64,000 bases of DNA from Solirubrobacteraceae bacterium (lineage in GTDB: Bacteria; Actinomycetota; Thermoleophilia; Solirubrobacterales; Solirubrobacteraceae), in NCBI GenBank assembly GCA_025934395.1, contig JAICYC010000004.1:1-64000 (forward strand). Direction: 5' to 3'. Of the stretch, positions 1 to 64,000 are shown piece by piece. Below the pieces are notes generated by a model. The model saw only the letters and a list, made by a program, of their open reading frames with translations. It made no database searches and was not told the origin of the DNA. Positions within the stretch are counted from its first letter, which is position 1. Each line of letters starts with the position of its first letter. The position numbers and the translations under genes are program-made.

Positions 1-746
1 CGCCCGTGATCGCGGAAATCGCCAAGAACGAGATCGGCGCGCTGACCGTCGGGGTCGTGACGCGGCCGTTCGACTTCGAGGGCACGCAGCGCAACCGGCA
101 GGCGACCGAGGGGATCGAGCGCCTGCGCGACGTCGTGGACACGCTGATCGTGATCCCCAACGAGAAGCTGCTGGCCGTCGTCGAGCGCCGCACCTCGATG
201 CTCGACGCGTTCCGTGAGGCCGACAACGTGCTGCGCCAGGGCGTCCAGGGGATCACCGACCTGATCACGATCCCCGGGCTGATCAACCTCGACTTCGCAG
301 ACGTCCGCACGATCATGCAGGACGCGGGCTCGGCGCTGATGGGGATCGGCAGCGCAGCGGGCGAGAACCGCTGCGCGGACGCCGCCAAGGCCGCGATCTC
401 CTCGCCGCTGCTGGAGGAGAACGTGGACGGGGCCACGGGCATCCTGCTCAACATCACCGGGGGGCGCGACCTCGGCCTGTTCGAGGTCAACGAAGCCGCC
501 GAGATCATCCAGAACGAAGCCGACGCGAACGCCAACATCATCTTCGGCGCGGTGATCGACGAGTCGATGTCCGACGACGTTCGCGTCACGGTCATCGGCA
601 CCGGCTTCGACCATCGCCCCGGGCGCGACCGGCGCGAGCGGGGCGCCAGCCGCCCCGACCGCAAACCGCGCATCAGCGATCGCCAGCGCTCCTCGCTGGA
701 GATCTCCGACGACGACATCGACGTGCCGCCGTTCCTGCGGGACTGA
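1..746 (+). CDS. ftsZ: Cell division protein FtsZ (C-terminal part)
   Basis: Tubulin-like GTPase that polymerises into the cytokinetic Z-ring. The reading frame is open through the left edge, so the N-terminal GTP-binding half (roughly the first 110 residues, including the tubulin signature) lies outside the window; the track's GTG at 6 is internal. Visible are the C-terminal GTPase-activating domain with the T7 synergy loop ([11 protein letters not shown]), a short charged linker and the conserved C-terminal peptide ([10 protein letters not shown]) that binds FtsA/SepF-type anchors. The linker, rich in Arg and Asp, is short. A weak inverted repeat (CTGCGG...CCGCAG, 778-796) follows the stop and might end the division-cluster transcript. 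Identification is secure. Confidence 0.97.
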
Positions 747-837
747 GCTCCCCGCACCTGGGCGCCGGGTGGAGAGCCTGCGGCTCAACCCCGCAGCCAG
801 GGACCACACGCGGTTCCGTGCCTGCGCGGCTTGCCGC

Positions 838-843
838 TAGCCT
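838..843 (+). promoter_or_regulatory. -10-like TAGCCT for gcvT (near-leaderless)
   Basis: TAGCCT lies 7 nt before the GTG at 851. It fits the TANNNT-plus-6-to-9-nt pattern seen upstream of many genes here, and it supports 851 rather than 818 as the gcvT start. No convincing -35 or Shine-Dalgarno sequence is visible. Confidence 0.5.
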
Positions 844-850
844 GCGGGCG

Positions 851-1921
851 GTGTCCGCCTCCCTGCGCCGCACCCCGCTGTACGACCGCCATCTCGAGGC
901 GGGCGCCAAGATCGTCGACTTCGCGGGCTGGGAGATGCCGGTGCAGTACTCCGGCGTTCGCGAGGAGCATCTGGCCGTGCGCTCCTCCTGCGGGATCTTC
1001 GACGTCTCGCACATGGGCGAGATCGAGACGAGCGGGCCGGGCGCGGCCGACCTGCTGCAGCGGCTGCTCTCCAACGACGTCACGAAGCTCGCGATCGGCG
1101 GCGCGCAGTACTCGGTGCTGTGCCGGCAGGACGGAGGCGTGCTCGACGACCTGTTCACCTACCGGCTCGGCGCGGACCGCTTTCTGACCGTGACCAACGC
1201 GTCCAACCACGAGCGCGACCTGGCCTGGTTCCGGGAGCACGCGGCCGGGCACACGGGAGTGACCGTCGCCGACGCGATCGACAGCTGGGCGATGCTCGCG
1301 GTCCAGGGACCGATCGCGCGGGAGATCGCACAGGCGATCGCGGACGGGCCGCTGCCGGAGCGGATGACGTGCGCGTCGGGCCGCCTGGCGGGCGCCGAGG
1401 TGCTGGTCTGCGGCACGGGCTACACCGGCGAGGAAGGCGTGGAGCTGCTGTGCCCCCCCGAGGACGCGCCCTCGCTGTGGGACGCGCTCGTCGCGCGCGG
1501 GGCGCACCCCGCGGGCCTCGGCGCGCGGGACACGCTGCGGATGGAGGTCTGCTTCCACCTGTACGGAAACGACCTGATGGTCGACCGGGGGCCGATCGAA
1601 GCGGGACTCGGCTGGTGCTGCAGGGAGGACACGGGGTTCATCGGGTCCGACGCGGTCGCGGCGGTTCGCGCCTCGGGACCCGCCGAACGGCTCGTGGCGT
1701 TCGAGATCGACGGGCCCGGGATCGCGCGCCAGGGCAACCCCGTGGCGGGCGGCGGCGAGGTGACCAGCGGGACGCTCTCGCCGTGCCTGGGCGCGGGCAT
1801 CGGGATGGCGTATGTGCCTGCCGAGCAGGCCGCTCCCGGGACCCGCCTCGACATCGACGTTCGTGGCAAGATGCGACCCGCCGTGGTCAAGCAAAAGCCG
1901 CTCTACAGAAAGGGCTCCTGA
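851..1921 (+). CDS. gcvT: Aminomethyltransferase, glycine cleavage T-protein
   Basis: T-protein of the glycine cleavage system. It transfers the methylene group from aminomethyl-lipoyl GcvH to tetrahydrofolate, releasing ammonia and giving 5,10-methylene-THF. The 356-residue product begins with the typical [17 protein letters not shown] and shows family blocks such as [20 protein letters not shown] and [10 protein letters not shown], at usual family length. The track start at 818 would add 11 unconserved residues and lie upstream of the TAGCCT element, so GTG 851 is preferred. The stop TGA directly abuts the gcvH ATG, so gcvT-gcvH-gcvPA-gcvPB form one operon. No glycine riboswitch can be recognised in the 104 bp upstream. 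Confidence 0.95.
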
Positions 1922-2317
1922 ATGGCTCAGGCCAGCTACCCCGAGGACCTGCTCTACCACAGCGAGCACGACTGGGCGCGCATCGAGGACGACGGCGCGC
2001 ACGCGGTGCTCGGGATCACGTGGTACGCGCAGGACTCGCTCGGCGAGGTCGTGTTCTTCGACCCGCCGGAGGTTGGGCTGACGGTCAAGAAGGACGAGCC
2101 CTACACCGAGGTCGAGTCCGTCAAGGCGGTCTCCGACGTGATCGCGCCGCTCTCCGGCGAGGTCGTGGAGGTCAACTCGGCGCTCGGGGAGAACCCGGCG
2201 ATGATCAACGAGGATCCCTACGGCGAGGGCTGGCTCGTGAAGATCAGCCTCGCCGACCCCGCGGAGCGCGAGCAGCTGCTCGACGCCGCCGCGTACAGGG
2301 CCTCGCTCAGCGGCTGA
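1922..2317 (+). CDS. gcvH: Glycine cleavage system H protein
   Basis: Small lipoyl carrier that shuttles the aminomethyl intermediate between the P, T and L proteins. The 131-residue protein shows the lipoyl-domain fold signature VESVKAVSDV, in which Lys68 is the expected lipoylation site, preceded by HDWARIEDDGAHAVLGIT and followed by NSALGENPAMINEDPYGEGW, both classical H-protein blocks. The ATG follows the gcvT stop with no gap, so translation is probably coupled. The gene for the L protein (dihydrolipoyl dehydrogenase) is not in the window and must be shared or located elsewhere. Confidence 0.97.
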   Translation: MAQASYPEDLLYHSEHDWARIEDDGAHAVLGITWYAQDSLGEVVFFDPPEVGLTVKKDEPYTEVESVKAVSDVIAPLSGEVVEVNSALGENPAMINEDPYGEGWLVKISLADPAEREQLLDAAAYRASLSG

Positions 2318-2354
2318 CGCCGCAGTCGATCATCTACGCTGGGTCGGAGCGCCC

Positions 2355-3773
2355 TTGAGCCGTTACACCGCCATCACCGACGCCGATCTGCAGGCGATGC
2401 TGGCGACGATCGGCGTCTCCTCGCTGCAGGAGCTGTTCGACCGCCAGATCCCCGACGCGGTGCGCCTGCAGCGCCCGCTCGACCTGCCCGACGGGCAGAC
2501 CGAGCAGGCCGTCTACGAGCACCTGCGCGAGCTCGCGGCGCGAAACGTCAGCGCCGAGGACGAGCTGTGCTTCCTGGGCGGCGGGATGTACGACCACTAC
2601 GTGCCCGCGCTCGTGGACATGCTCACCGAGCGCTCGGAGTTCCTGACGCCGTACACCCCCTACCAGCCCGAGATCTCCCAGGGCGGCCTGCAGGTGATGT
2701 TCGAGTACCAGACCGCGATCAGCGAGCTCACGGGGCTGCCCGTGAGCAACGCCTCCACCTACGAGGGGCCCTCGGCCGTGGCCGCCGCGGCATACCTCGC
2801 GAAGCTCCACAACGGTCGCTCCCGGATCGTGATCAGCGCGGGGCTGCACCCGCACACGATCGAGACGCTGCGCACCTACGCGCACGGCTACGGGATGAAC
2901 GTCGTCGAGGTGCCGCTCGCATCGACGGCAGCGCAGGCGGGTGTCACCGACGCCGAGGCGTGGGCGGCAGCGATCGCGGAGGGCGAGGGTCGGACGAGCG
3001 CGGCGATCTTCGCGCAGCCGAACTTCTACGGCGCGGTCGAGGATGCGGAGGCGCTCGCGGGGGCCGCCAAGCGGGCGGGCGGCGAGCATGCGCCGGTGGT
3101 CGTCTGCCAGGTCGACCCGATAACGCTCGGCGTGCTGCGCGACCCCGGCTCGTGCGGGGTGGACGTGGCCGTGGGCGAGGGCCAGCCGCTGGGCAACAGG
3201 CTCGACTTCGGCGGCCCCTCGTTCGGGCTGTTCGCGGCGCGCGAGGAGTACATGCGGCGAATGCCGGGACGCATCGCCGGCGAGACCACCGACGTGGACG
3301 GTCGCCGCGGGTTCGTGCTCACGCTGCAGACGCGCGAGCAGCACATCCGCCGCGAGAAGGCCACCTCGAACATCTGCACGGCGCAGGCGCTGAACGCGCT
3401 CGCCGGCGTGGTGTACCTCTCGTGGCTCGGGCGCCGCGGGATCGTGGAGCTCGGCGAGCTGCTGCTCGCCCGCACCCACTACGCGCGCGAGCTCCTGACC
3501 GCGCTCGAGGGGGTGAGCGCGATGCACGAGCAGCCCGTCGTCCGCGAGTTCGCCCTGCGGCTGGACGCCGACGTGGCGGCGGTGCGGGCGCGCTGCATCG
3601 CGGCCGGGGTCAACCCCGGCGTCGACCTGCACGCGCTCAGCGGCCGCGAGGAGGATCGCGGCGGCCTGCTGGTGGCGATCACCGAGCGGCGCACCCGCGC
3701 GCACATCGACCGCCTCGCGGAGGCGCTCGGCGCCGCGATCGCCGCGGAGCGCCGGGCGGCGGTGCCCGCGTGA
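2355..3773 (+). CDS. gcvPA: Glycine dehydrogenase (decarboxylating) subunit 1
   Basis: N-terminal half of the split P-protein, which with GcvPB decarboxylates glycine using pyridoxal phosphate. The 472-residue product contains typical subunit-1 blocks (FLGGGMYDHYVPA, TPYTPYQPEISQGGLQ, EYQTAISELTGLP, RREKATSNICTAQAL). It lacks the PLP lysine, as expected, since that is in subunit 2. The TTG start at 2355 has a GGAG Shine-Dalgarno 5 nt upstream and a TACGCT -10-like hexamer at 2335-2340, so an internal operon promoter is possible. It overlaps gcvPB by 4 nt (GTGA). Confidence 0.95.
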   Translation: MSRYTAITDADLQAMLATIGVSSLQELFDRQIPDAVRLQRPLDLPDGQTEQAVYEHLRELAARNVSAEDELCFLGGGMYDHYVPALVDMLTERSEFLTPYTPYQPEISQGGLQVMFEYQTAISELTGLPVSNASTYEGPSAVAAAAYLAKLHNGRSRIVISAGLHPHTIETLRTYAHGYGMNVVEVPLASTAAQAGVTDAEAWAAAIAEGEGRTSAAIFAQPNFYGAVEDAEALAGAAKRAGGEHAPVVVCQVDPITLGVLRDPGSCGVDVAVGEGQPLGNRLDFGGPSFGLFAAREEYMRRMPGRIAGETTDVDGRRGFVLTLQTREQHIRREKATSNICTAQALNALAGVVYLSWLGRRGIVELGELLLARTHYARELLTALEGVSAMHEQPVVREFALRLDADVAAVRARCIAAGVNPGVDLHALSGREEDRGGLLVAITERRTRAHIDRLAEALGAAIAAERRAAVPA

Positions 3774-5371
3774 TCGACGAGAACCACCTGCACGGGGACC
3801 CCGGCATCGACGTCCATCCCCATCACCACCCCGCGAGCGCCGAGGGCGCCTCGCCGCTGCAGCGCGACCCCGCGAGGACGATCTTCCAGAAGGGGGCGCC
3901 GGGGCGCAGCGCGTTCCAGTGCCCGGAGACCGAAGTCCCCGCGGTCGATCTCGAGCGGCTGCTCCCCGCGCGTCTTCGCCGCGAGCAGCCGCCGCGCCTC
4001 CCCGAGGTCTCCGAGCCGGAGATCGTGCGCCACTACGTGGGCATCTCCAAGCGCAACTTCGACCTGGACTCCGGCTTCTACCCGCTCGGCTCGTGCACGA
4101 TGAAGCACAACCCGCGCCTGCACGAGCGCGCGGCGGCGCTGCCCGGGCACGCGCGCCTGCACCCGCTCCAGGACGGCGCGTCCGCCCAGGGCGCGCTCGA
4201 GCTGATGTGGAACCTCCAGCAGGCGCTCGCAGAGATCTCCGGGCTCCCGCACGTCTCGCTGCAGCCGTCGGCGGGCTCCCACGGCGAGCTCGCGGGCGTG
4301 CTCGTCACGCGCGCCTATCACGAGGACCGCGGCGAGCAGCGCCACAAGGTGCTCACGCCCGACACCGCCCACGGCACCAACCCCGCCACGGTGACGATGG
4401 CGGGACTGGAGGTCGTGAAGCTCGCAACCGACGAGCACGGCGGGATCGACCTCGACGACCTGCGCGCGAAGGCCGACGAGGACGTCGCATGCCTGATGCT
4501 CACCAACCCCAACACGCTCGGGGTGTTCGACGCCAACATCGTCGAGATCGCGGAGATCGTGCACGGGGTCGGCGCCACGCTCTACTACGACGGCGCGAAC
4601 CTCAACGCCGTGATGGGCCTCTCGCGGCCGGGCGACATGGGCTTCGACATCGTCCACTTCAACCTGCACAAGTCGTTCACGCAGCCCCACGGCGGCGGCG
4701 GCCCCGGGTCGGGGCCGATCGCGGTGTCCGAGCGCGTCGCGCCGTACCTGCCGGTCCCCACGGTCGCGCGCCGCGAGGGCTCCCGCGGGGACGGCCTCCC
4801 GGCGTTCGAGCTGGACTTCGGCGAGGGCGCTGCGGGGTCCAAGTCGATCGGGCGGCTGCGCGGCTTCCACGGCAACTACGGGTGCTTCGTGCGCTCCTAC
4901 GCCTACATCCGCTCGCTCGGCGGGGACGGGCTGCGCGACGCGAGCGAGGCGGCGGTGCTGAACGCCAACTACCTGCGCGCGCGCCTGCGCCAGGAGGGCG
5001 CCGGCAGCGTCGCCGAGCACCTGCCGCTCGCCTACGGAGACCTGTGCATGCACGAGTTCGTGCTCTCCGGGGGGCCGATGAAGCGAGCGCTCGGGATCAA
5101 GACGCTGGACCTCGCCAAGCGCCTGCTCGACTACGGCTTCCACCCACCCACGGTGTACTTCCCGCTGCTCGTCGACGAGGCGCTGATGGTCGAGCCGACC
5201 GAGACCGAGACGCGCGAGACGCTCGACGCGTTCGCGCACGCGATCGGCGCGATCCTCGCCGAGGCCGCGGAGGATCCCGCGATCGCGGCGGACGCGCCCT
5301 ACACGACGCCCGTGCGCCGGCTCGACGAGGTCGCTGCAGCCAAGAGCCCGGTGATCCGCGAGGCGCTGTAG
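3770..5371 (+). CDS. gcvPB: Glycine dehydrogenase (decarboxylating) subunit 2
   Basis: C-terminal, PLP-bearing half of the split P-protein. The track shows it only within a longer ORF from 2567. The real start is the GTG at 3770, overlapping the gcvPA stop as GTGA and giving 533 residues. Lys301 in NLHKSFTQPHGGGGPGSGP is the expected Schiff-base lysine; the motif SGFYPLGSCTMKHNP near the N terminus is also diagnostic. A His-rich N-terminal segment (VHPHHHP) of about 30 residues is not part of the conserved fold. The stop is followed immediately by the trpS GTG, so trpS may be cotranscribed. Confidence 0.96.
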   Translation: MIDENHLHGDPGIDVHPHHHPASAEGASPLQRDPARTIFQKGAPGRSAFQCPETEVPAVDLERLLPARLRREQPPRLPEVSEPEIVRHYVGISKRNFDLDSGFYPLGSCTMKHNPRLHERAAALPGHARLHPLQDGASAQGALELMWNLQQALAEISGLPHVSLQPSAGSHGELAGVLVTRAYHEDRGEQRHKVLTPDTAHGTNPATVTMAGLEVVKLATDEHGGIDLDDLRAKADEDVACLMLTNPNTLGVFDANIVEIAEIVHGVGATLYYDGANLNAVMGLSRPGDMGFDIVHFNLHKSFTQPHGGGGPGSGPIAVSERVAPYLPVPTVARREGSRGDGLPAFELDFGEGAAGSKSIGRLRGFHGNYGCFVRSYAYIRSLGGDGLRDASEAAVLNANYLRARLRQEGAGSVAEHLPLAYGDLCMHEFVLSGGPMKRALGIKTLDLAKRLLDYGFHPPTVYFPLLVDEALMVEPTETETRETLDAFAHAIGAILAEAAEDPAIAADAPYTTPVRRLDEVAAAKSPVIREAL

Positions 5372-6400
5372 GTGGCCGGGCCGGCGCTGCGCATCTTCTC
5401 AGGCATCCAGCCGACGGGCCGCAAGCACCTCGGCAACCACATCGGTGCGATCGCCCAGTACGTCACGAGCCAGGAGCGCGGCGAGGGGATCTTCTGCATC
5501 GTGGACCTGCATGCGCTCACGGTGGCCTACGACCCCGCCGAGCTGCGCGAGCGCCTGTACGACACCACCGCGATCCTGCTCGCTGCGGGCCTGGACCCGG
5601 CGCGCTGCATCCTGTTCCGGCAGAGCGACGTCCGCGAGCACACCGAGCTGACCTGGCTGCTCTCCAGCGTCACCGAACTCGGGCGGCTCGAACGGATGCA
5701 CCAGTTCCGCGACAAGTCCGACGCTCAGCGCCGGATGGTCCGCGCGGGCCTGCTCTTCTACCCGGTGCTGATGGCCGCCGACGTGCTCGCCTACCGCGCG
5801 CACGAGGTGCCGGTGGGGGAGGACCAGCGCGAGCACGTCGAGCTGATGCGCGACGTCGCGGACAACTTCAACCGGCGCTTTGCGGGGGGCGAGGAGGTGC
5901 TGGTGGTTCCCGAGCTGCGCATGCCCGAGGTGGGCGCGCGGATCATGGACCTGCAGGACCCCACGCGCAAGATGTCCACGACGGGCGCCTCGGAGCAGGG
6001 CACCGTCTACGTGCTCGACGAGCCGAAGGCGATCGAGAAGAAGGTCAAAAGCGCGGTCACCGACTCCGGCAGCGCCGTTCGCCGGGGGGACGGCAAGGAG
6101 GGGATCGCCAACCTGATCGAGATCCTCGCGGCGGTGCGCGGCATCGGGCCGGCGGAGGTCGAGGAGTCCTCCGCGTCGATGCGCTACGGCGAGTTCAAGG
6201 CGCTCGTTGCCGAAGCGGTGGTCGAGTACCTCGCGCCGGTGCGCGAGCGCTACACGGAGCTGCGCGAGGACGAGCGCGGCCTCGAGGCGGTCCTCGGGCA
6301 GGGCGCCGAGCGGGCGCGCGCGATCGCGTCGGGCACGCTCGCGGATGTCCGCGAGCTGATGGGCGTCGGCGCGCCGAGCGCGATCGCCACCAGCGTGTGA
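5372..6400 (+). CDS. trpS: Tryptophanyl-tRNA synthetase
   Basis: Class I aminoacyl-tRNA synthetase charging tRNA-Trp. The 342-residue protein has the Rossmann-fold HIGH-like motif in PTGRKHLGNHIGA and the KMSKS-loop equivalent KMSTTGASEQG. Length is normal for bacterial TrpRS. The GTG start directly abuts the gcvPB stop. There is no room for a T-box or leader peptide, so any tryptophan-dependent control would have to come from further upstream. Its physical link to the glycine cleavage operon has no obvious metabolic reason. Confidence 0.97.
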   Translation: MAGPALRIFSGIQPTGRKHLGNHIGAIAQYVTSQERGEGIFCIVDLHALTVAYDPAELRERLYDTTAILLAAGLDPARCILFRQSDVREHTELTWLLSSVTELGRLERMHQFRDKSDAQRRMVRAGLLFYPVLMAADVLAYRAHEVPVGEDQREHVELMRDVADNFNRRFAGGEEVLVVPELRMPEVGARIMDLQDPTRKMSTTGASEQGTVYVLDEPKAIEKKVKSAVTDSGSAVRRGDGKEGIANLIEILAAVRGIGPAEVEESSASMRYGEFKALVAEAVVEYLAPVRERYTELREDERGLEAVLGQGAERARAIASGTLADVRELMGVGAPSAIATSV

Positions 6401-6426
6401 GCGCCCACCCCGTCGGGACGGCTCGC

Positions 6427-6432
6427 TACCGT
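6427..6432 (+). promoter_or_regulatory. -10-like TACCGT for scpA (leaderless spacing)
   Basis: TACCGT ends exactly 6 nt before the GTG at 6439, the spacing at which the start codon itself would be the +1 nucleotide. No Shine-Dalgarno is seen before the GTG. Confidence 0.45.
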
Positions 6433-6438
6433 GAGCGC

Positions 6439-7269
6439 GTGAGCGTGATCGCGGGCCTCGAGCTCGACCTCGACCTGTTCAGCGGGCCGTTCGACCTGCT
6501 GCTGACGCTGATCCTGCGAGAAGAGGTGGACCTGCTCGAGCTGCCGCTCGCGGAGGTCGTGCTCGCGTATCTCGACCACCTCGAGCGCACCGAACGGCTC
6601 GATCTGGAGGCCGCCACCGAGTTCATCGTGCTGATCGCCGCGCTGCTGGAGCTCAAGTCGCGGCTGCTGCTCAGCGACGACGAGGAGGACCTGCTGGAGC
6701 TGGAGCCCGAGCAGGCTGCGGAGGAGCTGCTCGTGCGCATGCTCGACGCGCGCCGCTACCGCGCCGCGGCCGGGCACCTCGGCGAGCTGCTCGCAGGCGA
6801 GGCCGGCGTGCGCTTCAGGTTCGCGCCGCTCGCACCGGAGCTGCGGCGCACGATGCTCGTGCCCGCCGAGGGGTCGCAGGATCCGGGCGTGCTCGGTGCG
6901 GCGATCGGCCGCCTGCTCGTGCTGCCGCCGCAGATCGACGTCCGGCACATCGCCGTGACCCGCGTGTCGCTCTCCGAGCGCCTTGCGCACCTGCGCGGGC
7001 TGCTGCGCCGAGGCGCGTTCTCGTTCGACGAGGCCGTCGCCGGCGCGGACCGGATGACCGTCGCCGTGACGCTGTTCGCGCTGCTCGAGCTCTACAAACG
7101 CGGCGAGGTCGACTGGAACCAGCAGGACAGCTTCGGCGACATCGACGTCAGCCCGGCCCTTGCGCATCCGGCGCGTACGCCGCCGGTGCCGGACTCGCCG
7201 CACGTGCGCGCGTTCGCGCTGTCCGCAACCGCCAGGGACCCCGAGGGCCGCAGCCGGGTGGCCGGGTGA
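6439..7269 (+). CDS. scpA: Segregation and condensation protein A
   Basis: Kleisin subunit of the bacterial Smc-ScpAB condensin. It bridges the Smc head and neck and recruits ScpB. The 276-residue ORF is hidden inside a longer track ORF. It begins at GTG 6439 (GTG 6445 is an alternative) and shows the kleisin N-terminal block FSGPFDLLLTLILREEVDLLELPL, the EFIVLIAALLELKSRLLL helix and a C-terminal winged-helix region (VAVTLFALLELYKRGEVDW). A Pro-rich tail of about 35 residues follows. It overlaps scpB by 4 nt (GTGA). The partner smc lies at 50425, so the whole complex is encoded in this window. Confidence 0.95.
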   Translation: MSVIAGLELDLDLFSGPFDLLLTLILREEVDLLELPLAEVVLAYLDHLERTERLDLEAATEFIVLIAALLELKSRLLLSDDEEDLLELEPEQAAEELLVRMLDARRYRAAAGHLGELLAGEAGVRFRFAPLAPELRRTMLVPAEGSQDPGVLGAAIGRLLVLPPQIDVRHIAVTRVSLSERLAHLRGLLRRGAFSFDEAVAGADRMTVAVTLFALLELYKRGEVDWNQQDSFGDIDVSPALAHPARTPPVPDSPHVRAFALSATARDPEGRSRVAG

Positions 7270-7949
7270 GCGAGGCAGAGGGGTCGCAGGACGGGGCGCC
7301 CGAGCTCGCGCGCACGGTCGAGGCGCTGCTGTTCCTCTCCAGCGACCCGCTCACGCCCCCCGAGCTCGCCGCGGCGGCGGAGTCGGGGGAGGGCGCGGTG
7401 CGGGCGGCGCTCGCCGTGCTGGCCGAGCAGTACGCGCCGGGGCGCCGCGGGATCCGCCTGCGCGAGCTCGCGGGCGGCTACACGTTCGCCAGCGACCCCG
7501 CCACCGAGGACGCCGCGCGACGTCTGTTCAGCCGTCCCCGAACCGCCACGCTCACGCCCGCGCAGGCCGAGACCCTCGCGATCGTCGCCTACCTGCAACC
7601 GGTCTCGCGGCCCGAGATCGCCCGCATCAGGGGGGTCTCGGCGGACTCCGCCACCGCCACGCTGCTCGACCGCGGCCTGATCGAGGAGTCGGGGCACTCG
7701 CAGTTCGGGGCCCTGCTGTACCGGACCAGCGACCAGTTCCTGAAGCTGTTCGGGCTGCGCTCCCTCGACGAGCTCCCCGACGTGGCCCAATGGGACCCCT
7801 CGCCGGAGGAGCAGGCCGAGCTGCGCGAGCGCCTGCTGCGGGCGGGCGAGGCGCGCGCACCGGATGCCGCGCAGGGACCGGATGCCGCGCAGGGACCGGA
7901 TGCGGCGCAGGGACCGGATGCGGCGCGGGCGGCGGCGCTGACGGACTAG
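7266..7949 (+). CDS. scpB: Segregation and condensation protein B
   Basis: Dimeric winged-helix partner of ScpA in condensin. The 227-residue product has the expected tandem winged helices (RTVEALLFLSSDPLTPPELA near the N terminus, AQAETLAIVAYLQPVSRPEIARIRGV mid-protein, GALLYRTSDQFLKLFGL near the end of the fold). After about residue 198 the protein runs into a low-complexity tail of PDAAQG repeats encoded by an 18-bp minisatellite, not part of the fold. The stop TAG shares the palindrome CTAG with the stop codon of the convergent rlmN. Confidence 0.94.
   Translation: MSEAEGSQDGAPELARTVEALLFLSSDPLTPPELAAAAESGEGAVRAALAVLAEQYAPGRRGIRLRELAGGYTFASDPATEDAARRLFSRPRTATLTPAQAETLAIVAYLQPVSRPEIARIRGVSADSATATLLDRGLIEESGHSQFGALLYRTSDQFLKLFGLRSLDELPDVAQWDPSPEEQAELRERLLRAGEARAPDAAQGPDAAQGPDAAQGPDAARAAALTD
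7860..7928 (+). repeat. 18-bp tandem repeat in the scpB 3' end
   Basis: Three full copies and one partial copy of an 18-bp unit (ccggatgcCgcgcaggga, with one C/G variant) lie at 7860-7928. The unit length is a multiple of three, so each copy adds PDAAQG to the ScpB tail and copy-number changes stay in frame. Confidence 0.9.
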
Positions 7950-9004
7950 ACGGCCGGAGCCGGTGCGCCCGCGGCGCTCGCCGCGAGCTGCCCGCATGCG
8001 GCGTCGATGTCGCGACCGCGCGTGAGCCGCACCGTGACCGGCACGCCGGCGCCTGCGAGCGCCGCGCGGAAGGCCTCGATCGAGGCCCGCCCGGACCCGC
8101 GGAACTCCGAGCCCGTGGGGTTGTAGGGGATCAGGTTGACCTTGAACGCGCCGCTGGAGTCGCCTTCGGGAGCGAGCAGGCGCGCGAGCGCGAGTGCCTG
8201 CTCGTAGCGGTCGTTGACGCCGGCGAGCATCACGTACTCGACGAACACCCGTCTGCGCTTGCTTGTGCCGCTTCCGGTGTGCGCGTAGAACGCGCGGGCG
8301 GCGTCGATCACCTCGGCGAGCGGGTAGCGCTCGTTGACCGGCATCAGCTCGCTGCGCAGCGCGTCCTCGGGGGCGTGCAGCGAGAGCGCCAGCCGCAGCG
8401 GCATGTCGCACGCCGCGAGCGCTTCGATCCCGGGGATCCAGCCGACGGTGGAGATCGTGGTGCGCCGGTGGGTGATCCCGATCGCCGGCAGGCGCTCGCA
8501 TGCGGCGAGCACGGCGTCGAGGTTGAGCATCGGCTCGCCCATGCCCATGAACACGCAGTGGTCGATCTCTTCGATACGCCTGAAGTGGAGGGCCTGGTCG
8601 AGGATCTCCGAGCTGGTGAGGTTGCGCGCGAAGCGCATCGCGCCGGTCGCGCAGAACCGGCATGTGAGCGGGCACCCCGACTGCGAGGACAGGCACACCG
8701 AGCGACGGCCGCCGCCAGTACGTCCCGCGTGTCCGCGGTAGCGCATCATCACCGCCTCCAGGGGACGGCTGTCGGCCGTCGCGAACAGCGCCTTGACCGT
8801 CCCGTCGCGGGCCTTCGCCTCGCGCTCCAGGCGCAGGCACGAGAACGGGACCTTGCGGGCGAGCCGCTCGCGCAGCGCTGCGGGCAGATCGGTCATCTCC
8901 TCGTAGGACGGCGCGCCGGCCGCAGCCCAGCGCCACACCTGCTTGGCGCGGAACGCGGGCTCATCCCAAGCGGCGAGCGTCTCTCGGAGCAGCTGGAGAT
9001 CCAC
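7946..9004 (-). CDS. rlmN: Dual-specificity 23S rRNA/tRNA A2503/A37 methyltransferase RlmN
   Basis: Radical-SAM enzyme that methylates C2 of A2503 in 23S rRNA and A37 in some tRNAs, raising decoding accuracy. The radical-SAM cluster motif is CPLTCRFCATG, followed by GMGEPMLN and the C-terminal catalytic-Cys region. The track start at 9283 is too long; GTG at 9004 (VDLQLLRETLAAW) has an AGGAG Shine-Dalgarno 5 nt upstream on the minus strand and gives 352 residues, the usual length. It sits inverted between scpB and the RluB-type gene, which are commonly neighbours on one strand. The convergent end overlaps scpB by 4 nt. Confidence 0.95.
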   Translation of the reverse strand: MDLQLLRETLAAWDEPAFRAKQVWRWAAAGAPSYEEMTDLPAALRERLARKVPFSCLRLEREAKARDGTVKALFATADSRPLEAVMMRYRGHAGRTGGGRRSVCLSSQSGCPLTCRFCATGAMRFARNLTSSEILDQALHFRRIEEIDHCVFMGMGEPMLNLDAVLAACERLPAIGITHRRTTISTVGWIPGIEALAACDMPLRLALSLHAPEDALRSELMPVNERYPLAEVIDAARAFYAHTGSGTSKRRRVFVEYVMLAGVNDRYEQALALARLLAPEGDSSGAFKVNLIPYNPTGSEFRGSGRASIEAFRAALAGAGVPVTVRLTRGRDIDAACGQLAASAAGAPAPAV

Positions 9005-9050
9005 GGGCGCTCCTATGGTTGCAGCACATGAGCGACGAGCCCAGGGCGCG

Positions 9051-9749
9051 ATGCGACTCGTGAAGTACCTCGCCCACGCCGGCGCCGCCTCGCGGCGCGC
9101 TGCCGAGCAGATGATCGCCGCGGGGCGGGTGACGGTGGACGGGGCGCCGGCGAGCGATCCCGCGCTCGACGTGGACGAGCGCTCGCGCGTGCAGCTCGAC
9201 GGCCGGCCGCTGCCCGGGCCCGAGCCCAGGGCGGTGTACGCGGTGAACAAGCCCGTGGGCGTCCTCTCCACCGCGCGCGACACGCACGGGCGTACGACGG
9301 TCGTCGCGCTGGTGCCAGACAGCGGGCTGCGGCTCTACCCCGTGGGCCGTCTCGACGCGGACAGCAGCGGGCTGATCCTCCTCACCAACGACGGCGAGCT
9401 GGCGAACCGGCTGACGCACCCCCGCTACGAGGTCCCCAAGACCTACCGGGTGCGCGTGGCGGGCGGACCGGTCGGCGATGCTGCGCTCGCGCGTCTCCGC
9501 GACGGCGTCGCGCTGGACGACGGGCCGACCTCTCCCGCGCGCGTGCGGCGGGTCGCGCCGGACCGGCTGGAGATCACGATCCACGAGGGCCGCAACCGGC
9601 AGGTGCGGCGCATGTGCGAGGCGGTCGGGCACCGCGTGCTGGAGCTCGAGCGGATCGCGTTCGGGTCGCTGAAGCTCGGCTCGCTCGCCCCCGGCGAGCA
9701 CCGGCGCCTTTGCGCGCAGGAGGTCGAGGGCCTGCGCGCGCCGCTCTGA
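9051..9749 (+). CDS. rluB: RluB-family 23S rRNA pseudouridine synthase
   Basis: Converts a uridine in 23S rRNA (U2605-type site) to pseudouridine. An N-terminal S4-like RNA-binding domain (MRLVKYLAHAGAASRRAAEQMI, residues 1-50) precedes the synthase domain with the catalytic-Asp motif GRLDADSSGLILLTNDG and the RluB/E/F signature IHEGRNRQVRRM. ATG 9051 (232 aa) is preferred because the S4 domain begins right there; ATG 9015 is the only other plausible in-frame start. A TATGGT hexamer at 9014-9019 sits 8 nt before an out-of-frame ATG (9028) that would open a 11-residue ORF overlapping this start; see findings. Confidence 0.93.
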   Translation: MRLVKYLAHAGAASRRAAEQMIAAGRVTVDGAPASDPALDVDERSRVQLDGRPLPGPEPRAVYAVNKPVGVLSTARDTHGRTTVVALVPDSGLRLYPVGRLDADSSGLILLTNDGELANRLTHPRYEVPKTYRVRVAGGPVGDAALARLRDGVALDDGPTSPARVRRVAPDRLEITIHEGRNRQVRRMCEAVGHRVLELERIAFGSLKLGSLAPGEHRRLCAQEVEGLRAPL

Positions 9750-9755
9750 GAGAAT
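9750..9755 (+). promoter_or_regulatory. -10-like GAGAAT for aroH (leaderless spacing)
   Basis: GAGAAT ends exactly 6 nt before the ATG at 9762 and begins right after the rluB stop. The sequence between is cgcgcg with no Shine-Dalgarno, so a leaderless mRNA is the simplest reading. Confidence 0.45.
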
Positions 9756-9761
9756 CGCGCG

Positions 9762-10127
9762 ATGCGACTGTTCGCACTGCGGGGCGCGGTCAGCGTCGAG
9801 GAGAACGACGCCCCGCAAATCCTCGAGGCCACCGCCACCTTGATGCGGGAGATCATGGAGCGCAACGCGCTCTCGCCGGAGGACGTGGTGTCCTGCATCT
9901 TCACCGCCACCGACGACCTCAACGCGGAGTTCCCCGCCGTCGCGGCGCGCGAACTCGGCTTCGGCGCGGTGCCGCTGCTGTGCGCGCGCGAGCTGCCCGT
10001 CCCCGGCTCGATGCACGGGGTGATCCGCGTGCTGATCCACTATCACGGCGCCGAGCACCACTCCCCGACCCACGTGTACCTCGGCCGCGCGACCGCGCTG
10101 CGTGCCGACCTCAACGCCGCGCAGTAG
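9762..10127 (+). CDS. aroH: Chorismate mutase, AroH type
   Basis: Monofunctional chorismate mutase of the trimeric AroH class, converting chorismate to prephenate, the first committed step to Phe and Tyr. The 121-residue product matches the class length and shows LRGAVSVEENDAPQILEAT at the N terminus (active-site Arg), VVSCIFTATDDLNAEFPAVAAR and the ARELPVPGSM strand. It is distinct from the helical AroQ class. It heads the aromatic block with a hisC-type aminotransferase, DAHP synthases, tyrA and aroA downstream. Confidence 0.95.
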   Translation: MRLFALRGAVSVEENDAPQILEATATLMREIMERNALSPEDVVSCIFTATDDLNAEFPAVAARELGFGAVPLLCARELPVPGSMHGVIRVLIHYHGAEHHSPTHVYLGRATALRADLNAAQ

Positions 10128-10138
10128 CGCGGGCACGG

Positions 10139-10144
10139 CAGAAT
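10139..10144 (+). promoter_or_regulatory. -10-like CAGAAT for the aminotransferase (leaderless spacing)
   Basis: CAGAAT ends exactly 6 nt before ATG 10151; the gap aggccg has no Shine-Dalgarno. Same geometry as aroH, der, rpmB, scpA and ffh. Confidence 0.45.
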
Positions 10145-10150
10145 AGGCCG

Positions 10151-11230
10151 ATGGCGATCGAGTTCTCGGAGCGGATCGGCAGGATCCCCGTGTATCCCGC
10201 CGCGGGCGGCTACGCCCGGGAGGACCTCGTCAAGCTCGCCAGCAACGAGTCGCCGTTCGCACCGCTGCCGGCTGTCCGGGAGGCCGTCGAGGCGGCGCTC
10301 GGGAGCCTCAACCGCTACCCGGACCCGACCAGCTCGGCGCTGCGCGCGCGGCTCGCCAACCGGTACGGCGTCCCGGCCCTACGGATCGCGATCGGGAACG
10401 GCTCCTGCGACATCCTGCTCGCCGCCGGCGAGGCGCTGCTCGAGCCCGGCGCGGAGCTCGTGTACGCGTGGCCGTCGTTCTCGGTGTATCCGCACCTGAG
10501 CGCCGCCTCGGGCGCGCGGGCGATCACGGTCCCGCTGGACGAGCGCGAATGCCACGACCTCCCGGCGATGCTGCGCGAGATCACGGTGGCGACGCGCCTT
10601 GCGATCGTGTGCAACCCGAACAACCCCACGAGCACCGCCGTCGCATTCGCCGAGATCGAGGGCTTCCTCGACGAGGTCCCTCCGCACGTGTGCGTGATCC
10701 TCGACGAGGCGTACTGCGACTTCAACGTGCTCGACGACCCCGACGCGACGCTCGAGCTGCTGCCGCGCCACCCGAACCTCGTGCTGCTGCGCACGTTCTC
10801 GAAGGTCCACGGGCTGTGCGGGCTGCGCGTCGGGTTCGCGCTGTGCGGCTCCGAGGAGCTGCCGCGCGCGCTCGACCAGGTGCGCCAGCCCTTCTTCTGC
10901 AACGCGCTCGCACAGGCCGCAGCGACCGAGGCGCTCGCGCACGAGGACGCGGTGATCGACCGTGTCACCCGCACGATCGCGGAGCGCATCTCGATGGACG
11001 AGCGCCTGCAGGCGCTCGGGCTGCAGGTCGCCGAGTCGCAGGCGAACTTCTGCTGGGTGAAGCTCGGACAGGAGCGCGAGGAGCAGCAGATCCTCGCCGG
11101 GCTCGCCGAGCGCGGCGTGCTCGTCAGGGGCGGCACCGCGCTCGGCAGCGAGGTCCCGGCGATGCGCGTCACCTACGGCCTGCCGCAGGAGAACGAGCGC
11201 TTCCTGCAGGCGCTCGCCGAGCTGCTCTGA
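10151..11230 (+). CDS. hisC: HisC-family aminotransferase (histidinol-phosphate/aromatic)
   Basis: Fold-type I PLP aminotransferase of the HisC subfamily, 359 residues. Visible: LASNESPFAP at the N terminus, CNPNNPTS, ILDEAYCDF (PLP-contacting Asp/Tyr), the Schiff-base lysine in RTFSKVHGLCGLRVGF and the C-terminal MRVTYGLPQEN. HisC enzymes act on histidinol phosphate but many also transaminate phenylpyruvate or 4-hydroxyphenylpyruvate. Its position between chorismate mutase and the DAHP synthases, with no other his gene in view, suggests an aromatic aminotransferase role here. The symbol denotes the family; the substrate is inferred. Confidence 0.85.
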   Translation: MAIEFSERIGRIPVYPAAGGYAREDLVKLASNESPFAPLPAVREAVEAALGSLNRYPDPTSSALRARLANRYGVPALRIAIGNGSCDILLAAGEALLEPGAELVYAWPSFSVYPHLSAASGARAITVPLDERECHDLPAMLREITVATRLAIVCNPNNPTSTAVAFAEIEGFLDEVPPHVCVILDEAYCDFNVLDDPDATLELLPRHPNLVLLRTFSKVHGLCGLRVGFALCGSEELPRALDQVRQPFFCNALAQAAATEALAHEDAVIDRVTRTIAERISMDERLQALGLQVAESQANFCWVKLGQEREEQQILAGLAERGVLVRGGTALGSEVPAMRVTYGLPQENERFLQALAELL

Positions 11231-11251
11231 GCGGCGCGGCCGTCACAGCCC

Positions 11252-11280
11252 TTTACCGCGGCGGCGCCGTCTGCTACAAA
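11252..11280 (+). promoter_or_regulatory. Candidate promoter of the aromatic attenuator operon
   Basis: TTTACC (11252-11257) and TACAAA (11275-11280) are separated by 17 bp, each matching four of six sigma-70-type consensus bases. Transcription would start near 11286-11288, very close to the leader-peptide GGAG and ATG. Unlike the single-hexamer promoters elsewhere in the window, this one has a plausible -35 element. Confidence 0.4.
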
Positions 11281-11294
11281 CATCCGGAGCGACC

Positions 11295-11375
11295 ATGAGT
11301 CGACCGGCAGCCAGAATCGAGCAGCACCTCGCGCCAGTCACCTGGTCGTATCGCTACGCCTGGCGATTTAGCTAG
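11295..11375 (+). CDS. Aromatic leader peptide (attenuator of the DAHP synthase operon)
   Basis: A 26-codon ORF too short for the track. It starts with ATG 5 nt after a GGAG Shine-Dalgarno and ends TAG. Its last twelve residues are VTWSYRYAWRFS: two Trp, two Tyr and one Phe, the three end products of the pathway encoded downstream. Its codons (AGT, CGA, GCA, AGA, TAT, TTT) are unlike the GC-ending codons of real proteins nearby, as is usual for peptides made only to sense ribosome stalling. It lies in the 313-bp gap between the aminotransferase and the first DAHP synthase, the largest gene-free gap in the window. Hairpins that could compete with one another begin inside its aromatic codons. 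Function is inferred; the ORF, codons and pairings are seen directly. Confidence 0.8.
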   Translation: MSRPAARIEQHLAPVTWSYRYAWRFS

Positions 11376-11417
11376 GCGCTCCGGTCTGCGCCCGGCGTGA
11401 GCGGGCGCTCGCAGACC
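11357..11417 (+). promoter_or_regulatory. Transcription attenuator with mutually exclusive hairpins
   Basis: Four segments can be read. Segment 1 CGCCT (11357-11361, inside the Tyr-Ala-Trp codons) pairs with segment 2 AGGCG (11374-11378, at the leader stop codon). Segment 2, as GGCGC (11375-11379), can instead pair with segment 3 GCGCC (11388-11392). Segment 3, as GGTCTGCGCCCG (from 11383), pairs with segment 4 ending in AGACC (11417) in a 12-bp stem with a 4-nt bulge. A ribosome stalled on aromatic codons would mask segment 1 and favour 2:3; a ribosome reaching the stop would mask segment 2 and allow 3:4. No U-tract follows, so termination could be U-less, Rho-assisted or replaced by another mechanism. 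A further small hairpin (GGTCC/GGACC, 11424-11443) follows. The rest of the gap to 11543 shows only the AAAGGA Shine-Dalgarno of the next gene. Confidence 0.7.
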
Positions 11418-11543
11418 GCACCGGGTCCATGCCGCATCGGACCAAGCGCCACCCGAACGGGCGCATCGCGCCTCCTCACGGCCCACCGCGCGGGGGCACA
11501 GCACCGCAACACCACGCCGAGGCGTCAGTGAAAGGATGAGTCG

Positions 11544-12585
11544 ATGATGATCGTGATGAGAGAGACCGCGACCGAGGAGGAGGTGGACGCGGTCATCGCC
11601 AAGATCGAGCGAGCGGGCGCGCGCGCCCACCGCATCAAAGGCGCGCGCCTGAACGTGATCGGGGCGATCGGGGACGTCGAGCAGGACGTCAGCGTGGAAA
11701 GCCTCGGGCTCGAGGGCCAGCCGGGGGTCGACCGCGTGATGCCGATCCTCAAGCCCTACAAGCTCGCCTCCTCGGAGATGACACACGGGCATCCGACGGT
11801 GCTCGAGATCGGCGGACGCAAGGTCGGCGGCGAGAGCTTCGCGCTGATCGCGGGGCCGTGCACCGTGGAGTCGCGCGGCCAGACGCTCGACACCGCGCGC
11901 GCGGTCAAGGAGGCGGGCGCGGCTCTGTTCCGGGGCGGCGCGTACAAGCCGCGCACCTCGCCGTACGCGTTCCAGGGCCTGGGTCGCGACGGCCTGCGGC
12001 TGCTGGCCGAGGCCAAGGCAGAGACCGGCATGCCGATCGTCACCGAGCTGATGGACATGCGTGACATCGACGCTGTGCTCGAGGTGGCCGACGTCGTCCA
12101 GATCGGCGCGCGCAACATGCAGAACTACCCGCTGCTGGCGGAGATCGGGCGCTGCGGCATCCCGGCGCTGCTGAAGCGCGGCCTGTCCTCGACGCTCGAC
12201 GAGCTGCTGATGGCGGCGGAGTACATCCTGAAGGAGGGCAACCCCAACGTGATGCTGTGCGAGCGCGGGATCCGCACGTTCGAGACCGCGTACCGCTTCA
12301 CGCTCGACCTGATGGCGGTCCCGGTGCTCAAGGAGCTCAGCCACCTGCCCGTGATCGTCGACCCCAGCCACGCCGCCGGGCGCCGCGACCTCGTGGGCCC
12401 GCTGTCGCTCGCCGCCGCGGCGGTCGGAGCGGACGGGATCATCGTGGAGGTCCACCCCAACCCCGAGGAGGCCGTCTGCGATGGGCCCCAGGCACTGCGC
12501 GCGGGGGAGTTCGCGGCGTTCTCGGCGGCGGTCGAGCAGGCGGCTGCGCTCGCGGGGAAGGCGCTCAGCGGAAGGGAGCCGGCGC

Positions 12586-12593
<8 letters not shown>
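11544..12593 (+). CDS. aroF: 3-deoxy-7-phosphoheptulonate synthase, type I-beta with N-terminal regulatory domain
   Basis: First enzyme of the shikimate pathway: condenses phosphoenolpyruvate and erythrose 4-phosphate to DAHP. The 349-residue protein has an N-terminal ferredoxin-like/ACT-type domain (about residues 1-70), typical of allosterically inhibited I-beta enzymes, then the (beta/alpha)8 barrel with [41 protein letters not shown] and the metal-site regions [10 protein letters not shown] and [12 protein letters not shown] 11544 follows AAAGGA by 7 nt. It is the first gene behind the attenuator and overlaps the second DAHP synthase by 8 nt. Confidence 0.95.
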
Positions 12594-13677
<1,084 letters not shown>

Positions 13678-13696
13678 GCGGCCACGCGCCGATCGC

Positions 13697-14782
13697 ATGC
13701 GGATAGCGGTCGTGGGGGTCGGGCTGATCGGCGGCTCGATCGGCCTCGCTGCGCGCGCGCGGACGGACGCTCGCGTGTGCGGCTACGACCCGGACCCCGG
13801 GGTGCGCGAGCGCGCGCTCGCGCTGGGCGCGATCGACGCGGCGGCCGAGGACGTGGCCGGCGCCGTGGCGGACGCTGAGGTGGCGTTCGTCGCAGCGCCC
13901 GTCGGCGCGCTGCCCGAGATGGTCGCTCTCGCGCTCGCCGCCGCGCCCGCCGACTGCGTGGTCAGCGACGTCGGCTCCACCAAGCGCGTGGTCGCCGATG
14001 CGTGCACGGACGAGCGCTTCGTCGGCGGACACCCGCTCGCGGGCCTGGAGACGGCGGGGGTCGAGCACGCCCGCGCCGACCTGTTCGACGGCGCCACCTG
14101 GTATCTCACCCCGGCGGAGGGCCGCACCGCGGGCGTGCTCTACGAGCGGCTCCACCGGCTGCTCGGCGCGCTCGGCGCCCGCCCGACCGCGATCGACCCG
14201 GAGGCCCACGACCGGGTGATGGCGTGCGTCTCGCACCTGCCCCACGTGCTCGCGAACGTGCTCGCGGCCCAGGCCACCGGCGTGCTCGGCGGACAGGACG
14301 GCGGCGAGAGCGCCGTGCAGCTGCCCGCCGTCGGGCCGAGCTTTCGCGACGCCACCCGGGTCGCGGGTGCCAACAGCGCGATCTGGACCGACATCTACCG
14401 CGCGAACGCCGGCGCGCTCCTCGACGCGATCGGCGAGCTCGATGCGCGGCTCGCACAGGTGCGCACGTGGCTCACCGACGATGACGGCGATGCGCTCACC
14501 GCGTGGAACGACGCGGCGCGGGCAGACCGCGACGCGCTGCTCGGGCAGGGCGCCACCGGCGGCACCCTCCGCGAGCTGCGCGCGTCGGTGCCCAACCGCC
14601 CGGGCGTCGTGGCCGACATCGCGCTCGCCCTCGGCCGCGCGGGTGTGAACATCGACGACATGGCGCTCGCTCCGTCCCGCGACAACCGGCAGGGAGTGGT
14701 GTCCCTGTGGGTCGGCGCCGACCAGGCCGAGCGCGCACGCGAGCTGATCGCCGAGCTGGGCTTTCCCGTGGTGGCGGCGTGA
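13697..14782 (+). CDS. tyrA: Prephenate dehydrogenase with ACT domain
   Basis: NAD(P)-dependent enzyme converting prephenate to 4-hydroxyphenylpyruvate for tyrosine. The 361-residue protein opens with the Rossmann motif VVGVGLIGGSIGLAAR, has GGHPLAGLETAGVEHA and HDRVMACVSHLPHVLAN in the catalytic part, and ends with an ACT domain (about residues 290-361, beginning LRELRASVPNRPGVVADIA), a common site of tyrosine feedback. It lies 19 nt after the second DAHP synthase and overlaps aroA by 4 nt (GTGA), so it belongs to the attenuated operon. Confidence 0.95.
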   Translation: MRIAVVGVGLIGGSIGLAARARTDARVCGYDPDPGVRERALALGAIDAAAEDVAGAVADAEVAFVAAPVGALPEMVALALAAAPADCVVSDVGSTKRVVADACTDERFVGGHPLAGLETAGVEHARADLFDGATWYLTPAEGRTAGVLYERLHRLLGALGARPTAIDPEAHDRVMACVSHLPHVLANVLAAQATGVLGGQDGGESAVQLPAVGPSFRDATRVAGANSAIWTDIYRANAGALLDAIGELDARLAQVRTWLTDDDGDALTAWNDAARADRDALLGQGATGGTLRELRASVPNRPGVVADIALALGRAGVNIDDMALAPSRDNRQGVVSLWVGADQAERARELIAELGFPVVAA

Positions 14783-16074
14783 GCGTGCGCTTCGAGCCGG
14801 CCGCGCCGCTCGAAGGCACCGTCCGTGCACCTGCGGACAAGTCGATCTCGCATCGCACCGCACTGCTCGGCGCGATGTCCTCCGAGCCGGTGCGGATCGA
14901 GGGCTACCTCCTCGCGGGCGACACGATCTCGACGCTGGAGGCCGTGCAGGCCCTGGGCGCGCTCGTGGAGCGCCGGGACGGGGAGGTCGTCGTGCGCGGC
15001 ACCGGCCTGCGCGAGGCGCGCGAGCCCGACCACGCAATCGACGTGGGCAACGCGGGCACGCTGCTGCGGCTGCTGCCCGGCTGGCTCGCCGCGCAGCAGG
15101 GGCGCACGTTCACGCTCGACGGCGACGAGTCGATCCGCCGCCGGCCCGTCGACCGCATCGCCGAGCCGCTGCGCCGCATGGGCGCCGATCTGCAGGCGCG
15201 CGCGGGCCGGCTGCCACCGCTGGTGGTCAACGGCGCGCACCTGCACGGGTTCGACCACGAGCTGGAGGTGGCGAGCGCACAGGTGAAGTCCTGCATCCTG
15301 CTCGCCGCGTTGGCCGCGGACGGCGCCACCGACGTCACCGAGCCCGCTCGCAGCCGCGACCACACCGAGCGGATGCTCCTTCGCGCGGGCGTGCAGGTCT
15401 CGCGCGAGGGCACGCGCATCTCGGTGCTGAACGCAGACGAGATCCAGCTCCCGAGCATGCGCGTCCCCGGCGACATCAGCTCCGCGGCGTTCATGATCGC
15501 CGCGGGCGTGCTCGTGCCGGGCTCGAGGCTGCTCGTCGCCGACGTTGGCGTGAACTGGACGCGCACCGGGTTCCTGCGCATCGTGCGGCGCATGCGCGGG
15601 ATCGTGCTGGGTGATCTGGAGGAGCACAGCGAGAGGATCGTGCCCGAGGAGCCCGTGAGCGACCTCGACGTCGCCCACGGCGCGCTGGAGGGCACGGTCG
15701 TGGAGGCCGCCGAGGTGCCGCTCGCGATCGATGAGCTGCCGCTGGTGGCGCTGCTCGGATGCTTCGCCGAGGGCGAGACGATCGTGCGCGGCGCCGAGGA
15801 GCTGCGGGTGAAGGAGTCCGACCGGATCGCCGCTGTCGTCGATGGCCTGCGCGCGCTCGGCGGCGACATCGAGGCCACCCCCGACGGCTTCGCCGTGCGT
15901 GGCACGGGTGGCCTCGCCGGCGGCGTGATCGACTCGCGCGGCGACCACCGGATCGCGATGATGGGCGCCGTCGCGGGGCTCGCCTCGCGGGAGGGCGTCG
16001 AGGTGCTCGGGATGGAGGCCGCCGAGATCTCGTACCCGCGCTTCACCGAGGACCTCGCCGCGCTGGCCGCATGA
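14779..16074 (+). CDS. aroA: 3-phosphoshikimate 1-carboxyvinyltransferase (EPSP synthase)
   Basis: Sixth shikimate step: transfers enolpyruvyl from PEP to shikimate 3-phosphate. Start GTG 14779 overlaps the tyrA stop, giving 431 residues. Conserved blocks: APADKSISHRTALLGAM (substrate and PEP contacts), VGNAGTLLRLLPGWLA, DGDESIRRRPVDRIAEPL, SAQVKSCILLAAL, LRVKESDRIAAV and GDHRIAMMGAVAGL. The GNAGT motif with the following LLRL is of the ordinary bacterial type. The gene is followed after 10 nt by cmk, a frequent aroA-cmk pairing. Confidence 0.97.
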   Translation: MSVRFEPAAPLEGTVRAPADKSISHRTALLGAMSSEPVRIEGYLLAGDTISTLEAVQALGALVERRDGEVVVRGTGLREAREPDHAIDVGNAGTLLRLLPGWLAAQQGRTFTLDGDESIRRRPVDRIAEPLRRMGADLQARAGRLPPLVVNGAHLHGFDHELEVASAQVKSCILLAALAADGATDVTEPARSRDHTERMLLRAGVQVSREGTRISVLNADEIQLPSMRVPGDISSAAFMIAAGVLVPGSRLLVADVGVNWTRTGFLRIVRRMRGIVLGDLEEHSERIVPEEPVSDLDVAHGALEGTVVEAAEVPLAIDELPLVALLGCFAEGETIVRGAEELRVKESDRIAAVVDGLRALGGDIEATPDGFAVRGTGGLAGGVIDSRGDHRIAMMGAVAGLASREGVEVLGMEAAEISYPRFTEDLAALAA

Positions 16075-16084
16075 GCGCCGGGCG

Positions 16085-16723
16085 ATGGTGATCGCGATCG
16101 ACGGGCCCGCCGGGGCGGGCAAGTCCACGGTGGCGCGCGCCCTCGCGGCGCGGCTCGGGTTCACCTATCTCGACAGCGGGGCGATGTACCGGGCGGTGGG
16201 GATGCTCGCGCTGCGCGACCCCGCCGCCGATCCCGGGGCGCTCGCGCGGAGCGCCCGGATCGAGCTCGCCGCGGCGGGAACGGACGCTCCGAGGGTGCTG
16301 CTCGACGGCATCGACGTGACGGGGGAGATCCGCACGCCGGAGGTCAGCGAGGCCGCCTCGCGCGTCGCGGCGCTGCCGGAAGTGCGGGCGGCGCTCGTCG
16401 CGAGGCAGCGCGAGCTGCTGGCGGCCGGCGACTGGGTGGCCGAGGGCCGCGACATCGGCACGGTGGTCGCGCCGGACGCCGAGCTCAAGGTGTACCTGGA
16501 CGCCGACCCCGATGAGCGCGCCCGGCGGCGCGCGCGCGAGCTGGGGGTCGATCAGGCGGGCGTGCGCGCCGAGCAGTCGCTGCGTGACGAGCGCGACCGC
16601 AGCCGCGAGCAGAGCCCCCTGCGGGCACCGGATGGCGCGGTGATCCTCGACACGACCTCGCTCGATGTGGAGGGAGCCGTCGACGCGCTGGAGCGGCTGA
16701 CGCCGCGGGGCCGGGGGGGCTAG
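16085..16723 (+). CDS. cmk: Cytidylate kinase
   Basis: Phosphorylates CMP/dCMP to the diphosphate. The 212-residue product starts directly with the P-loop [23 protein letters not shown] and has [34 protein letters not shown] and [14 protein letters not shown], all standard. It lies 10 nt downstream of aroA, so it is probably the last gene of the aromatic operon before the separate der promoter. Confidence 0.97.
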
Positions 16724-16760
16724 CGCGGCGTCGCATCCGGACGGCGCGTCCGCGCGCGGG

Positions 16761-16766
16761 CATACT
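16761..16766 (+). promoter_or_regulatory. -10-like CATACT for der (leaderless spacing)
   Basis: CATACT lies exactly 6 nt before ATG 16773 in an otherwise GC-only stretch; the gap ggcgcg contains no Shine-Dalgarno. Confidence 0.5.
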
Positions 16767-16772
16767 GGCGCG

Positions 16773-18125
16773 ATGAAGGTCGCCGTCGTCGGCTATCCCA
16801 ACGTGGGAAAGTCCTCCCTGATCAACCGCCTCTCGGGCAGCCGGGGGGCGGTCGTCCACGAGCGCCCCGGTGTGACCCGCGACCGGCACGAGATCGGGTG
16901 CGAGTGGAACGGCCGGCGCTTCACGCTGATCGACACCGGCGGTGTGGACTTCGAGGACCCCGATCCGCTAGCCGGCTCGATCCGCGACCAGGCGCGCGCC
17001 GGTCTGGCGGATGCCGAGGTGGCGGTGCTCGTCGTCGACGCGCGCGCGGGGGTGCGCCCGGGCGATGAGGAGATCGCCGACCTGCTGCGCCGCTCCGACG
17101 TGCCGGTGCTGGTTGCGGCGAACAAGTGCGACAGCGTCGGCGAGATCCCGCTTGCGTCCGAGTTCCACAAGCTCGGGCTGGGGGAGCCGCGTCCGGTCTC
17201 CGCCACCCAGGGCCTCGGGTCGGGCGACCTGCTCGACGCGATCGTGGCCGCGCTTCCGGCCGGCGAGCAGGAGGAGCGCGCGCAGGCGATAGCGCTCGCC
17301 GTGATCGGCCGGCCCAACGTGGGGAAGTCCTCGCTCGTGAACCGCTTCCTCGGCGAGCAGCGGGTGATCGTCTCCGAGCTCGCGGGCACCACGCGCGATG
17401 CGATCGACGTTCCGCTCGAGGTCGATGGACGCGAGCTGGTGCTGATCGACACCGCGGGGCTCCGTCGCCAGGCGAAGGTGGCCGACGCGGTCGAGTACTA
17501 CACCTCGCTGCGCTCCCAGCGCGCCGCCGAGCGCGCCGACGTGGCGCTCGTCGTCTGCGACGCGTGCGACGGCGTCACCGCGCAGGATCTGCGCGTCGCC
17601 GAGATGGCGATGAAGGCGGGCTGCGCCACCGCGCTGGTTCTGAACAAGTGGGATCTGCAGGAGGTCCGCGAGCAGGCCGGCGAGCGGCGCCTGGACCTCG
17701 GCCACGAGCGCGGCCGCGTCGCGCAGAAGCTGCGGCTGCGCCCGCGGGTGCTGACGGCGAGCGCGAAGACCGGCCGCCACGTGCATCGCCTGCTCGCCGA
17801 GGCGATCGCGCTCGGCGACCGCATGTCCGGACGGATCCCCACACCCGAGCTCAACCGCTTCCTCTCGGAGGTGGTGCAGGCCCGCCAGCCGCCGCTCGCC
17901 GCCTCGGGACGGGGCCCACAGCGGCGCCTGAAGATGCTCTACATGACCCAGATCGACGCCTCACCGCCGCGGTTCGCGATCCAGGTGAACTCCCGAACGC
18001 GCGTCAGGCGCGACTACGCCTACTTCATCGAGAACCGCCTGCGGGCGCGCTATTCGCTGGACGGCGTGCCGCTGGTGATCGACTTCGTCGAGCGCGGGCA
18101 GCGCAAGAACGCACGCGCCGCATAG
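16773..18125 (+). CDS. der: Ribosome-assembly GTPase Der (EngA)
   Basis: Double-GTPase needed for 50S subunit maturation. The 450-residue protein has two G domains, each with a full motif set: [10 protein letters not shown] and NKCD in the first, [10 protein letters not shown] (around residue 178), DTAGLRRQ and NKWD in the second. The C-terminal KH-like domain ([20 protein letters not shown]) follows. Length and order are typical. It has its own -10-like element and sits between the aromatic operon and metK. Confidence 0.97.
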
Positions 18126-18128
18126 ACT
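18123..18128 (+). promoter_or_regulatory. -10-like TAGACT upstream of metK
   Basis: TAGACT begins at the der stop codon and lies 47 nt before the metK ATG, implying a short leader of about 40 nt. The leader contains CCTGGAGTC 13-20 nt before the ATG, a distant possible Shine-Dalgarno; I see no SAM riboswitch. Confidence 0.35.
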
Positions 18129-18175
18129 TCTGCGTCTTTTCCGCATCCGCGAACCTGGAGTCGACACACCACGCC

Positions 18176-19399
18176 ATGAACGACCTTTCCGACAACGAGT
18201 TCCTGTTCACCTCCGAGTCGGTCACGGAGGGACACCCCGACAAGATCGCCGACCAGATCTCCGACGGGGTGCTCGACGCCGTGCTCGCCGACGACCCGTA
18301 CGGCCGCGTGGCGTGTGAGACGCTCGTCAACACCGGGCTGATCGTGGTCTCGGGCGAGATCTCCACCGACACCTACGTCGACATCCCGGCGGTCGCACGG
18401 GAGACGGTCAGGAAGATCGGCTACGACGACGCCCGCTACGGGTTCGACTGCGACACGTGCGCGGTGATCAACGCGATCGACAAACAGTCGCCCGACATCG
18501 CCCAGGGCGTCGACGCGGCCTACGAGACGCGCCACGACCCCGCCGACGACGACGAGCTCGACGTCGCCGGAGCGGGCGACCAGGGGATGATGTTCGGCTA
18601 CGCGAGCAACGAGACCGAGGAGCTGATGCCGCTCCCGATCGCGCTCGCGCACCGCCTCGCCAAGCGGCTGTCGGAGGTGCGCAAGGGCGAGGTCGTGCCC
18701 TACCTGCGCCCGGACGGCAAGACGCAGGTCACCGTGCGCTACCGGGACGGCAAGCCGGTCGAGATCGAAAAGATCCTGATCTCCACCCAGCACGCCGACG
18801 GGATCGACAGCGAGACGCTGATCAAGCCCGATCTGCTCGAGCACGTGCTCCGGCCCGTGCTGCCGTCGGATCTCTACGACGAGAAGAAGATCGCGCGGAA
18901 CTTCCTCGTGAACCCGACGGGGCGCTTCGTGATCGGCGGCCCGATGGGGGACTGCGGTCTCACGGGCCGCAAGATCATCGTGGACACCTACGGCGGCATG
19001 GCCCGTCACGGCGGCGGCGCGTTCTCCGGCAAGGACCCCTCCAAGGTGGACCGCTCCGCCGCGTACGCCGCGCGCTGGGTCGCGAAGAACATCGTCGCGG
19101 CGAAGCTCGCCGAGCGCGCCGAAGTGCAGGTCGCCTACGCGATCGGCGTGGCCCACCCCGTCTCGGTGATGGTGGAGACGTTCGGCACCGAGCTGGACGG
19201 CCACACGAACGCCCAGATCGCCAAGGCGGTGGACGAGGTGTTCGACCTGCGTCCGGGTGCGTTCCGCGAGGAGCTCAAGCTGCACCGGCCGATTTACCAG
19301 AAGACCGCGGCCTACGGGCACTTCGGGCGCGACGACCACGACTTCACGTGGGAGCGCACCGACAAGGCCGACGCCCTGCGCAGCGCAGCGGGCGCCTGA
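18176..19399 (+). CDS. metK: S-adenosylmethionine synthetase
   Basis: Makes SAM from methionine and ATP. The start ATG 18176 ([24 protein letters not shown]) lies inside a longer track ORF and gives 407 residues, normal for the family. Signature stretches [44 protein letters not shown] and [19 protein letters not shown] are intact. It is followed by a strong GC hairpin and then priA. SAM made here serves RlmN, RsmB, RsmD, TrmD and the 31385 methyltransferase in the same window. Confidence 0.97.
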
Positions 19400-19428
19400 T
19401 CGCCCGCGCGCGCCGAGGGCGCGCGATC
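19398..19428 (+). terminator. GC hairpin after metK (terminator-like, no U-tract)
   Basis: CGCGCGCC-GAG-GGCGCGCG gives a perfect 8-bp stem with a 3-nt loop (19407-19425), flanked by GATCGC/GCGATC arms. It directly follows the metK stop, but no run of T follows it. Confidence 0.5.
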
Positions 19429-19440
19429 CGACCCCATCTC

Positions 19441-19446
19441 TAGGGT
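19441..19446 (+). promoter_or_regulatory. -10-like TAGGGT for priA (near-leaderless)
   Basis: TAGGGT ends 7 nt before ATG 19454, just after the metK hairpin; the gap caggtcg has no proper Shine-Dalgarno. Confidence 0.4.
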
Positions 19447-19453
19447 CAGGTCG

Positions 19454-21499
19454 ATGGCCTCCATCGCGCTCGTGCAGCCGATGACGACCGCGCGTGCGCT
19501 GCGCGGGCCGTTCGACTACCGGATTCCCGAGGAGCTGCGCGAGCGCGGCGTGGGCGTGGGCTCGATGCTGGTCGTCCCGTTCGGCCGTCGCGAGATGCTC
19601 GGCGTGGTGGTGGGCCTGTCCGATCGCACCGACGTGGCGGAGGACAAGCTGCTCGCCCCCCTGCGCGCGCTCGAGCTGGGCGTGCCGGTGGAGCTGGTCG
19701 CGCTCGCCGAGTGGGTTGCGCGCGAATACTGCTCGACGTTCGCCCGCGCCCTCGCGCTCGTGCTGCCGCCGGGCGCAGCGCGGCGCCTGAGCGGGCGCCG
19801 CCGCGGCGCGCGCACCAGCGCCGAGCACGTGGCCCTCGGCGGCACCGGCCCCGACGCGATGGAGCTGACCGCCGAACAGCGGGCGGCGATCGTCCCCGTG
19901 CTCACCGCGCTGGAGGCGGGGCGCCACGAGCGGCGGCTCCTGCACGGCGTGACGGGCTCGGGCAAGACCGAGATCTACCTTCAGGCGGCGGCCGCGGCGC
20001 TCGCGCAGGGGCGCGGCGCGATCGTGCTGGTGCCCGAGATCGCGCTCACGCCGCAGATCGTCACCCGCTTCGTGGAGCGCTTCGGCGACACCGTCGCCGT
20101 GCTCCACTCGCGGCTGACCGCCGCACAGCGCTACGAGCAGTGGCGGCGGCTGCGGGAAGGGACCGCGCGGGTGTGCGTCGGTCCGCGGTCAGCCGTGTTC
20201 GCCCCGGTCTCGCGGCTCGGCCTGCTCGTCGTCGACGAGGAGCACGACCCCGCCTACAAGCACGAGGGCGATCCGCGCTACGACGCCCGGGAGGTCGCCG
20301 CCGAGCGCGCGCGCGCAGCGGACGCGGTGCTGCTGCTGGGGAGCGCCACGCCGCGCCCGGAGACCGTGCTGCGGGCGCGCACGAGCGTGATCGCACGCCG
20401 GCCGGACGGGCGCTCGCTGCCGCCGGTGCGGGTCCTGGACATGCGGGAGGTCTCGAGCGGCCTGCACCCGGAGACCGAGCACGCGCTCGCACAGGTGCGG
20501 GCGGGGGGCGGCAAGGCGATCGTGCTGCTCAACCGCCGGGGCTGGTCGAACTTCCTCTCCTGCCGCTCGTGTGGCCAGGTGTGGAGCTGCCCGCAGTGCG
20601 ACGTCGCGCTGGTCCTGCACCGCGCCGGCGGTTACGTGGCGTGCCACCACTGCGGCCACCGGGAGGTCGCGCCCGCGAGCTGCAGCGTGTGCGCCTCGAC
20701 GGCGGTCGCGCGGCACGGAGCCGGCACCGAGCGCCTCGCACACGACCTCACGTCGCTGTTCGACGACGGCGAGTGCCCCGTCTTCCGGCTGGACGCGGAT
20801 GTGGTCGCGGGTGCCTCGGGAGCGCCGCGCGCCGCGGGCGCCGCGGGCGCCGAGCCCGACGCCTCGCGCGCGGAGGGCGTCGCGCGCCTGCTCGCGCGCT
20901 TCGCAGCGGCCGAGCGCGGCGTCCTGGTCGGGACGCAGATGGTCGCCAAGGGCCACGACTTCCCCGACGTGCGGCTGGGCGTGGTGCTCGATGCGGATGC
21001 GACCCTGCGCTTCCCCGACTTCCGCGCCGAGGAGCGCACGTTCGCGCTCGTGGCGCAGCTCGCCGGGCGCGTCGGGCGCGGGGGTGAGGGCGCCGTGCTC
21101 GTGCAGACGATCGCGCCGCAGGCGCGCGCGATCGCCCATGCCTCCCGGCACGACAGCGCAGGTTTCCTGGCGGCCGAGCTGGAGCGCCGCCGCGCCCTGT
21201 CCTATCCGCCCTTCTCGCAGCTCGTGCGCATCGTGCACGGCGCCGACACGGTCCCCGCTGCGCGCGCGGCGGCGCTCGCCGTCCGCGAGCGGATGCTCGA
21301 TGCGCTGCCGGGAGCCGGTGCGACGCTGCTCGGCCCGGCGCCCCTGTTCAGGCTGCGCGGGCGCGAGCGCCAGGTGCTGGTGCTGAAGGCCGCGGATCGC
21401 CGGCTCGCCGCGGCGGTGGTGGGCGCCGCCGTGCACGAGGTGGCCTCCGGGCGCGCGCACGCGGGCGTCAGCTTCAGCGTCGACGTGGACCCGCAGTAG
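19454..21499 (+). CDS. priA: Primosomal protein N' (replication restart helicase PriA)
   Basis: 3'-5' superfamily 2 helicase that reloads the replisome at stalled forks. The 681-residue protein has the N-terminal DNA-binding region (FDYRIPEELRERGVGVGSML), Walker A GVTGSGKTEIY, the DEEH box VVDEEHDPAYKHEGD, GSATPRPET, the eight-cysteine zinc-binding insert (CRSCGQVWSCPQCD, CHHCGHREVAPASCSVC) and the C-terminal helicase lobe (VLVGTQMVAKGHDFPDVRLG). The helicase motifs are intact, which is worth noting because some actinobacterial PriA proteins have lost them. A short Ala-Gly-rich insertion follows the zinc region. Confidence 0.95.
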   Translation: MASIALVQPMTTARALRGPFDYRIPEELRERGVGVGSMLVVPFGRREMLGVVVGLSDRTDVAEDKLLAPLRALELGVPVELVALAEWVAREYCSTFARALALVLPPGAARRLSGRRRGARTSAEHVALGGTGPDAMELTAEQRAAIVPVLTALEAGRHERRLLHGVTGSGKTEIYLQAAAAALAQGRGAIVLVPEIALTPQIVTRFVERFGDTVAVLHSRLTAAQRYEQWRRLREGTARVCVGPRSAVFAPVSRLGLLVVDEEHDPAYKHEGDPRYDAREVAAERARAADAVLLLGSATPRPETVLRARTSVIARRPDGRSLPPVRVLDMREVSSGLHPETEHALAQVRAGGGKAIVLLNRRGWSNFLSCRSCGQVWSCPQCDVALVLHRAGGYVACHHCGHREVAPASCSVCASTAVARHGAGTERLAHDLTSLFDDGECPVFRLDADVVAGASGAPRAAGAAGAEPDASRAEGVARLLARFAAAERGVLVGTQMVAKGHDFPDVRLGVVLDADATLRFPDFRAEERTFALVAQLAGRVGRGGEGAVLVQTIAPQARAIAHASRHDSAGFLAAELERRRALSYPPFSQLVRIVHGADTVPAARAAALAVRERMLDALPGAGATLLGPAPLFRLRGRERQVLVLKAADRRLAAAVVGAAVHEVASGRAHAGVSFSVDVDPQ

Positions 21500-21602
21500 C
21501 GCGCGAGCTGCGCCGCCGATGCCGCGTTCCTTGCACGAGAGCTTGCGACGTTTGCTACGTTCCGCTCCGAAGGTTGGCGTGCCGTTCACACGGAGGTGAT
21601 TG

Positions 21603-23948
21603 GTGGGGAGTCGTGCCCCCGGCGTGAGTGACGCGTGCATGCCGGTCGAGTGGACCATCGGGGCGACGCGCTGCGGAGCCGCGCGTCGCTGCGCGGGTCT
21701 CGCCGCGACCGCGCTGGCTGCGCTGAGCGCCGCGACCGGCGTGGCTGGGGCGGAACGCACGCTCCCGCACCCGGCGGGGTACGCGGAGGTGCGCAACGCC
21801 TGCGGTGCGCCCGCTCCGGGAGACGCACGCTGCTATGCGCTGCTGCGCCGGCGCGTCCCGAGCACCGCGGCAGGGCGCGCGGGCGTGCGCCCGTTCACCG
21901 CCGGCGACGGCGCGCTCGCGGCGGGCCCAGCGGGCGGGCTCACCCCGCAAGCGCTCGAAACGGCGTACGGCTACTCCGCGAAAGGCGGCTCCGGGCAGAC
22001 GATCGCGGTCGTCGACGCCTTCAACGACCCCAACATCGAAGAAGACCTCGCGGCCTTCGACGCTCACTACGGCCTCGGCGCATGCACGAAGGGCAACGGC
22101 TGCCTCCGCGTGGTGGGCCAGGAAGGCTCCGCGACCAAACTCCCCGCCGACGACAAGGTCGGCTGGTCGTTCGAGATCTCACTCGACGTGGAGGCCGCCC
22201 GCGCCACGTGCAACGAATGCCGGATCGTGCTGGTCGAGGCCAACAGCGCCTCGTACGCGAACCTCGCAGCGGCCGCGAACGAGGCTGTGGCGCTGGGGGC
22301 CACAGCGGTATCCAACTCATACGGCGGTCCCGAGGAAGCGCTGAACGCGAGCGAGCGCGCCGCCTACGACCACCCCGGCGTCGTGGTCACCGCCGCCACC
22401 GGCGACGACGGCTACGACGACTGGAACTTCGCGCTCGAAGGCATCGAACCGCCCGGGATGCCCAACGCCCCCGCGTCGCTTCCCTCGGTGGTCGCGGTGG
22501 GCGGCACGTCGCTGCACCTGCGCACCGACGGCACGCGCGCCGCCGAGACCGTCTGGAACGACGACGGCGTAGAAGACGTCAACGGCCTGGGAGCCGGCTA
22601 CGTCACCGGCGGCGGCTGCAGCACGCTGTTCACCGCGCCGAGCTGGCAGGCGGCCTCGCCGGGATTCGGCGCGGCGGGCTGCGCCGGCCGCCGTCTGAGC
22701 GCCGACGTGGCGACCGTCGGCGACCCGCTCACGGGCTTCGACGTGTTCGACGACTTCAACTTCTGCGGATGCGAAGAAGTCGCCGAAGAGATCAGCGAAT
22801 ACGGGGGCTGGGAGACCTTCGGCGGCACGTCGCTGTCCTCGCCGATGGTCGCGGCGATGTACGCGCTCGCCGGTGGGTCGGCCGGGCTGGCCGACCCGGG
22901 GGTGACGCTCTACGGCCACCTCGGCGACGGCACCGTGCTGTTCGACGTCACCGAAGGCGGAAACGGCCTGTGTGCGGGCGAACCGGCGTCGGTGTGCGGG
23001 CACCCCGACAGCGAACTCGATGGCACCTTCGACTGCGAAGGCACGAGCGCGTGCAACGCTCGGCCGGGGGTGGACGGCCCGTCGGGCGTCGGCGCTCCCG
23101 TAGGGCTGACCGCGTTCAAACCCGCGTTCCCCACCGCCGTGGTCACCCCGCCCCCGTTCACGGTGGCCGGCCTCCCCGCCGTGTTCAGCTCGAGCGCATC
23201 CACCGACCCCTACCCGGGCGGGACGCTCGCGGGATGGACGTGGAGCTTCGGCGACGGGACCGGGCTCCTCGCCACGCCGGCGCCCACGCACACGTACGCC
23301 GCCCCCGGGAACTACACGGTCGAGCTCACGGTCCACGACGCCCTGGGCCTGTCGAGCTCCACCGCGGAACTGCCGCTGCACGTGATCACCGAAGCCGAAG
23401 GGCGCGCCCGCCGGGAACAGGAAGCGGCAGCGCTGGCAGCCGCCGAAGAAGCACGGCGCAACGCCGAAGCCGCCGCCAGGGCAAGCGCGGAACAGCAAGC
23501 CGCAGCCAGGCTCCGCGCCGAACTCGAAGCGGCGGCGCTCCAGGCCTCGCAGCACGGCGTCTCCCCGTTCAAGGCCGGACCGCCCGCTGCGCGGATCCTC
23601 GGAAGCTCGGTCCGCGTCACGCCGGCCGGCGCGTTCAAGCTCCACATCGCATGTCCGGCGGGGGGCGGCGCATGCGCCGGCACCGTCACCCTGAAGAGCA
23701 CCACCGGCGGGTCGCGAAAGGGCTCCGGGCACACGGTCGTCACGCTCGCCACCGCTCGGTTCCGTGTCGCTGCCGGCCGCACCGCGACCGTGACGATGCA
23801 CCTGGTCGGCCGAAGCCGGGCGAAGCTCGCCCGCGCGCGCCTGCTGCGAGCCCGCGGGACGGTCTCGACGCGCGACACTGCTGGTGCGAGCGCCACCACG
23901 CATGCGCTGCTGACGCTGCGCCCCGCGCGCGCCCGGCGGCGCGGCTGA
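21603..23948 (+). CDS. Secreted S53 (sedolisin) serine protease with PKD domain
   Basis: Predicted exported endopeptidase of MEROPS family S53, whose Ser-Glu-Asp catalysis usually favours acidic conditions. GTG 21603 is chosen because GGAGGTGAT, a 9-base match to the 16S anti-Shine-Dalgarno, ends just upstream; ATG 21639 is an alternative. An N-terminal hydrophobic stretch with AGLAATALAALSAATGVAGA looks like a signal peptide. Catalytic residues: Glu191 and Asp195 in FEISLDVEAA, Asp268 in AATGDDG, Ser410 in FGGTSLSSPM. No large propeptide domain precedes the protease. A PKD domain (about 508-593, WSFGDG), an Ala/Glu-rich coiled coil (about 597-653) and a basic beta-rich C-terminal domain (CAGTVTLKSTTGGSRK) follow. 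The gene uses many GAA codons while neighbours use almost only GAG, and it interrupts the usual priA-def order. The product is a confident S53 call; substrate is unknown. Confidence 0.88.
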   Translation: MGSRAPGVSDACMPVEWTIGATRCGAARRCAGLAATALAALSAATGVAGAERTLPHPAGYAEVRNACGAPAPGDARCYALLRRRVPSTAAGRAGVRPFTAGDGALAAGPAGGLTPQALETAYGYSAKGGSGQTIAVVDAFNDPNIEEDLAAFDAHYGLGACTKGNGCLRVVGQEGSATKLPADDKVGWSFEISLDVEAARATCNECRIVLVEANSASYANLAAAANEAVALGATAVSNSYGGPEEALNASERAAYDHPGVVVTAATGDDGYDDWNFALEGIEPPGMPNAPASLPSVVAVGGTSLHLRTDGTRAAETVWNDDGVEDVNGLGAGYVTGGGCSTLFTAPSWQAASPGFGAAGCAGRRLSADVATVGDPLTGFDVFDDFNFCGCEEVAEEISEYGGWETFGGTSLSSPMVAAMYALAGGSAGLADPGVTLYGHLGDGTVLFDVTEGGNGLCAGEPASVCGHPDSELDGTFDCEGTSACNARPGVDGPSGVGAPVGLTAFKPAFPTAVVTPPPFTVAGLPAVFSSSASTDPYPGGTLAGWTWSFGDGTGLLATPAPTHTYAAPGNYTVELTVHDALGLSSSTAELPLHVITEAEGRARREQEAAALAAAEEARRNAEAAARASAEQQAAARLRAELEAAALQASQHGVSPFKAGPPAARILGSSVRVTPAGAFKLHIACPAGGGACAGTVTLKSTTGGSRKGSGHTVVTLATARFRVAAGRTATVTMHLVGRSRAKLARARLLRARGTVSTRDTAGASATTHALLTLRPARARRRG

Positions 23949-23996
23949 GCGAGCGGCAGGTCCTCGCCCGCCGCGCGCCCAACGCACGCCCGTGCC

Positions 23997-24002
23997 TAGA
24001 CT
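23997..24002 (+). promoter_or_regulatory. -10-like TAGACT for def
   Basis: TAGACT lies 9 nt before ATG 24012; the gap cagggctgc has at best a weak GGG. It supports the upstream def start and hence the acidic N-terminal extension. Confidence 0.45.
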
Positions 24003-24011
24003 CAGGGCTGC

Positions 24012-24686
24012 ATGAGCGACGCGAGCGAGGCCACCCAGCAGCGCACGGCGCCAGATCACGAGGGCGCGGTCGCGGAGGCCGCGACCGAGGAGCAGCGCGC
24101 GGGCTTCGAGGTCGAGGAGGCCGAGGACCGCCCGCCGGTCGAGGAGCTCGATCCCGAGACGCGAGCCAGGCGCGACGCCGCGCTGCGCCTCGTGCGCAAG
24201 TTCGGCGATCCCGTGCTGCGCTCCAAGGCGGTCCCCGTCGAGCGCTTCGACGAGCGGCTCGCGCAGGAGGCCGAGCGGATGGGCGAGCTGATGCAGGACG
24301 CCCTCGGGGTGGGGCTCGCCGCGACCCAGGTGGGCGTGCTGCACCGGGTGCTCGTCTACAAGGCCCACGAGGAGGATCCCGTGACGGTGCTGGTCAACCC
24401 GGTGATCGAATGGAGCAGCGAGGAGCGCGAGACCGCCTCGGAGGGCTGCCTGAGCCTGCCGGGCGTGAGCGTCGAGGTGGAGCGTGCCGCCTCCGTTCGC
24501 GTGAGCGCCGTGGACGCCACCGGCGCGCCGCTGGAGGTCGAGGCGGAGGGCCTGCCCGCGCGCATCATCCAGCACGAGGTCGATCACCTCGACGGCGTGC
24601 TGATCCTCGACCGCATCAGCCGCGCGGAGCGCAAGGAGGCGATGCGGGCGATGCGTGAAGCGCAGGAGGCGGCCGCCGCCGAGTAG
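24012..24686 (+). CDS. def: Peptide deformylase
   Basis: Metalloenzyme removing the formyl group from nascent N-formylmethionine. The three metal/active-site motifs are present: GVGLAATQVG, EGCLSLPG (Cys ligand) and QHEVDHLDG (His ligands plus catalytic Glu). The 224-residue protein is about 55-60 residues longer than usual because of an acidic, disordered-looking N terminus before VRKFGDPVLRSKAVPV. An in-frame GTG at 24192 would give a conventional enzyme, but the TAGACT element favours the long form. It lies 15 nt before fmt; the two carry out opposite ends of the formyl-Met cycle. Confidence 0.95.
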   Translation: MSDASEATQQRTAPDHEGAVAEAATEEQRAGFEVEEAEDRPPVEELDPETRARRDAALRLVRKFGDPVLRSKAVPVERFDERLAQEAERMGELMQDALGVGLAATQVGVLHRVLVYKAHEEDPVTVLVNPVIEWSSEERETASEGCLSLPGVSVEVERAASVRVSAVDATGAPLEVEAEGLPARIIQHEVDHLDGVLILDRISRAERKEAMRAMREAQEAAAAE

Positions 24687-24701
24687 CGGCCGGGCCGCGC
24701 T

Positions 24702-25634
24702 TTGGCGATCCTCTTCCTGGGCACGTCCGAGTTCGCCGCGACCGTGCTCGCGCGGCTCGCCGCGGACGAGCGCGCGCGCCCGGCCCTGGTGATCACCCGG
24801 CCGGACCGGCCCAGCGGCCGCGGCAGGCGCCTGCGACCGCCCCCGGTCGCCGACCGCGCCCGCGAGCTCGGCCTCGCGCTGGAGCAGCCCGCCGACGTCA
24901 ACGGACCCGAGGCGCGCGAGGCGATCGCCGGCGCGGGCGGGGAGGCGGGCGCGGGGGCGGCCACGGGCGCGAGCTCACAGACGATCGTCGTGTGCGCGTT
25001 CGGCGCGCTGATCCGCGAGCCCCTTCTGAGCGAGCACGAGCTCGTCAACGTGCATCCTTCGCTGCTGCCGCGCTGGCGCGGCGCAGCGCCGGTCGAGCGC
25101 GCGCTGATCGCCGGCGACCAGCGCACCGGCGTCTCGATCATGCGCCTCACCGCCGGGCTGGACAGCGGGCCCGTGTTCCTCCGGCGTGCGGAGCCGATCG
25201 GCCCCGAGGACACCTACGGCTCGCTCGCCGCGCGTCTGGCGGAGGTCTCCGGCGAGCTGCTCCTGACGGTGCTGCGCGAGCGCCCCGACCCCGTCGAGCA
25301 GCCCGAGGAAGGGGTGACCTACGCGGAGAAGATCACCGCCGAGGACAGGCTGCTGGACCCGACGCGGCCCGCAGCCGAGCTCGAGCGGACGGTGCGGGCG
25401 CTGACGCCGCACATCGGCGCCCGCGTCGCGCTCCCGGACGGCGAGCTGATCGGGGTGGCTCGCGCCGCGCTCGCGCCCGACGGCGACGGCGTCGAGCGAG
25501 GCGTGCACGCGCGCGACGGGCGGCTGCTGCTCGGTGCCCGCGCCGGTGCGCTGGAGCTGTTGCGCGTGAAGCCCGCGGGCGGGCGCGAGATGGATGCGGC
25601 CGACTACCTGCGCGGACGCGGCGGGCGGCTGTAG
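24702..25634 (+). CDS. fmt: Methionyl-tRNA formyltransferase
   Basis: Formylates initiator Met-tRNA using 10-formyl-THF. The 310-residue protein starts at TTG 24702 (AILFLGTSEFAATVLARL), and the catalytic block is VNVHPSLLPRWRGAAPVERAL. C-terminal OB-like domain from about residue 210 (VTYAEKITAEDRLLDP). An Ala/Gly-rich insertion around residue 75 (GAGGEAGAGAATGAS) is not in typical family members. Its 3' end overlaps the convergent flavin-oxidase-like gene by about 31 nt. Confidence 0.95.
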   Translation: MAILFLGTSEFAATVLARLAADERARPALVITRPDRPSGRGRRLRPPPVADRARELGLALEQPADVNGPEAREAIAGAGGEAGAGAATGASSQTIVVCAFGALIREPLLSEHELVNVHPSLLPRWRGAAPVERALIAGDQRTGVSIMRLTAGLDSGPVFLRRAEPIGPEDTYGSLAARLAEVSGELLLTVLRERPDPVEQPEEGVTYAEKITAEDRLLDPTRPAAELERTVRALTPHIGARVALPDGELIGVARAALAPDGDGVERGVHARDGRLLLGARAGALELLRVKPAGGREMDAADYLRGRGGRL

Positions 25635-26308
25635 CCGCTCACGTACGGGGGCACCTGCACGCCGTCGGCCAGCCGCTCGTCGGGGACCGGCGCGCCCGTG
25701 TGCGTGGCGAGCGGGATCACGCCCGCCCACGCGGGCAGCGCGTAGTCCTCCTCGTCGTCGAGCGGCCCTCCGGTTCGGACCTTCGCCGAGGCCTCGTCGA
25801 TCGGCAGCGCGAGGATCGCGGTCGCACGGAGCTCCTTGACGCTCGGCGGGCGCACGTCCGCCCAGCGTCCCGGGACGATGTGCTCGACGATCGTCTCCGC
25901 GGCGTGCAGCTGCTCGTCGTGGTCCTCCACGAGCCTCGCCGTGCCGAGCAGCATCGCCGAGCGGTAGTTGGCGGAGTGGTGCATCGCCGAGCGCGCGAGC
26001 ACGAGACCGTCGATCAGCGACACGGTCAGACACGCCGGCGCGCCGCCCGCGAGCGTCTCCAGGGTGCGGCTCGCCGCCGATCCGTGGCAGTACACGAGGT
26101 CCTCCGAGCGAGCGTGCAGGGTGGGCACCACGAACGGCTGGCCGTGCTCGTCGGCGATCCCGAGGTGCGCGATCAGCGCCTCGTCGAGGATCGCGTCGAT
26201 CAGCTCGCGCTCGTAGCTGCCGCGTTCGCGCTTGCGGCGCAGGCGCACGCGGTCGCTGCGCGGCGGTGCGGCGGACTCCGGGGACTTCGCGGTGGGCTGG
26301 CTCGACAC
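25604..26308 (-). CDS. Pyridoxamine 5'-phosphate oxidase-family flavin-binding protein
   Basis: Predicted FMN- or F420/heme-binding split-barrel protein of the PNPOx-like superfamily. The 234-residue frame starts at GTG 26308 after a GGGAGG Shine-Dalgarno, not at the track start 26644. Visible: a basic N-terminal stretch (DRVRLRRKRERGSYERELIDAI), FVVPTLHARSEDLVYCHGSAASRTLE (flavin-phosphate-type strand), HHSANYRSAMLLGTARLVED, then a C-terminal LDDEEDYALPAWAGVIPL typical of the PNPOx-related group paired with MocR regulators. It is divergent from the MocR gene 31 bp away, sharing an operator-like repeat, so it is probably that regulator's target. True substrate is unknown. Confidence 0.8.
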   Translation of the reverse strand: MSSQPTAKSPESAAPPRSDRVRLRRKRERGSYERELIDAILDEALIAHLGIADEHGQPFVVPTLHARSEDLVYCHGSAASRTLETLAGGAPACLTVSLIDGLVLARSAMHHSANYRSAMLLGTARLVEDHDEQLHAAETIVEHIVPGRWADVRPPSVKELRATAILALPIDEASAKVRTGGPLDDEEDYALPAWAGVIPLATHTGAPVPDERLADGVQVPPYVSGYSRPPRPRR

Positions 26309-26320
26309 ACGACCTCCCAA

Positions 26321-26361
26321 TCTGTAACAGTACAGATCGATGACTGAACTGACACAGTACA
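26321..26361. promoter_or_regulatory. Operator-like repeats between the PNPOx-like and MocR genes
   Basis: In the 31-bp divergent gap there is a perfect inverted repeat TCTGT-aacagt-ACAGA (26321-26336). The octamer ACAGTACA occurs at 26327-26334 and again at 26354-26361, 27 bp apart and in the same orientation, the second copy inside the first codons of the MocR gene. Paired direct repeats near the start are typical of MocR/PdxR operators. The AT content is well above the surroundings. Confidence 0.65.
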
Positions 26362-27671
26362 CGATCCGCGCGCGGAGCGCATCCGAGCTGGTCCAGAGCG
26401 TCGAGGCGGGCCTCGCGCGCGGCGAGCTCACGCCGGGGCAGCGGCTGCCCTCGGTGCGGGCCCTCGCGTCGGAGCTGGGCGTCAGCCCGGTCACGGTGGC
26501 GGCCGGCCTCGCCGAGCTGCGGCGACGCGGCGTGGTCGTCACCGAGCCACGCCGGGGCACGCGGATCGGGTCCGGGCCGCCGATCGGCTCGCTGCGCGCG
26601 CCGCTGCCCGTTCCCCCGGGCGCCCGCGACCTGTCGCGGGGCAACCCCGATCCGACGCTGCTTCCCGACCTGCACGCCGCCCTGGCGCGGATGCCCGCAC
26701 CGCACCGCCTCTACGGCGAGCGTCCCACGCTCCCGCAGCTCGAGACGCTCGCGCGCGAGCAGCTGCTCGCTGATCGGATCCCGGCCGGCCCGGTGTGCGT
26801 CGTCAGCGGCGCGCTCGACGGGATCGAGCGCGTGCTCCAGGCCCACCTGCGCCCCGGCGATCGCGTGGCGGTGGAGAGCCCGGGCTACGCAGCGCTCTAC
26901 GACCTGCTCCGCGCGCCCGGGCTCGTGCTGGAGCCCGTCGCGATCGACGAGCGCGGGATGCTCCCCGGCTCGCTCCTGTCCGCGGTGGAGCGCGGCGCGA
27001 GCGCGGTCGTGATCACACCACGGGGGCAGAACCCGACCGGCGCCGCGCTCGACGAGGCCCGGGCACGGCAGCTGCGCGACGCGCTCGCCGTCACCCCGCG
27101 CGTGCTCGTGATCGAGGACGACCACCTCGGCGCGGTCGCGGGCACCGACCTGCACAGCGCGATCCCCGGGCGCTCCCGCTGGGCGGCCACGCGCTCGGTG
27201 GCGAAGGCGCTCGGGCCCGACCTGCGGCTCGCGGTCCTCACCGGAGACGAGCAGACGGTCGCGCGCGTCCAGGGGCGCCAGCAGTGCGGCCCCGGCTGGG
27301 TCAGCCACCTCCTGCAGTCCGTCGTGCTCGAGCTGTGGCGCGACCCCGCTCTGGAGGCGAGGATCGCCGCGGCGCGCGCGACCTACAGCGCCCGCCGCGA
27401 GAGCCTGCTGGCCGCGCTCGCGCGCCGGGGCGTCGCCGCGTACGGCCGCTCGGGGTTGAACGTGTGGGTGCCGGTCCGCGACGAAGCCGGCGTGATGGGC
27501 GCGCTGCTCGCGCGCGGCTGGGTGGTCGCGCCCGGCGCCCCCTACCGGCTCGGTCCCGAGCCCTCCGCCGTGCGCGTCACGATCGCGACGCTCACCGAGG
27601 ACGAGGGAGAGCAGCTCGCCGAGGACCTGCAGGCGGCGCTGGCCCCGCACGCGTGGGCGCGCAGCGGCTGA
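26340..27671 (+). CDS. MocR/PdxR-type transcriptional regulator (GntR HTH + aminotransferase)
   Basis: Chimeric regulator: an N-terminal GntR winged helix (about residues 14-75, GQRLPSVRALASELGVSPVTVAAGLAELRRRGVVV) joined to a fold-type I aminotransferase-like effector domain (residues 100-443). The PLP lysine is in TRSVAKALGPDLRLAV; the PLP-stacking and Asp regions (RGQNPTGAALD, VIEDDHLGAVAG) are present. Members sense pyridoxal phosphate or related amines and control vitamin B6, GABA or transport genes. Its adjacency to a pyridoxamine-oxidase-like gene and the shared repeats suggest autoregulation and control of that gene. The pair separates fmt from rsmB, which are usually adjacent. Confidence 0.88.
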   Translation: MTELTQYTIRARSASELVQSVEAGLARGELTPGQRLPSVRALASELGVSPVTVAAGLAELRRRGVVVTEPRRGTRIGSGPPIGSLRAPLPVPPGARDLSRGNPDPTLLPDLHAALARMPAPHRLYGERPTLPQLETLAREQLLADRIPAGPVCVVSGALDGIERVLQAHLRPGDRVAVESPGYAALYDLLRAPGLVLEPVAIDERGMLPGSLLSAVERGASAVVITPRGQNPTGAALDEARARQLRDALAVTPRVLVIEDDHLGAVAGTDLHSAIPGRSRWAATRSVAKALGPDLRLAVLTGDEQTVARVQGRQQCGPGWVSHLLQSVVLELWRDPALEARIAAARATYSARRESLLAALARRGVAAYGRSGLNVWVPVRDEAGVMGALLARGWVVAPGAPYRLGPEPSAVRVTIATLTEDEGEQLAEDLQAALAPHAWARSG

Positions 27672-27673
27672 CG

Positions 27674-29047
27674 ATGGCCGGCGCCGCGCGAGCACCGTCG
27701 TCGAACGCACCCGCCCCCGCGAGGCGCTGCGCCTACGGCGTGATCCGCGACGTGTTCGAGCACGGAGCGCGCTGTGAGGATGCCCTGCGGGCGCGCGCCC
27801 GTGAGCTCGAGCTCGACGAGCGCGACCGCGCGCTCGCGATGCGGCTCTCCTACGGCGCGGTGCAGCGCAGGGCGACGCTCGACCACTTCATCGCGCGCCT
27901 GGCCGGGCGGCCCGCCGACCGCCTCGACGCGCCGTTGCTCGCCGCGCTGCGGCTGGGTCTCCACGAGCAGCTCTACACCTCCGGGGCCCCCGACTACGCG
28001 GTCGTCGCCGACGCGGTGCAGCTCGCCAAGCAGAGCGCGCGCGCAGGGCACGGGCTCGTCAACGCGGTGCTGCGCCGCGCAGCGCGCGAGGGGGGCGCAG
28101 CGCTGCTCCAGGAGCTGAGCGACGACACCCCCGACCGCGCCGCGCTGATGCACTCGCACCCGGAGTGGATCGCGAAGCTGCTGTGGGACGAGCTCGGCGC
28201 CGAGGACGCCCGTGCGCTGATGGCCGCCGACAACGAGGCCGGCGAGGTCGCGCTGCGTGCCAACACGCTCCTGCTCGACGCCGCTTCGCTCGCGGCCTCG
28301 CTGCCGGTCCCCACGCGCCTGGACCCCTCGCTGCCCGAGGCGGTCGTGCTCGACGGGCCGTTCGACGCACATGGCTCCCCGCAGTGGGAGCGCGGCGAGT
28401 TCGTCGCCCAGTCGCGCGCCGCGATGCTCCCCGCGCGCGCCCTGGACCCGCAGCCCGGCGAGCGGGTACTCGACCTGTGCGCCGCGCCCGGCGGCAAGAC
28501 CACGCATCTCGCCGCGCTGATGGGCGGCGAAGGCGTCGTCGTCGCGGTCGAGCAGGACGCCGTCCGCGCCGACGGCCTCGTGCGCACCGCCGAGCGGCTG
28601 CGCGCGCCCGCGGTGAGCGTCGAGGTCGCCGATGCGCGCGTGCCCCGTGCCGGCGGCGCGCTGTTCGATCGCGTGCTGGTCGACCCGCCCTGCTCCGGGC
28701 TCGGGACGCTGCAGTTCCGGCCGGACCTCCGCTGGCGCCTGACCGCGGAGCGGCCGCGCCAGCTCGCATCCCAGCAGGCCCGGATCCTCGCTACCGGGGC
28801 GGATGCGCTACGTCCGGGAGGCGTGCTTGTCTACTCTACCTGCACGATCTCAACCATCGAGAATGAGCGCCTCATCTCTGCCTTCATCGACTCACGACGT
28901 GACTTCCAGATCGAGGATCTCGCCGCCGCGCCGCTGCTGACCGGGCCGCTCCCCGCGGCCTCCGCCTCGCGCGGGTTCCTGCAGACGCTCCCACACCGAG
29001 ACCGCACCGCAGGCTTCTTCGTCGCGCGGCTGAGACGAGCAGCGTGA
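27674..29047 (+). CDS. rsmB: 16S rRNA (cytosine-967-C5)-methyltransferase
   Basis: SAM-dependent m5C methyltransferase acting on helix 31 of 16S rRNA. Start ATG 27674, 2 nt after the MocR stop, gives 457 residues. N-terminal NusB-like RNA-binding domain (residues 15-150), then the Rossmann methyltransferase with VLDLCAAPGGKTTHLAAL, the DPPCSGLG motif and the catalytic-Cys strand VYSTCTISTIENE. It ends in a GTGA overlap with a small zinc-ribbon gene. The def-fmt-rsmB-rpe backbone is conserved apart from the inserted MocR pair. Confidence 0.96.
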   Translation: MAGAARAPSSNAPAPARRCAYGVIRDVFEHGARCEDALRARARELELDERDRALAMRLSYGAVQRRATLDHFIARLAGRPADRLDAPLLAALRLGLHEQLYTSGAPDYAVVADAVQLAKQSARAGHGLVNAVLRRAAREGGAALLQELSDDTPDRAALMHSHPEWIAKLLWDELGAEDARALMAADNEAGEVALRANTLLLDAASLAASLPVPTRLDPSLPEAVVLDGPFDAHGSPQWERGEFVAQSRAAMLPARALDPQPGERVLDLCAAPGGKTTHLAALMGGEGVVVAVEQDAVRADGLVRTAERLRAPAVSVEVADARVPRAGGALFDRVLVDPPCSGLGTLQFRPDLRWRLTAERPRQLASQQARILATGADALRPGGVLVYSTCTISTIENERLISAFIDSRRDFQIEDLAAAPLLTGPLPAASASRGFLQTLPHRDRTAGFFVARLRRAA

Positions 29048-29313
29048 GCAGCGAGCCCGACACGGCCGGCTCCCCCGAGGAGCGGCCCACGCGCACCGCG
29101 ATCGAGCTCGGGCCCCAGTGCCCCAACTGCCGAGAGCCGTGGCTGCGCCCCACGAACCTCCCCGGGCGCTACCGCTGCGTGTACTGCCTGCACCGCTTCG
29201 AGCTCACATCCGTGTGCCCCAACTGTGGCGAGCACTCCACGATCGTGAGGATGTCCTCGACCGCGATCCTGAAGTGCAACAACTGTGGGGATTCCATGCT
29301 GCAGGCCGTATGA
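29044..29313 (+). CDS. Small double zinc-ribbon protein
   Basis: 89-residue hypothetical protein with four CXXC pairs (CPNC, CVYC, CPNC, CNNC) spaced as two zinc ribbons. The N-terminal 20 residues are acidic and probably disordered. The start GTG overlaps the rsmB stop and its stop overlaps the rpe start (ATGA), so it is translationally embedded in the rsmB-rpe operon. Zinc ribbons in this context often bind RNA or ribosomes, but nothing in the sequence proves that. I do not recognise the family by name. Confidence 0.75.
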   Translation: MSSEPDTAGSPEERPTRTAIELGPQCPNCREPWLRPTNLPGRYRCVYCLHRFELTSVCPNCGEHSTIVRMSSTAILKCNNCGDSMLQAV

Positions 29314-29987
29314 GCGGCCTCCTCAACCAGATCCACGTCGAGCCGTCGATCCTCTCGGCGGACTTCGGGCGGCTTCGGGAGCAGGTGGGGGAGGTGATCG
29401 CGGCGGGGGCGCGCGTTATCCATGTGGACGTGATGGATGGGCACTTCGTGCCGCCGATCACGATCGGGCCGCTGGTGGTCGAGGCGCTCGCGGGGCAGGT
29501 GGGCGAGGCGGGCGGCATGCTCGACGTCCATCTGATGATCGAGCGGCCCGAGCGCCACGTGGCCGACTTCGTGAGCGCGGGCGCGGCGCTGGTGACGTTC
29601 CACGCGGAGGCCACGCCGCACGCCGCGTACACGGCCGAGATCGTTCGGGAGGCGGGCGCTCGGGTGGGCGTGGCGATCAACCCGGCAACCCCGCCCAACG
29701 TGTTCGCAGAGCTCGGCGAGGCGATCGACCTTGCCCTGTGCATGACCGTGAACCCGGGGTGGGGAGGCCAGGCGTTCATCGAGCGCTCGGTGTCGAAGCT
29801 GCCCGGCGTGCGGGAGGCGGCGGCGGAGGGGGTCGCGATCCAGGTGGACGGCGGGATCGATCCGCGCACCGCGCCACGCTGCCGCGGCGCCGGCGCGAAC
29901 CTGTTCGTGGCCGGATCGGCGGTGTTCGGGGCCGCGGACCCCGGAGAGGCCTACGCCGCGATCGTGCGTTCGCTGCAGGGCGACTGA
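29310..29987 (+). CDS. rpe: Ribulose-phosphate 3-epimerase
   Basis: Interconverts ribulose 5-phosphate and xylulose 5-phosphate in the pentose-phosphate pathway, supplying the pentoses used by riboflavin and aromatic synthesis. The 225-residue TIM barrel shows PSILSADFGRL, IHVDVMDGHFVPPITIGP, DVHLMIERPE, MTVNPGWGGQAFI and IQVDGGIDPRTA, carrying the metal-binding His/Asp set. ATG 29310 overlaps the preceding TGA. In many genomes ribD follows directly; here a 6.5-kb glycan module intervenes. Confidence 0.96.
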   Translation: MSGLLNQIHVEPSILSADFGRLREQVGEVIAAGARVIHVDVMDGHFVPPITIGPLVVEALAGQVGEAGGMLDVHLMIERPERHVADFVSAGAALVTFHAEATPHAAYTAEIVREAGARVGVAINPATPPNVFAELGEAIDLALCMTVNPGWGGQAFIERSVSKLPGVREAAAEGVAIQVDGGIDPRTAPRCRGAGANLFVAGSAVFGAADPGEAYAAIVRSLQGD

Positions 29988-30009
29988 AGGCCGCGCCCCG
30001 GCGGGAGGC

Positions 30010-31398
30010 TCAGGCGCGCGCGGCGACCGCCGCGGACCCCTGCCGGTACACCGCCGTCAGCGCGAGCGCGAGCAGCGCCGTGGCGCCCGCGTAGCCGACC
30101 TCGGCGCGCAGCAGCTGGTTGTGGATCGCGGGGGTGAACATCCACCCGACGAACGCCGCCGCCGCGACCAGCCAGCACGTGGCGGCCGCTCGCGCGCGGT
30201 TTCGCGCGAGCGCAGCCTGGTTGAGCGCGCCCGAGACGAGGTGCAGCCCCATGCCCGCCCCGATCAGCACGAGCCCGGCGCGGCCGTAGAGGAAGTGCTG
30301 GCCGAACAGCACGTGGCGCAGCGCGAACGGCCCCACGACGAGCAGGCCCGCCATCACGACCGCCGTGAACGCCGCGATCGCGAGCACCGTGGTGCGCACG
30401 GCGCGGGCGAACGCGTCGTGGCCCGCGGTCGCCTCGAGGCCGGTGAGGTGCGGGAGCAGCGACGTCTGGATCGCCTGGAAGAGCTGCAACGGCGCGCGGG
30501 CGATCAGCAGGACGTTGAACACGATCCCGGCGAGCGCGCGATCGTTGGCCGTGGCGTCCACCGTCAGCACCGCAGCGTTGAGCAGCGCCTGCTCGGAGAG
30601 CATGATCCCCGAGACCCAGATCGCGAAGCCGCCGCCGCGACGCAGCGACAGCTCGTCGTGCGCGGCCGCCTCCTGCACACCCTCGGTGGCCGGCCCGGCG
30701 AGCGCGGCGTCCGCCTCGTCGACGGTGATAGGGCCGCGGCCGAGGTCGCGTGCCTCCTCCTGCGGCGCCCCCGCGAGCGCGCCGCGCTTGAGGAACGCGG
30801 CCGGCACGACGAGCAGCGACACGAACGGCGCGGCGGCGATCCCGAGCGCGACGGCGGTCTCGCCGCCGGCGATGTCGACCGCAACCGCCAGCGCGAAGCA
30901 CAGCCGCGAGACGGACTCCATCAGAACGAGCCCGCCGAACAGCCCGAAGCGTTCGTGGCCCGCGAGCCATCCGCGCGCGAAGTAGCTCGCCGCGTAGGCG
31001 AGCGTGCCGACAACGAGCACCACGTACAGCGCGTTGGCCCCTTCGAAGACGCCGTGCTCGATGCGGTCGTGCAGCGCGAGCGCCACCGCGAGGAACACGA
31101 GCGCGAACGCTCCCTGGATCAGCATCGGCACCCGCACCGAGTGGGCTTCCGCGCCGCGGGCCCGCCGCTCCGCGATCGTCCGCGAGAGCAGCTGTTCGAT
31201 CGGGCGGTAGATCACCGAGATGATCACGAACATCACCGACCACAGGACGTCGATCCGCTTCGCCGCCGAGCCCGGCAGCACGTGGCTCGCGATCGAGAAG
31301 TACGCGAACGTGAGGACGCCGGTGGAGGCGATCCCCACCGAGAGGATGCCCGCGCCGCGCCGGTAGGAGCGAGCGGGCGACTTCTCAGAGGCGGACAA
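30010..31398 (-). CDS. Polysaccharide flippase-like multi-pass membrane protein
   Basis: About 462 residues with many hydrophobic helices (for example ILSVGIASTGVLTFAYFSIA, VPMLIQGAFALVFLAVALAL, FVGWMFTPAIHNQLL) split by a cytoplasmic-type acidic loop around residues 215-260 (EEARDLGRGPITVDEADAAL). This matches Wzx/MurJ-like MOP-superfamily exporters of lipid-linked glycans, but no sequence motif is decisive. The TTG at 31398 (LSASEKSPARSYRRG) overlaps the upstream methyltransferase stop by 14 nt; the track GTG or ATG at 31431 would overlap more. It is last in a minus-strand GT2-methyltransferase-flippase operon. Confidence 0.75.
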   Translation of the reverse strand: MSASEKSPARSYRRGAGILSVGIASTGVLTFAYFSIASHVLPGSAAKRIDVLWSVMFVIISVIYRPIEQLLSRTIAERRARGAEAHSVRVPMLIQGAFALVFLAVALALHDRIEHGVFEGANALYVVLVVGTLAYAASYFARGWLAGHERFGLFGGLVLMESVSRLCFALAVAVDIAGGETAVALGIAAAPFVSLLVVPAAFLKRGALAGAPQEEARDLGRGPITVDEADAALAGPATEGVQEAAAHDELSLRRGGGFAIWVSGIMLSEQALLNAAVLTVDATANDRALAGIVFNVLLIARAPLQLFQAIQTSLLPHLTGLEATAGHDAFARAVRTTVLAIAAFTAVVMAGLLVVGPFALRHVLFGQHFLYGRAGLVLIGAGMGLHLVSGALNQAALARNRARAAATCWLVAAAAFVGWMFTPAIHNQLLRAEVGYAGATALLALALTAVYRQGSAAVAARA

Positions 31399-32008
31399 GC
31401 AACATCGTCCAGGGGAACGGCGAGCGCGCATGCGAGACCTCGCCGTAACGGGAGAGCAGCTCGACGAACGAGCGCCTGGACCAGTGATTGAGATGCCCCG
31501 GGGTGTTGCCCAGCGAGGACCAGTACGCGCCGCGCGCCATGTTGAGCATCCGCCACAGCGGCTCGCGCGGCACGGAGACGAGCAGGTGACGGCTCGCGCA
31601 GCGCGCCATCTCGGCGAGCGTGTGCTCCGGGTCGGGGACGTGCTCGAGCACCTCGATCGCGCTCGCCAGCTCGAACTCGCCGTCGGCGAACGGCAGGTTC
31701 GCCGCCTCCATCACCCGGTACTCCAGGTTGGGCGCCCGGCGCTCGGCCCAGCCGGCCTGGATCGAGTCCTCCTCGAGGTCGATCCCCACCACTCGCCCGT
31801 CGCCGAGCTGCTGTGCCCACGCGTGCACGAGCACGCCCTCGCCGCAGCCCACGTCGAGCACCGAGCGGGCGCCCGCGGCGGCGAACAGCTCGTCGAGCGA
31901 GCTCTGGAAGCCCGCCATCAGCCGGCGCACCACCGGGTTCTGCGAGCCGTACTTGTCGTAGGTGTTGCCGGTGACGACGCCGTCGCGCGAGACCGTCACG
32001 CCGCTCAC
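31385..32008 (-). CDS. Class I SAM-dependent methyltransferase
   Basis: 207-residue methyltransferase with motif I SVLDVGCGEGVLVHAW, an acidic post-I (VGIDLEEDSIQAGW) and SAIEVLEHVPDPEHTLAEM as in UbiE/Methyltransf_11 enzymes. It begins with TGNTYDKYGSQNPVVRRLM, typical of glycan- or lipid-modifying members. GTG start overlaps the GT2 stop by 4 nt, so the two are translationally coupled. Likely methylates a sugar or lipid carrier of the glycan made by this cluster; the substrate is inference. Confidence 0.8.
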   Translation of the reverse strand: MSGVTVSRDGVVTGNTYDKYGSQNPVVRRLMAGFQSSLDELFAAAGARSVLDVGCGEGVLVHAWAQQLGDGRVVGIDLEEDSIQAGWAERRAPNLEYRVMEAANLPFADGEFELASAIEVLEHVPDPEHTLAEMARCASRHLLVSVPREPLWRMLNMARGAYWSSLGNTPGHLNHWSRRSFVELLSRYGEVSHARSPFPWTMLLVRL

Positions 32009-33108
32009 AGCGGCACCCGCTCACCCTCGCGCCGGGGATCCTCGCTGTGCGCCCCGCCGAGGGTCGCGATCCGAGGCGAGGCGGCACGCGGCGCAGCATC
32101 GCCCCCGTCCGTCGTCGCGGCGGCGCGGGCGCTGCCGGGCTCGTAGTGGGAGGGCTGCACGCCGAGCTCCAGCTCGATCCGGCGAACCCGCTCGAACGTG
32201 CGCTGCGTCATCACCCGCTGGGCGGCGAGCAGGTCGCCGATCACGCCCAGCGCCCACAGCACGACCGCCGCGATGAACAGCACCGCGCCGAGGATCAGCG
32301 ACTGGACGTGCCCCTTGCCGTTGCCTTCGGCGTAGGCCACCGCGAACCGGACCCACACGACGATCGCGGCGAGGCCGATCGTGAGCGCGAGGCTCCAGAA
32401 CACCTTGAGCGGCTCGTACTGGGAGTAGATGCGGAAGATCGAGATGCCGTTGCGGCGGACGTAGGCACCCATCGAGGGGAACAGGCGCGACTCGCGCGTC
32501 TTCGGGTTGGTCCGCACGGGCACGTGGTCGATCGCGACGAGCATCTTGCCCGCCTGGATGATCGTCTCGAGCGTGTACGTGAACTTCGAGACGACCATCA
32601 TCTGGATCGCCGCCTCGCGGTTGTAGGCGCGGAAGCCCGAGGTCGTGTCCGGGACCGACGTCGAGGAGGCCTGTCGCACCACCCACGATCCGAGGCGCTG
32701 CAGCGCCTTCTTCAGCGGCGAGAAGTGCTCGATCCCGCTCACCTCGCGGTCGCCGACCACCATGTCCGCGCGGCCCTCGATGATCGGCGCCACGAGCTTC
32801 GCCACGTCCGGCCCGTAGTACTGGTTGTCCGCGTCCGTGTTGACGATCACGTCGGCGCCCAGCTTCAGCGCGGTGTCGATCCCGGCCTGGAAGCCCGCCG
32901 CCAGCCCCTTGTTGTTCGTGAGCCGCACGAGGTGGTCCACACCGTGTTCGCGCGCCACCGCGATCGTGCGATCGGTGGACCCGTCGTCGATCACGAGCCA
33001 CTCCACCACGTCGATCCCGGGGACCTCCCGAGGGAGGTCGCCGAGCGTCCTCGGGAGTTGCTCTGCCTCATTGAAGCAGGGGATCTGAATGATGAGCTTC
33101 ATCGGCAC
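32005..33108 (-). CDS. GT2 glycosyltransferase with C-terminal membrane helices
   Basis: 367-residue dolichol-phosphate-mannose-synthase-like GT2 enzyme. GT-A motifs: IQIPCFNEAEQLPRTLGDLP, LVIDDGSTDRT, and the DXD region NTDADNQY. Two C-terminal transmembrane helices (LTIGLAAIVVWVRFAVAY and LILGAVLFIAAVVLWALGVI) anchor it, followed by a charged cytoplasmic tail. Enzymes of this type load a sugar onto a polyprenyl phosphate, which then feeds GT-C transferases such as the two encoded divergently. Start GTG 33108 or ATG 33102. Confidence 0.85.
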   Translation of the reverse strand: MPMKLIIQIPCFNEAEQLPRTLGDLPREVPGIDVVEWLVIDDGSTDRTIAVAREHGVDHLVRLTNNKGLAAGFQAGIDTALKLGADVIVNTDADNQYYGPDVAKLVAPIIEGRADMVVGDREVSGIEHFSPLKKALQRLGSWVVRQASSTSVPDTTSGFRAYNREAAIQMMVVSKFTYTLETIIQAGKMLVAIDHVPVRTNPKTRESRLFPSMGAYVRRNGISIFRIYSQYEPLKVFWSLALTIGLAAIVVWVRFAVAYAEGNGKGHVQSLILGAVLFIAAVVLWALGVIGDLLAAQRVMTQRTFERVRRIELELGVQPSHYEPGSARAAATTDGGDAAPRAASPRIATLGGAHSEDPRREGERVPL

Positions 33109-33222
33109 GATTGCCTAGACTTGGCACCCGCAGTATCCCAAAGCTAAGGGGCACGGCCCGGGCGCCGGCAATGCGCCGTGCACCGTAGTCCCGCCCGGCC
33201 CGGGATCCAATCGCCAGGCTCG
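33109..33222. promoter_or_regulatory. Divergent promoter region with inverted repeat
   Basis: 114 bp between the divergently transcribed GT2 and GT-C genes. It contains a 7-bp inverted repeat GCACGGC...GCCGTGC (33151-33157 / 33175-33181) with a nested CCGG-gcg-CCGG, and an AT-richer patch (cagtatcccaaagctaagg) that could supply -10 elements in either direction. On the minus strand TTGGGA and TAGGCA are 18 bp apart. No single promoter can be assigned with confidence. Confidence 0.35.
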
Positions 33223-34740
33223 ATGGAAAGCGCGATGTTCACCCGGGGAAGCCCGGGCACGATCCGGCTGGCGCGGCTGCGTGCTGTCCCCGCGCGCACC
33301 TGGGCGCGTCTCGGGTTCGCCGCGATGTGCCTCGGCGCGCTGATCGGCTACCTCGCGTTCCCCACCTACCCCACCTACGACTCGTTCTACGCGCTGCTGT
33401 GGGGACGGGACCTGCTGCACCTGCACCTGCCGGACTTCCACGTCTACCGCGCCCCCACCGAGCACCCGCTCGCGATCGCGTTCGGCGTGGTCTGCTCGAT
33501 CTTCGGGCAAGGCGGCGCGCGGCTGATGGTGCTCGGTTCGATCGGGTCGTTCGTCGCGCTCGTTGCTGGCAGCTACCGGCTCGGACGGCTGTGCTTCGGC
33601 CCGCTCGTGGGGCTCGTCGCAGCGCTGCTCGTGCTGAGCCGCTTCTTCGTGGAGAACCTCGCCGCCCAGGGCTACCTCGACATCACCTACGTCGCGCTCG
33701 TCGTGTGGGCGGCCGCGCTCGAGGTCGAGCGCCCCCGGCGGGGATGGCCGGTGTTCGTGGTCCTCGCCGCCGCGGGCCTGCTGCGCCCCGACGCGTGGGT
33801 GCTGAGCGGCGTCTACTGGCTCTGGTGCTCGTGGCGGGCGGACAACCGCACGCGGCTGCGCTACCTGCTGCTCGCGGCCGGCGGCCCGCTGATCTGGGCC
33901 GCGCTCGACACGATCGTGACCGGCGACCCGGCGTACTCGCTGACCGCCACCTCCGGGCTCGCACAGGAACTGGAACGAACCCAGGGCTTCGGGAGCGTCG
34001 TCGCCTCGGTCTGGAACTACGGGGAACGGATCGACAAGCTCCCGGTGGTGCTCGGCGGGCTGCTCGGCGTGCCGCTGGCGGTGTGGATCGCGCCGCGGCG
34101 CGCGCTCGTGCCGCTCGCCACGCTCGCGCTGCTGCTGTTCGTGTACGTCGCCGAGGGGGCCGCGGGGGCGTCGGTCGTGGACCGCTACCTGCTCGGCGCG
34201 GCGACGCTGCTGCTGCCGTTCTGCGCCGTCACGCTCGGCGGCTGGGCGATGCTGCGCCCGGGCACCGCGCTGCGACGCGTGTGGCTCGCGGGCGCGGCTG
34301 CGCTCGTGATCTTCGGCGCGACCGCTGCGGCGACGACGCTCAGCCTGTCGAGCCTGCGGACGACGCTCGAATACCACGAGGACTTCCACAAGGGGCTCGC
34401 CGCGGCGCTCGCAGACGATCGCGTCCATGCACAGCTGAAGCGCTGTCACCTGCTCTCGCTACCCAACAACAAGCTGATCCCGGACGCACGCTGGATCCTC
34501 GACAGCGTCGGCCAGGGCGACATCGTCGCCCGCAGCCAGGCGCGCGCGGACGTGGCCAAGGGCGTGCACACGCTCGAGAACCGGATCCGCCGCGGCAGCG
34601 TCGCCGTCTACCCGCTCGGCAGCGCGGTGTTCGTGGAGGCGATCGTGGACGTGGGTGACGACCCGCGCGACCAGGTGCCGCTGAGCGGCTTCCGGCGCGT
34701 CTATACGAGCCGTTACTACGCCGTGTATGCGAACTGCTGA
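33223..34740 (+). CDS. GT-C/GT39-like membrane glycosyltransferase
   Basis: About 505 residues with roughly ten or more hydrophobic helices and a soluble C-terminal part. The first extracytoplasmic loop has PTYDSFYALLWGRDLL, in the place where GT-C enzymes of the protein O-mannosyltransferase/ArnT type carry their acidic catalytic motif. ATG 33223 (MESAMFTRGS) is preferred over the track start 33178, which reads through low-complexity codons; ATG 33235 is also possible. Predicted to transfer a sugar from a polyprenyl-phosphate donor outside the membrane. It overlaps the next gene by 14 nt. Confidence 0.75.
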   Translation: MESAMFTRGSPGTIRLARLRAVPARTWARLGFAAMCLGALIGYLAFPTYPTYDSFYALLWGRDLLHLHLPDFHVYRAPTEHPLAIAFGVVCSIFGQGGARLMVLGSIGSFVALVAGSYRLGRLCFGPLVGLVAALLVLSRFFVENLAAQGYLDITYVALVVWAAALEVERPRRGWPVFVVLAAAGLLRPDAWVLSGVYWLWCSWRADNRTRLRYLLLAAGGPLIWAALDTIVTGDPAYSLTATSGLAQELERTQGFGSVVASVWNYGERIDKLPVVLGGLLGVPLAVWIAPRRALVPLATLALLLFVYVAEGAAGASVVDRYLLGAATLLLPFCAVTLGGWAMLRPGTALRRVWLAGAAALVIFGATAAATTLSLSSLRTTLEYHEDFHKGLAAALADDRVHAQLKRCHLLSLPNNKLIPDARWILDSVGQGDIVARSQARADVAKGVHTLENRIRRGSVAVYPLGSAVFVEAIVDVGDDPRDQVPLSGFRRVYTSRYYAVYANC

Positions 34741-36517
34741 ACGCCTGCGCGGGGCGCTTGCGCGCGCCCCGCGCATGTCGTGGCTGGCGCTCGGCGCGAT
34801 CCTCGCGGTGGCGCTCGGCCTGCGCGTCTGGGGGATCCGCCAGGGGCTGCCCTTCGCGTACAACAGCGACGAGGCGGACCACTTCGTGCCGCACGCCGTC
34901 GCGATGTTCCGTGACGGCACGCTGAACCCGCACTACTTCGCCAACCCGCCCGGCTACACGTACGTACTGCACTTCGCGTTCGGACTGTGGTTCGGGGGTG
35001 GCAAAGCGGTCCTGCACGCCTATCAGCTGGATCCCGCGCAGCTGTACACGCTCGCGCGGGTGATCGCGGCGGTGCTCGGCACCGCCGCGGTGTGGCTCCT
35101 GTACGTAACCGGCGCGCGGCTCTTCGGGCGCGGCGTGGGTCTGCTCGCAGCCGCGCTACAGGCGGTGGCGTTCCTGCCGGTCTTCTACGCGCACCTGGCG
35201 CTCAACGACGCCCCCACGCTCGCACCGCTCACGCTCTCGCTGCTCGGCACCGCGGGGGTCCTTCGCGACGGCCGGGCGCGCCACCACGCGCTCGCCGGGA
35301 TCGGCCTCGGGCTTGCGTGCGCGTTCAAGTACACCGCCGGGATCGTCGTGGTCCCGTATCTGGCCGCGGTCGTGATGCAGCGCCGCGAGGGCGGTGCTGC
35401 CGCGCTCGTCCCGGCGCTGCGCGGGCTCGCCCTCGCGGCGGGATGCGCGCTGCTCGCGTTCGCGATCGCCAACCCCTACGCATTGCTCGACTACCACAGC
35501 TTCCGTCACGAACTCTCCCACCAGTCCTCGCTCTCCGCCGAATCGCAGGGGAAGCTCGGCGCCCCGCGCAGCGGCGGGCTCGTCTACTACCTGTGGGCGC
35601 TCACCTGGGGGCTCGGCTGGGTACCCGCGATCGCCGCGCTCCTCGGCGCGTTGCTCGTCTGGTGGCGGAGGCGCGCTCTCTGGTTCGCGCTCGTGCCCGG
35701 CCCGCTCGCCTTCCTGGTGTTCATGGGCCTCCAGGGCCGGTACTTCGGGCGCTGGCTGATGCCGATCCTGCCGATCCTTTGCCTGCTCGCCGCATATGCG
35801 ATCGCCTGCGGGGCCGGAGCGGTCGCGGCCCGCGCGGAGCGCGCCGGCCGTGCGAGCGGCGGGCGCGGCGGCCGGCCGCGGCCCGCGCGCGTGGCGGCGG
35901 CGGTGGGGGCGATCCTGCTGGTCCTCCAGGGTGCGGCCTACAGCGTCCACAGCGGGATGGTGCTCTCGCGCACCGATACCCGCACGATCGCGAGGCGCTG
36001 GCTGCTCGCCCACGTGCCCGCGGGGAGCCCGATCGTGGTGGAGCCGATCTCGCCCGACGAATGGGCCCACCAGACCCGTCCCGGCACCTCGACGGCGTCC
36101 AACCCGCAACGCTGGAACAAGTACCCCTCGCTGCTGCCGCGGATCGACGCCGCCGGTGCGCTCACGGCGTCCCTCGGCCCGCAGGTCACGATCGAGAACT
36201 ACGAGCGCACGCTCGCGCCCGCGCTGATCGGCTACTACCTCGAGCACGGCTACTGCTGGGTCGTGAGCGGCTCCACCCAGGCCGGCCGCGCGTTCGCCCA
36301 CCAAGCCGCAGCGCCACTCGCGGTCGCCTACTACCGGGCGCTCGCGCGGGCAGGCACGATCGCCTTCGCGGCCTCGCCCTATCGCCGCGGAGCCGGGCCG
36401 GTGGCGTTCAACTTCGATTGGAGCTTCGACTACTACCCGCTCGCGTACGAGCGGCCAGGGCCCTACGTGACGGTGTACCGCCTGCATGGCGGCAGGTGCT
36501 CGCGGGCGCCCGCCTAG
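34727..36517 (+). CDS. GT39-type membrane glycosyltransferase
   Basis: 596-residue multi-pass protein of the GT-C superfamily (PMT/ArnT-like). The first loop after helix 1 has NSDEADHFVPHAVAMFRDGTLNPHY, carrying the expected acidic DE pair, followed by PPGYTYVLHF, a PMT_2-type feature. Many hydrophobic helices alternate with Arg-rich loops; the C-terminal about 180 residues form a soluble domain. It overlaps the preceding GT-C gene by 14 nt, so both are made from one mRNA. With the divergent GT2, methyltransferase and flippase it probably builds a lipid-linked or protein-linked surface glycan; the acceptor is unknown. Confidence 0.82.
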   Translation: MRTAERLRGALARAPRMSWLALGAILAVALGLRVWGIRQGLPFAYNSDEADHFVPHAVAMFRDGTLNPHYFANPPGYTYVLHFAFGLWFGGGKAVLHAYQLDPAQLYTLARVIAAVLGTAAVWLLYVTGARLFGRGVGLLAAALQAVAFLPVFYAHLALNDAPTLAPLTLSLLGTAGVLRDGRARHHALAGIGLGLACAFKYTAGIVVVPYLAAVVMQRREGGAAALVPALRGLALAAGCALLAFAIANPYALLDYHSFRHELSHQSSLSAESQGKLGAPRSGGLVYYLWALTWGLGWVPAIAALLGALLVWWRRRALWFALVPGPLAFLVFMGLQGRYFGRWLMPILPILCLLAAYAIACGAGAVAARAERAGRASGGRGGRPRPARVAAAVGAILLVLQGAAYSVHSGMVLSRTDTRTIARRWLLAHVPAGSPIVVEPISPDEWAHQTRPGTSTASNPQRWNKYPSLLPRIDAAGALTASLGPQVTIENYERTLAPALIGYYLEHGYCWVVSGSTQAGRAFAHQAAAPLAVAYYRALARAGTIAFAASPYRRGAGPVAFNFDWSFDYYPLAYERPGPYVTVYRLHGGRCSRAPA

Positions 36518-36564
36518 GCTCTGCAACCGGGCGTCGCGTCACCGGTCGCGCGCGGAGCCACAGA

Positions 36565-36570
36565 TATCCT
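36565..36570 (+). promoter_or_regulatory. -10-like TATCCT for ribD
   Basis: TATCCT ends 9 nt before ATG 36580. The whole gap from the preceding gene is only 62 bp and contains no FMN riboswitch, so riboflavin synthesis is either constitutive here or controlled otherwise. Confidence 0.45.
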
Positions 36571-36579
36571 GGATGCGCC

Positions 36580-37716
36580 ATGGCAGGCTGCACCCAGACC
36601 GACATGACCCACCTCGCCCGAGCGATCGAGCTCGCCGCGAGGGGCACGGGCGCCGTCAGGCCGAACCCCGTGGTGGGTGCCGTGGTGGCCCGCGACGGCG
36701 AGGTCATCGGCGAGGGCTGGCACGAGCGCTACGGCGGTGCGCACGCCGAGGTCAACGCGATCGAGGCCTGTGGCCTGGCCGAGCTCGGGGACGCGACGCT
36801 GTACGTCTCCCAGGAGCCCTGCTGCCACGAGGGCAAGACGCCACCGTGCACCGACGCGATCCTGCAGGCGGGCATCAGGCGCGTGGTGGTGGCCTCTGAC
36901 GATCCCAGCGAGAAGGCGTCCGGTCGCGGCCTCGGGATCCTCCGCGACGAGGGCGTCGAGGTGGTGGTCCTCGCCGACGGAGAGCTCGCGCTGAGCGCAC
37001 GGCTGCTCAACCAGGCGTTTCGCAAGCACGCGCGCGTGGGCCGACCGTGGGTGCTGTTCAAGTCGGCGATGACGCTCGACGGCAAGGTCGCCACGCGCTC
37101 CGGCGACTCGCAGTGGATCAGCGGCGAGGCCAGCCGCGACCTCGCGCATCGCTGGCGGGCGTCCGTGGACGCCGTCGTGGTCGGGATCGGCACCGCGCTC
37201 GCCGACGATCCGCAGCTGACCGCCCGGCCGAGCGGCCTGCCCGCAGACGCCGAGTCCCAGCCGCGGCGGGTCGTGTTCGACTCGCTTGCTCGGCTCCCGC
37301 CGTCCTCCCAGCTCGCGGCGGCCGCCGCCGAGGTCCCGTTGATCGTGATCGTCTCGCGCGCTGCGCCCCGGGCCGAGATCGACGCCCTCGAGGCCGCAGG
37401 CGCCCAGGTCTTCGTCGCGACCGGCGAGAACGAGCCCGCCCGCGTGCGCTCGGGGCTCGACCAGCTCGGCGCGCTCGGCGTGGCCTCGGTCCTGCTCGAG
37501 GGGGGCCCGCATCTCGCGGGCGCGTTCCTCGACGCGGGCGAGATCGACGAGCTGCGGCTGTTCCTCGCGCCCCTGCTGCTCGGCGGCAGCGCAGCGCGCG
37601 ACCCGCTGGAGGGCGAAGGGGTGGAGCGCATCTCGGAGGCCTTGCACGCGCTCACGTTCGGCTGTGAGAGCGTCGGGGAGGACCTGCTCATCTCTGCGCG
37701 GCTGCACGAGTGGTGA
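36580..37716 (+). CDS. ribD: Riboflavin biosynthesis deaminase/reductase RibD
   Basis: Bifunctional enzyme performing the second and third steps from GTP: deamination of the diaminopyrimidine then reduction of the ribosyl side chain. Start ATG 36580 lies inside a longer track ORF; 378 residues. N-terminal cytidine-deaminase domain with AHAEVNAIE and the zinc motif EPCCHEGKTPPC; C-terminal reductase domain with KSAMTLDGKVATRSGDSQWISG and LLEGGPHLAGAFL. First gene of the ribD-ribE-ribBA-ribH operon. Confidence 0.96.
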   Translation: MAGCTQTDMTHLARAIELAARGTGAVRPNPVVGAVVARDGEVIGEGWHERYGGAHAEVNAIEACGLAELGDATLYVSQEPCCHEGKTPPCTDAILQAGIRRVVVASDDPSEKASGRGLGILRDEGVEVVVLADGELALSARLLNQAFRKHARVGRPWVLFKSAMTLDGKVATRSGDSQWISGEASRDLAHRWRASVDAVVVGIGTALADDPQLTARPSGLPADAESQPRRVVFDSLARLPPSSQLAAAAAEVPLIVIVSRAAPRAEIDALEAAGAQVFVATGENEPARVRSGLDQLGALGVASVLLEGGPHLAGAFLDAGEIDELRLFLAPLLLGGSAARDPLEGEGVERISEALHALTFGCESVGEDLLISARLHEW

Positions 37717-37732
37717 GCGAGGGCGGGGACGC

Positions 37733-38334
<602 letters not shown>

Positions 38335-38338
<4 letters not shown>

Positions 38339-39642
38339 GCCGAGCCGGTACCGCAACCCCGTTCGCCACGATCGAGCACGCGATCGAGCAGATCCGCCAG
38401 GGGCGGATGGTGATCGTCTGCGACGACGAGGATCGCGAGAACGAGGGCGACCTCACGCTCGCGGCGCAGTTCGCCACCCCCGAGGCGATCAACTTCATGG
38501 CCAAGGAGGGGCGCGGGCTGATCTGTCTCTCGCTGACGCCCGAGCGCTGCGACGAGCTCGGTCTGGATTTGATGGCCGCCAAGAACGAGTCGGCGTTCGA
38601 AACGCCGTTCACGGTCTCGATCGAGGCCCGCGAAGGTGTCACCACGGGGATCTCCGCACACGATCGCGCCCACACGATCCAGGTCGCGATCGACCCCGAG
38701 ACCCGGCCCCGCGACCTCGTCCAGCCCGGGCACGTGTTCCCGCTCAAGAGCCGCGCCGGCGGGGTGCTCGAGCGCGCCGGGCAGACGGAGGCGGCGGTCG
38801 ACCTCGCACGCCTCGCCGGCCTGAACCCCGCCGGGGTGATCTGCGAGGTTATGAACGACGACGGCACGATGGCGCGCGTGCCCGACCTGGTCTCCTACTG
38901 CGAGCAGCACGACCTGTGCATGGTCACGGTCGCCGATCTGATCGCCTACCGGCGGCGCCACGACAAGCTCGTGGAACGGGTGGTCGACACCCGCCTGCCG
39001 ACGACGTTCGGCGACTTCGAGGCGGTCGGCTACAGATCGCTCGTGGACGCCAAGCACCACGTCGCGCTCGTGAAGGGACAGATCGCCGGCCAGAGCGACG
39101 TGCTCGTGCGGGTGCACTCGGAGTGCCTCACCGGAGACGTGTTCCACTCGCTGCGATGCGACTGCGGCGAGCAGCTCGAATCGGCGCTCTCGATGATCGA
39201 GCGGGAGGGCTGCGGGGTGCTGCTCTACCTCTCCCAGGAGGGCCGCGGGATCGGGCTGCTCAACAAGCTGCGTGCGTATCGCCTCCAGGAGGAGGGGCTC
39301 GACACCGTCGAGGCCAACGAGCGGCTCGGCCTGCCCGCGGACCTGCGCGACTACGGCATCGGTGCGCAGATCCTCGTCGATCTCGGCCTGTCCTCGATCC
39401 GGATCCTCACCAACAACCCGAAGAAGATCCGCGGGCTCGAGGGCTACGGCCTGTCCGTCAGCGGCCAGATCCCGATCGAGCACGCGCCCAACGAGCACAA
39501 CGCCGCGTACATGCGCACGAAGGCCGAGCGGATGGGGCACATCCTCCACCACCAGGGGCTGAACCTCGAAGAGAGCCCGCTGCACAACCGCCGCGCCAGC
39601 GATCCCGAACCGGGGGTCGAGGGCGACGGGCCGGGCGCATGA
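38335..39642 (+). CDS. ribBA: Bifunctional DHBP synthase / GTP cyclohydrolase II
   Basis: Fusion supplying both riboflavin precursors: the N-terminal half makes 3,4-dihydroxy-2-butanone 4-phosphate from ribulose 5-phosphate, the C-terminal half opens GTP. 435 residues from ATG 38335. DHBPS motifs [15 protein letters not shown] and [14 protein letters not shown] are at the N terminus; GTP cyclohydrolase II motifs [20 protein letters not shown] (zinc cysteines) and [11 protein letters not shown] at residues about 260-310. A 25-residue variable tail follows. Overlaps ribH by 4 nt. Confidence 0.97.
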
Positions 39643-40073
39643 GCGAGCGCTACGCGATCGCGATCGGGCGCTTCTACGAGGACCTCGCGGAGCGTTTGCT
39701 CGCAGGGGCGCTCCGGGTGTTCTCGGCGCACGGGCACGAGCAGGTCGCCTGCTACGACGTCCCGGGCGCGTTCGAGCTCCCGCTCGCCGCGCGCTACCTC
39801 GCAGACGCGGGCTTCGCGGGCGTGGCGTGCCTGGGCGCGGTGATCCGCGGCGAGACCGACCACTACGACTTCGTGTGCGCCGAGGCGGCATCGGGGATCA
39901 TGCGCGTGCAGCTCGACACGGGCGTGCCGTGCGCGTTCGGGGTGCTGACGTGCGAGACGATGGAGCAGGCGCTCGCCCGCACCGGCGGCGGCAAGCGCGA
40001 CCAGGGGGGCCACGCCGCCGAGGCGGTGCTGCGAATGGCTGCCCTGAAGGGCGAGGCCGCCGCCGCTCGCTAG
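39639..40073 (+). CDS. ribH: 6,7-dimethyl-8-ribityllumazine synthase
   Basis: Penultimate step, condensing the pyrimidine and the butanone phosphate. 144 residues, with [35 protein letters not shown] and [17 protein letters not shown], whose His is the catalytic one. The [18 protein letters not shown] segment near the C terminus is conserved. Last gene of the riboflavin operon; its stop codon forms the first three bases of the rpmB -10-like element. Confidence 0.96.
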
Positions 40074-40076
40074 ACT
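40071..40076 (+). promoter_or_regulatory. -10-like TAGACT for rpmB (leaderless spacing)
   Basis: TAGACT, whose TAG is the ribH stop, ends exactly 6 nt before ATG 40083. The gap gcgccg has no Shine-Dalgarno. Confidence 0.5.
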
Positions 40077-40082
40077 GCGCCG

Positions 40083-40274
40083 ATGGCCAAGGTGTGTCAC
40101 AGCTGCGGGAAGGGCCCATCGTTCGGGCAGAGCCGCAGCCACTCGATGGTCGCGACCAAGCGTCGCTTCGATCCGAACCTGCAGAAGGTTCGGATCGTGG
40201 TCGGCAAGGCGCCCCGCCGTGTGTACGTGTGCACGAGGTGCCTCAAAGCCGGCAAGGTGATGAAGGCCCTCTGA
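40083..40274 (+). CDS. rpmB: 50S ribosomal protein L28
   Basis: 63-residue L28. It begins AKVCHSCGKGPSFGQ and retains two CXXC pairs (CHSC, CTRC), so this is a zinc-binding form. SMVATKRRFDPNLQKVRI is the conserved rRNA-contact region. It stands before the fakA-like gene and recG, a common neighbourhood in Gram-positive bacteria, though the Asp23-family gene often found between rpmB and fakA is missing. Confidence 0.96.
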   Translation: MAKVCHSCGKGPSFGQSRSHSMVATKRRFDPNLQKVRIVVGKAPRRVYVCTRCLKAGKVMKAL

Positions 40275-40319
40275 CGCGAGCCGCCGCAGGCACGCGCAGG
40301 GCGCTGATCCCCGCCGAGT

Positions 40320-40325
40320 GATAGT
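40320..40325 (+). promoter_or_regulatory. -10-like GATAGT for the fakA-like gene
   Basis: GATAGT ends 9 nt before GTG 40335 in a 60-bp gap after rpmB. No Shine-Dalgarno is seen. Confidence 0.35.
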
Positions 40326-40334
40326 GGTGTCGCT

Positions 40335-42023
40335 GTGAGCGATACCAACCTGGTGCGCTTCCGCGCAGCGGTCGCGGGCGCGCTGGCCCACCTGGAATCC
40401 CGCCGGGAGGAGGTCAACGACCTCAACGTGTTCCCGGTTGCCGACGGCGACACCGGCGACAACATGGCCCTCACCCTGAGCGCCGTGCTGGACGAGCTCG
40501 ACCGCCTGCTCGAAGGCGACGAGCGCACGATCGACGAAATCGGGCGCGAGGAGATCGTCGGCTCGGTCGCCCGCGCGGCGCTGCTCGGCGCGCGGGGCAA
40601 CTCGGGGGTGATCCTCTCCCAGCTGATCCGCGGCGCCGCCGAGGAGCTCGTCAGCCGCCCCGGCCAGCTGATCGACGCACCGCTGATCGGGGCGGCGCTG
40701 TCCCATGCGGCCGACCGGGCGTACTCGTCCGTGCGCGAGCCCGCCGAGGGAACGATGCTCACGGTCGCGCGCGAGATGGCCCACCAGATCGTCACCGACG
40801 TCGCGCACTCCTCCGAGAACCCGCGGCTCGGCTCCGGGACCGCGCCCGACGAGCAGGACCACCTGATCGCGGGAGCGCTCGAGCGCGCCATCGAGGCCGG
40901 GCAGGAGTCGGTGCGGCGCAGCCCCGAGCTGCTCGCAGCGCTGCGCGACGCGGGCGTGGTCGACGCGGGCGGCTATGGGCTCACGATCATCTTCGCCGGG
41001 GTCGTCGCTGCGCTGCGCGGCGAGGATCCGCCCGAGCTCGACCACCACGCGCCCGCCCGCATCACGCACCCCGAGCATTCGTCGATGACGTTCCGCTTCT
41101 GCACCAACTTCGCCGTCACCGGCTCCGGGCTGACCGCGAGCACGTTCGTCGGGCCGCTCGAGGCGCTCGGCGACTCGGTGCTTGTGGTGGGCGACGAGAC
41201 CACCCTGAAGGTGCACCTGCACACCGACGAGCCGGAGCGAGCCACGGCGCTGTTCGACGAGGTCGGCGAGGTCTCGCGCCTGGACGTCGCCGACATGCGC
41301 GCGCAGGTCGCCGACCGCGACGGCCGCCTCGCCCACGGCGGCGACGGGCCGAACGCCGCCGTGCCCGGCGCCGGAGCCCCTGGCCGGTGCGCCGCCGTGG
41401 CCGTTGCGAGCGGCGAGGGGCTGCGCGAGATGTTCGGCGAGCTCGGCGTCCACACGGTCGACGGCGGCCCGACGCTGAACCCCTCCACGTACGACCTGCT
41501 CGCGGCGATCCACGAAGTGCCCGCCGAGGAGGTCGTGCTGCTCCCCAACAGCGCGAACGTGATCATGGCCGCCGAGCACGCGGCAAGGCTGTCGGACAAG
41601 CAGGTCATGGTGGCGAAGACCACCAGCCAGCAGGCCGGCCTGGCGGCGGCGGTCGCGCTCGCGTCCGACCGCAGCGTGGAGGAGAACGGACAGGCGGTCG
41701 AAGAGGCGCTCGAACGGATCCGCACCGGCGCAGTGGCGGGCGCCGCGCGCGACGACGCCCAGGGACGCTTCAGCGCAGGCGATGCGGTGGGGTTCGTCGA
41801 GGACGAGGTGCGCGCCTGGGGGGACCCCCGCGCGACCCTGCGCTCGGTTCTCGGCGAGCTCGCCGCCGTGGACGGCGACGGCGCCGAGCTGCTCACGGTG
41901 CTGGCCGGCGAGGACGCGCCGCTCTCCGGTGAGGAGGTCGAGAACCTGCTCGACGGGGATGTCGAGCTCGAGCTGCGCTACGGCGGGCAGAGCGCCTACT
42001 GGTGGCTCGTGCTCGCCGAGTAG
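40335..42023 (+). CDS. fakA: FakA-like DAK2-domain kinase (fatty acid kinase ATP-binding subunit)
   Basis: 562-residue protein with an N-terminal DAK2/DhaL ATP-binding domain: NVFPVADGDTGDNMALTL carries the Mg-coordinating aspartates, and LLGARGNSGVILSQLIRGAAE and DAGVVDAGGYGLTI follow. The C-terminal half (from about residue 330) resembles the DegV-partner/dimerisation region of FakA. In Firmicutes FakA phosphorylates fatty acids bound by FakB (DegV) for phospholipid synthesis with PlsX/PlsY; plsX is 6 kb downstream here. No fakB is in the window. The location before recG is conserved across phyla. Confidence 0.85.
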   Translation: MSDTNLVRFRAAVAGALAHLESRREEVNDLNVFPVADGDTGDNMALTLSAVLDELDRLLEGDERTIDEIGREEIVGSVARAALLGARGNSGVILSQLIRGAAEELVSRPGQLIDAPLIGAALSHAADRAYSSVREPAEGTMLTVAREMAHQIVTDVAHSSENPRLGSGTAPDEQDHLIAGALERAIEAGQESVRRSPELLAALRDAGVVDAGGYGLTIIFAGVVAALRGEDPPELDHHAPARITHPEHSSMTFRFCTNFAVTGSGLTASTFVGPLEALGDSVLVVGDETTLKVHLHTDEPERATALFDEVGEVSRLDVADMRAQVADRDGRLAHGGDGPNAAVPGAGAPGRCAAVAVASGEGLREMFGELGVHTVDGGPTLNPSTYDLLAAIHEVPAEEVVLLPNSANVIMAAEHAARLSDKQVMVAKTTSQQAGLAAAVALASDRSVEENGQAVEEALERIRTGAVAGAARDDAQGRFSAGDAVGFVEDEVRAWGDPRATLRSVLGELAAVDGDGAELLTVLAGEDAPLSGEEVENLLDGDVELELRYGGQSAYWWLVLAE

Positions 42024-42048
42024 GCCCGTTACGACCGCCGCGCGCACG

Positions 42049-44262
42049 ATGATCCCGCGCGACATGGCGGCACCCGCGCTCCAGGACCCGGCGCGAGCCG
42101 GCGCTCAGACAGGCGCGGGCCCGCTCGCATTCGCCTCGACGCGCGCGCTCGAGCGAGAGGAGATGCTCGACGCGCCGCTGCGCTGGCCGGCTGCCTCGCG
42201 CCTGCGCGCGCCGTTGCGGGCGCCCTCCAAGCGCGCCGCCGGCGGCCTTGCGACGCTCGGGCTCGCGAGCGTGGGCGACCTGCTCGAGCACCTGCCCGCC
42301 GACAGCCGGGCGGCGAGCACCGTGGCGGGCCTCGGCCGCGACGAGCAGGCGACCGTGAGCGTCGAGGTTCGCACGATCTCCGCACGCCCCGTCCGCCGCC
42401 GTGGCATGCGCCCGCTCGTGCAGGCAACCGTGTTCGACGCGACCGCGACGATGCGGGCGACGTTCTTCAACCAGCCGTGGCTCGTAGCGCGCTACCCGCC
42501 CGGAACCCGGCTGCTGCTGCACGGCAAGGCCGACGGCCGGGGCGGCTTCCGCGTCTCACATCACGCGCTCGCCGCCGAGATCGGAACGGACGCGCAGGCC
42601 CCGCACGAGGTGGCCCACTACCCCGCCTCCGAGGGCATCACCTCCACGCAGATCCTCGCCCTGGTCGCCGAGGCGCGCGACGCGCTCGCCGATGTCACGG
42701 AGCCGCTGCCGGGGCTGATGAGGGCGCAGGAGCGCCTGCCGACCCGCACCGACGCGCTCACCGCGATGCACTTCCCCCGCGAGGCAGAGGAGCGCGCGGA
42801 TGCCCGCGAGCGGCTCGCGTTCGACGAGCTGCTGCTCGCCCAGCTCGTGTTCATGCGCCGGCGGGCGGCGCGCGAGGAGCTGCGGGGGGCGCCCGTCCTG
42901 GACGAGCCGGCGGAGCTCACCGCCCGCTGGCTCGAGCAGGAGCTGCCGTTCGAGCTCACACCCGATCAGCGCGACGCGATCGCGCTTCTCGGCGAGGAGC
43001 TCGCGCGCGAGCGCCCGATGGAGCGGTTGTTGATGGGCGAGGTGGGCAGCGGCAAGACGGTGGTCGCGCTGTACGCGATGCTGCGCGCGGTCGAGCACGG
43101 GCGCCAGGCGGCGCTGATGGCTCCCACCGAGACGCTCGCCGAGCAGCACTTCGCGACGATCCAGCGGCTGCTCGGCAGCGAGCCGGTGGCGCTCGCGCTG
43201 CTCACCGGCTCCACGCCCGCAGCCCGGCGCGGCGACGTGCTCGGCAAGCTCGCGAGCGGCGAGCTGTCGCTCGTCGTCGGCACCCACGCCCTGATCGAGC
43301 CCGACGTGGCGTTCGCGGACCTCGCCGTGGCGGTGATCGACGAGCAGCACCGTTTCGGCGTGCGCCAGCGCGCGGCGTTGCAGCAGCGGACGCCCGAGCG
43401 GCCGCCGCACACGCTGCACATGACCGCGACGCCGATCCCGCGGACGCTCGCGCTCGCGCGTTACGGGGACCTCGACACGATCGCCCTGCGCGAACGGCCT
43501 GCGGGGCGTCCGCCGGTCGAGACCGTGCTCGTGGGCGGCGAGGCCGCGCGCGCAGACGCATACCAGCGCCTGCGTGCGGAGCTCGCGCGCGGCCGGCAGG
43601 CGTTCGTGGTCTGCCCGCTGATCGAGGAGGCGCAGGAGGGCGAGGCGGGCGGTGTGCCCGAGCCCGGCCTGCGGGCCGCCACCGCAGAGCTCGAGCGGCT
43701 GCGCGGGGGCGAGCTCGGCGGCTTCGAGCTCGCGCTCCTGCACGGCGGCATGCGCGCGCGTGACAAGCAGCAGGCGATGGCGGCGTTCGCCGCCGGCACG
43801 GCGCAGGTGCTCGTCGCCACCACGGTGATCGAGGTGGGCATCGACGTGCCCAACGCGACGGTGATGCTGATCGAGAACGCCGAGCGCTTCGGGATCTCGC
43901 AGCTTCACCAGCTGCGCGGTCGCGTGGGGCGCGGGGGGCACCGGGGCGTGTGCTTCCTCGCGGGGCCCGAGGGATCGGCGGGGTCGGCGCGCCTGCGCGC
44001 GCTCGCCGAGAACGACGACGGCTTCGCGCTCGCCGAGGTCGACCTGCGGCTGCGCAAGGAGGGCGAGCTGCTCGGCACGCGCCAGTCGGGCGCGGCGGGC
44101 GAGCTGAAGGTGGCGCGCCTGCCCGACGACGAGCACCTGCTCGCGCGGGCGCGCTCCTGCGCGGAAGGGATCGTCGGCGCCGACGCCGGGCTGCGGGCGC
44201 CCGAGCACGCGCTGCTCGCCGAAGCGCTGCACGCCGCGGCGAGCGAGCCGATCCCCGGTTAG
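42049..44262 (+). CDS. recG: ATP-dependent DNA helicase RecG
   Basis: Branch-migration helicase that regresses stalled forks. Start ATG 42049 (42064 also possible) gives 737 residues. N-terminal wedge/OB domain (GLATLGLASVGDLLEHLPADS, VSVEVRTISARPVRRRG), Walker A GEVGSGKTVVALYAML, the DEXH box VIDEQHRFGVRQRAALQ, MTATPIPRTLALARYGDLD, and C-terminal motifs VATTVIEVGIDVPNATVM, QLHQLRGRVGRG and the TRG/wedge-contact tail. A short Pro/Glu insertion (AQEGEAGGVPEPG) sits before the second helicase lobe. The rsmD ATG follows the stop directly. Confidence 0.96.
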   Translation: MIPRDMAAPALQDPARAGAQTGAGPLAFASTRALEREEMLDAPLRWPAASRLRAPLRAPSKRAAGGLATLGLASVGDLLEHLPADSRAASTVAGLGRDEQATVSVEVRTISARPVRRRGMRPLVQATVFDATATMRATFFNQPWLVARYPPGTRLLLHGKADGRGGFRVSHHALAAEIGTDAQAPHEVAHYPASEGITSTQILALVAEARDALADVTEPLPGLMRAQERLPTRTDALTAMHFPREAEERADARERLAFDELLLAQLVFMRRRAAREELRGAPVLDEPAELTARWLEQELPFELTPDQRDAIALLGEELARERPMERLLMGEVGSGKTVVALYAMLRAVEHGRQAALMAPTETLAEQHFATIQRLLGSEPVALALLTGSTPAARRGDVLGKLASGELSLVVGTHALIEPDVAFADLAVAVIDEQHRFGVRQRAALQQRTPERPPHTLHMTATPIPRTLALARYGDLDTIALRERPAGRPPVETVLVGGEAARADAYQRLRAELARGRQAFVVCPLIEEAQEGEAGGVPEPGLRAATAELERLRGGELGGFELALLHGGMRARDKQQAMAAFAAGTAQVLVATTVIEVGIDVPNATVMLIENAERFGISQLHQLRGRVGRGGHRGVCFLAGPEGSAGSARLRALAENDDGFALAEVDLRLRKEGELLGTRQSGAAGELKVARLPDDEHLLARARSCAEGIVGADAGLRAPEHALLAEALHAAASEPIPG

Positions 44263-44826
44263 ATGCGCGTCATCGCGGGACGGCTCGGGGGCCGGCGCCT
44301 GCAGGCGCCGGCGGGCCGCGGCACGCGCCCGACCTCCGACCGCGTGCGCGAGGCGCTGTTCGCGATGCTCGGGGACGTGGAGGGGGAGGTCGTGCTGGAC
44401 CTGTTCGCCGGCAGCGGTGCGCTCGGGATCGAGGCGCTCTCCCGCGGCGCGCTGCGCGCCGTGTTCGTGGAGCGCGACCGGCGCGCAGCCGGGGCCCTCG
44501 CGGCGAATCTGGCGGCGCTCGAGCTCACGCCTCCCGCGGCGGAGCTGCGGCGCGCGGACGCCCGCACGGCGCTCCGCACCGCGCGCGAGCGCGCGGAGAA
44601 ATACGATCTGGTGTTCATAGATCCTCCATATCGTCAGACGGGCGACTGGGAGACCCGGCTCGCGGCAGTCCTGCCCGAGCTGCTCGCGCCGGAAGCCCGC
44701 GTCGTCGTCGAGAGCGACCGCCGCACGCCGTCCGAGCTGAAGATGCCCGGCTCCGAGCGCGGGCCGACGCTCACGCACGAACGACGCTACGGCGACACCA
44801 CGATCACGATCCACCGATTCAGATGA
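44263..44826 (+). CDS. rsmD: 16S rRNA (guanine-966-N2)-methyltransferase
   Basis: Methylates G966 of 16S rRNA. 187 residues; MRVIAGRLGGRRLQAPAGRGTRPTSD is the family N terminus, VVLDLFAGSGALGIEALSRGA binds SAM, and VFIDPPYRQ is the catalytic DPPY motif. It abuts recG and overlaps coaD by 4 nt (ATGA). The rsmD-coaD pairing is widely conserved. Confidence 0.96.
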   Translation: MRVIAGRLGGRRLQAPAGRGTRPTSDRVREALFAMLGDVEGEVVLDLFAGSGALGIEALSRGALRAVFVERDRRAAGALAANLAALELTPPAAELRRADARTALRTARERAEKYDLVFIDPPYRQTGDWETRLAAVLPELLAPEARVVVESDRRTPSELKMPGSERGPTLTHERRYGDTTITIHRFR

Positions 44827-45323
44827 ACGACCTGAGCCGCTCCATCGCCGTCTGCCCGGGCACCTACGACCCCGTCACCAACGGCCACCTCGACGTGATC
44901 CGCCGCGCGGCGGGCCTGTTCGACGAGCTCGTCGTGGCCGTCGTCGACCGCTCCGTGCGCAAGAGCTCGGCCGTGTTCGGGACCGAGGACCGCGTCGGGT
45001 TCATCGAGCGCGCCACCGCAGACCTCGGCAACGTCCGGGTGGAGCCGTTCTCGACGCTCGTCGTGGATTTCGCGAGAAGCGTCGGGGCGCGCGCGATCGT
45101 CAAGGGCCTGCGCGCGATCTCCGACTTCGAGTACGAGCTCGAGATGGCCCAGCTCAACCGCAGACAGGACCCCGAGATCGAGTCCGTCTACCTGATGGCG
45201 GGTCCCCAGTACAGTTTCCTCTCCTCCAGCGGCGTCAAGGAGCTGGCCACGTTCGGCGGCAAGATCGACGATCTGGTCCCGGCCGAGGTCGCGCGGCGCT
45301 TGCAGGAAGAGCTCACACGCTGA
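44823..45323 (+). CDS. coaD: Phosphopantetheine adenylyltransferase
   Basis: Penultimate enzyme of coenzyme A synthesis. ATG 44823 gives 166 residues; the track lists it inside a larger ORF. Nucleotidyltransferase motifs CPGTYDPVTNGHLDVIRRA (T/HXGH) and YSFLSSSGVKELATFGG are present. CoA made here is used by the acyl-CoA ligase and, after conversion to phosphopantetheine, by AcpP downstream. Confidence 0.96.
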   Translation: MNDLSRSIAVCPGTYDPVTNGHLDVIRRAAGLFDELVVAVVDRSVRKSSAVFGTEDRVGFIERATADLGNVRVEPFSTLVVDFARSVGARAIVKGLRAISDFEYELEMAQLNRRQDPEIESVYLMAGPQYSFLSSSGVKELATFGGKIDDLVPAEVARRLQEELTR

Positions 45324-45327
45324 CGAA

Positions 45328-45405
45328 ATGGAAGTCGCCCACAACATGGACACGCAAGGCGCCAACGCCACGCGCGGCATGCAGCGGCGCGGAGGTGCAA
45401 TCTAG
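45328..45405 (+). other. 25-codon open frame abutting the SepIVA-like start
   Basis: In the 82-bp gap after coaD, ATG 45328 opens 25 codons whose TAG directly precedes the next ATG (tagATG). It has no Shine-Dalgarno of its own and contains the strong GGAGG of the downstream gene. Could be a chance frame or a coupled leader; no similarity is recognised. Confidence 0.2.
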
Positions 45406-45870
45406 ATGGACGTCCTCGTACTGATCGACAAGCTGGACGACCTCGTCCACAACGCCAAAGCGATCCCGCTGAGCGACTCCGTGCGCGTTGACAAGGAGGA
45501 GATCTACGACATCCTCGACCAGATGCGCGCGACGATCCCCGAGGAGATCAAGCAGGCACGGTGGATCGTCAAGGAGCGTCAGGAGATGCTCGCCGAGGCC
45601 AAGAAGGAGGCCGAGCGGATCATCAAGGACGCGCGCGACCGCCAGGAGCGCCTCGTCGGCGACCAAGAGGTCACCAAGCAGGCCGAACGCGCCGCCGAGG
45701 ACATCGTCGAGGACGCCCGCGCCCGGGAGCGCGAGATCCGGCTCGGCGCGGAGGACTACGCCGACGAGATCCTCAACACGCTCGAGGTGAACCTGTCGAA
45801 GTTCATCGCGGCGGTGCAACGCGGGCGCGAGCGGCTGCAGGGCAAGGACGAGCCCGCCGAGGTCGGCTAG
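45406..45870 (+). CDS. DivIVA/SepIVA-like coiled-coil protein
   Basis: 154-residue, highly charged and almost entirely helical protein. The N terminus DVLVLIDKLDDLVHNAKAIPLSDSVRVDKEEIYDILDQMR matches the short actinobacterial DivIVA-related family (SepIVA in mycobacteria), followed by a continuous coiled coil rich in E, A, K and R. In mycobacteria the homologous gene is also near the yceD-rnc region and organises septal and polar envelope growth. It has a strong GGAGGTG Shine-Dalgarno 8-10 nt before ATG. Role here is inferred by family and context. Confidence 0.78.
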   Translation: MDVLVLIDKLDDLVHNAKAIPLSDSVRVDKEEIYDILDQMRATIPEEIKQARWIVKERQEMLAEAKKEAERIIKDARDRQERLVGDQEVTKQAERAAEDIVEDARAREREIRLGAEDYADEILNTLEVNLSKFIAAVQRGRERLQGKDEPAEVG

Positions 45871-45913
45871 TGCCGGCCGGCGGCCGCACGGCGTAGGAAG
45901 CGAGGACCCGGGC

Positions 45914-47533
45914 GTGGACACCGACCACGCGCTGCACCGGCTCCGCGTGGTGCAGACGCTGCTGCAGTCGGGTATGTTCGCGCCGTCCCGGCCCGACCGC
46001 ACGCTGCGCTCGCTGGCCGCGCTCAGGCGGTGGGGCCCGACCGCCGCGGCCGCGTACACGGGCGCGGCGGCCCGCTACCCGGACCGGGTGGCGCTCGTCG
46101 ACGAGCGCGGGACGCTCACGTTCGAGCAGATGCACCGGCGCACCAACGCGCTCGCGCGCGCGCTCGGCGAGGCCGGCGTGCGCGAACAGGAAGGCGTCGC
46201 GATCATGGCCCGCAACCACCGGGGCTTCATCGAGGCGACGGTCGCGTGCTCGAAGCTCGGCGCCAGCGCGCTGTACCTGAACACGGCGTTCGCGGGCCCG
46301 CAGATCACGGACGTGCTCGGGCGCGAGAAGCCCGCCGCGGTGATCTACGACCAGGAGTTCGCAGGCCTCGTGGCCGAGGGCGCGAAGCGGCGCAAGCGGT
46401 TCGTGTCGTGGTGCGATCCGGGCGCCTCGTGCACGGACCCGCTGACCGACGACCTGATCGAGCAGACCGACGACTCCTCGCTGAGCCCGCCTGCGGAGAA
46501 AGGCCGCGTGGTGATCCTCACCTCCGGCACCACGGGTACGCCGAAGGGGGCCGCGCGCAAGCAGCCCGACTCGCTCGAGCCCGTCGCCGCGCTGCTCTCG
46601 AAGATCCCGCTCCGCGCCAAGGGCGTGACGATGATCGCTGCGCCCATGTTCCATTCCTGGGGCTTCGCGCACTTCACGCTGGCGCTGCCGCTCGGCGCGA
46701 CGATCGTCCTGCAGCGGCGCTTCGACCCCGAGGCCACGCTGCGCGCGGTCGCCCAGCACCGCGCCGACACGCTCGCGGTCGTGCCGGTGATGCTGCAGCG
46801 GATGCTCGACCTCGGACCCGAGACGCTCTCGCGCTACGACGTGAGCTGTCTGCGGATCGTGGCGCTCAGCGGCTCGGCGCTGCCGGGCGAGCTCGCCACA
46901 CGGGCGATGGACGCGTTCGGCGACGTGCTCTACAACCTGTACGGCTCCACGGAGGTGGCGTGGGCGACGATCGCAACGCCCGCGGACCTGCGCGCGGCGC
47001 CCGGCACGGCGGGACGGGCGCCGATGGGAACCGCCGTGAAGCTGCTCGACGACGCGGGGCAGGAGGTGCCGCGCGGTGAGCCGGGGCGGATCTTCGTCGG
47101 CAACGAGATGATGTTCGACGGCTACACGGGCGGCGGGGGCAAGGAGATCATCGACGGGCTGATGAGCACCGGCGACATGGGCCACCTCGACGCCGACGGC
47201 CGGCTGTTCGTCGATGGTCGCGACGACGAAATGATCGTCAGCGGGGGCGAGAACGTCTTCCCGCGCGAGGTCGAGGATCTGCTCTCCGACCATCCCCAGA
47301 TCGAGGAGGCCGCGGTCGTGGGCGTGCCGGACGAGGAGTTCGGGCAGCGTCTGCGCGCGTTCGTGGTGCTCCGCGACGGCGCCGCCTTGAGCGAGGAGGA
47401 GGTCAAGCAGCACGTGCGGTCGAACCTCGCGCGCTACAAGGTGCCGCGGGACGTGGTCTTCCTCGAGGAGCTGCCGCGCAACGCCACCGGCAAGATCCTC
47501 AAGCGCGACCTGCGCGCCCGCGACACCGTCTAG
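45914..47533 (+). CDS. Acyl-CoA synthetase (AMP-binding, FadD type)
   Basis: 539-residue ANL-superfamily ligase activating a carboxylic acid as acyl-AMP then acyl-CoA. Core motifs: ILTSGTTGTPKGAARK (P-loop), NLYGSTEVAWATIATP, STGDMGHLDADGRLFVDGRDDEMIVSGGENVFPREVE and the C-terminal lysine in LPRNATGKILKRDLR. The first 40 residues form an N-terminal extension resembling long-chain FadD2-like proteins of actinobacteria. It may feed exogenous fatty acids into lipid synthesis alongside the FakA-PlsX genes; chain-length preference cannot be read. Confidence 0.88.
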   Translation: MDTDHALHRLRVVQTLLQSGMFAPSRPDRTLRSLAALRRWGPTAAAAYTGAAARYPDRVALVDERGTLTFEQMHRRTNALARALGEAGVREQEGVAIMARNHRGFIEATVACSKLGASALYLNTAFAGPQITDVLGREKPAAVIYDQEFAGLVAEGAKRRKRFVSWCDPGASCTDPLTDDLIEQTDDSSLSPPAEKGRVVILTSGTTGTPKGAARKQPDSLEPVAALLSKIPLRAKGVTMIAAPMFHSWGFAHFTLALPLGATIVLQRRFDPEATLRAVAQHRADTLAVVPVMLQRMLDLGPETLSRYDVSCLRIVALSGSALPGELATRAMDAFGDVLYNLYGSTEVAWATIATPADLRAAPGTAGRAPMGTAVKLLDDAGQEVPRGEPGRIFVGNEMMFDGYTGGGGKEIIDGLMSTGDMGHLDADGRLFVDGRDDEMIVSGGENVFPREVEDLLSDHPQIEEAAVVGVPDEEFGQRLRAFVVLRDGAALSEEEVKQHVRSNLARYKVPRDVVFLEELPRNATGKILKRDLRARDTV

Positions 47534-47591
47534 CGCCGGCGCCCGCGCTGCCACGACTCCCCGCGCGCGGTGTCGGGCGCCCGGTGGCGCG

Positions 47592-47612
47592 GTCGGCGGG
47601 CATCCCGCCGAC
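47592..47612 (+). terminator. Perfect hairpin between the acyl-CoA ligase and yceD
   Basis: GTCGGCGGG-CAT-CCCGCCGAC is a perfect 9-bp stem with a 3-nt loop, 58 nt after the ligase stop and 2 nt before the TAGCCT element of yceD. No T-run follows, like the hairpin after metK. Confidence 0.55.
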
Positions 47613-47614
47613 GC

Positions 47615-47620
47615 TAGCCT
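47615..47620 (+). promoter_or_regulatory. -10-like TAGCCT for yceD (near-leaderless)
   Basis: TAGCCT ends 7 nt before ATG 47628; identical hexamers precede gcvT, rpmF and acpP. Confidence 0.5.
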
Positions 47621-47627
47621 GGGACCG

Positions 47628-48146
47628 ATGGCGCCGAGGACGCACGAGCTGGATCTCGCGAGCCTGCGGCTTGCCCCGGGCGAGGGTCGCCGGCTCGCGC
47701 TCGAGGTGCCGATCGAGCCGTTCGAGTTCGCCGGCGAGCGGTATGAGGCGAGCCCGGCAGTCGTGCCCGTGCGCCTGGAAGTCTCACGGATGACCGGCGG
47801 GGGATACGCCCTGCGGCTCGCGCTCGATGCGGCGCTCGCGGGGCCGTGCATGCGCTGCCTGAAGCCCGCCGCGCCGCCCGTCGAGGTCGACGCGCGCGAG
47901 GTCGACCGGCCCGGGGGCGGCGAGGAGCTGCAGAGCCCGTACGTCGAGGACGAGCGCCTCGACCTCGCCGCGTGGGCACGGGACGCGTTCGCGCTGGCGG
48001 CTCCCGCGAAGATCCTGTGCCGCGAGGCCTGCCCGGGGTTGTGCCCGGTGTGCGCGGCGGATCTGTCCGAGGTGGGGCCCGACCACCACCACGACCCCGC
48101 GCCGGACCCCCGCTGGGCGAAGCTGCGCGAGCTCGATCTCGAATAG
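47628..48146 (+). CDS. yceD: YceD/DUF177 family protein
   Basis: 172-residue protein of the DUF177 family, almost always encoded just before rpmF and linked to 23S rRNA accumulation. The diagnostic cysteines are present: GPCMRCLKPA in the middle and CREACPGLCPVCAADL near the C terminus, ending with DPRWAKLREL. It reads through to rpmF after 29 nt. Molecular role remains uncertain in the family. Confidence 0.92.
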   Translation: MAPRTHELDLASLRLAPGEGRRLALEVPIEPFEFAGERYEASPAVVPVRLEVSRMTGGGYALRLALDAALAGPCMRCLKPAAPPVEVDAREVDRPGGGEELQSPYVEDERLDLAAWARDAFALAAPAKILCREACPGLCPVCAADLSEVGPDHHHDPAPDPRWAKLRELDLE

Positions 48147-48162
48147 GGCGAGGGCGGGCTGG

Positions 48163-48168
48163 TAGCCT
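48163..48168 (+). promoter_or_regulatory. -10-like TAGCCT for rpmF (near-leaderless)
   Basis: TAGCCT ends 7 nt before ATG 48176. It gives rpmF a promoter of its own inside the yceD-rpmF-plsX cluster. Confidence 0.45.
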
Positions 48169-48175
48169 TGCGGCG

Positions 48176-48379
48176 ATGGCCGTACCGAAGAAAAAGCAGT
48201 CGCACAGCCGCACCGCCAAGCGTCGGGCGCAGCACAAGATCGGGACCCCCGCGGTCAACCAGTGCCCGCAGTGCCACAGCCCGCGGCGGCCGCACCGTGT
48301 CTGCCCCGTGTGCGGCACCTACGCGGGCCGCGAGGTCGTGGTCGCGCGCGAGCACGATCACGATCACGACCACGGCTAG
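48176..48379 (+). CDS. rpmF: 50S ribosomal protein L32
   Basis: 67-residue L32; the track hides it in a longer ORF. MAVPKKKQSHSRTAKRRAQHK is the classical N terminus; CPQCHSPRRPHRVCPVCGTYAGREV is a four-cysteine zinc ribbon. The protein ends in an unusual alternating His-Asp tail (EHDHDHDHG), which could bind zinc or another metal. The yceD-rpmF-plsX order is conserved across bacteria. Confidence 0.96.
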   Translation: MAVPKKKQSHSRTAKRRAQHKIGTPAVNQCPQCHSPRRPHRVCPVCGTYAGREVVVAREHDHDHDHG

Positions 48380-48385
48380 CCGGCG

Positions 48386-49480
48386 GTGACCCAGCAGGAC
48401 GGCTCGCCCGGAGTGACCGGCGCGGCCGAGGGGGCCTCGCGACCGGTCGTGGCCGTCGACGCCAACGGCGCCGACCTCGGGCCCGCCGAGGTGGCGGGCG
48501 GGGCGGCGCTCGCCGCCGCCGACGGTGTCCGCGTCCTGCTGTTCGGTCCGGCGCAAGAGATCGGTGAGATGCCCGCGGGCGTCGAGGTGGTCGACGCGCC
48601 CGTCTCGATCGCGAAGGAGAGCGACCCCGCGCGCGCGGCGCGCGCGCATCCCGATTCCTCGATCGTGCAGGCCGCGCGCGCGGTCGCCGACGGGCGCGCG
48701 CAGGCGTTCGTGTGCGCGGGCGGCACGGGCGCGGCGCTCGCCGCGGGGATCTTCAACATCCGCAGGGCCCGTGGCATCTACCGGCCCGCGCTGGCGCTGC
48801 CCGTCCCGGTGCCCGGCTCACCGGTCACCCTGATCGATGTGGGCGCCAACGCCGACGCGCGCCGCGAGCACCTGGTCCAGTACGCGTTCATGGGCGCCGC
48901 CCTGTCGCGGGTCGTGCTCGGCGTGCCCCACCCCCGGGTGGGCCTGCTCAGCAACGGCGCGGAGGCCGGGCGCGGCAGCGCGCTCGTGCTCGAGGCGCAC
49001 GCGGAGCTCGCCGAACGCGCCGCGGGCGGGCTCGACGGGTTCACGTTCGTGGGCAACGTCGAGGGTGACGCGGTCGTCGAGGGCGTGGCCGACGTGGTCG
49101 TCACCGACGGGTTCACCGGCAACATCGCGCTGAAGCTGATGGAGGGCGTCTCCCAGACGATCCTGCACGCGGTCAGGAGCGCCGCCACCTCGACGCCGCG
49201 GGCCAAGATCGGAGGGCTGCTCCTGCGCCCCGCGCTCCAGGGCTTCCGCGGGGAGATCGACCCCGAAGGCCCGGGGGGCGCCTACCTGCTCGGACTGCGA
49301 CGCCTCGGGGTGGTCCCGCACGGGCGCTTCACGCGGCGCGGTTTCGCCCAGGCGATCCGCCGCGCGGAGCTCGGCGCGCGCTCGGACGTGGTGGGTCAGA
49401 CGCACGCTGCGCTCGAGCGCGCGGGCGCGCTGAAGCGGGCGCCGGTGTCCGCGGCTGACGCTAGCCTGCCCGGCGGATGA
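48386..49480 (+). CDS. plsX: Phosphate acyltransferase PlsX
   Basis: Makes acyl-phosphate from acyl-ACP, the first step of PlsX/PlsY phospholipid synthesis. 364 residues, GTG start 6 nt after rpmF. VVAVDANGADLGPAEVAGGA replaces the more usual AMGGD-type N-terminal motif, and SKESDPA-like IAKESDPARAARAH, DVGANADARREHL, EGDAVVEGVADVVVTDGFTGNIALKLMEG are family blocks. It accepts acyl groups from AcpP, encoded just downstream. Confidence 0.92.
   Translation: MTQQDGSPGVTGAAEGASRPVVAVDANGADLGPAEVAGGAALAAADGVRVLLFGPAQEIGEMPAGVEVVDAPVSIAKESDPARAARAHPDSSIVQAARAVADGRAQAFVCAGGTGAALAAGIFNIRRARGIYRPALALPVPVPGSPVTLIDVGANADARREHLVQYAFMGAALSRVVLGVPHPRVGLLSNGAEAGRGSALVLEAHAELAERAAGGLDGFTFVGNVEGDAVVEGVADVVVTDGFTGNIALKLMEGVSQTILHAVRSAATSTPRAKIGGLLLRPALQGFRGEIDPEGPGGAYLLGLRRLGVVPHGRFTRRGFAQAIRRAELGARSDVVGQTHAALERAGALKRAPVSAADASLPGG
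49462..49467 (+). promoter_or_regulatory. -10-like TAGCCT for acpP
   Basis: TAGCCT lies within the last plsX codons and 9 nt before ATG 49477; the gap contains GGCGG, which could also act as a weak Shine-Dalgarno. Confidence 0.4.
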
Positions 49481-49743
49481 GCGACCGCAGCCGCGATGAG
49501 GTGTTCGCCCTGATCCGCGATCATCTCGCGGACGAACTCGACGTCGACGCCGGCGCGATCACGGACGGCACGCGTTTCAAGGAGGACCTCGAGGCGGACT
49601 CGCTGGACCTCTACACGCTCGTCCAGGAGCTCGAGGACAGCTACGGGGTGAGCATGTCCGACGAGCAGGCCGCCCAGATCCTCACCGTCGGCGCGGCGGT
49701 GGACTTCGTGCTCGACCACGCGCAGGCAAATGCGGAGCGCTGA
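49477..49743 (+). CDS. acpP: Acyl carrier protein
   Basis: 88-residue acidic four-helix carrier. Ser42 in LEADSLDLYTLVQ is the expected 4'-phosphopantetheine site. C-terminal helix AAQILTVGAAVDFVLDHAQ is typical. ATG overlaps the plsX stop (ATGA) and its stop overlaps rnc by one base. plsX-acpP-rnc-smc-ftsY is a strongly conserved run. Confidence 0.95.
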   Translation: MSDRSRDEVFALIRDHLADELDVDAGAITDGTRFKEDLEADSLDLYTLVQELEDSYGVSMSDEQAAQILTVGAAVDFVLDHAQANAER

Positions 49744-50417
49744 TGCTGCTCGCAGACCTGCTCGACGAGCTGCCCGACGGCCTGGCCCGGCAGGTCTTCA
49801 CCCACGCCTCCTGGAGCGAGCGCCGCAGCGACTCCTACACGCGCCTGGCGTTCCTCGGCGACAGCGTGCTGTCGCTGGCGGTGACCGCCTACCTGTACCC
49901 GCGCCTGGAGGCGGAGCGCTTCGGGGCGGGACGCCTGACGAAGATCCGCGCGCAGGCGGTCTCCGGGGTCTCGTGCCGCGCCGTGGCCGAGCGCCTGGGG
50001 CTCCCGGAGCGGCTGCGGGCGGCGGCTCCGAGTGCGGTCCGCGGCAGCGCCGGCGCGCTGGTCGGGACCGAGCGCGTGCTCGCCTCGGTGATCGAGGCGG
50101 TGATCGGCGCGTGCTACCTGCACGCGGGATACGAGCGCACCGCGGAGGCCGTGGTGGAGGCCTTCACCCCCGAGATCGAGGGTGCGCTCGAGCACCCGGT
50201 GGACTTCAAGTCGGCGCTGCAGGAGCTGCTGGCCCGGCGCGGCGAGGTCGTCGCCTACGAGGTGACCGGGGAGGACGGGCCTCCCCACGAGCGCACCTAC
50301 ACGGTCCAGGCGCGGATCGACGGGCGCGCGGCGGGGAGCGGCAGCGGCCGCAGCAAGAAGCACGCCGAGCAGGAGGCCGCCCGCGTGACCGTGGAGCAGC
50401 TGGAGCTGCAGGGGTGA
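49743..50417 (+). CDS. rnc: Ribonuclease III with reduced metal-ligand set
   Basis: Double-strand-specific endoribonuclease for rRNA and mRNA processing. 224 residues: RNase III domain (1-150) and a C-terminal dsRBD (about 157-222, GSGSGRSKKHAEQEAARVTVE). The signature usually read as ERLEFLGDS is YTRLAFLGDS here, so the metal-binding Glu of LEF is Ala36 and the preceding Glu is Thr33; only Asp40 remains. The second cluster normally has Asp-x-x-Glu (DTVEALIG); here it is SVIEAVIG, so Asp is Ser115 and Glu118 remains. This Asp/Glu pair is the set used by Mini-III enzymes, which lack a dsRBD. It could be active in a Mini-III-like way or impaired. Confidence 0.92.
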   Translation: MLLADLLDELPDGLARQVFTHASWSERRSDSYTRLAFLGDSVLSLAVTAYLYPRLEAERFGAGRLTKIRAQAVSGVSCRAVAERLGLPERLRAAAPSAVRGSAGALVGTERVLASVIEAVIGACYLHAGYERTAEAVVEAFTPEIEGALEHPVDFKSALQELLARRGEVVAYEVTGEDGPPHERTYTVQARIDGRAAGSGSGRSKKHAEQEAARVTVEQLELQG

Positions 50418-50424
50418 AGGGGAC

Positions 50425-53400
50425 GTGGCGATGCGGCTGAAGTCGGTCACGCTGAAGGGGTTCAAGTCGTTCCCCGACCGCACACGGCTCGACTTCGGAC
50501 CGGGTGTGAGCGTCGTCGTCGGCCCGAACGGCTCGGGCAAGTCGAACGTCACCGACGCGGTCCTGTGGGCGATGGGCGAGCAGTCGCCGCTCGCGATCCG
50601 CGGGCAGTCGATGCAGGACGTGATCTTCGGCGGCGGCCACGGCGTCCAGCCGCGCAGCTCGGCCGAGGTGGAGATCGTGCTCGACAACGGCGACGGCACC
50701 GTCGACCTCCCCCTCAGCGAGATCTCGATCACCCGGCGCCTGGACCGCAACGGCGACGGCGGCTACATGCTCAACGGCGCCCGCTGCCGCCTGACGGACG
50801 TGATCGAGGTGCTCTCGGACACGGGGCTCGGCAAGGAGAGCCACTCCGTGATCTCGCAGGGCCGCGTCGACTCGATCGTGATCTCCAAGCCGCGTGAGCG
50901 GCGGCTGCTGATCGAGGAGGCAGCGGGGCTGGGCAAGCACCGAAAGCGACGCCGCCGCGCCCAGCTGAAGCTCGAGCGCACGCAGGAGAACCTCGACCGG
51001 GCGCTCGATGTCGAGCGCGAGGCGCGCACCCGGCTGCGCCCCCTCAAGCGCCAGGCAGAAGCGGCGGAGCTGCACGAGCGCTTGGAGCTGCAGATCCTGC
51101 AGGCGCGCATGGAGATCGCCCGCGAGACAGCCCGCGCACGGGGTCTGGAGGTGCAGGACGCAGAGCGAGAGGTCGCCGCGGCGCGCGAGCGGCGCGGCCG
51201 GATCGAGACGAGCCTCGCGGAGATCGTCGCGCGGCGCGACGCCGCCGAGCGGGCGCTCGCGGAGCGCTCCGAGGCCCACGACCGGCTCGCGCGCGCCGTC
51301 TACGACGCGCGCTCGGCCCACGAGCGCATCGGGCTGCGCGCCGAGCAGGCGAGCGGCTCCGCACAGGCGCTCGCGCGGCGGATCGAGCGCTGCGACCGGG
51401 AGCTGGGCGAGCTCGACCAGGATCGCGCGGCCGACGCCGGCGCCGGCGCCGGGCGCGATCGCGCCGAGGCCGATCGGGTCGCTGCGCTCGAGACCGAGCT
51501 CGCCGAGCTGCACGCCGCGCACGAGCGGGAGCTGGCCGAGCAGACCGTGGAGCTCGCCGCCGAGCACGAGCGCAAGGGCGCGCAGCTCGCGCAGGCCGAG
51601 CAGGCAGCGGCGTCGACGCGCGAGGCGCTCGGCGGCGTGGAGGGCGAGCTCGAGCGTGCGCGCGCCGGCCTCGCCGATGCCGAACGTAAGGCGCAGCTCG
51701 CCCGGCGCGAGGCCGAGCGCGTCGGGGCGGAGCTCGCCGCCGTCAACCAGTTCCTGCGCGCCCATGTCCCGCTCGGGGCGGGGGCCGCCGGCCGCAGCGC
51801 GCTCGGGCACGAGCTGCGCGTACGCGACGGCTACGAGCTCGCGCTCGCCGCTGCGCTCGGGGGACGCCTGGACGCGGTGCTGGTGGACGACGTCGGCCGC
51901 GCGCACCAGGTGCTCGACGGCGCGGGGCCCGACGGTGGCGCTGCGCTCGTCGCGCGCGCGGTGGGCGCCGCGGAGGCGGGCGGCGGGCAGCCACCCGCCC
52001 CCGGGGCGAAGCGGCTGCTCGACCTCGTGAGCGGGCCACCCGAGGCGATGGAGCGGGCGCGCGGGCTGCTCGCCGAGGCGTGGGTGTGCGACCGGCTCGA
52101 CGGGCTCGCAGACGGGTTCTCGGGGATCGCTGTCACGCGCGAGGGTCGGGTGTGGTTCGCAGCCTGGGGCGAGCTTCGACAGCTCGCCGCGGGCGGCAGC
52201 GAGCGCCTGCTGGCGCGCCGCAACGAGCGCGACCGGCTCGTGGCGGCCGTCGAGGAGGCCGCGGTTGCTGAGCGCGCTGCATCCGCCGAGCGCGAGCGCG
52301 CCGAGGAAGAGCTCGCGGGCGCGGAGGAGCGCCTGGCGGCCGCGGACGGAGAGGCACGCCGCGCCGAGCGCGCGAGCGTGGAGGCGCGTGAGGCGCACCG
52401 CCACAGCGGGTGGCTGCTGGAGGAGCGCCGGCGCGACCCCGCCCGGGGCGCAGTCGCGGTGCGGATCGCGGAGATCGAGGGCGAGCTCGCCGCGGAGCGG
52501 CGCGGCCTGGCGCGCCGGGAGCGCGAGTCCCGTGACCGCGAGGCGCGGCTCGCGCGCACCCGCGCGCAGATCGCGGCCGACCGCGGGGCGTTGCCGCTCG
52601 CCGAACGTCTGAGCCGGGTGCTGGAGGCGGCGGGCGAGGTGGCGCTCGCGCGCGTGGCGGCGCTCGATGCGACGCTCGCGCAGGACCGCGCCTCCGGCGA
52701 GCAGATGGCCGAGGAGCTGCGCGCCTGCGCTGCGCAGGAGTCCGAGATCCAGGGCTCGCTGCGGGTGGCGGGCGAGGCGGTGACGGTCGCCGAGGTGGCC
52801 GCCCAGCGCGTTCGCGACCAGCTCGAGGAGGCGGAGCTGGAGCTGCGCGGGATCCGCGAGCGGCTGGGCGCAGCGGACCCGGAGGAGACGGAGCCCGCGG
52901 CGGCGCTCAGCGAGGAGGAGGCCGCCACGCTGCGCGAGCGGATCGCGCGCCTGCAGCGCCGGCGGGAGCTGCTCGGCCCTGTGAACCCGCTTGCTGCCGA
53001 CGAGTACGAGCAGGCGGTCGCCCACGGGGAGGAGCTCGAGGCCCAGCGCGAGGACCTCGAGAGCGCGCTGCGCGAGCTGCGCGGCCTGATCCGGGAGACC
53101 GACCGCCAGATCCAGGAGGCGTTCGAGCAGACGTTCACGGCGGCCTCCCGCAACTTCGAAGAGCTCGTCGGCGACGTGTTCCCCGGCGGCAGCGGTCGCC
53201 TGCGCCTCGTGGAGGACGAACGCGGCCCGAGCCCGGTGCTGGGCGGGGCCGAGCTGCCGGGCGAGGGCGAGGACGGCGAGGCCGCGGCCGACGAGGAGGC
53301 CGAGGCGGAGCTCGCCGCCCAGGAGGAGCAGTTCCCGGGCGTGGAGATCGAGATCACCCCCGCCGGCAAGTCGACCAAGCGGCTCACGCTGCTCTCGGGC

Positions 53401-53706
53401 GGCGAGAAGTCGATGACCGCGCTCGCGTTCCTGTTCGCGGTGTTCCTCGCGCGCCCCTGCCCGTTCTACATCCTCGACGAGGTCGAGGCGGCGCTCGACG
53501 ATCTGAACCTCGACCGCTTCCTCGCGCTGCTGCGGCGCTTCTCCGACCGCGCCCAGTTCATCGTGATCACCCACCAGAAGCGCACGATGGAGGCTGCCGA
53601 CTCGCTGTACGGGGTCTCGATGGGCTCCGACGGTGTCTCGAAGGTCCTCTCACGGCGGCTGCCCCCCGCGCAGCGCGAGCTGGCGGAGGTGGCCGAGGTC
53701 GCCTAG
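50425..53706 (+). CDS. smc: Chromosome partition protein Smc
   Basis: ATPase of the condensin complex that extrudes and organises chromosomal DNA, partner of ScpA and ScpB at 6439-7949. 1093 residues (GTG 50425; ATG 50431 is an alternative). Walker A GPNGSGKSNVTDAVLWAMGEQ at about residue 33, long coiled coils, a hinge at about 440-600 (GHELRVRDGYELALAAALG), the signature LLSGGEKSMTALAFLF at about 990 and Walker B FYILDEVEAALDD at about 1013. Slightly shorter than the 1186 of B. subtilis, so the arms are shorter. Lies 7 nt after rnc. Confidence 0.97.
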   Translation: MAMRLKSVTLKGFKSFPDRTRLDFGPGVSVVVGPNGSGKSNVTDAVLWAMGEQSPLAIRGQSMQDVIFGGGHGVQPRSSAEVEIVLDNGDGTVDLPLSEISITRRLDRNGDGGYMLNGARCRLTDVIEVLSDTGLGKESHSVISQGRVDSIVISKPRERRLLIEEAAGLGKHRKRRRRAQLKLERTQENLDRALDVEREARTRLRPLKRQAEAAELHERLELQILQARMEIARETARARGLEVQDAEREVAAARERRGRIETSLAEIVARRDAAERALAERSEAHDRLARAVYDARSAHERIGLRAEQASGSAQALARRIERCDRELGELDQDRAADAGAGAGRDRAEADRVAALETELAELHAAHERELAEQTVELAAEHERKGAQLAQAEQAAASTREALGGVEGELERARAGLADAERKAQLARREAERVGAELAAVNQFLRAHVPLGAGAAGRSALGHELRVRDGYELALAAALGGRLDAVLVDDVGRAHQVLDGAGPDGGAALVARAVGAAEAGGGQPPAPGAKRLLDLVSGPPEAMERARGLLAEAWVCDRLDGLADGFSGIAVTREGRVWFAAWGELRQLAAGGSERLLARRNERDRLVAAVEEAAVAERAASAERERAEEELAGAEERLAAADGEARRAERASVEAREAHRHSGWLLEERRRDPARGAVAVRIAEIEGELAAERRGLARRERESRDREARLARTRAQIAADRGALPLAERLSRVLEAAGEVALARVAALDATLAQDRASGEQMAEELRACAAQESEIQGSLRVAGEAVTVAEVAAQRVRDQLEEAELELRGIRERLGAADPEETEPAAALSEEEAATLRERIARLQRRRELLGPVNPLAADEYEQAVAHGEELEAQREDLESALRELRGLIRETDRQIQEAFEQTFTAASRNFEELVGDVFPGGSGRLRLVEDERGPSPVLGGAELPGEGEDGEAAADEEAEAELAAQEEQFPGVEIEITPAGKSTKRLTLLSGGEKSMTALAFLFAVFLARPCPFYILDEVEAALDDLNLDRFLALLRRFSDRAQFIVITHQKRTMEAADSLYGVSMGSDGVSKVLSRRLPPAQRELAEVAEVA

Positions 53707-53715
53707 CGGCGGTGC

Positions 53716-53721
53716 TACAGT
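53716..53721 (+). promoter_or_regulatory. -10-like TACAGT for ftsY
   Basis: TACAGT ends 9 nt before GTG 53731; the gap cgcgcgccc has no Shine-Dalgarno. Confidence 0.45.
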
Positions 53722-53730
53722 CGCGCGCCC

Positions 53731-54729
53731 GTGCCCCGCGACTGGAGCGAGATGTTCATCACGAACGGCGCCGCCGAGGGCGGGCAACCCGCCGCCGAGC
53801 CCGAGCCGGAGCGTCGCCGGGGCCTGTTCAGCAGGCTGCGCGAGAGCATGGCGCGCACGCGCGAGGCGCTGGGCACCGAGGTCCAGGCGACGCTGTTCGG
53901 CACGCTCGACGGCGAGACGTTCGAACGCCTCGAGGAGGCGCTGATCATGGCCGACGTGGGAGCTGCCACGACCGCGGTGGTGGTGCAGACGCTCGAGGAC
54001 GAGGCGCAGAGGGGCGCGCTCGAGGGCGGCGCGGCGCTGAGCGAGCGTCTGATCGGCCTGCTCGCCGAGACGGCCACCGCGGGCGAGCCGCGGATCGACC
54101 TGCGCTCCGAGCCGACGGTGATCCTGGCGGTGGGCGTCAACGGCACCGGCAAGACCACCACGATCGGCAAGCTCGCCTGGCACCTGCGCGAGCAGCTCGG
54201 CTGCACGGTGCTGCTCGCCGCCGCCGACACCTTCCGCGCGGCGGCGCGCGAGCAGCTCGAAGGCTGGGCGCAGCGCGCGGGCTGCGAGATCGTCGTCGGC
54301 GAGGAGGGCTCGGACCCCGGCGCGGTCGCGTTCGAGGCGATCGGCGCGGCGCGCGCGAACGGCGTGGACGTGGTGATCGTGGATACCGCCGGGCGGTTGC
54401 ACACGCAGGACGACCTGATGGCCGAGCTCGAGAAGATCCGCCGCGTGATCGGGCGCCAGCTCGACGGCGCCCCGCACGAGACGCTGCTCACGATCGACGC
54501 GACCACCGGCCAGAACGGCCTGCGCCAGGCGCAGCTGTTCGCGCGCTCCGCCGAGGTCACGGGCGTGGTGCTGACGAAGCTCGACGGCACCGCGCGCGGC
54601 GGCATCGCGCTCGCGATCGCGCGCGAGCTGGATCTCCCGGTGAAGCTGATCGGGGTGGGGGAGTCGGTCGAGGACCTGCGCCCCTTCGACCCCGACGAAT
54701 TCGCCCGCGCCCTGATCGCGACGGGCTAG
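53731..54729 (+). CDS. ftsY: Signal recognition particle receptor FtsY
   Basis: Membrane-associated SRP GTPase that receives Ffh-bound ribosomes. 332 residues: short acidic N terminus instead of a long A domain, N domain helices (SRLRESMARTREALGTEVQ), then the G domain with GVNGTGKTTTIGKLAWHL (about residue 135), DTFRAAAREQLE, DTAGRLHTQDDLMAELEKI and TKLDGTARGGIAL. Partner ffh is 1.5 kb downstream. Confidence 0.96.
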   Translation: MPRDWSEMFITNGAAEGGQPAAEPEPERRRGLFSRLRESMARTREALGTEVQATLFGTLDGETFERLEEALIMADVGAATTAVVVQTLEDEAQRGALEGGAALSERLIGLLAETATAGEPRIDLRSEPTVILAVGVNGTGKTTTIGKLAWHLREQLGCTVLLAAADTFRAAAREQLEGWAQRAGCEIVVGEEGSDPGAVAFEAIGAARANGVDVVIVDTAGRLHTQDDLMAELEKIRRVIGRQLDGAPHETLLTIDATTGQNGLRQAQLFARSAEVTGVVLTKLDGTARGGIALAIARELDLPVKLIGVGESVEDLRPFDPDEFARALIATG

Positions 54730-54757
54730 AACACACCCGGACCCGTCGCCGCAGCGG

Positions 54758-54763
54758 CATAAT
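54758..54763 (+). promoter_or_regulatory. -10-like CATAAT for nfeD (near-leaderless)
   Basis: CATAAT, the closest match to TATAAT in this series, ends 7 nt before ATG 54771; gap ctgaact. Confidence 0.55.
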
Positions 54764-54770
54764 CTGAACT

Positions 54771-55202
54771 ATGGGCTGGATCCTCTGGGTCGTGGCTGCG
54801 TGCGCTTTCGGGTTGGGGGAGCTGCACACGGGCGGCTTCTACCTGCTGCCGTTCGCCCTCGGCGCCGCGCTCGCGGCGGTCGTCACGCTGCTCGGCGTCG
54901 GCGCGTTGCTGTCGAGCATCGTGTTCGTCCTCGCGTCGGGGATCGTCGTGCTCACGCTGCGCCCCGTCGCGCGGCGCCACCGGCGCTTGCCGCCCCCGAT
55001 CCGGACGGGCGCAGCGGCGCTGATCGGACACCGCGCGATGGTGCTCGAGCGCATCGCCAACGACGAGGGCTCCGGCTGTGTGCGGATCGACAACGGCGAG
55101 GTGTGGACCGCGCGCAGCTTCGACGACGACACCGTGATCGAGGCCGGCGAAAAGGTCGAGGTCGTGGAAATACGCGGTGCCACCGCACTGGTGATGCATT
55201 GA
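54771..55202 (+). CDS. NfeD-like membrane protein
   Basis: 143-residue protein with about three N-terminal membrane helices (WILWVVAACAFGLGELH, LLPFALGAALAAVVTLLGVG, SSIVFVLASGIVVLTL) and a C-terminal OB-fold domain (residues 85-143, TGAAALIGHRAMVLERIAND). This is the short NfeD1b-type partner of SPFH proteins. The SPFH gene follows after 58 bp, a classic pair thought to organise membrane microdomains and quality control. Confidence 0.88.
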   Translation: MGWILWVVAACAFGLGELHTGGFYLLPFALGAALAAVVTLLGVGALLSSIVFVLASGIVVLTLRPVARRHRRLPPPIRTGAAALIGHRAMVLERIANDEGSGCVRIDNGEVWTARSFDDDTVIEAGEKVEVVEIRGATALVMH

Positions 55203-55260
55203 GTCAGAAAGTGCGCTCTCGGTCGCAGCGACCGGGCGGGCGACCCAGAAAGGAACACAA

Positions 55261-56199
55261 ATGGCAGCTCTGATCGTGATCGCCGTGATCGTCGTGTTCG
55301 CGCTGTTCGTGGCCGCACGGTCGATCCGCGTGATCCCGCAGGCGCGCGCGGGCGTGGTGGAGCGCCTCGGGCGCTACAGCCGCACGCTCGAACCCGGCCT
55401 GACGATCGTCACGCCGTTCATCGACCGTGTCCGCCCGCTCGTCGACCTGCGTGAGCAGGTCGTCAACTTCTCGCCCCAGTCGGTCATCACCGAGGACAAC
55501 GTCGTCGTGGGTATCGAGACGGTCCTGTACTTCACGATCACCGACCCGCGTTCGGCGACCTACGAGATCGCCAACCCACTGCAGGCGATCGAGCAGCTGA
55601 CCGTAACCACGCTGCGCAACGTGATCGGCGGGCTGACGCTCGAGGCGACGCTGACCTCGCGCGAGAACGTGAACGCGGAGCTGCGCACGGTGCTCGACGA
55701 GGCGACCGGCAAGTGGGGCATCCGCATCAACCGCGTGGAGATCAAGTCGGTCGACCCGCCGCCGGACATCAAGACGGCGATGGAGAAGCAGATGCGCGCC
55801 GAGCGCGACCGCCGCGCCGCGATCCTCACCGCGGAAGGCGAGAAGCAGTCGCAGATCCTCACGGCGGAGGGTGCGAAGCAGGCCGCCGTGCTGAACGCCG
55901 AAGGCGCGCAGCAGGCGGCGGTGCTCGACGCCGAGGGCGAGCGCCAGGCGGCGATCCTGCGCGCGGAGGGCGAAGCGAAGGCGATCGACAGGGTCTTCAA
56001 GGCGATCCACGAGGGCAAACCCGATCGCACGTTGCTGAGCTACGAATACCTGAAGATGCTGCCGCTGCTCGCCGAAGGCGACGCGAACAAGGTGTTCGTC
56101 GTGCCATCCGAGTTCGCAGAAGCGTTCGGCGGGATCGGCGAGGCGCTGCGCGGCCGCCTCGAGCCGCCCGCGCCACCTCGGCCTCCGCACGAGGACTGA
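55261..56199 (+). CDS. SPFH/Band-7 (stomatin-like) membrane protein
   Basis: 312 residues: one N-terminal membrane helix (ALIVIAVIVVFALFVAARSI), a Band-7/SPFH domain (about 22-180; VIPQARAGVVERLGRYSRTLEPGL, VVNFSPQSVITEDNVVV), then five 11-residue repeats of the type AAILTAEGEKQ (residues 186-240) predicted to form a right-handed coiled coil, and a Pro-rich tail (PPAPPRPP). Likely assembles into ring-like scaffolds with the upstream NfeD protein. Start ATG follows AGAAAGGA by 6-8 nt, unlike the leaderless neighbours, and a small hairpin CGGTCG-cag-CGACCG (55220-55234) precedes it. Confidence 0.92.
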   Translation: MAALIVIAVIVVFALFVAARSIRVIPQARAGVVERLGRYSRTLEPGLTIVTPFIDRVRPLVDLREQVVNFSPQSVITEDNVVVGIETVLYFTITDPRSATYEIANPLQAIEQLTVTTLRNVIGGLTLEATLTSRENVNAELRTVLDEATGKWGIRINRVEIKSVDPPPDIKTAMEKQMRAERDRRAAILTAEGEKQSQILTAEGAKQAAVLNAEGAQQAAVLDAEGERQAAILRAEGEAKAIDRVFKAIHEGKPDRTLLSYEYLKMLPLLAEGDANKVFVVPSEFAEAFGGIGEALRGRLEPPAPPRPPHED

Positions 56200-56241
56200 C
56201 CCGCCCGGCAGCCGCCCGGCGGCACGCGCGCCCAGGGGTGC

Positions 56242-56247
56242 GAGAAT
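56242..56247 (+). promoter_or_regulatory. -10-like GAGAAT for ffh (leaderless spacing)
   Basis: GAGAAT ends exactly 6 nt before GTG 56254, the same hexamer and spacing as at aroH. Confidence 0.45.
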
Positions 56248-56253
56248 CGGACC

Positions 56254-57594
56254 GTGTTCGACTCGCTCGCCGAGAAACTGCAGGGGACGCTCCAGGACGT
56301 CCGCCAGCACGGCAACCTCACCGAGGAGGACGTCGACGGCGCGATGCGCGAGATCCGCCTCGCGCTGCTGGAGGCTGACGTCAACTTCAAGGTGGTGCGT
56401 CAGTTCACCGCGCAGGTGAAGGAGCGCTGCCTCGGCGCCGAGGTGGTCGGCAGGCTCGGCGCAGGCCAGCAGGTCGTCAAGATCGTCGACGAAGAGCTCA
56501 CGGCGCTGATGGGCGGCGCCGCGAGCGAGCTCTCGTTCTCGCCGCGCCCGCCGACCGTGATCCTGATGGCGGGGCTGCAGGGCTCAGGCAAGACCACCGC
56601 CACGGCGAAGCTCGCGCGGCTGCTGCGTGAGGAGGGGTCGAGCGCGGTGGCGGTGGCCGCCTGCGACGTGTACCGCCCCGCCGCGGTCGAGCAGCTCGTC
56701 AAGGTCGGCGGCCAGGCCGGTGCGGAGGTCTACAACCGCGGCGCGCCCACTCCCGAGCACGACCCCGTCGAGATCGCCGCGTGGGCGCTCGAGCGGGCGC
56801 GGGCGGACGGCAAGGACGTGCTGATCGTCGACACCAGCGGGCGCCTGCACGTCGACGAGGAGCTGATGGCCGAGCTCGTCGCGATCCGCGACGCCGTCAA
56901 ACCCCACCAGGTCCTGCTCGTCGTGGACGCGATGACCGGTCAGGACGCCGTCAACGTCGCGGAGAGCTTCGCCGAGGCGGTGCAGTTCGACGGCGTGGTG
57001 ATGAGCAAGCTCGACGGCGACGCGCGGGGCGGCGCGGCGCTGTCGGTGAAGGCGGTCACGGGCAAGCCGATCCTGTTCGCCTCCACGGGCGAGAAGCTCG
57101 ACCAGTTCGAGCGCTTCCACCCCGACCGGATCGCCCAGCGGATCCTCGGGATGGGCGACGTGATGACGCTGATCGAGAAAGCCGAGCGCGAGTTCGACGA
57201 GGACGAGGCCCGCGAGCTCGAGCGCAAGCTGCGCCGCAACGAGTTCGGCCTCGACGACTTCCTCGACCAGCTCCGGACGATCCGCAAAATGGGCCCGCTC
57301 ACCAACGTCCTCGGGATGATCCCCGGCCTCGCCGGGCACCAGCTCTCCAACATGAAGGTCGACGAGCGCGAGATCGACAGGATCCAGGCGATCATCCTCT
57401 CGATGACCGTCGAGGAGCGCCGCCGACCGGAGCTCATCAACGGCTCGCGTCGCCTGCGCATCGCGCGCGGCTCCGGCACCACCGTCCAGCACGTCAACCG
57501 CCTCGTCAAGCAGTTCGGCGAGACGCGCAAGGTGATGAGGCAGATCGGGCGGGGGCGCATGCCGGATATCGGCGCCCTGATGCGCAACCGCTGA
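56254..57594 (+). CDS. ffh: Signal recognition particle protein Ffh
   Basis: SRP54 homologue that binds signal sequences and SRP RNA. 446 residues: N domain (FDSLAEKLQGTLQDVRQHGNLT), G domain with GLQGSGKTTATAKLARLL (about residue 107), CDVYRPAAVEQL, DTSGRLHVDEELM (Ser where DTAGR is more common) and SKLDGDARGGAALS, then the methionine-rich M domain with the RNA-binding loop GSRRLRIARGSGTTVQHVNRLVKQF split as two blocks. I could not recognise an SRP RNA in the adjacent 237-bp gap. Confidence 0.97.
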   Translation: MFDSLAEKLQGTLQDVRQHGNLTEEDVDGAMREIRLALLEADVNFKVVRQFTAQVKERCLGAEVVGRLGAGQQVVKIVDEELTALMGGAASELSFSPRPPTVILMAGLQGSGKTTATAKLARLLREEGSSAVAVAACDVYRPAAVEQLVKVGGQAGAEVYNRGAPTPEHDPVEIAAWALERARADGKDVLIVDTSGRLHVDEELMAELVAIRDAVKPHQVLLVVDAMTGQDAVNVAESFAEAVQFDGVVMSKLDGDARGGAALSVKAVTGKPILFASTGEKLDQFERFHPDRIAQRILGMGDVMTLIEKAEREFDEDEARELERKLRRNEFGLDDFLDQLRTIRKMGPLTNVLGMIPGLAGHQLSNMKVDEREIDRIQAIILSMTVEERRRPELINGSRRLRIARGSGTTVQHVNRLVKQFGETRKVMRQIGRGRMPDIGALMRNR

Positions 57595-57831
57595 GCGGGC
57601 CGATGGCCGGCGCCTCGCGGCGTCCTCGGTCGCTCGCGTGCCGGCCGGTTCGGGGATGCGAGCGTCAGCGAGTGTCTCCGGGTTCGGCACGCTTCGCTTC
57701 CTGCGTCCTTGCGAGGCTTGACCCTCGGCCCGCTCGGGAGGCCGCCTTACCGGGCTGCGAGTCGCCGATCGCGTGGTAGGCCGCGGCGCTTCGGGGTAGC
57801 GGCACCCGTGAGCCGCAATCCGGGAGGTCCA

Positions 57832-58806
57832 GTGACAACCACCATCGAGCAGCAGCTGAGCTACTACCTGCAGGACGCGCACGCAATCGAGCTGCAGGCG
57901 CTCGAACAGGTCAAGCGGGCGCCGAAGATCGCGGGAGACCCCGAGATCGCGAAGGCCTTCGAAGATCACCTCGGCGAGACGGAGCGTCACCGGCGCGACG
58001 TGGAGGGCAGGCTGGAGGCGAGGGCCTGGCGGCCGGTGCCCCAGAAGGACATCACCGCGAGGGTGACGGGGGTGGGGATGGCGATGTTCGCGCGCTTCCA
58101 GCCGGACACCCCCGGCAAGCTCGTGGCGCACGCGTCCTCCTACGAGCGGATGGAGCTCGCCGCCTACGACCTGCTCGCGCGGATCGCGGAGCGGGCGGGC
58201 GACGAAGAGACCGCGCGCATCGCGCGGCTGATCGAGCAGGAGGAGCGGGCGATGGCGGAGCGCCTCGCCGCGTGCTTCGACCGCGCGGTCGATGCGTCGC
58301 TGCGCGATCTCGGCCGCGAGAGCGTGGCGAAGCAGCTCGACAAGTACCTCGCAGACGCGCACGCGATCGAGCAGCAGGCGGCGAAGCTCCTCGAGAAGGC
58401 GCCCAAGATGGCCGGCTCGAGCGGGCTGGAGCATGCCTACGAAGAGCACCTCGAGGAGACGCGCCACCACGCGGAGCTCCTGGAGGGCCGCCTCGGCGCC
58501 CGCGGCGCGAGCCACTCCTCGCTGAAGGACACGGCGCTCCGGCTGGGCGCGCTCAACCTGGGCACGTTCATGCGCGTGCAGGCCGACACGCCCGCGAAGC
58601 TCGCAGCCTTCGCCTACGCGTTCGAGCACCTCGAGATCGCCTCCTACGAGCTCCTGAAACGGGTTGCAGCGCGTGCAGAGGACGCCGAGACGATCGCCGC
58701 GGCCGACGAGATCATCGCGCAGGAGCGGGCGGCGGCGGATCGCGTCCACGGCCTCTTCGACGAGGCGCTGGCAGCATCGCTGGAGGAGTCCGGCGTGGCC
58801 GTCTGA
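57832..58806 (+). CDS. Tandem ferritin-like (DUF892/YciE-type) protein
   Basis: 324-residue all-helical protein made of two homologous halves. Half 1 (about 1-160) has YLQDAHAIELQALEQVKRAP and DHLGETERHRRDVEGRLEAR; half 2 (about 163-324) has YLADAHAIEQQAAKLLEKAP and EHLEETRHHAELLEGRLGAR. This pattern of Glu and His on helices is that of the DUF892/YciE ferritin-like family, often stress-induced. GTG 57832 is chosen because GGGAGG lies 4 nt upstream; the track start 57709 reads through non-coding sequence. The 237-bp gap before it contains several GC hairpins but no gene I can support. It interrupts the usual ffh-rpsP adjacency. Confidence 0.82.
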   Translation: MTTTIEQQLSYYLQDAHAIELQALEQVKRAPKIAGDPEIAKAFEDHLGETERHRRDVEGRLEARAWRPVPQKDITARVTGVGMAMFARFQPDTPGKLVAHASSYERMELAAYDLLARIAERAGDEETARIARLIEQEERAMAERLAACFDRAVDASLRDLGRESVAKQLDKYLADAHAIEQQAAKLLEKAPKMAGSSGLEHAYEEHLEETRHHAELLEGRLGARGASHSSLKDTALRLGALNLGTFMRVQADTPAKLAAFAYAFEHLEIASYELLKRVAARAEDAETIAAADEIIAQERAAADRVHGLFDEALAASLEESGVAV

Positions 58807-58907
58807 GGCGGCTCGGCGATGGAGCGCCCGTGCCGGGCCCGCACCGGCGCCAGCGGCGCGGGCGTCTCCGCAGTCGCCTCGGCACCCGCCCCGGCGCGGC
58901 CACCGTC

Positions 58908-58946
58908 TAAGCTCTCTGCCGCACAACAAGTGTCAAAGGCAGAGAG
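58908..58946 (+). promoter_or_regulatory. rpsP promoter/leader with Shine-Dalgarno-sequestering inverted repeat
   Basis: CTCTCTGCC (58912-58920) and GGCAGAGAG (58938-58946) form a perfect 9-bp inverted repeat with a 17-nt loop; the 3' arm contains most of the GAGAGG Shine-Dalgarno of rpsP. A TAAGCT -10-like hexamer (58908-58913) overlaps the 5' arm, and if used it would start the mRNA near 58920 and leave the arm untranscribed. The hairpin could therefore only act in read-through transcripts, or the repeat may be a DNA site. Confidence 0.5.
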
Positions 58947-58952
58947 GAACAC

Positions 58953-59207
58953 GTGGCGGTAAGGCTGAGGCTCACCCGGGTGGGCGGCAAGAAGGACCCG
59001 ATCTGGCGGGTGGTGGTCGCCGACCAGCGCTCACCGCGCGACGGTCGCGTGATCGAGACGATCGGGCACTACAACGCGCAGACGGACCCCTCGACGATCG
59101 TGATCGACGAGGAGCGCGCGCGCAGCTGGCTGGCGCGCGGCGCGCAGCCGTCGGACACGGTGCGCAAGCTGCTGCGCATCCAAGGCATCGAGACCCGCAC
59201 CGGCTAG
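58953..59207 (+). CDS. rpsP: 30S ribosomal protein S16
   Basis: 84 residues: [34 protein letters not shown] is the conserved core, [24 protein letters not shown] follows. GTG start 5 nt after GAGAGG. Heads the conserved run rpsP-khpA-rimM-trmD-rplS, all concerned with ribosome assembly or tRNA modification. Confidence 0.97.
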
Positions 59208-59218
59208 GGCGCGCGCCG

Positions 59219-59467
59219 GTGGCCACGGAGAACCCCAGGCTGCTCCTGGAGTACCTCGCGGAAGGCCTCGTGGACGACCCCGACGCGGTCGAGGTGGAGC
59301 AGTTCGAGGAGGACGACGGCACGATCGTGCTCGAGCTGTGCGTCGGCAGCGACGACTACGGCCGCGTGATCGGCCGCGGCGGGCGCACCGCACACGCGCT
59401 GCGTGCGGTGGTCAAAGCGGCCGCTGCGGGCGACGGCTCGCACGTGCTCGTCGACATCGTCGATTGA
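59219..59467 (+). CDS. khpA: KH-domain RNA-binding protein KhpA
   Basis: 82-residue single KH-domain protein, usually a partner of KhpB/Jag in post-transcriptional control of cell division. The GXXG loop is in YGRVIGRGGRTAHALRAVVKAA. GTG 59219 (VATENPRLLLEYLAEGLVDDP) gives the family-typical N terminus; the track hides it in a longer ORF. It lies 11 nt after rpsP and overlaps rimM by 4 nt (TTGA). Confidence 0.94.
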   Translation: MATENPRLLLEYLAEGLVDDPDAVEVEQFEEDDGTIVLELCVGSDDYGRVIGRGGRTAHALRAVVKAAAAGDGSHVLVDIVD

Positions 59468-59997
59468 GCGGAGGCGTGTCCGCTGGCGCGAGCGTGCCCG
59501 CTGGTCGCGTTGGCCGGCCCCACGGCCTCGACGGCAGCTTCTACGTGACCCGCCCCAAACCCCGGCTGCTGGAGCTCGGCACGACCGTGAGCGTGGGGGG
59601 CGGTGAGCACGAGATCGTGCGCCGCGCCGGCACCGAGCAGCGGCCGATCGTGCGCCTGGACGGCATCGAAGATCGCGAAGCCGCGCTGGAGCTGCGCGGC
59701 GCGGAGCTCGCGGTCAGGACCGACAGCGCCCCCCAGCTCGGCGAGGACGAGTACTGGGCCCACGAACTGGAGGGCTGCGAGGTGCGTGCCGGCGGACGCG
59801 TGCTCGGCACGGTCACGCGGATGATCGAGCTGCCCTCCTGCGAGGCGCTCGAGGTGCAGGTGGCGGCGAGCGCGCAGCCCCTGATCGTGCCGATGGTCAA
59901 GGACGCGATCCGCGAGGTGCGCATCGTCGAGCGGCGGATCGAGGTCGACCGGGACTTCCTGGACCTCCCCACCGATGACCCGGGGGCGGCCGCGTGA
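59464..59997 (+). CDS. rimM: 16S rRNA processing protein RimM
   Basis: 30S maturation factor that binds S19 and helps form the head. 177 residues from TTG 59464 (overlapping the khpA stop); GTG 59476 or 59494 would give shorter N termini. [23 protein letters not shown] starts the N-terminal barrel; the C-terminal PRC barrel begins around [21 protein letters not shown] and ends with DRDFLDLP. The exact start is uncertain. Confidence 0.92.
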
Positions 59998-60707
59998 GGA
60001 TCGACGTGCTCACGCTGTTCCCCCAGTGGTTCGCCTGGTTCGGCGAGCAGCGCCACGTGGCCAACGCGCTGGCGGGGGGAAGCGAGCTGACGTGCGTGGA
60101 CATGCGCGCGCACACGCCGCTCAGCGGCGGGCAGGTTGACGACACGCCGTTCGGCGGGGGCGCGGGGATGGTGCTGCGCGTGGACGTCGTCGACGCTGCG
60201 CTGCGGGGCCACTACGGCGTGGAGCCGGAGGAGCTGCGGGCCCGCAGGCGGGTGGCGGTGCTGGCGCCGGGCGGGCGCCTGCTCGACGAGCAGCTCGTCA
60301 CCGAGCTCGCCGCAGAGCCCGCGCTGACGCTGTTGTGCGGGCGCTACGAGGGGTTCGACGAGCGCATCCTCGACCACTACGCCAGCGACGTGATCTCGAT
60401 CGGGCGCTACGTGCTCAGCGGCGGTGAGCTCGCGGCGATGGTGGTCTGTGACGCCGTCCTGCGCAAGCTCCCCGGCACGCTCGGCCACGAGGAGTCCGCC
60501 CTGCAGGAGTCCTTCAGCGCTGCGCTCGAAGGCGAGCCGGAGTATCCGCACTACACCCGCCCCGCGGAGTTTCGCGGCTGGCGCGTCCCCGACGTCCTGC
60601 TGTCAGGCCATCACGAGGAGATCGAGCGCTGGCGGCGCGAGCAGAGCCGCGTGCGCGGGGCCCGGGTGCGCGAGCGCGGCTCGGCCCATGGTCGGGGTGC
60701 CGGCTGA
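59994..60707 (+). CDS. trmD: tRNA (guanine-37-N1)-methyltransferase
   Basis: SPOUT-class enzyme making m1G37, which prevents +1 frameshifting. 237 residues; [43 protein letters not shown] and the knot segment [21 protein letters not shown] are diagnostic. The C terminus ([33 protein letters not shown]) is standard. GTG start overlaps rimM by 4 nt. Confidence 0.97.
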
Positions 60708-60742
60708 CGCGCCGGCCGGCGCGGGCGCGGAGCACGGTCCGC

Positions 60743-60748
60743 TACCAT
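60743..60748 (+). promoter_or_regulatory. -10-like TACCAT upstream of rplS
   Basis: TACCAT lies 65 nt before ATG 60814, implying a leader of about 58 nt containing a pyrimidine stretch and TTCC-cttctc-GGAA, which could fold. Unlike most r-protein genes here, rplS seems to have a real 5' leader. Confidence 0.4.
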
Positions 60749-60813
60749 TCCTGCTCGCGCCCGACCGCAGCATCGCTCTTTCCCTTCTCGGAAGTGGCGC
60801 GCCCTCGTCACCC

Positions 60814-61560
60814 ATGAGCAGCGTAATCGCAACCATCGAGCGCGCGCAGTTGCGCCGTGTGCCGAGCTTCGCGCCGGGCGACCGCGTGCGCGTCCACTTC
60901 CAGGTGATCGAGGGCTCACGCAGCCGCGTGCAGATCTTCGAGGGCGTGGTGATCAAGCGCCAGGGGCACGGCGCCCGGGAGACGTTCACCGTCCGCAAGC
61001 AGTCGTTCGGCGTGGGGGTGGAGCGCATGTTCCCCGTGCACTCGCCGAAGATCGAGCGGATCGAGCTCGCGGCCCGCGGCGACGTGCGGCGCGCGAAGCT
61101 CTACTACCTGCGCGACCGGGTCGGCAAGCGCGCGCGGGTCCGCGAGCGCCGCTACTCCGGCCCGGAGGAGGCGATCGAGCCGGGCCTGCTGCACGAGCCC
61201 GTCGGCGCGACCGACGCCGAGGGCCTGACGGCCGAGGAGACGGTCGCCGAGGGCGTGGAAGCGGCCCACGAGGCCGAGGCCCAGGCTGCAGCCGCCGAGG
61301 GGGCCGCCGCCCCCGAGGCCCACGACGCACCCGCCGAGGCCGACACGGCCGGCGCGGTGAAGGACGCGGCGCAGGCGCCCGCGGACGCGCAGGACGACGC
61401 CGGCGACGCGGGCGAGCCCGCCGCCGAGCCCTCCACGGCCGAGCCGGAGGCCGAGGCGGAGGGGACCGCAGGGGGGTCGGCGCAGGCCGAGCACGCCGAC
61501 GAGCCCCCTACGGACGCCGCTGAGGGCGACGCCCCTCAGGACGGCGACGCGCAGGCGTGA
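60814..61560 (+). CDS. rplS: 50S ribosomal protein L19 with long acidic C-terminal extension
   Basis: Residues 1-114 are an ordinary L19 ([25 protein letters not shown]-type [59 protein letters not shown]). Residues 115-248 are an extra Ala/Glu/Asp-rich, low-complexity tail ([33 protein letters not shown]) that more than doubles the usual length of about 115-120. ATG 60814 is chosen because the L19 fold begins there; the track start lies far upstream in trmD. The tail is probably disordered and solvent-exposed. Overlaps lepB by 4 nt (GTGA). Confidence 0.95.
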
Positions 61561-62297
61561 GCCAGAAGACGTCTCCCACGGGCTCCCAGGACGCCGAGAG
61601 GGTGGGGAGCAGCGAGCCGCCCGAGCAGCCCGCGGACGGCAGGGTGGGCGGACGGTCGCCCTTCAAACGGCGCAGCAAACAGCAGAAAACGACGCTCGGG
61701 TCGCTCGTCGAGCTGGTCGTGATCATCGTGATCGCGCTCGGCCTCGCGCTCGCGATCCAGGCCTTCATCGTGAAGCCCTACCGGATCCCGAGCGGGTCGA
61801 TGGAGCCCACGCTCTCGGTGGGCCAGCGGGTGCTCGTCGACCGGCTCGGCGGGGACTTCAGCGAACCGCACGTGGGCGAGATCGCCGTGTTCCACCCGCC
61901 GAGCGACGCCGAGAAACAGGTGTGCGGGGGCGGCGGGGCTGCGCACATCGTCAAGTACGGCGGCGCGGCGTGCCAGGAAGCCGAAAACAGCAAGTCGAGC
62001 GTGAACTTCATCAAGCGGATCGTCGCCGGCCCAGGCGACACGCTCGCGATCGTCGAAGGGCACGTGATCCGCAACGGCATGCGCGAGAAGGATTCCTACA
62101 TCAAACCGTGCGAGCCGCACCTGCCGCAGTGCAACTTCCCCACGGCGATCAAGATTCCGCCCGGGCACTGGTTCATGATGGGCGACAACCGTGGGGAATC
62201 CGACGACAGCCGGTTCTGGGGGCCCGTACCACGCAGTTGGATCATCGGCGACGCATTCGCCACCTACTGGCCCATCGACCGCATCGGCCTCCTCTAG
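61557..62297 (+). CDS. lepB: Signal peptidase I
   Basis: Membrane serine protease removing signal peptides from Sec-exported proteins such as the S53 protease. 246 residues: a charged N-terminal cytoplasmic stretch of about 45 residues, one membrane helix ([18 protein letters not shown]), the catalytic Ser81 in [11 protein letters not shown] and catalytic Lys153 in [15 protein letters not shown], then [17 protein letters not shown] Gly-rich, Cys-containing insertion ([20 protein letters not shown]) sits between the two catalytic residues. GTG start overlaps rplS. Confidence 0.96.
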
Positions 62298-63027
62298 CGA
62301 GGGCGGCGGCGCGGGGGAGAGCGCCACGCCGGCCACCACCGCCCCCCGGCGCTCCGCGCGAGCGCGGCGTCGTGCCCGCCGCGCCTCCAGCGGCAGGCGG
62401 CTGTTCGCGTTCGACCGGCGGCTGGACTCCCGCCTGGTGGCGGGGGCCGACGAGGCCGGCAGGGGCTGCCTGGCCGGCCCGCTCGTGGCAGCGGCCGTGC
62501 TGTTCGACTACCACGCGCTGACCACGCGCGAGCTGCGCTCCCTGGCGGCGCTGAACGACTCCAAGCAGCACACCGCGGAGGCGCGCGAGGCGCTCTACCC
62601 GCTCGTGCTGCGCAGCGCAGCGCGCGTGGCCGTGGTATCGCGGTGCGTGCGGGGGATCGACGCTCGCGGGCTGCACAAGACCAACCTCGCAGCGCTCCGC
62701 GACGCGATGCGCGCGGTCACGGACGGCGTCCCGGCCGAGGTGATGTGCCTGCTCGACGGGTTCGCCGTGCCGGACTTCGGGCGCCCGCAGCGCGCGATCG
62801 TCGACGGCGACGCGACGAGCGCGGCGATCGCGGCGGCGTCGATCGTCGCGAAGGTGACGCGCGACCGCTTCATGCACCACGCCGATGAGCGCCATCCCGG
62901 GTGGGAGTTCGCAGAGCACGTCGGCTACTCGACGCCCTCGCACCGCGACGCGATCCAGCGCGAGGGCGTCTCGCCGCTGCACCGCATGTCCTTCCAGTCG
63001 CTCGCCTACCAGCAGCTCGCGCTGTAG
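62191..63027 (+). CDS. rnhB: Ribonuclease HII
   Basis: Cleaves RNA of RNA-DNA hybrids and single embedded ribonucleotides. Active-site carboxylates are visible in AGADEAGRGCLAGPLVAAAV, LLDGFAVPD and the later VTRDRFMHHADERHPGW region. The start is unresolved: in-frame GTG exists only at 62191, which overlaps lepB by 107 nt and adds a long Ser/Arg-rich N terminus, and at 62437, which trims the enzyme almost to its first catalytic residue. The conserved fold begins near 62401. A non-standard start or a long basic extension are both possible. Confidence 0.85.
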   Translation: MGNPTTAGSGGPYHAVGSSATHSPPTGPSTASASSSEGGGAGESATPATTAPRRSARARRRARRASSGRRLFAFDRRLDSRLVAGADEAGRGCLAGPLVAAAVLFDYHALTTRELRSLAALNDSKQHTAEAREALYPLVLRSAARVAVVSRCVRGIDARGLHKTNLAALRDAMRAVTDGVPAEVMCLLDGFAVPDFGRPQRAIVDGDATSAAIAAASIVAKVTRDRFMHHADERHPGWEFAEHVGYSTPSHRDAIQREGVSPLHRMSFQSLAYQQLAL

Positions 63028-63031
63028 CCGC

Positions 63032-63439
63032 TCACCAGGCGCCTTCGACGTGGTCGAGCGCGATCAGGCGTCCGCGCCCGTCCACGCGCACCCCGATCGC
63101 GTCGAGCCGCAGCCGCCGGGCGGGAGGGTGCTCGGCGCCCGCGAGCCACGCGCCCGCGAGACGACGCAGGCGCGCGCGCTGTCGTGGAAGGAGGCGGCCC
63201 AGCGGCTCTCCGCTCGACGCGATCGGCTGCCGGGTGGTCTTCACCTCGACGAACACCAGCGTGTCGCCGTGGAGCGCGACGAGGTCGATCTCGCCGCCCG
63301 CCACGTGGGCGTTGCACGCGAGGATCGTGCACCCCCGCCGTTCGAGGTGCCGGGCGGCGAGCTGCTCGCCGAGCACCCCGAGCTGCTGCGCCGCGGCGCC
63401 GCGAACGCTGCGTGACCTTCGCGGCGGACCCCGGTTCAC
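63032..63439 (-). CDS. yraN: YraN/UPF0102 family endonuclease-like protein
   Basis: 135-residue protein of the Holliday-junction-resolvase-like UPF0102 family. Diagnostic motif GEIDLVALHGDTLVFVEVKTT (acidic residues and the EVK pair of the PD-(D/E)XK fold), preceded by GEQLAARHLERRGCTILACN and followed by Arg-rich helices. It is convergent to rnhB with a 4-nt gap; the two are neighbours in many genomes but usually on the same strand. Molecular role in the family is not settled. Confidence 0.9.
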   Translation of the reverse strand: MNRGPPRRSRSVRGAAAQQLGVLGEQLAARHLERRGCTILACNAHVAGGEIDLVALHGDTLVFVEVKTTRQPIASSGEPLGRLLPRQRARLRRLAGAWLAGAEHPPARRLRLDAIGVRVDGRGRLIALDHVEGAW

Positions 63440-63535
63440 ACAGCCCGCTCCGACCGGCCGCCGGTCGCGCGACGGTCGGGCGCGGGCATGCGATCGGGGG
63501 CGCGCCGGGTGCGCGCCCCGGTCCGGCGCGGGAGG

Positions 63536-63805
63536 CTAGGCGCCGAGTGCGCTGGTGGTGTAGCTGCGCGCGGCGCGCACGTTGCTCGCTCGCCGGGCGC
63601 CGCGTGCGTTTCGCGCGCGCGGGCGCGCTCCGCCCGGTGCGCGCTCCGCCTGCTCGGCGTCGGTGACCGCCCATGCGATCCGCTCGACGAGCTGAGCGGC
63701 GCCGTGGCCGTTGCTGAGGTGGACCGGGTGGACCTGCTCGTCGAGCAGGACCGATGCGTCACTGGGCAGCGTGGAGGTGTCGGTCGTGACTATCACGCGT
63801 GGCAT
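63536..63805 (-). CDS. Small protein of unknown function
   Basis: 89 residues, ATG 63805 with AAGGA upstream (gaaaggatcacagATG). The N-terminal 50 residues (PRVIVTTDTSTLPSDASVLLDEQVHPVHLSNGHGAAQLVERIAW) look folded, a short beta-strand start then a helix; the C-terminal 35 are basic and Arg/Ala-rich. A strong promoter lies about 120 bp upstream on the same strand and a tandem repeat sits in the leader. I do not recognise the family; a superficial likeness of the first strand to DegV proteins is not enough for assignment. Confidence 0.6.
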   Translation of the reverse strand: MPRVIVTTDTSTLPSDASVLLDEQVHPVHLSNGHGAAQLVERIAWAVTDAEQAERAPGGARPRARNARGARRASNVRAARSYTTSALGA

Positions 63806-63814
63806 CTGTGATCC

Positions 63815-63842
63815 TTTCGCGGGGTGGTTTTCGCGGGGTGGT
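63815..63842. repeat. 14-bp tandem repeat in the leader of the 63805 gene
   Basis: TTTCGCGGGGTGGT occurs twice head-to-tail (63815-63828, 63829-63842). On the minus strand this is ACCACCCCGCGAAA, with the copy nearer the gene running into the Shine-Dalgarno (GCGAAAGGATC). Confidence 0.85.
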
Positions 63843-63937
63843 GGGCCTCGGTCGGACCGCGGAGCCGGCCGAGGAGCAGCGGTCGGGGAGGGAGCCTCGG
63901 AAGCGCTCCAGCTCGTGACATCCAGCGATGTTCACTA

Positions 63938-63965
63938 ATCATATCGACTTTATAAGTAAATGCAA
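63938..63965 (-). promoter_or_regulatory. Strong AT-rich sigma-70-type promoter
   Basis: On the minus strand TTGCAT (63965-63960) and TATGAT (63943-63938) are 16 bp apart, the best consensus promoter in the window. The spacer contains a palindrome ACTT-tat-AAGT (63947-63957) that could be an operator. The surrounding 40 bp are markedly AT-rich against the GC-rich background. It faces the 63805 gene, leaving a leader of about 120 nt. Confidence 0.7.
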
Positions 63966-64000
63966 GCACTACGTCTCATGGCGGCTGCCGGCCCGCCCGC

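What the first reader, a model, noticed from the sequence alone, without database searches (positions are those of the whole stretch)
11252..11543. Aromatic leader-peptide attenuator controlling the DAHP synthase operon
Seen: a 26-codon ORF with its own Shine-Dalgarno ends in VTWSYRYAWRFS, five aromatic residues covering Trp, Tyr and Phe. Its aromatic codons overlap segment 1 of a set of mutually exclusive pairings (11357-11361:11374-11378; 11375-11379:11388-11392; 11383-11394 with 11401-11417), and the leader stop codon lies at segment 2. This is the textbook geometry of trp-type attenuation, but with mixed aromatic codons and placed before aroF-aroG-tyrA-aroA. Known: Phe- and Trp-leader attenuators usually contain runs of one amino acid. 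Inferred: the operon senses general aromatic tRNA charging. The last hairpin has no U-tract, so the terminator may be of an unconventional kind.
Basis: partly seen in the sequence, partly recalled or inferred. Interest (0 to 1): 0.85.

Follow-up and report, generated by a model that had tools for sequence, protein, structure and literature searches.

The report
Aromatic leader-peptide switch before DAHP synthase
Soil actinobacteria of the order Solirubrobacterales carry, just before the first gene of aromatic amino-acid synthesis, a tiny translated ORF packed with Tyr, Trp and Phe codons and butted against a conserved RNA hairpin, most likely a switch that senses whether the cell is short of aromatic amino acids.

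Summary
The 26-codon ORF (11295-11375, ...VTWSYRYAWRFS*) belongs to a leader found in at least 181 of 232 Solirubrobacterales genomes, between hisC and a DAHP synthase gene (aroF-type or aroG-type) wherever the context could be read. Aromatic codons are strongly concentrated in the correct frame just before the stop (up to 58% of leaders per codon position, against 2-5% background; Tyr in 120 of 123). The end, CGA-UUU-NNN-UAG, is nearly invariant at the nucleotide level, and a covarying helix (P1, in the window 11375-11380 with 11445-11450) starts on the last base of the stop codon. Two of its three stems are not conserved across the order. There is no U-tract, no evolved Shine-Dalgarno sequestration and no Rfam match. 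Best reading: a ribosome-position-gated attenuator of DAHP synthase that senses Tyr/Trp/Phe charging, with an output that is not a canonical intrinsic terminator (Rho-dependent termination is the likeliest guess). That it is a translated aromatic regulatory leader is well supported (about 0.9); the output mechanism is inference. It is a new variant of a known kind, restricted in these searches to one order.

The parts
11252..11280 (+). Putative leader promoter: TTTACC (11252-11257), 17-nt spacer, extended -10 TGCTACAAA (11272-11280)
   Evidence: TGNTA[CT]AA[ACT] lies upstream of the leader in 61 of 118 homologues against 0.2 expected from shuffles
11286..11289 (+). Shine-Dalgarno GGAG of the leader ORF
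   Evidence: sequence
11295..11375 (+). Leader ORF, 26 codons plus UAG: MSRPAARIEQHLAPVTWSYRYAWRFS*
   Evidence: homologues; in-frame aromatic enrichment and no in-frame stop in the 20 codons before the W codon
11343..11369 (+). Aromatic sensing codons: Trp 11343, Tyr(UAU) 11349, Tyr(UAC) 11355, Trp 11361, Phe(UUU) 11367
11364..11369 (+). Near-invariant hexamer CGAUUU (Arg-Phe codons that are rare in these genomes)
   Evidence: Kept in nearly all divergent copies found by the covariance model; CGA is 3.9% of Arg and UUU 5.0% of Phe codons in neighbouring genes
11375..11380 (+). P1 helix, 5' strand (GGCGCU), starts on the last base of the UAG stop
   Evidence: covariation
11445..11450 (+). P1 helix, 3' strand (AGCGCC)
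   Evidence: MFE fold of 11374-11452
11382..11418 (+).
   Evidence: covariation in the genus alignment A3
11424..11443 (+). P3 arm (11424-11428:11439-11443)
11357..11378 (+).
11530..11536 (+). Shine-Dalgarno GAAAGGA of aroF; no evidence that the leader sequesters it
11544..12593 (+). aroF-type DAHP synthase (regulated gene)
   Evidence: Pfam PF00793 and PF18152; NCBIfam TIGR01361
12481..13677 (+). aroG-type DAHP synthase ORF (profile match begins at about residue 50; the true start is probably downstream of the aroF stop), followed by tyrA and aroA
   Evidence: TIGR00034; tyrA 13697-14782, aroA ending 16074

Best explanation
A ribosome-mediated, cis-acting attenuator of the DAHP synthase operon. 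Transcription starts just before the leader ORF (inferred). A ribosome translates the leader. If charged tRNA for Tyr, Trp or Phe is short, it stalls in the aromatic cluster, its front edge stays short of nt 11375, and the P1-closed junction (P1 with P2 and P3) folds ahead of it. If charged tRNAs are plentiful, the ribosome runs on to the UAG. There its footprint (about 12 nt beyond the A-site start, established knowledge) covers essentially the whole 5' strand of P1 and keeps the junction from folding while the C-rich RNA beyond is being made. I take the folded state as the ON state (the analogue of the trp antiterminator) and the unfolded state as OFF, with premature transcription termination that does not use a U-tract, most likely by Rho. 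Shown here: the leader, its aromatic coding, the near-invariant CGAUUU-NNN-UAG, the P1 helix and its fixed position, the gene context, and the absence of a U-tract. Inferred: the stalling, which state is ON, and Rho.
For: Order-wide conservation at DAHP synthase: 161 of 232 genomes exact plus 20 divergent copies by covariance model at E<=0.01; 126 distinct loci upstream of aroF-type (85) or aroG-type (39) genes, 2 with no DAHP synthase seen because the stretch held ends. Aromatic codons at positions -1 to -8 before the W codon are 37, 54, 58, 33, 20, 29, 21 and 14% in frame, against about 5% in CDS, 0-5% further upstream and mostly 0-5% in the other frames; no in-frame stop in 20 codons. UAU is 50% of leader Tyr codons against 11% in CDS. 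P1: 95.5% of cells paired against 34-48% for slid versions, covariation 0.277 against 0.176 +/- 0.013, 0 of 500 shuffles; new A-U pairs at position 4 in a divergent genus. Genus three-way junction: 95.5% paired, covariation 0.163 against 0.111, 0 of 500. The position of P1 relative to CGAUUU and the stop is constant. No U-tract. Rho is encoded in the genome.
Against: No terminator, antiterminator partner or Shine-Dalgarno sequestration was found, so the output is unproven: the P1 3' strand has no more pairing downstream than with shuffled sequence. The leader does not compete with P1 more than swapped leaders do. The invariance of CGAUUU at synonymous positions is not explained by tRNA sensing alone. 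Four divergent copies lack the UAG at P1 and read 4-9 codons further, into P1. No transcript data exist here.
Confidence: 0.55

Rival explanations
1. Classical trp-type transcription attenuation, with leader codons, a 1:2 stem, an antiterminator and an intrinsic terminator hairpin.
For: Leader with control codons at the right place; in the window's genus stem 11357-11361:11374-11378 pairs fully in 16 of 20 sequences and competes with P1.
Against: No U-tract after the conserved stem (at most 3 T in any 8-nt window near it in 117 of 122); the 1:2 and second stems are not conserved across the order; no conserved downstream partner for the P1 3' strand.
Confidence: 0.13
2. Translational attenuation: ribosome stalling on the leader changes access to the aroF or aroG Shine-Dalgarno sequence, as proposed for the actinobacterial leuA LEU element and ileS T-boxes.
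For: Precedent in Actinobacteria (PMC1262725); in a few species the P1 loop carries CCUUUC complementary to the SD (for example L085, L119, L207; inspection).
Against: Across 107 leaders, constrained folds gave SD accessibility 0.495 (stalled) against 0.447 (ribosome at stop), indistinguishable from shuffled spacers (0.500 against 0.450).
Confidence: 0.13
3. Nascent-peptide arrest: WRFx at the UAG stalls the ribosome in response to free aromatic amino acid, as Trp does with TnaC.
For: Conserved C-terminal RF with a stop that directly abuts the structure.
Against: The residue before the stop varies (S, T, I, L, R, M, V), the W is replaced by R, S, P, Y or L in divergent copies, and four copies lack this stop; conservation is stronger at the nucleotide level than at the peptide level.
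Confidence: 0.07
4. CGAUUU next to the P1 stem is mainly a recognition or cleavage site (RNA-binding protein or RNase E-like) and the leader's translation only controls access to it.
For: Nucleotide-level invariance of CGAUUU with fixed spacing to P1, kept even where the stop codon is lost.
Against: Does not explain the in-frame aromatic clustering; no such factor is known for it.
Confidence: 0.07

Closest known systems
aroR leader of Corynebacterium glutamicum aroF (Neshat et al. 2014, as reviewed in PMC11802643; leader detected in PMC4046766)
   Same: Aromatic leader peptide in front of a DAHP synthase gene in an actinobacterium; read-through reported to rise under Phe limitation.
   Different: AroR carries Phe-Tyr-Phe. 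Here Tyr dominates together with Trp and Phe, and the near-invariant CGAUUU-NNN-UAG and the stop-abutting P1 junction occur only in Solirubrobacterales in these searches. aroR was not fetched or aligned here.
uORFC-13-1 motif upstream of aroF in Acholeplasma (PMC8632094)
   Same: uORF with Phe codon(s) upstream of aroF, predicted attenuation.
   Different: Next to an apparent intrinsic terminator, Phe only, different phylum; no terminator here.
E. coli trpL/pheL-type ribosome-mediated attenuators
   Same: Short leader ORF with control codons near the stop, and RNA structure whose folding depends on ribosome position.
   Different: No U-tract terminator, mixed aromatic codons, and no conserved 3:4 partner found.
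Actinobacterial LEU element and cys leader peptides (PMC1262725)
   Same: Leader peptides in Actinobacteria without an obvious terminator; Rho suggested for cys.
   Different: Different amino acids and structure; that paper reported no conserved RNA structures upstream of Phe or Tyr operons in the Actinobacteria it examined.

Membership tests
Ribosome-mediated amino-acid leader-peptide attenuator (broad class) | Short translated ORF enriched in codons for the pathway's product | tested here: met
   in-frame aromatic enrichment, frame controls, no in-frame stops; translation itself not measured
Ribosome-mediated amino-acid leader-peptide attenuator (broad class) | Located directly upstream of the cognate biosynthetic genes | tested here: met
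   DAHP synthase directly downstream in 124 of 126 accepted loci, the other two cut short
Ribosome-mediated amino-acid leader-peptide attenuator (broad class) | Conserved RNA structure overlapping the end of the leader | tested here: met
   P1 starts at the stop codon, covariation
Ribosome-mediated amino-acid leader-peptide attenuator (broad class) | Expression responds to charging of the cognate tRNAs | not testable with these tools
   needs reporters or term-seq
trp-type attenuator with intrinsic terminator | Terminator hairpin followed by a U-tract | tested here: not met
trp-type attenuator with intrinsic terminator | Mutually exclusive antiterminator and terminator pairings, conserved | tested here: not met
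Shine-Dalgarno-sequestering translational attenuator | SD access depends on leader structure more than chance | tested here: not met
   equal to shuffled control
TnaC-type arrest peptide | Conserved residues at the peptidyl end and stop codon | tested here: not met
   last residue variable, stop lost in four copies
Any Rfam family | Covariance-model match above gathering score | tested here: not met
C. glutamicum aroR leader | Sequence or structure homology to aroR | not tested
   aroR was not fetched; model R1 found nothing outside the order in a sample of 247 genomes of the phylum

The most novel reading that the evidence does not exclude
The CGAUUU-NNN-UAG element with the stop-abutting P1 junction is a distinct class of regulatory RNA in which the ribosome itself, positioned by any of the three aromatic tRNAs and by two near-invariant rare codons, gates a structure that controls Rho access, merging a trpL-type input with a tna-type output.
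Probability: 0.25. Interest if true: 0.75.

Novelty: new variant of a known kind. Interest (0 to 1): 0.52.

Why it matters
It would show that an order of poorly studied soil actinobacteria controls entry into the shikimate pathway with one leader that reads all three end products, where most known aromatic leaders read one or two. It has a sharply defined RNA signature, present in culturable strains (Solirubrobacter soli, S. taibaiensis, Conexibacter arvalis), so the question of how actinobacterial leader peptides without terminators work, left open in 2005 for cys and leuA, becomes directly testable.

Tried and rejected
Rfam scan: nothing. Intrinsic terminator: no U-tract. SD sequestration by constrained folding of 107 leaders: equal to shuffled control. 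Pairing of the P1 3' strand with a downstream region 4: equal to control. Leader region competing with P1: not above swapped leaders. Complement of CGAUUU in the loop or spacer: 6-mers not enriched. A genus-level pseudoknot between the P2 loop CGUGAG and a downstream CUCACG: suggestive by eye, not significant in a duplex test. Frameshift idea: the +1 frame is open for a median of 38 codons, not remarkable for this GC content (inference). Pairing of leader codons ACGCCUGG with the CCAGGCGU box before the SD: looked striking in some species but did not covary (inspection). Occurrence outside the order: phylum pattern hits have no aromatic-rich leader of this kind; the model found only two marginal class-level hits at E 0.005-0.008 and none in the phylum sample; the two marginal regions held no DAHP synthase match and no aromatic-rich ORF.

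Full report
What is there. The hisC-aroF gap of the window (11231-11543) contains a promoter-like TTTACC-N17-TACAAA (11252-11280), a Shine-Dalgarno GGAG (11286-11289), and a 26-codon ORF, ATG 11295 to TAG 11375, MSRPAARIEQHLAPVTWSYRYAWRFS. The genes around it are a monofunctional chorismate mutase (9762-10127), hisC, an aroF-type DAHP synthase, an aroG-type DAHP synthase, tyrA, aroA and cmk.

Is it more than chance? A DNA search of 61 genomes recovered the gap in most. All 28 loci that held the leader share TGGCGATTTNNNTAGGCG. Across the order the exact pattern occurs in 161 of 232 genomes, once each in the table, with no hits of the reversed control. A scan of named genomes identifies the order as Solirubrobacterales (Solirubrobacter, Conexibacter, Thermoleophilaceae and many MAGs). 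In 126 distinct loci the motif has a DAHP synthase gene downstream, aroF-type in 85 and aroG-type in 39, and in two the stretch held ends too early to see one; hisC lies upstream wherever enough sequence is held in nearly all. About 16 pattern hits elsewhere have no such context and are the expected chance hits. A covariance model (R1) added 20 diverged copies at E<=0.01 among the order's non-matching genomes. In a class-wide sample it found nothing convincing outside the order, and nothing in a phylum sample. Family f4, a reduced genome of g14 (G036) and one same-genus genome (G007) keep hisC-aroF without the leader.

Is it translated? Aromatic codons at positions -1 to -8 before the W codon occur in 37, 54, 58, 33, 20, 29, 21 and 14% of 123 leaders. 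Beyond position -10 the figure is 0-5%. In the other two frames it is mostly 0-5% (highest single position 17%). No in-frame stop occurs in 20 codons, while the other frames have many. In the eight codons before the W codon, Tyr is present in 120 of 123 leaders, Trp in 47 and Phe in 58. UAU makes up half of the Tyr codons, against 11% in neighbouring genes. The exact order of residues is not conserved (for example FYSYWRFI, YAYAYAYAWRFR, WSFYARYYAWRFS); the aromatic content is. That is what a charging sensor would show.

The nucleotide signature. CGA-UUU is kept in nearly every copy, including divergent ones in which the following-named Trp codon has become CGG, UCG, CCG, UAU, CUG or UUG. In CDS, CGA is 3.9% of Arg and UUU 5.0% of Phe codons. 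In the eight codons upstream CGA is never used (0 of 116 Arg codons), so this is not simply a preference for rare codons. The exact-pattern copies have it by construction of the pattern; the copies found by the covariance model are the less biased test. Four copies lost the UAG at this place and read 4-9 codons further, into the helix. This argues against arrest at the stop codon and for a function of the RNA sequence itself. What that function is remains open.

The conserved structure. A helix P1 of about 10 bp begins exactly on the third base of the stop codon: GGCG(CU|UC)CGGC... with ...GCCG(AG|GA)CGCC. In 34 diverse sequences 95.5% of cells are paired (34-48% when slid), with 28 double-sided changes and a covariation score of 0.277 against 0.176 +/- 0.013 in shuffles, 0 of 500. 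These 34 were chosen among those with a good helix, which favours the percentage paired. RNAalifold finds the helix unaided. An independent null on all loci (best helix in shuffled downstream sequence) reaches the same score in 1.9% against 63% observed. In the window P1 is 11375-11380 with 11445-11450 and closes a three-way junction with P2 and P3, supported by covariation in the genus. The inner sequences are not conserved across the order, which argues against a ligand pocket (inference).

How it may work. With about 12 nt of mRNA ahead of the A-site start covered by the ribosome (established knowledge), a ribosome decoding the aromatic cluster up to the W codon leaves P1 free. One at the UAG covers essentially the whole 5' strand of P1. 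Starvation therefore lets P1 fold and plenty prevents it while the downstream RNA is being made. Since a biosynthetic operon should be on in starvation, P1 is most simply the ON state. The OFF output is the weak point. There is no U-tract, no excess of SD sequestration and no conserved downstream partner. The RNA is C-rich (loop 40% C, 32% G), and the genome encodes Rho, so Rho-dependent termination is the likeliest output, but this is inference. A second -10-like element (TANNNT, 64 of 110 leaders against 19 expected) 30-40 nt before the gene may give leader-independent transcription in many species; it is degenerate in the window.

Relation to known systems. The class (ribosome-mediated leader-peptide attenuation) is known, and an aromatic leader before aroF is known from C. 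glutamicum (aroR, Phe-Tyr-Phe; PMC4046766, PMC11802643) and predicted in Acholeplasma (PMC8632094). The 2005 survey of Actinobacteria reported no conserved RNA structures before Phe or Tyr operons, and left terminator-less leaders (cys, leuA) unexplained (PMC1262725). The present element differs in sensing a mixed, Tyr-dominated set, in its near-invariant CGAUUU-NNN-UAG, in the stop-abutting P1 junction, and in having no identifiable terminator. I file it as a new variant of a known kind. I did not fetch aroR, so homology to it is untested. No paper found by the searches describes this element, but the library lacks most subscription papers.

Noticed in passing
L267, L268, L269 (family f4), hisC-aroF gap: This family lacks the leader but has a conserved perfect inverted repeat CACCAAAG...CTTTGGTG in the same gap, possibly a different regulatory element for the same operon.
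   Followed up: partly
30-40 nt upstream of aroF or aroG in many homologues (e.g. L194, L156, L002): A conserved TANNNT element followed by (T)CCAGGC, 64 of 110 against 19 expected, looks like a second promoter between the attenuator and the gene; it is degenerate in the window (CAACAC).
   Followed up: partly
window 11544-13677 and homologues: The same leader precedes either an aroF-type or an aroG-type DAHP synthase in different genomes, while the window has both in tandem; the regulator stayed while the enzyme type changed.
   Followed up: partly
window 11397-11401 and about 11473-11481 (genus g1): The P2 loop GUGAG is nearly invariant in the genus and complementary to a conserved downstream CUCAC; a possible pseudoknot, not significant in a duplex test.
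   Followed up: partly
L094 (CAJCHW010000211.1), same locus as L022: The record is titled 'Chlamydiae bacterium' but the locus is clearly from the window's Solirubrobacterales genus; a mislabelled or contaminated assembly.
   Followed up: no
leader codons -1 to -8 of all homologues: Arg codon CGU is strongly enriched in the leaders (37 of 116 against about 6% in CDS), as is UAU; U-ending wobble codons seem favoured in the sensing region.
   Followed up: no
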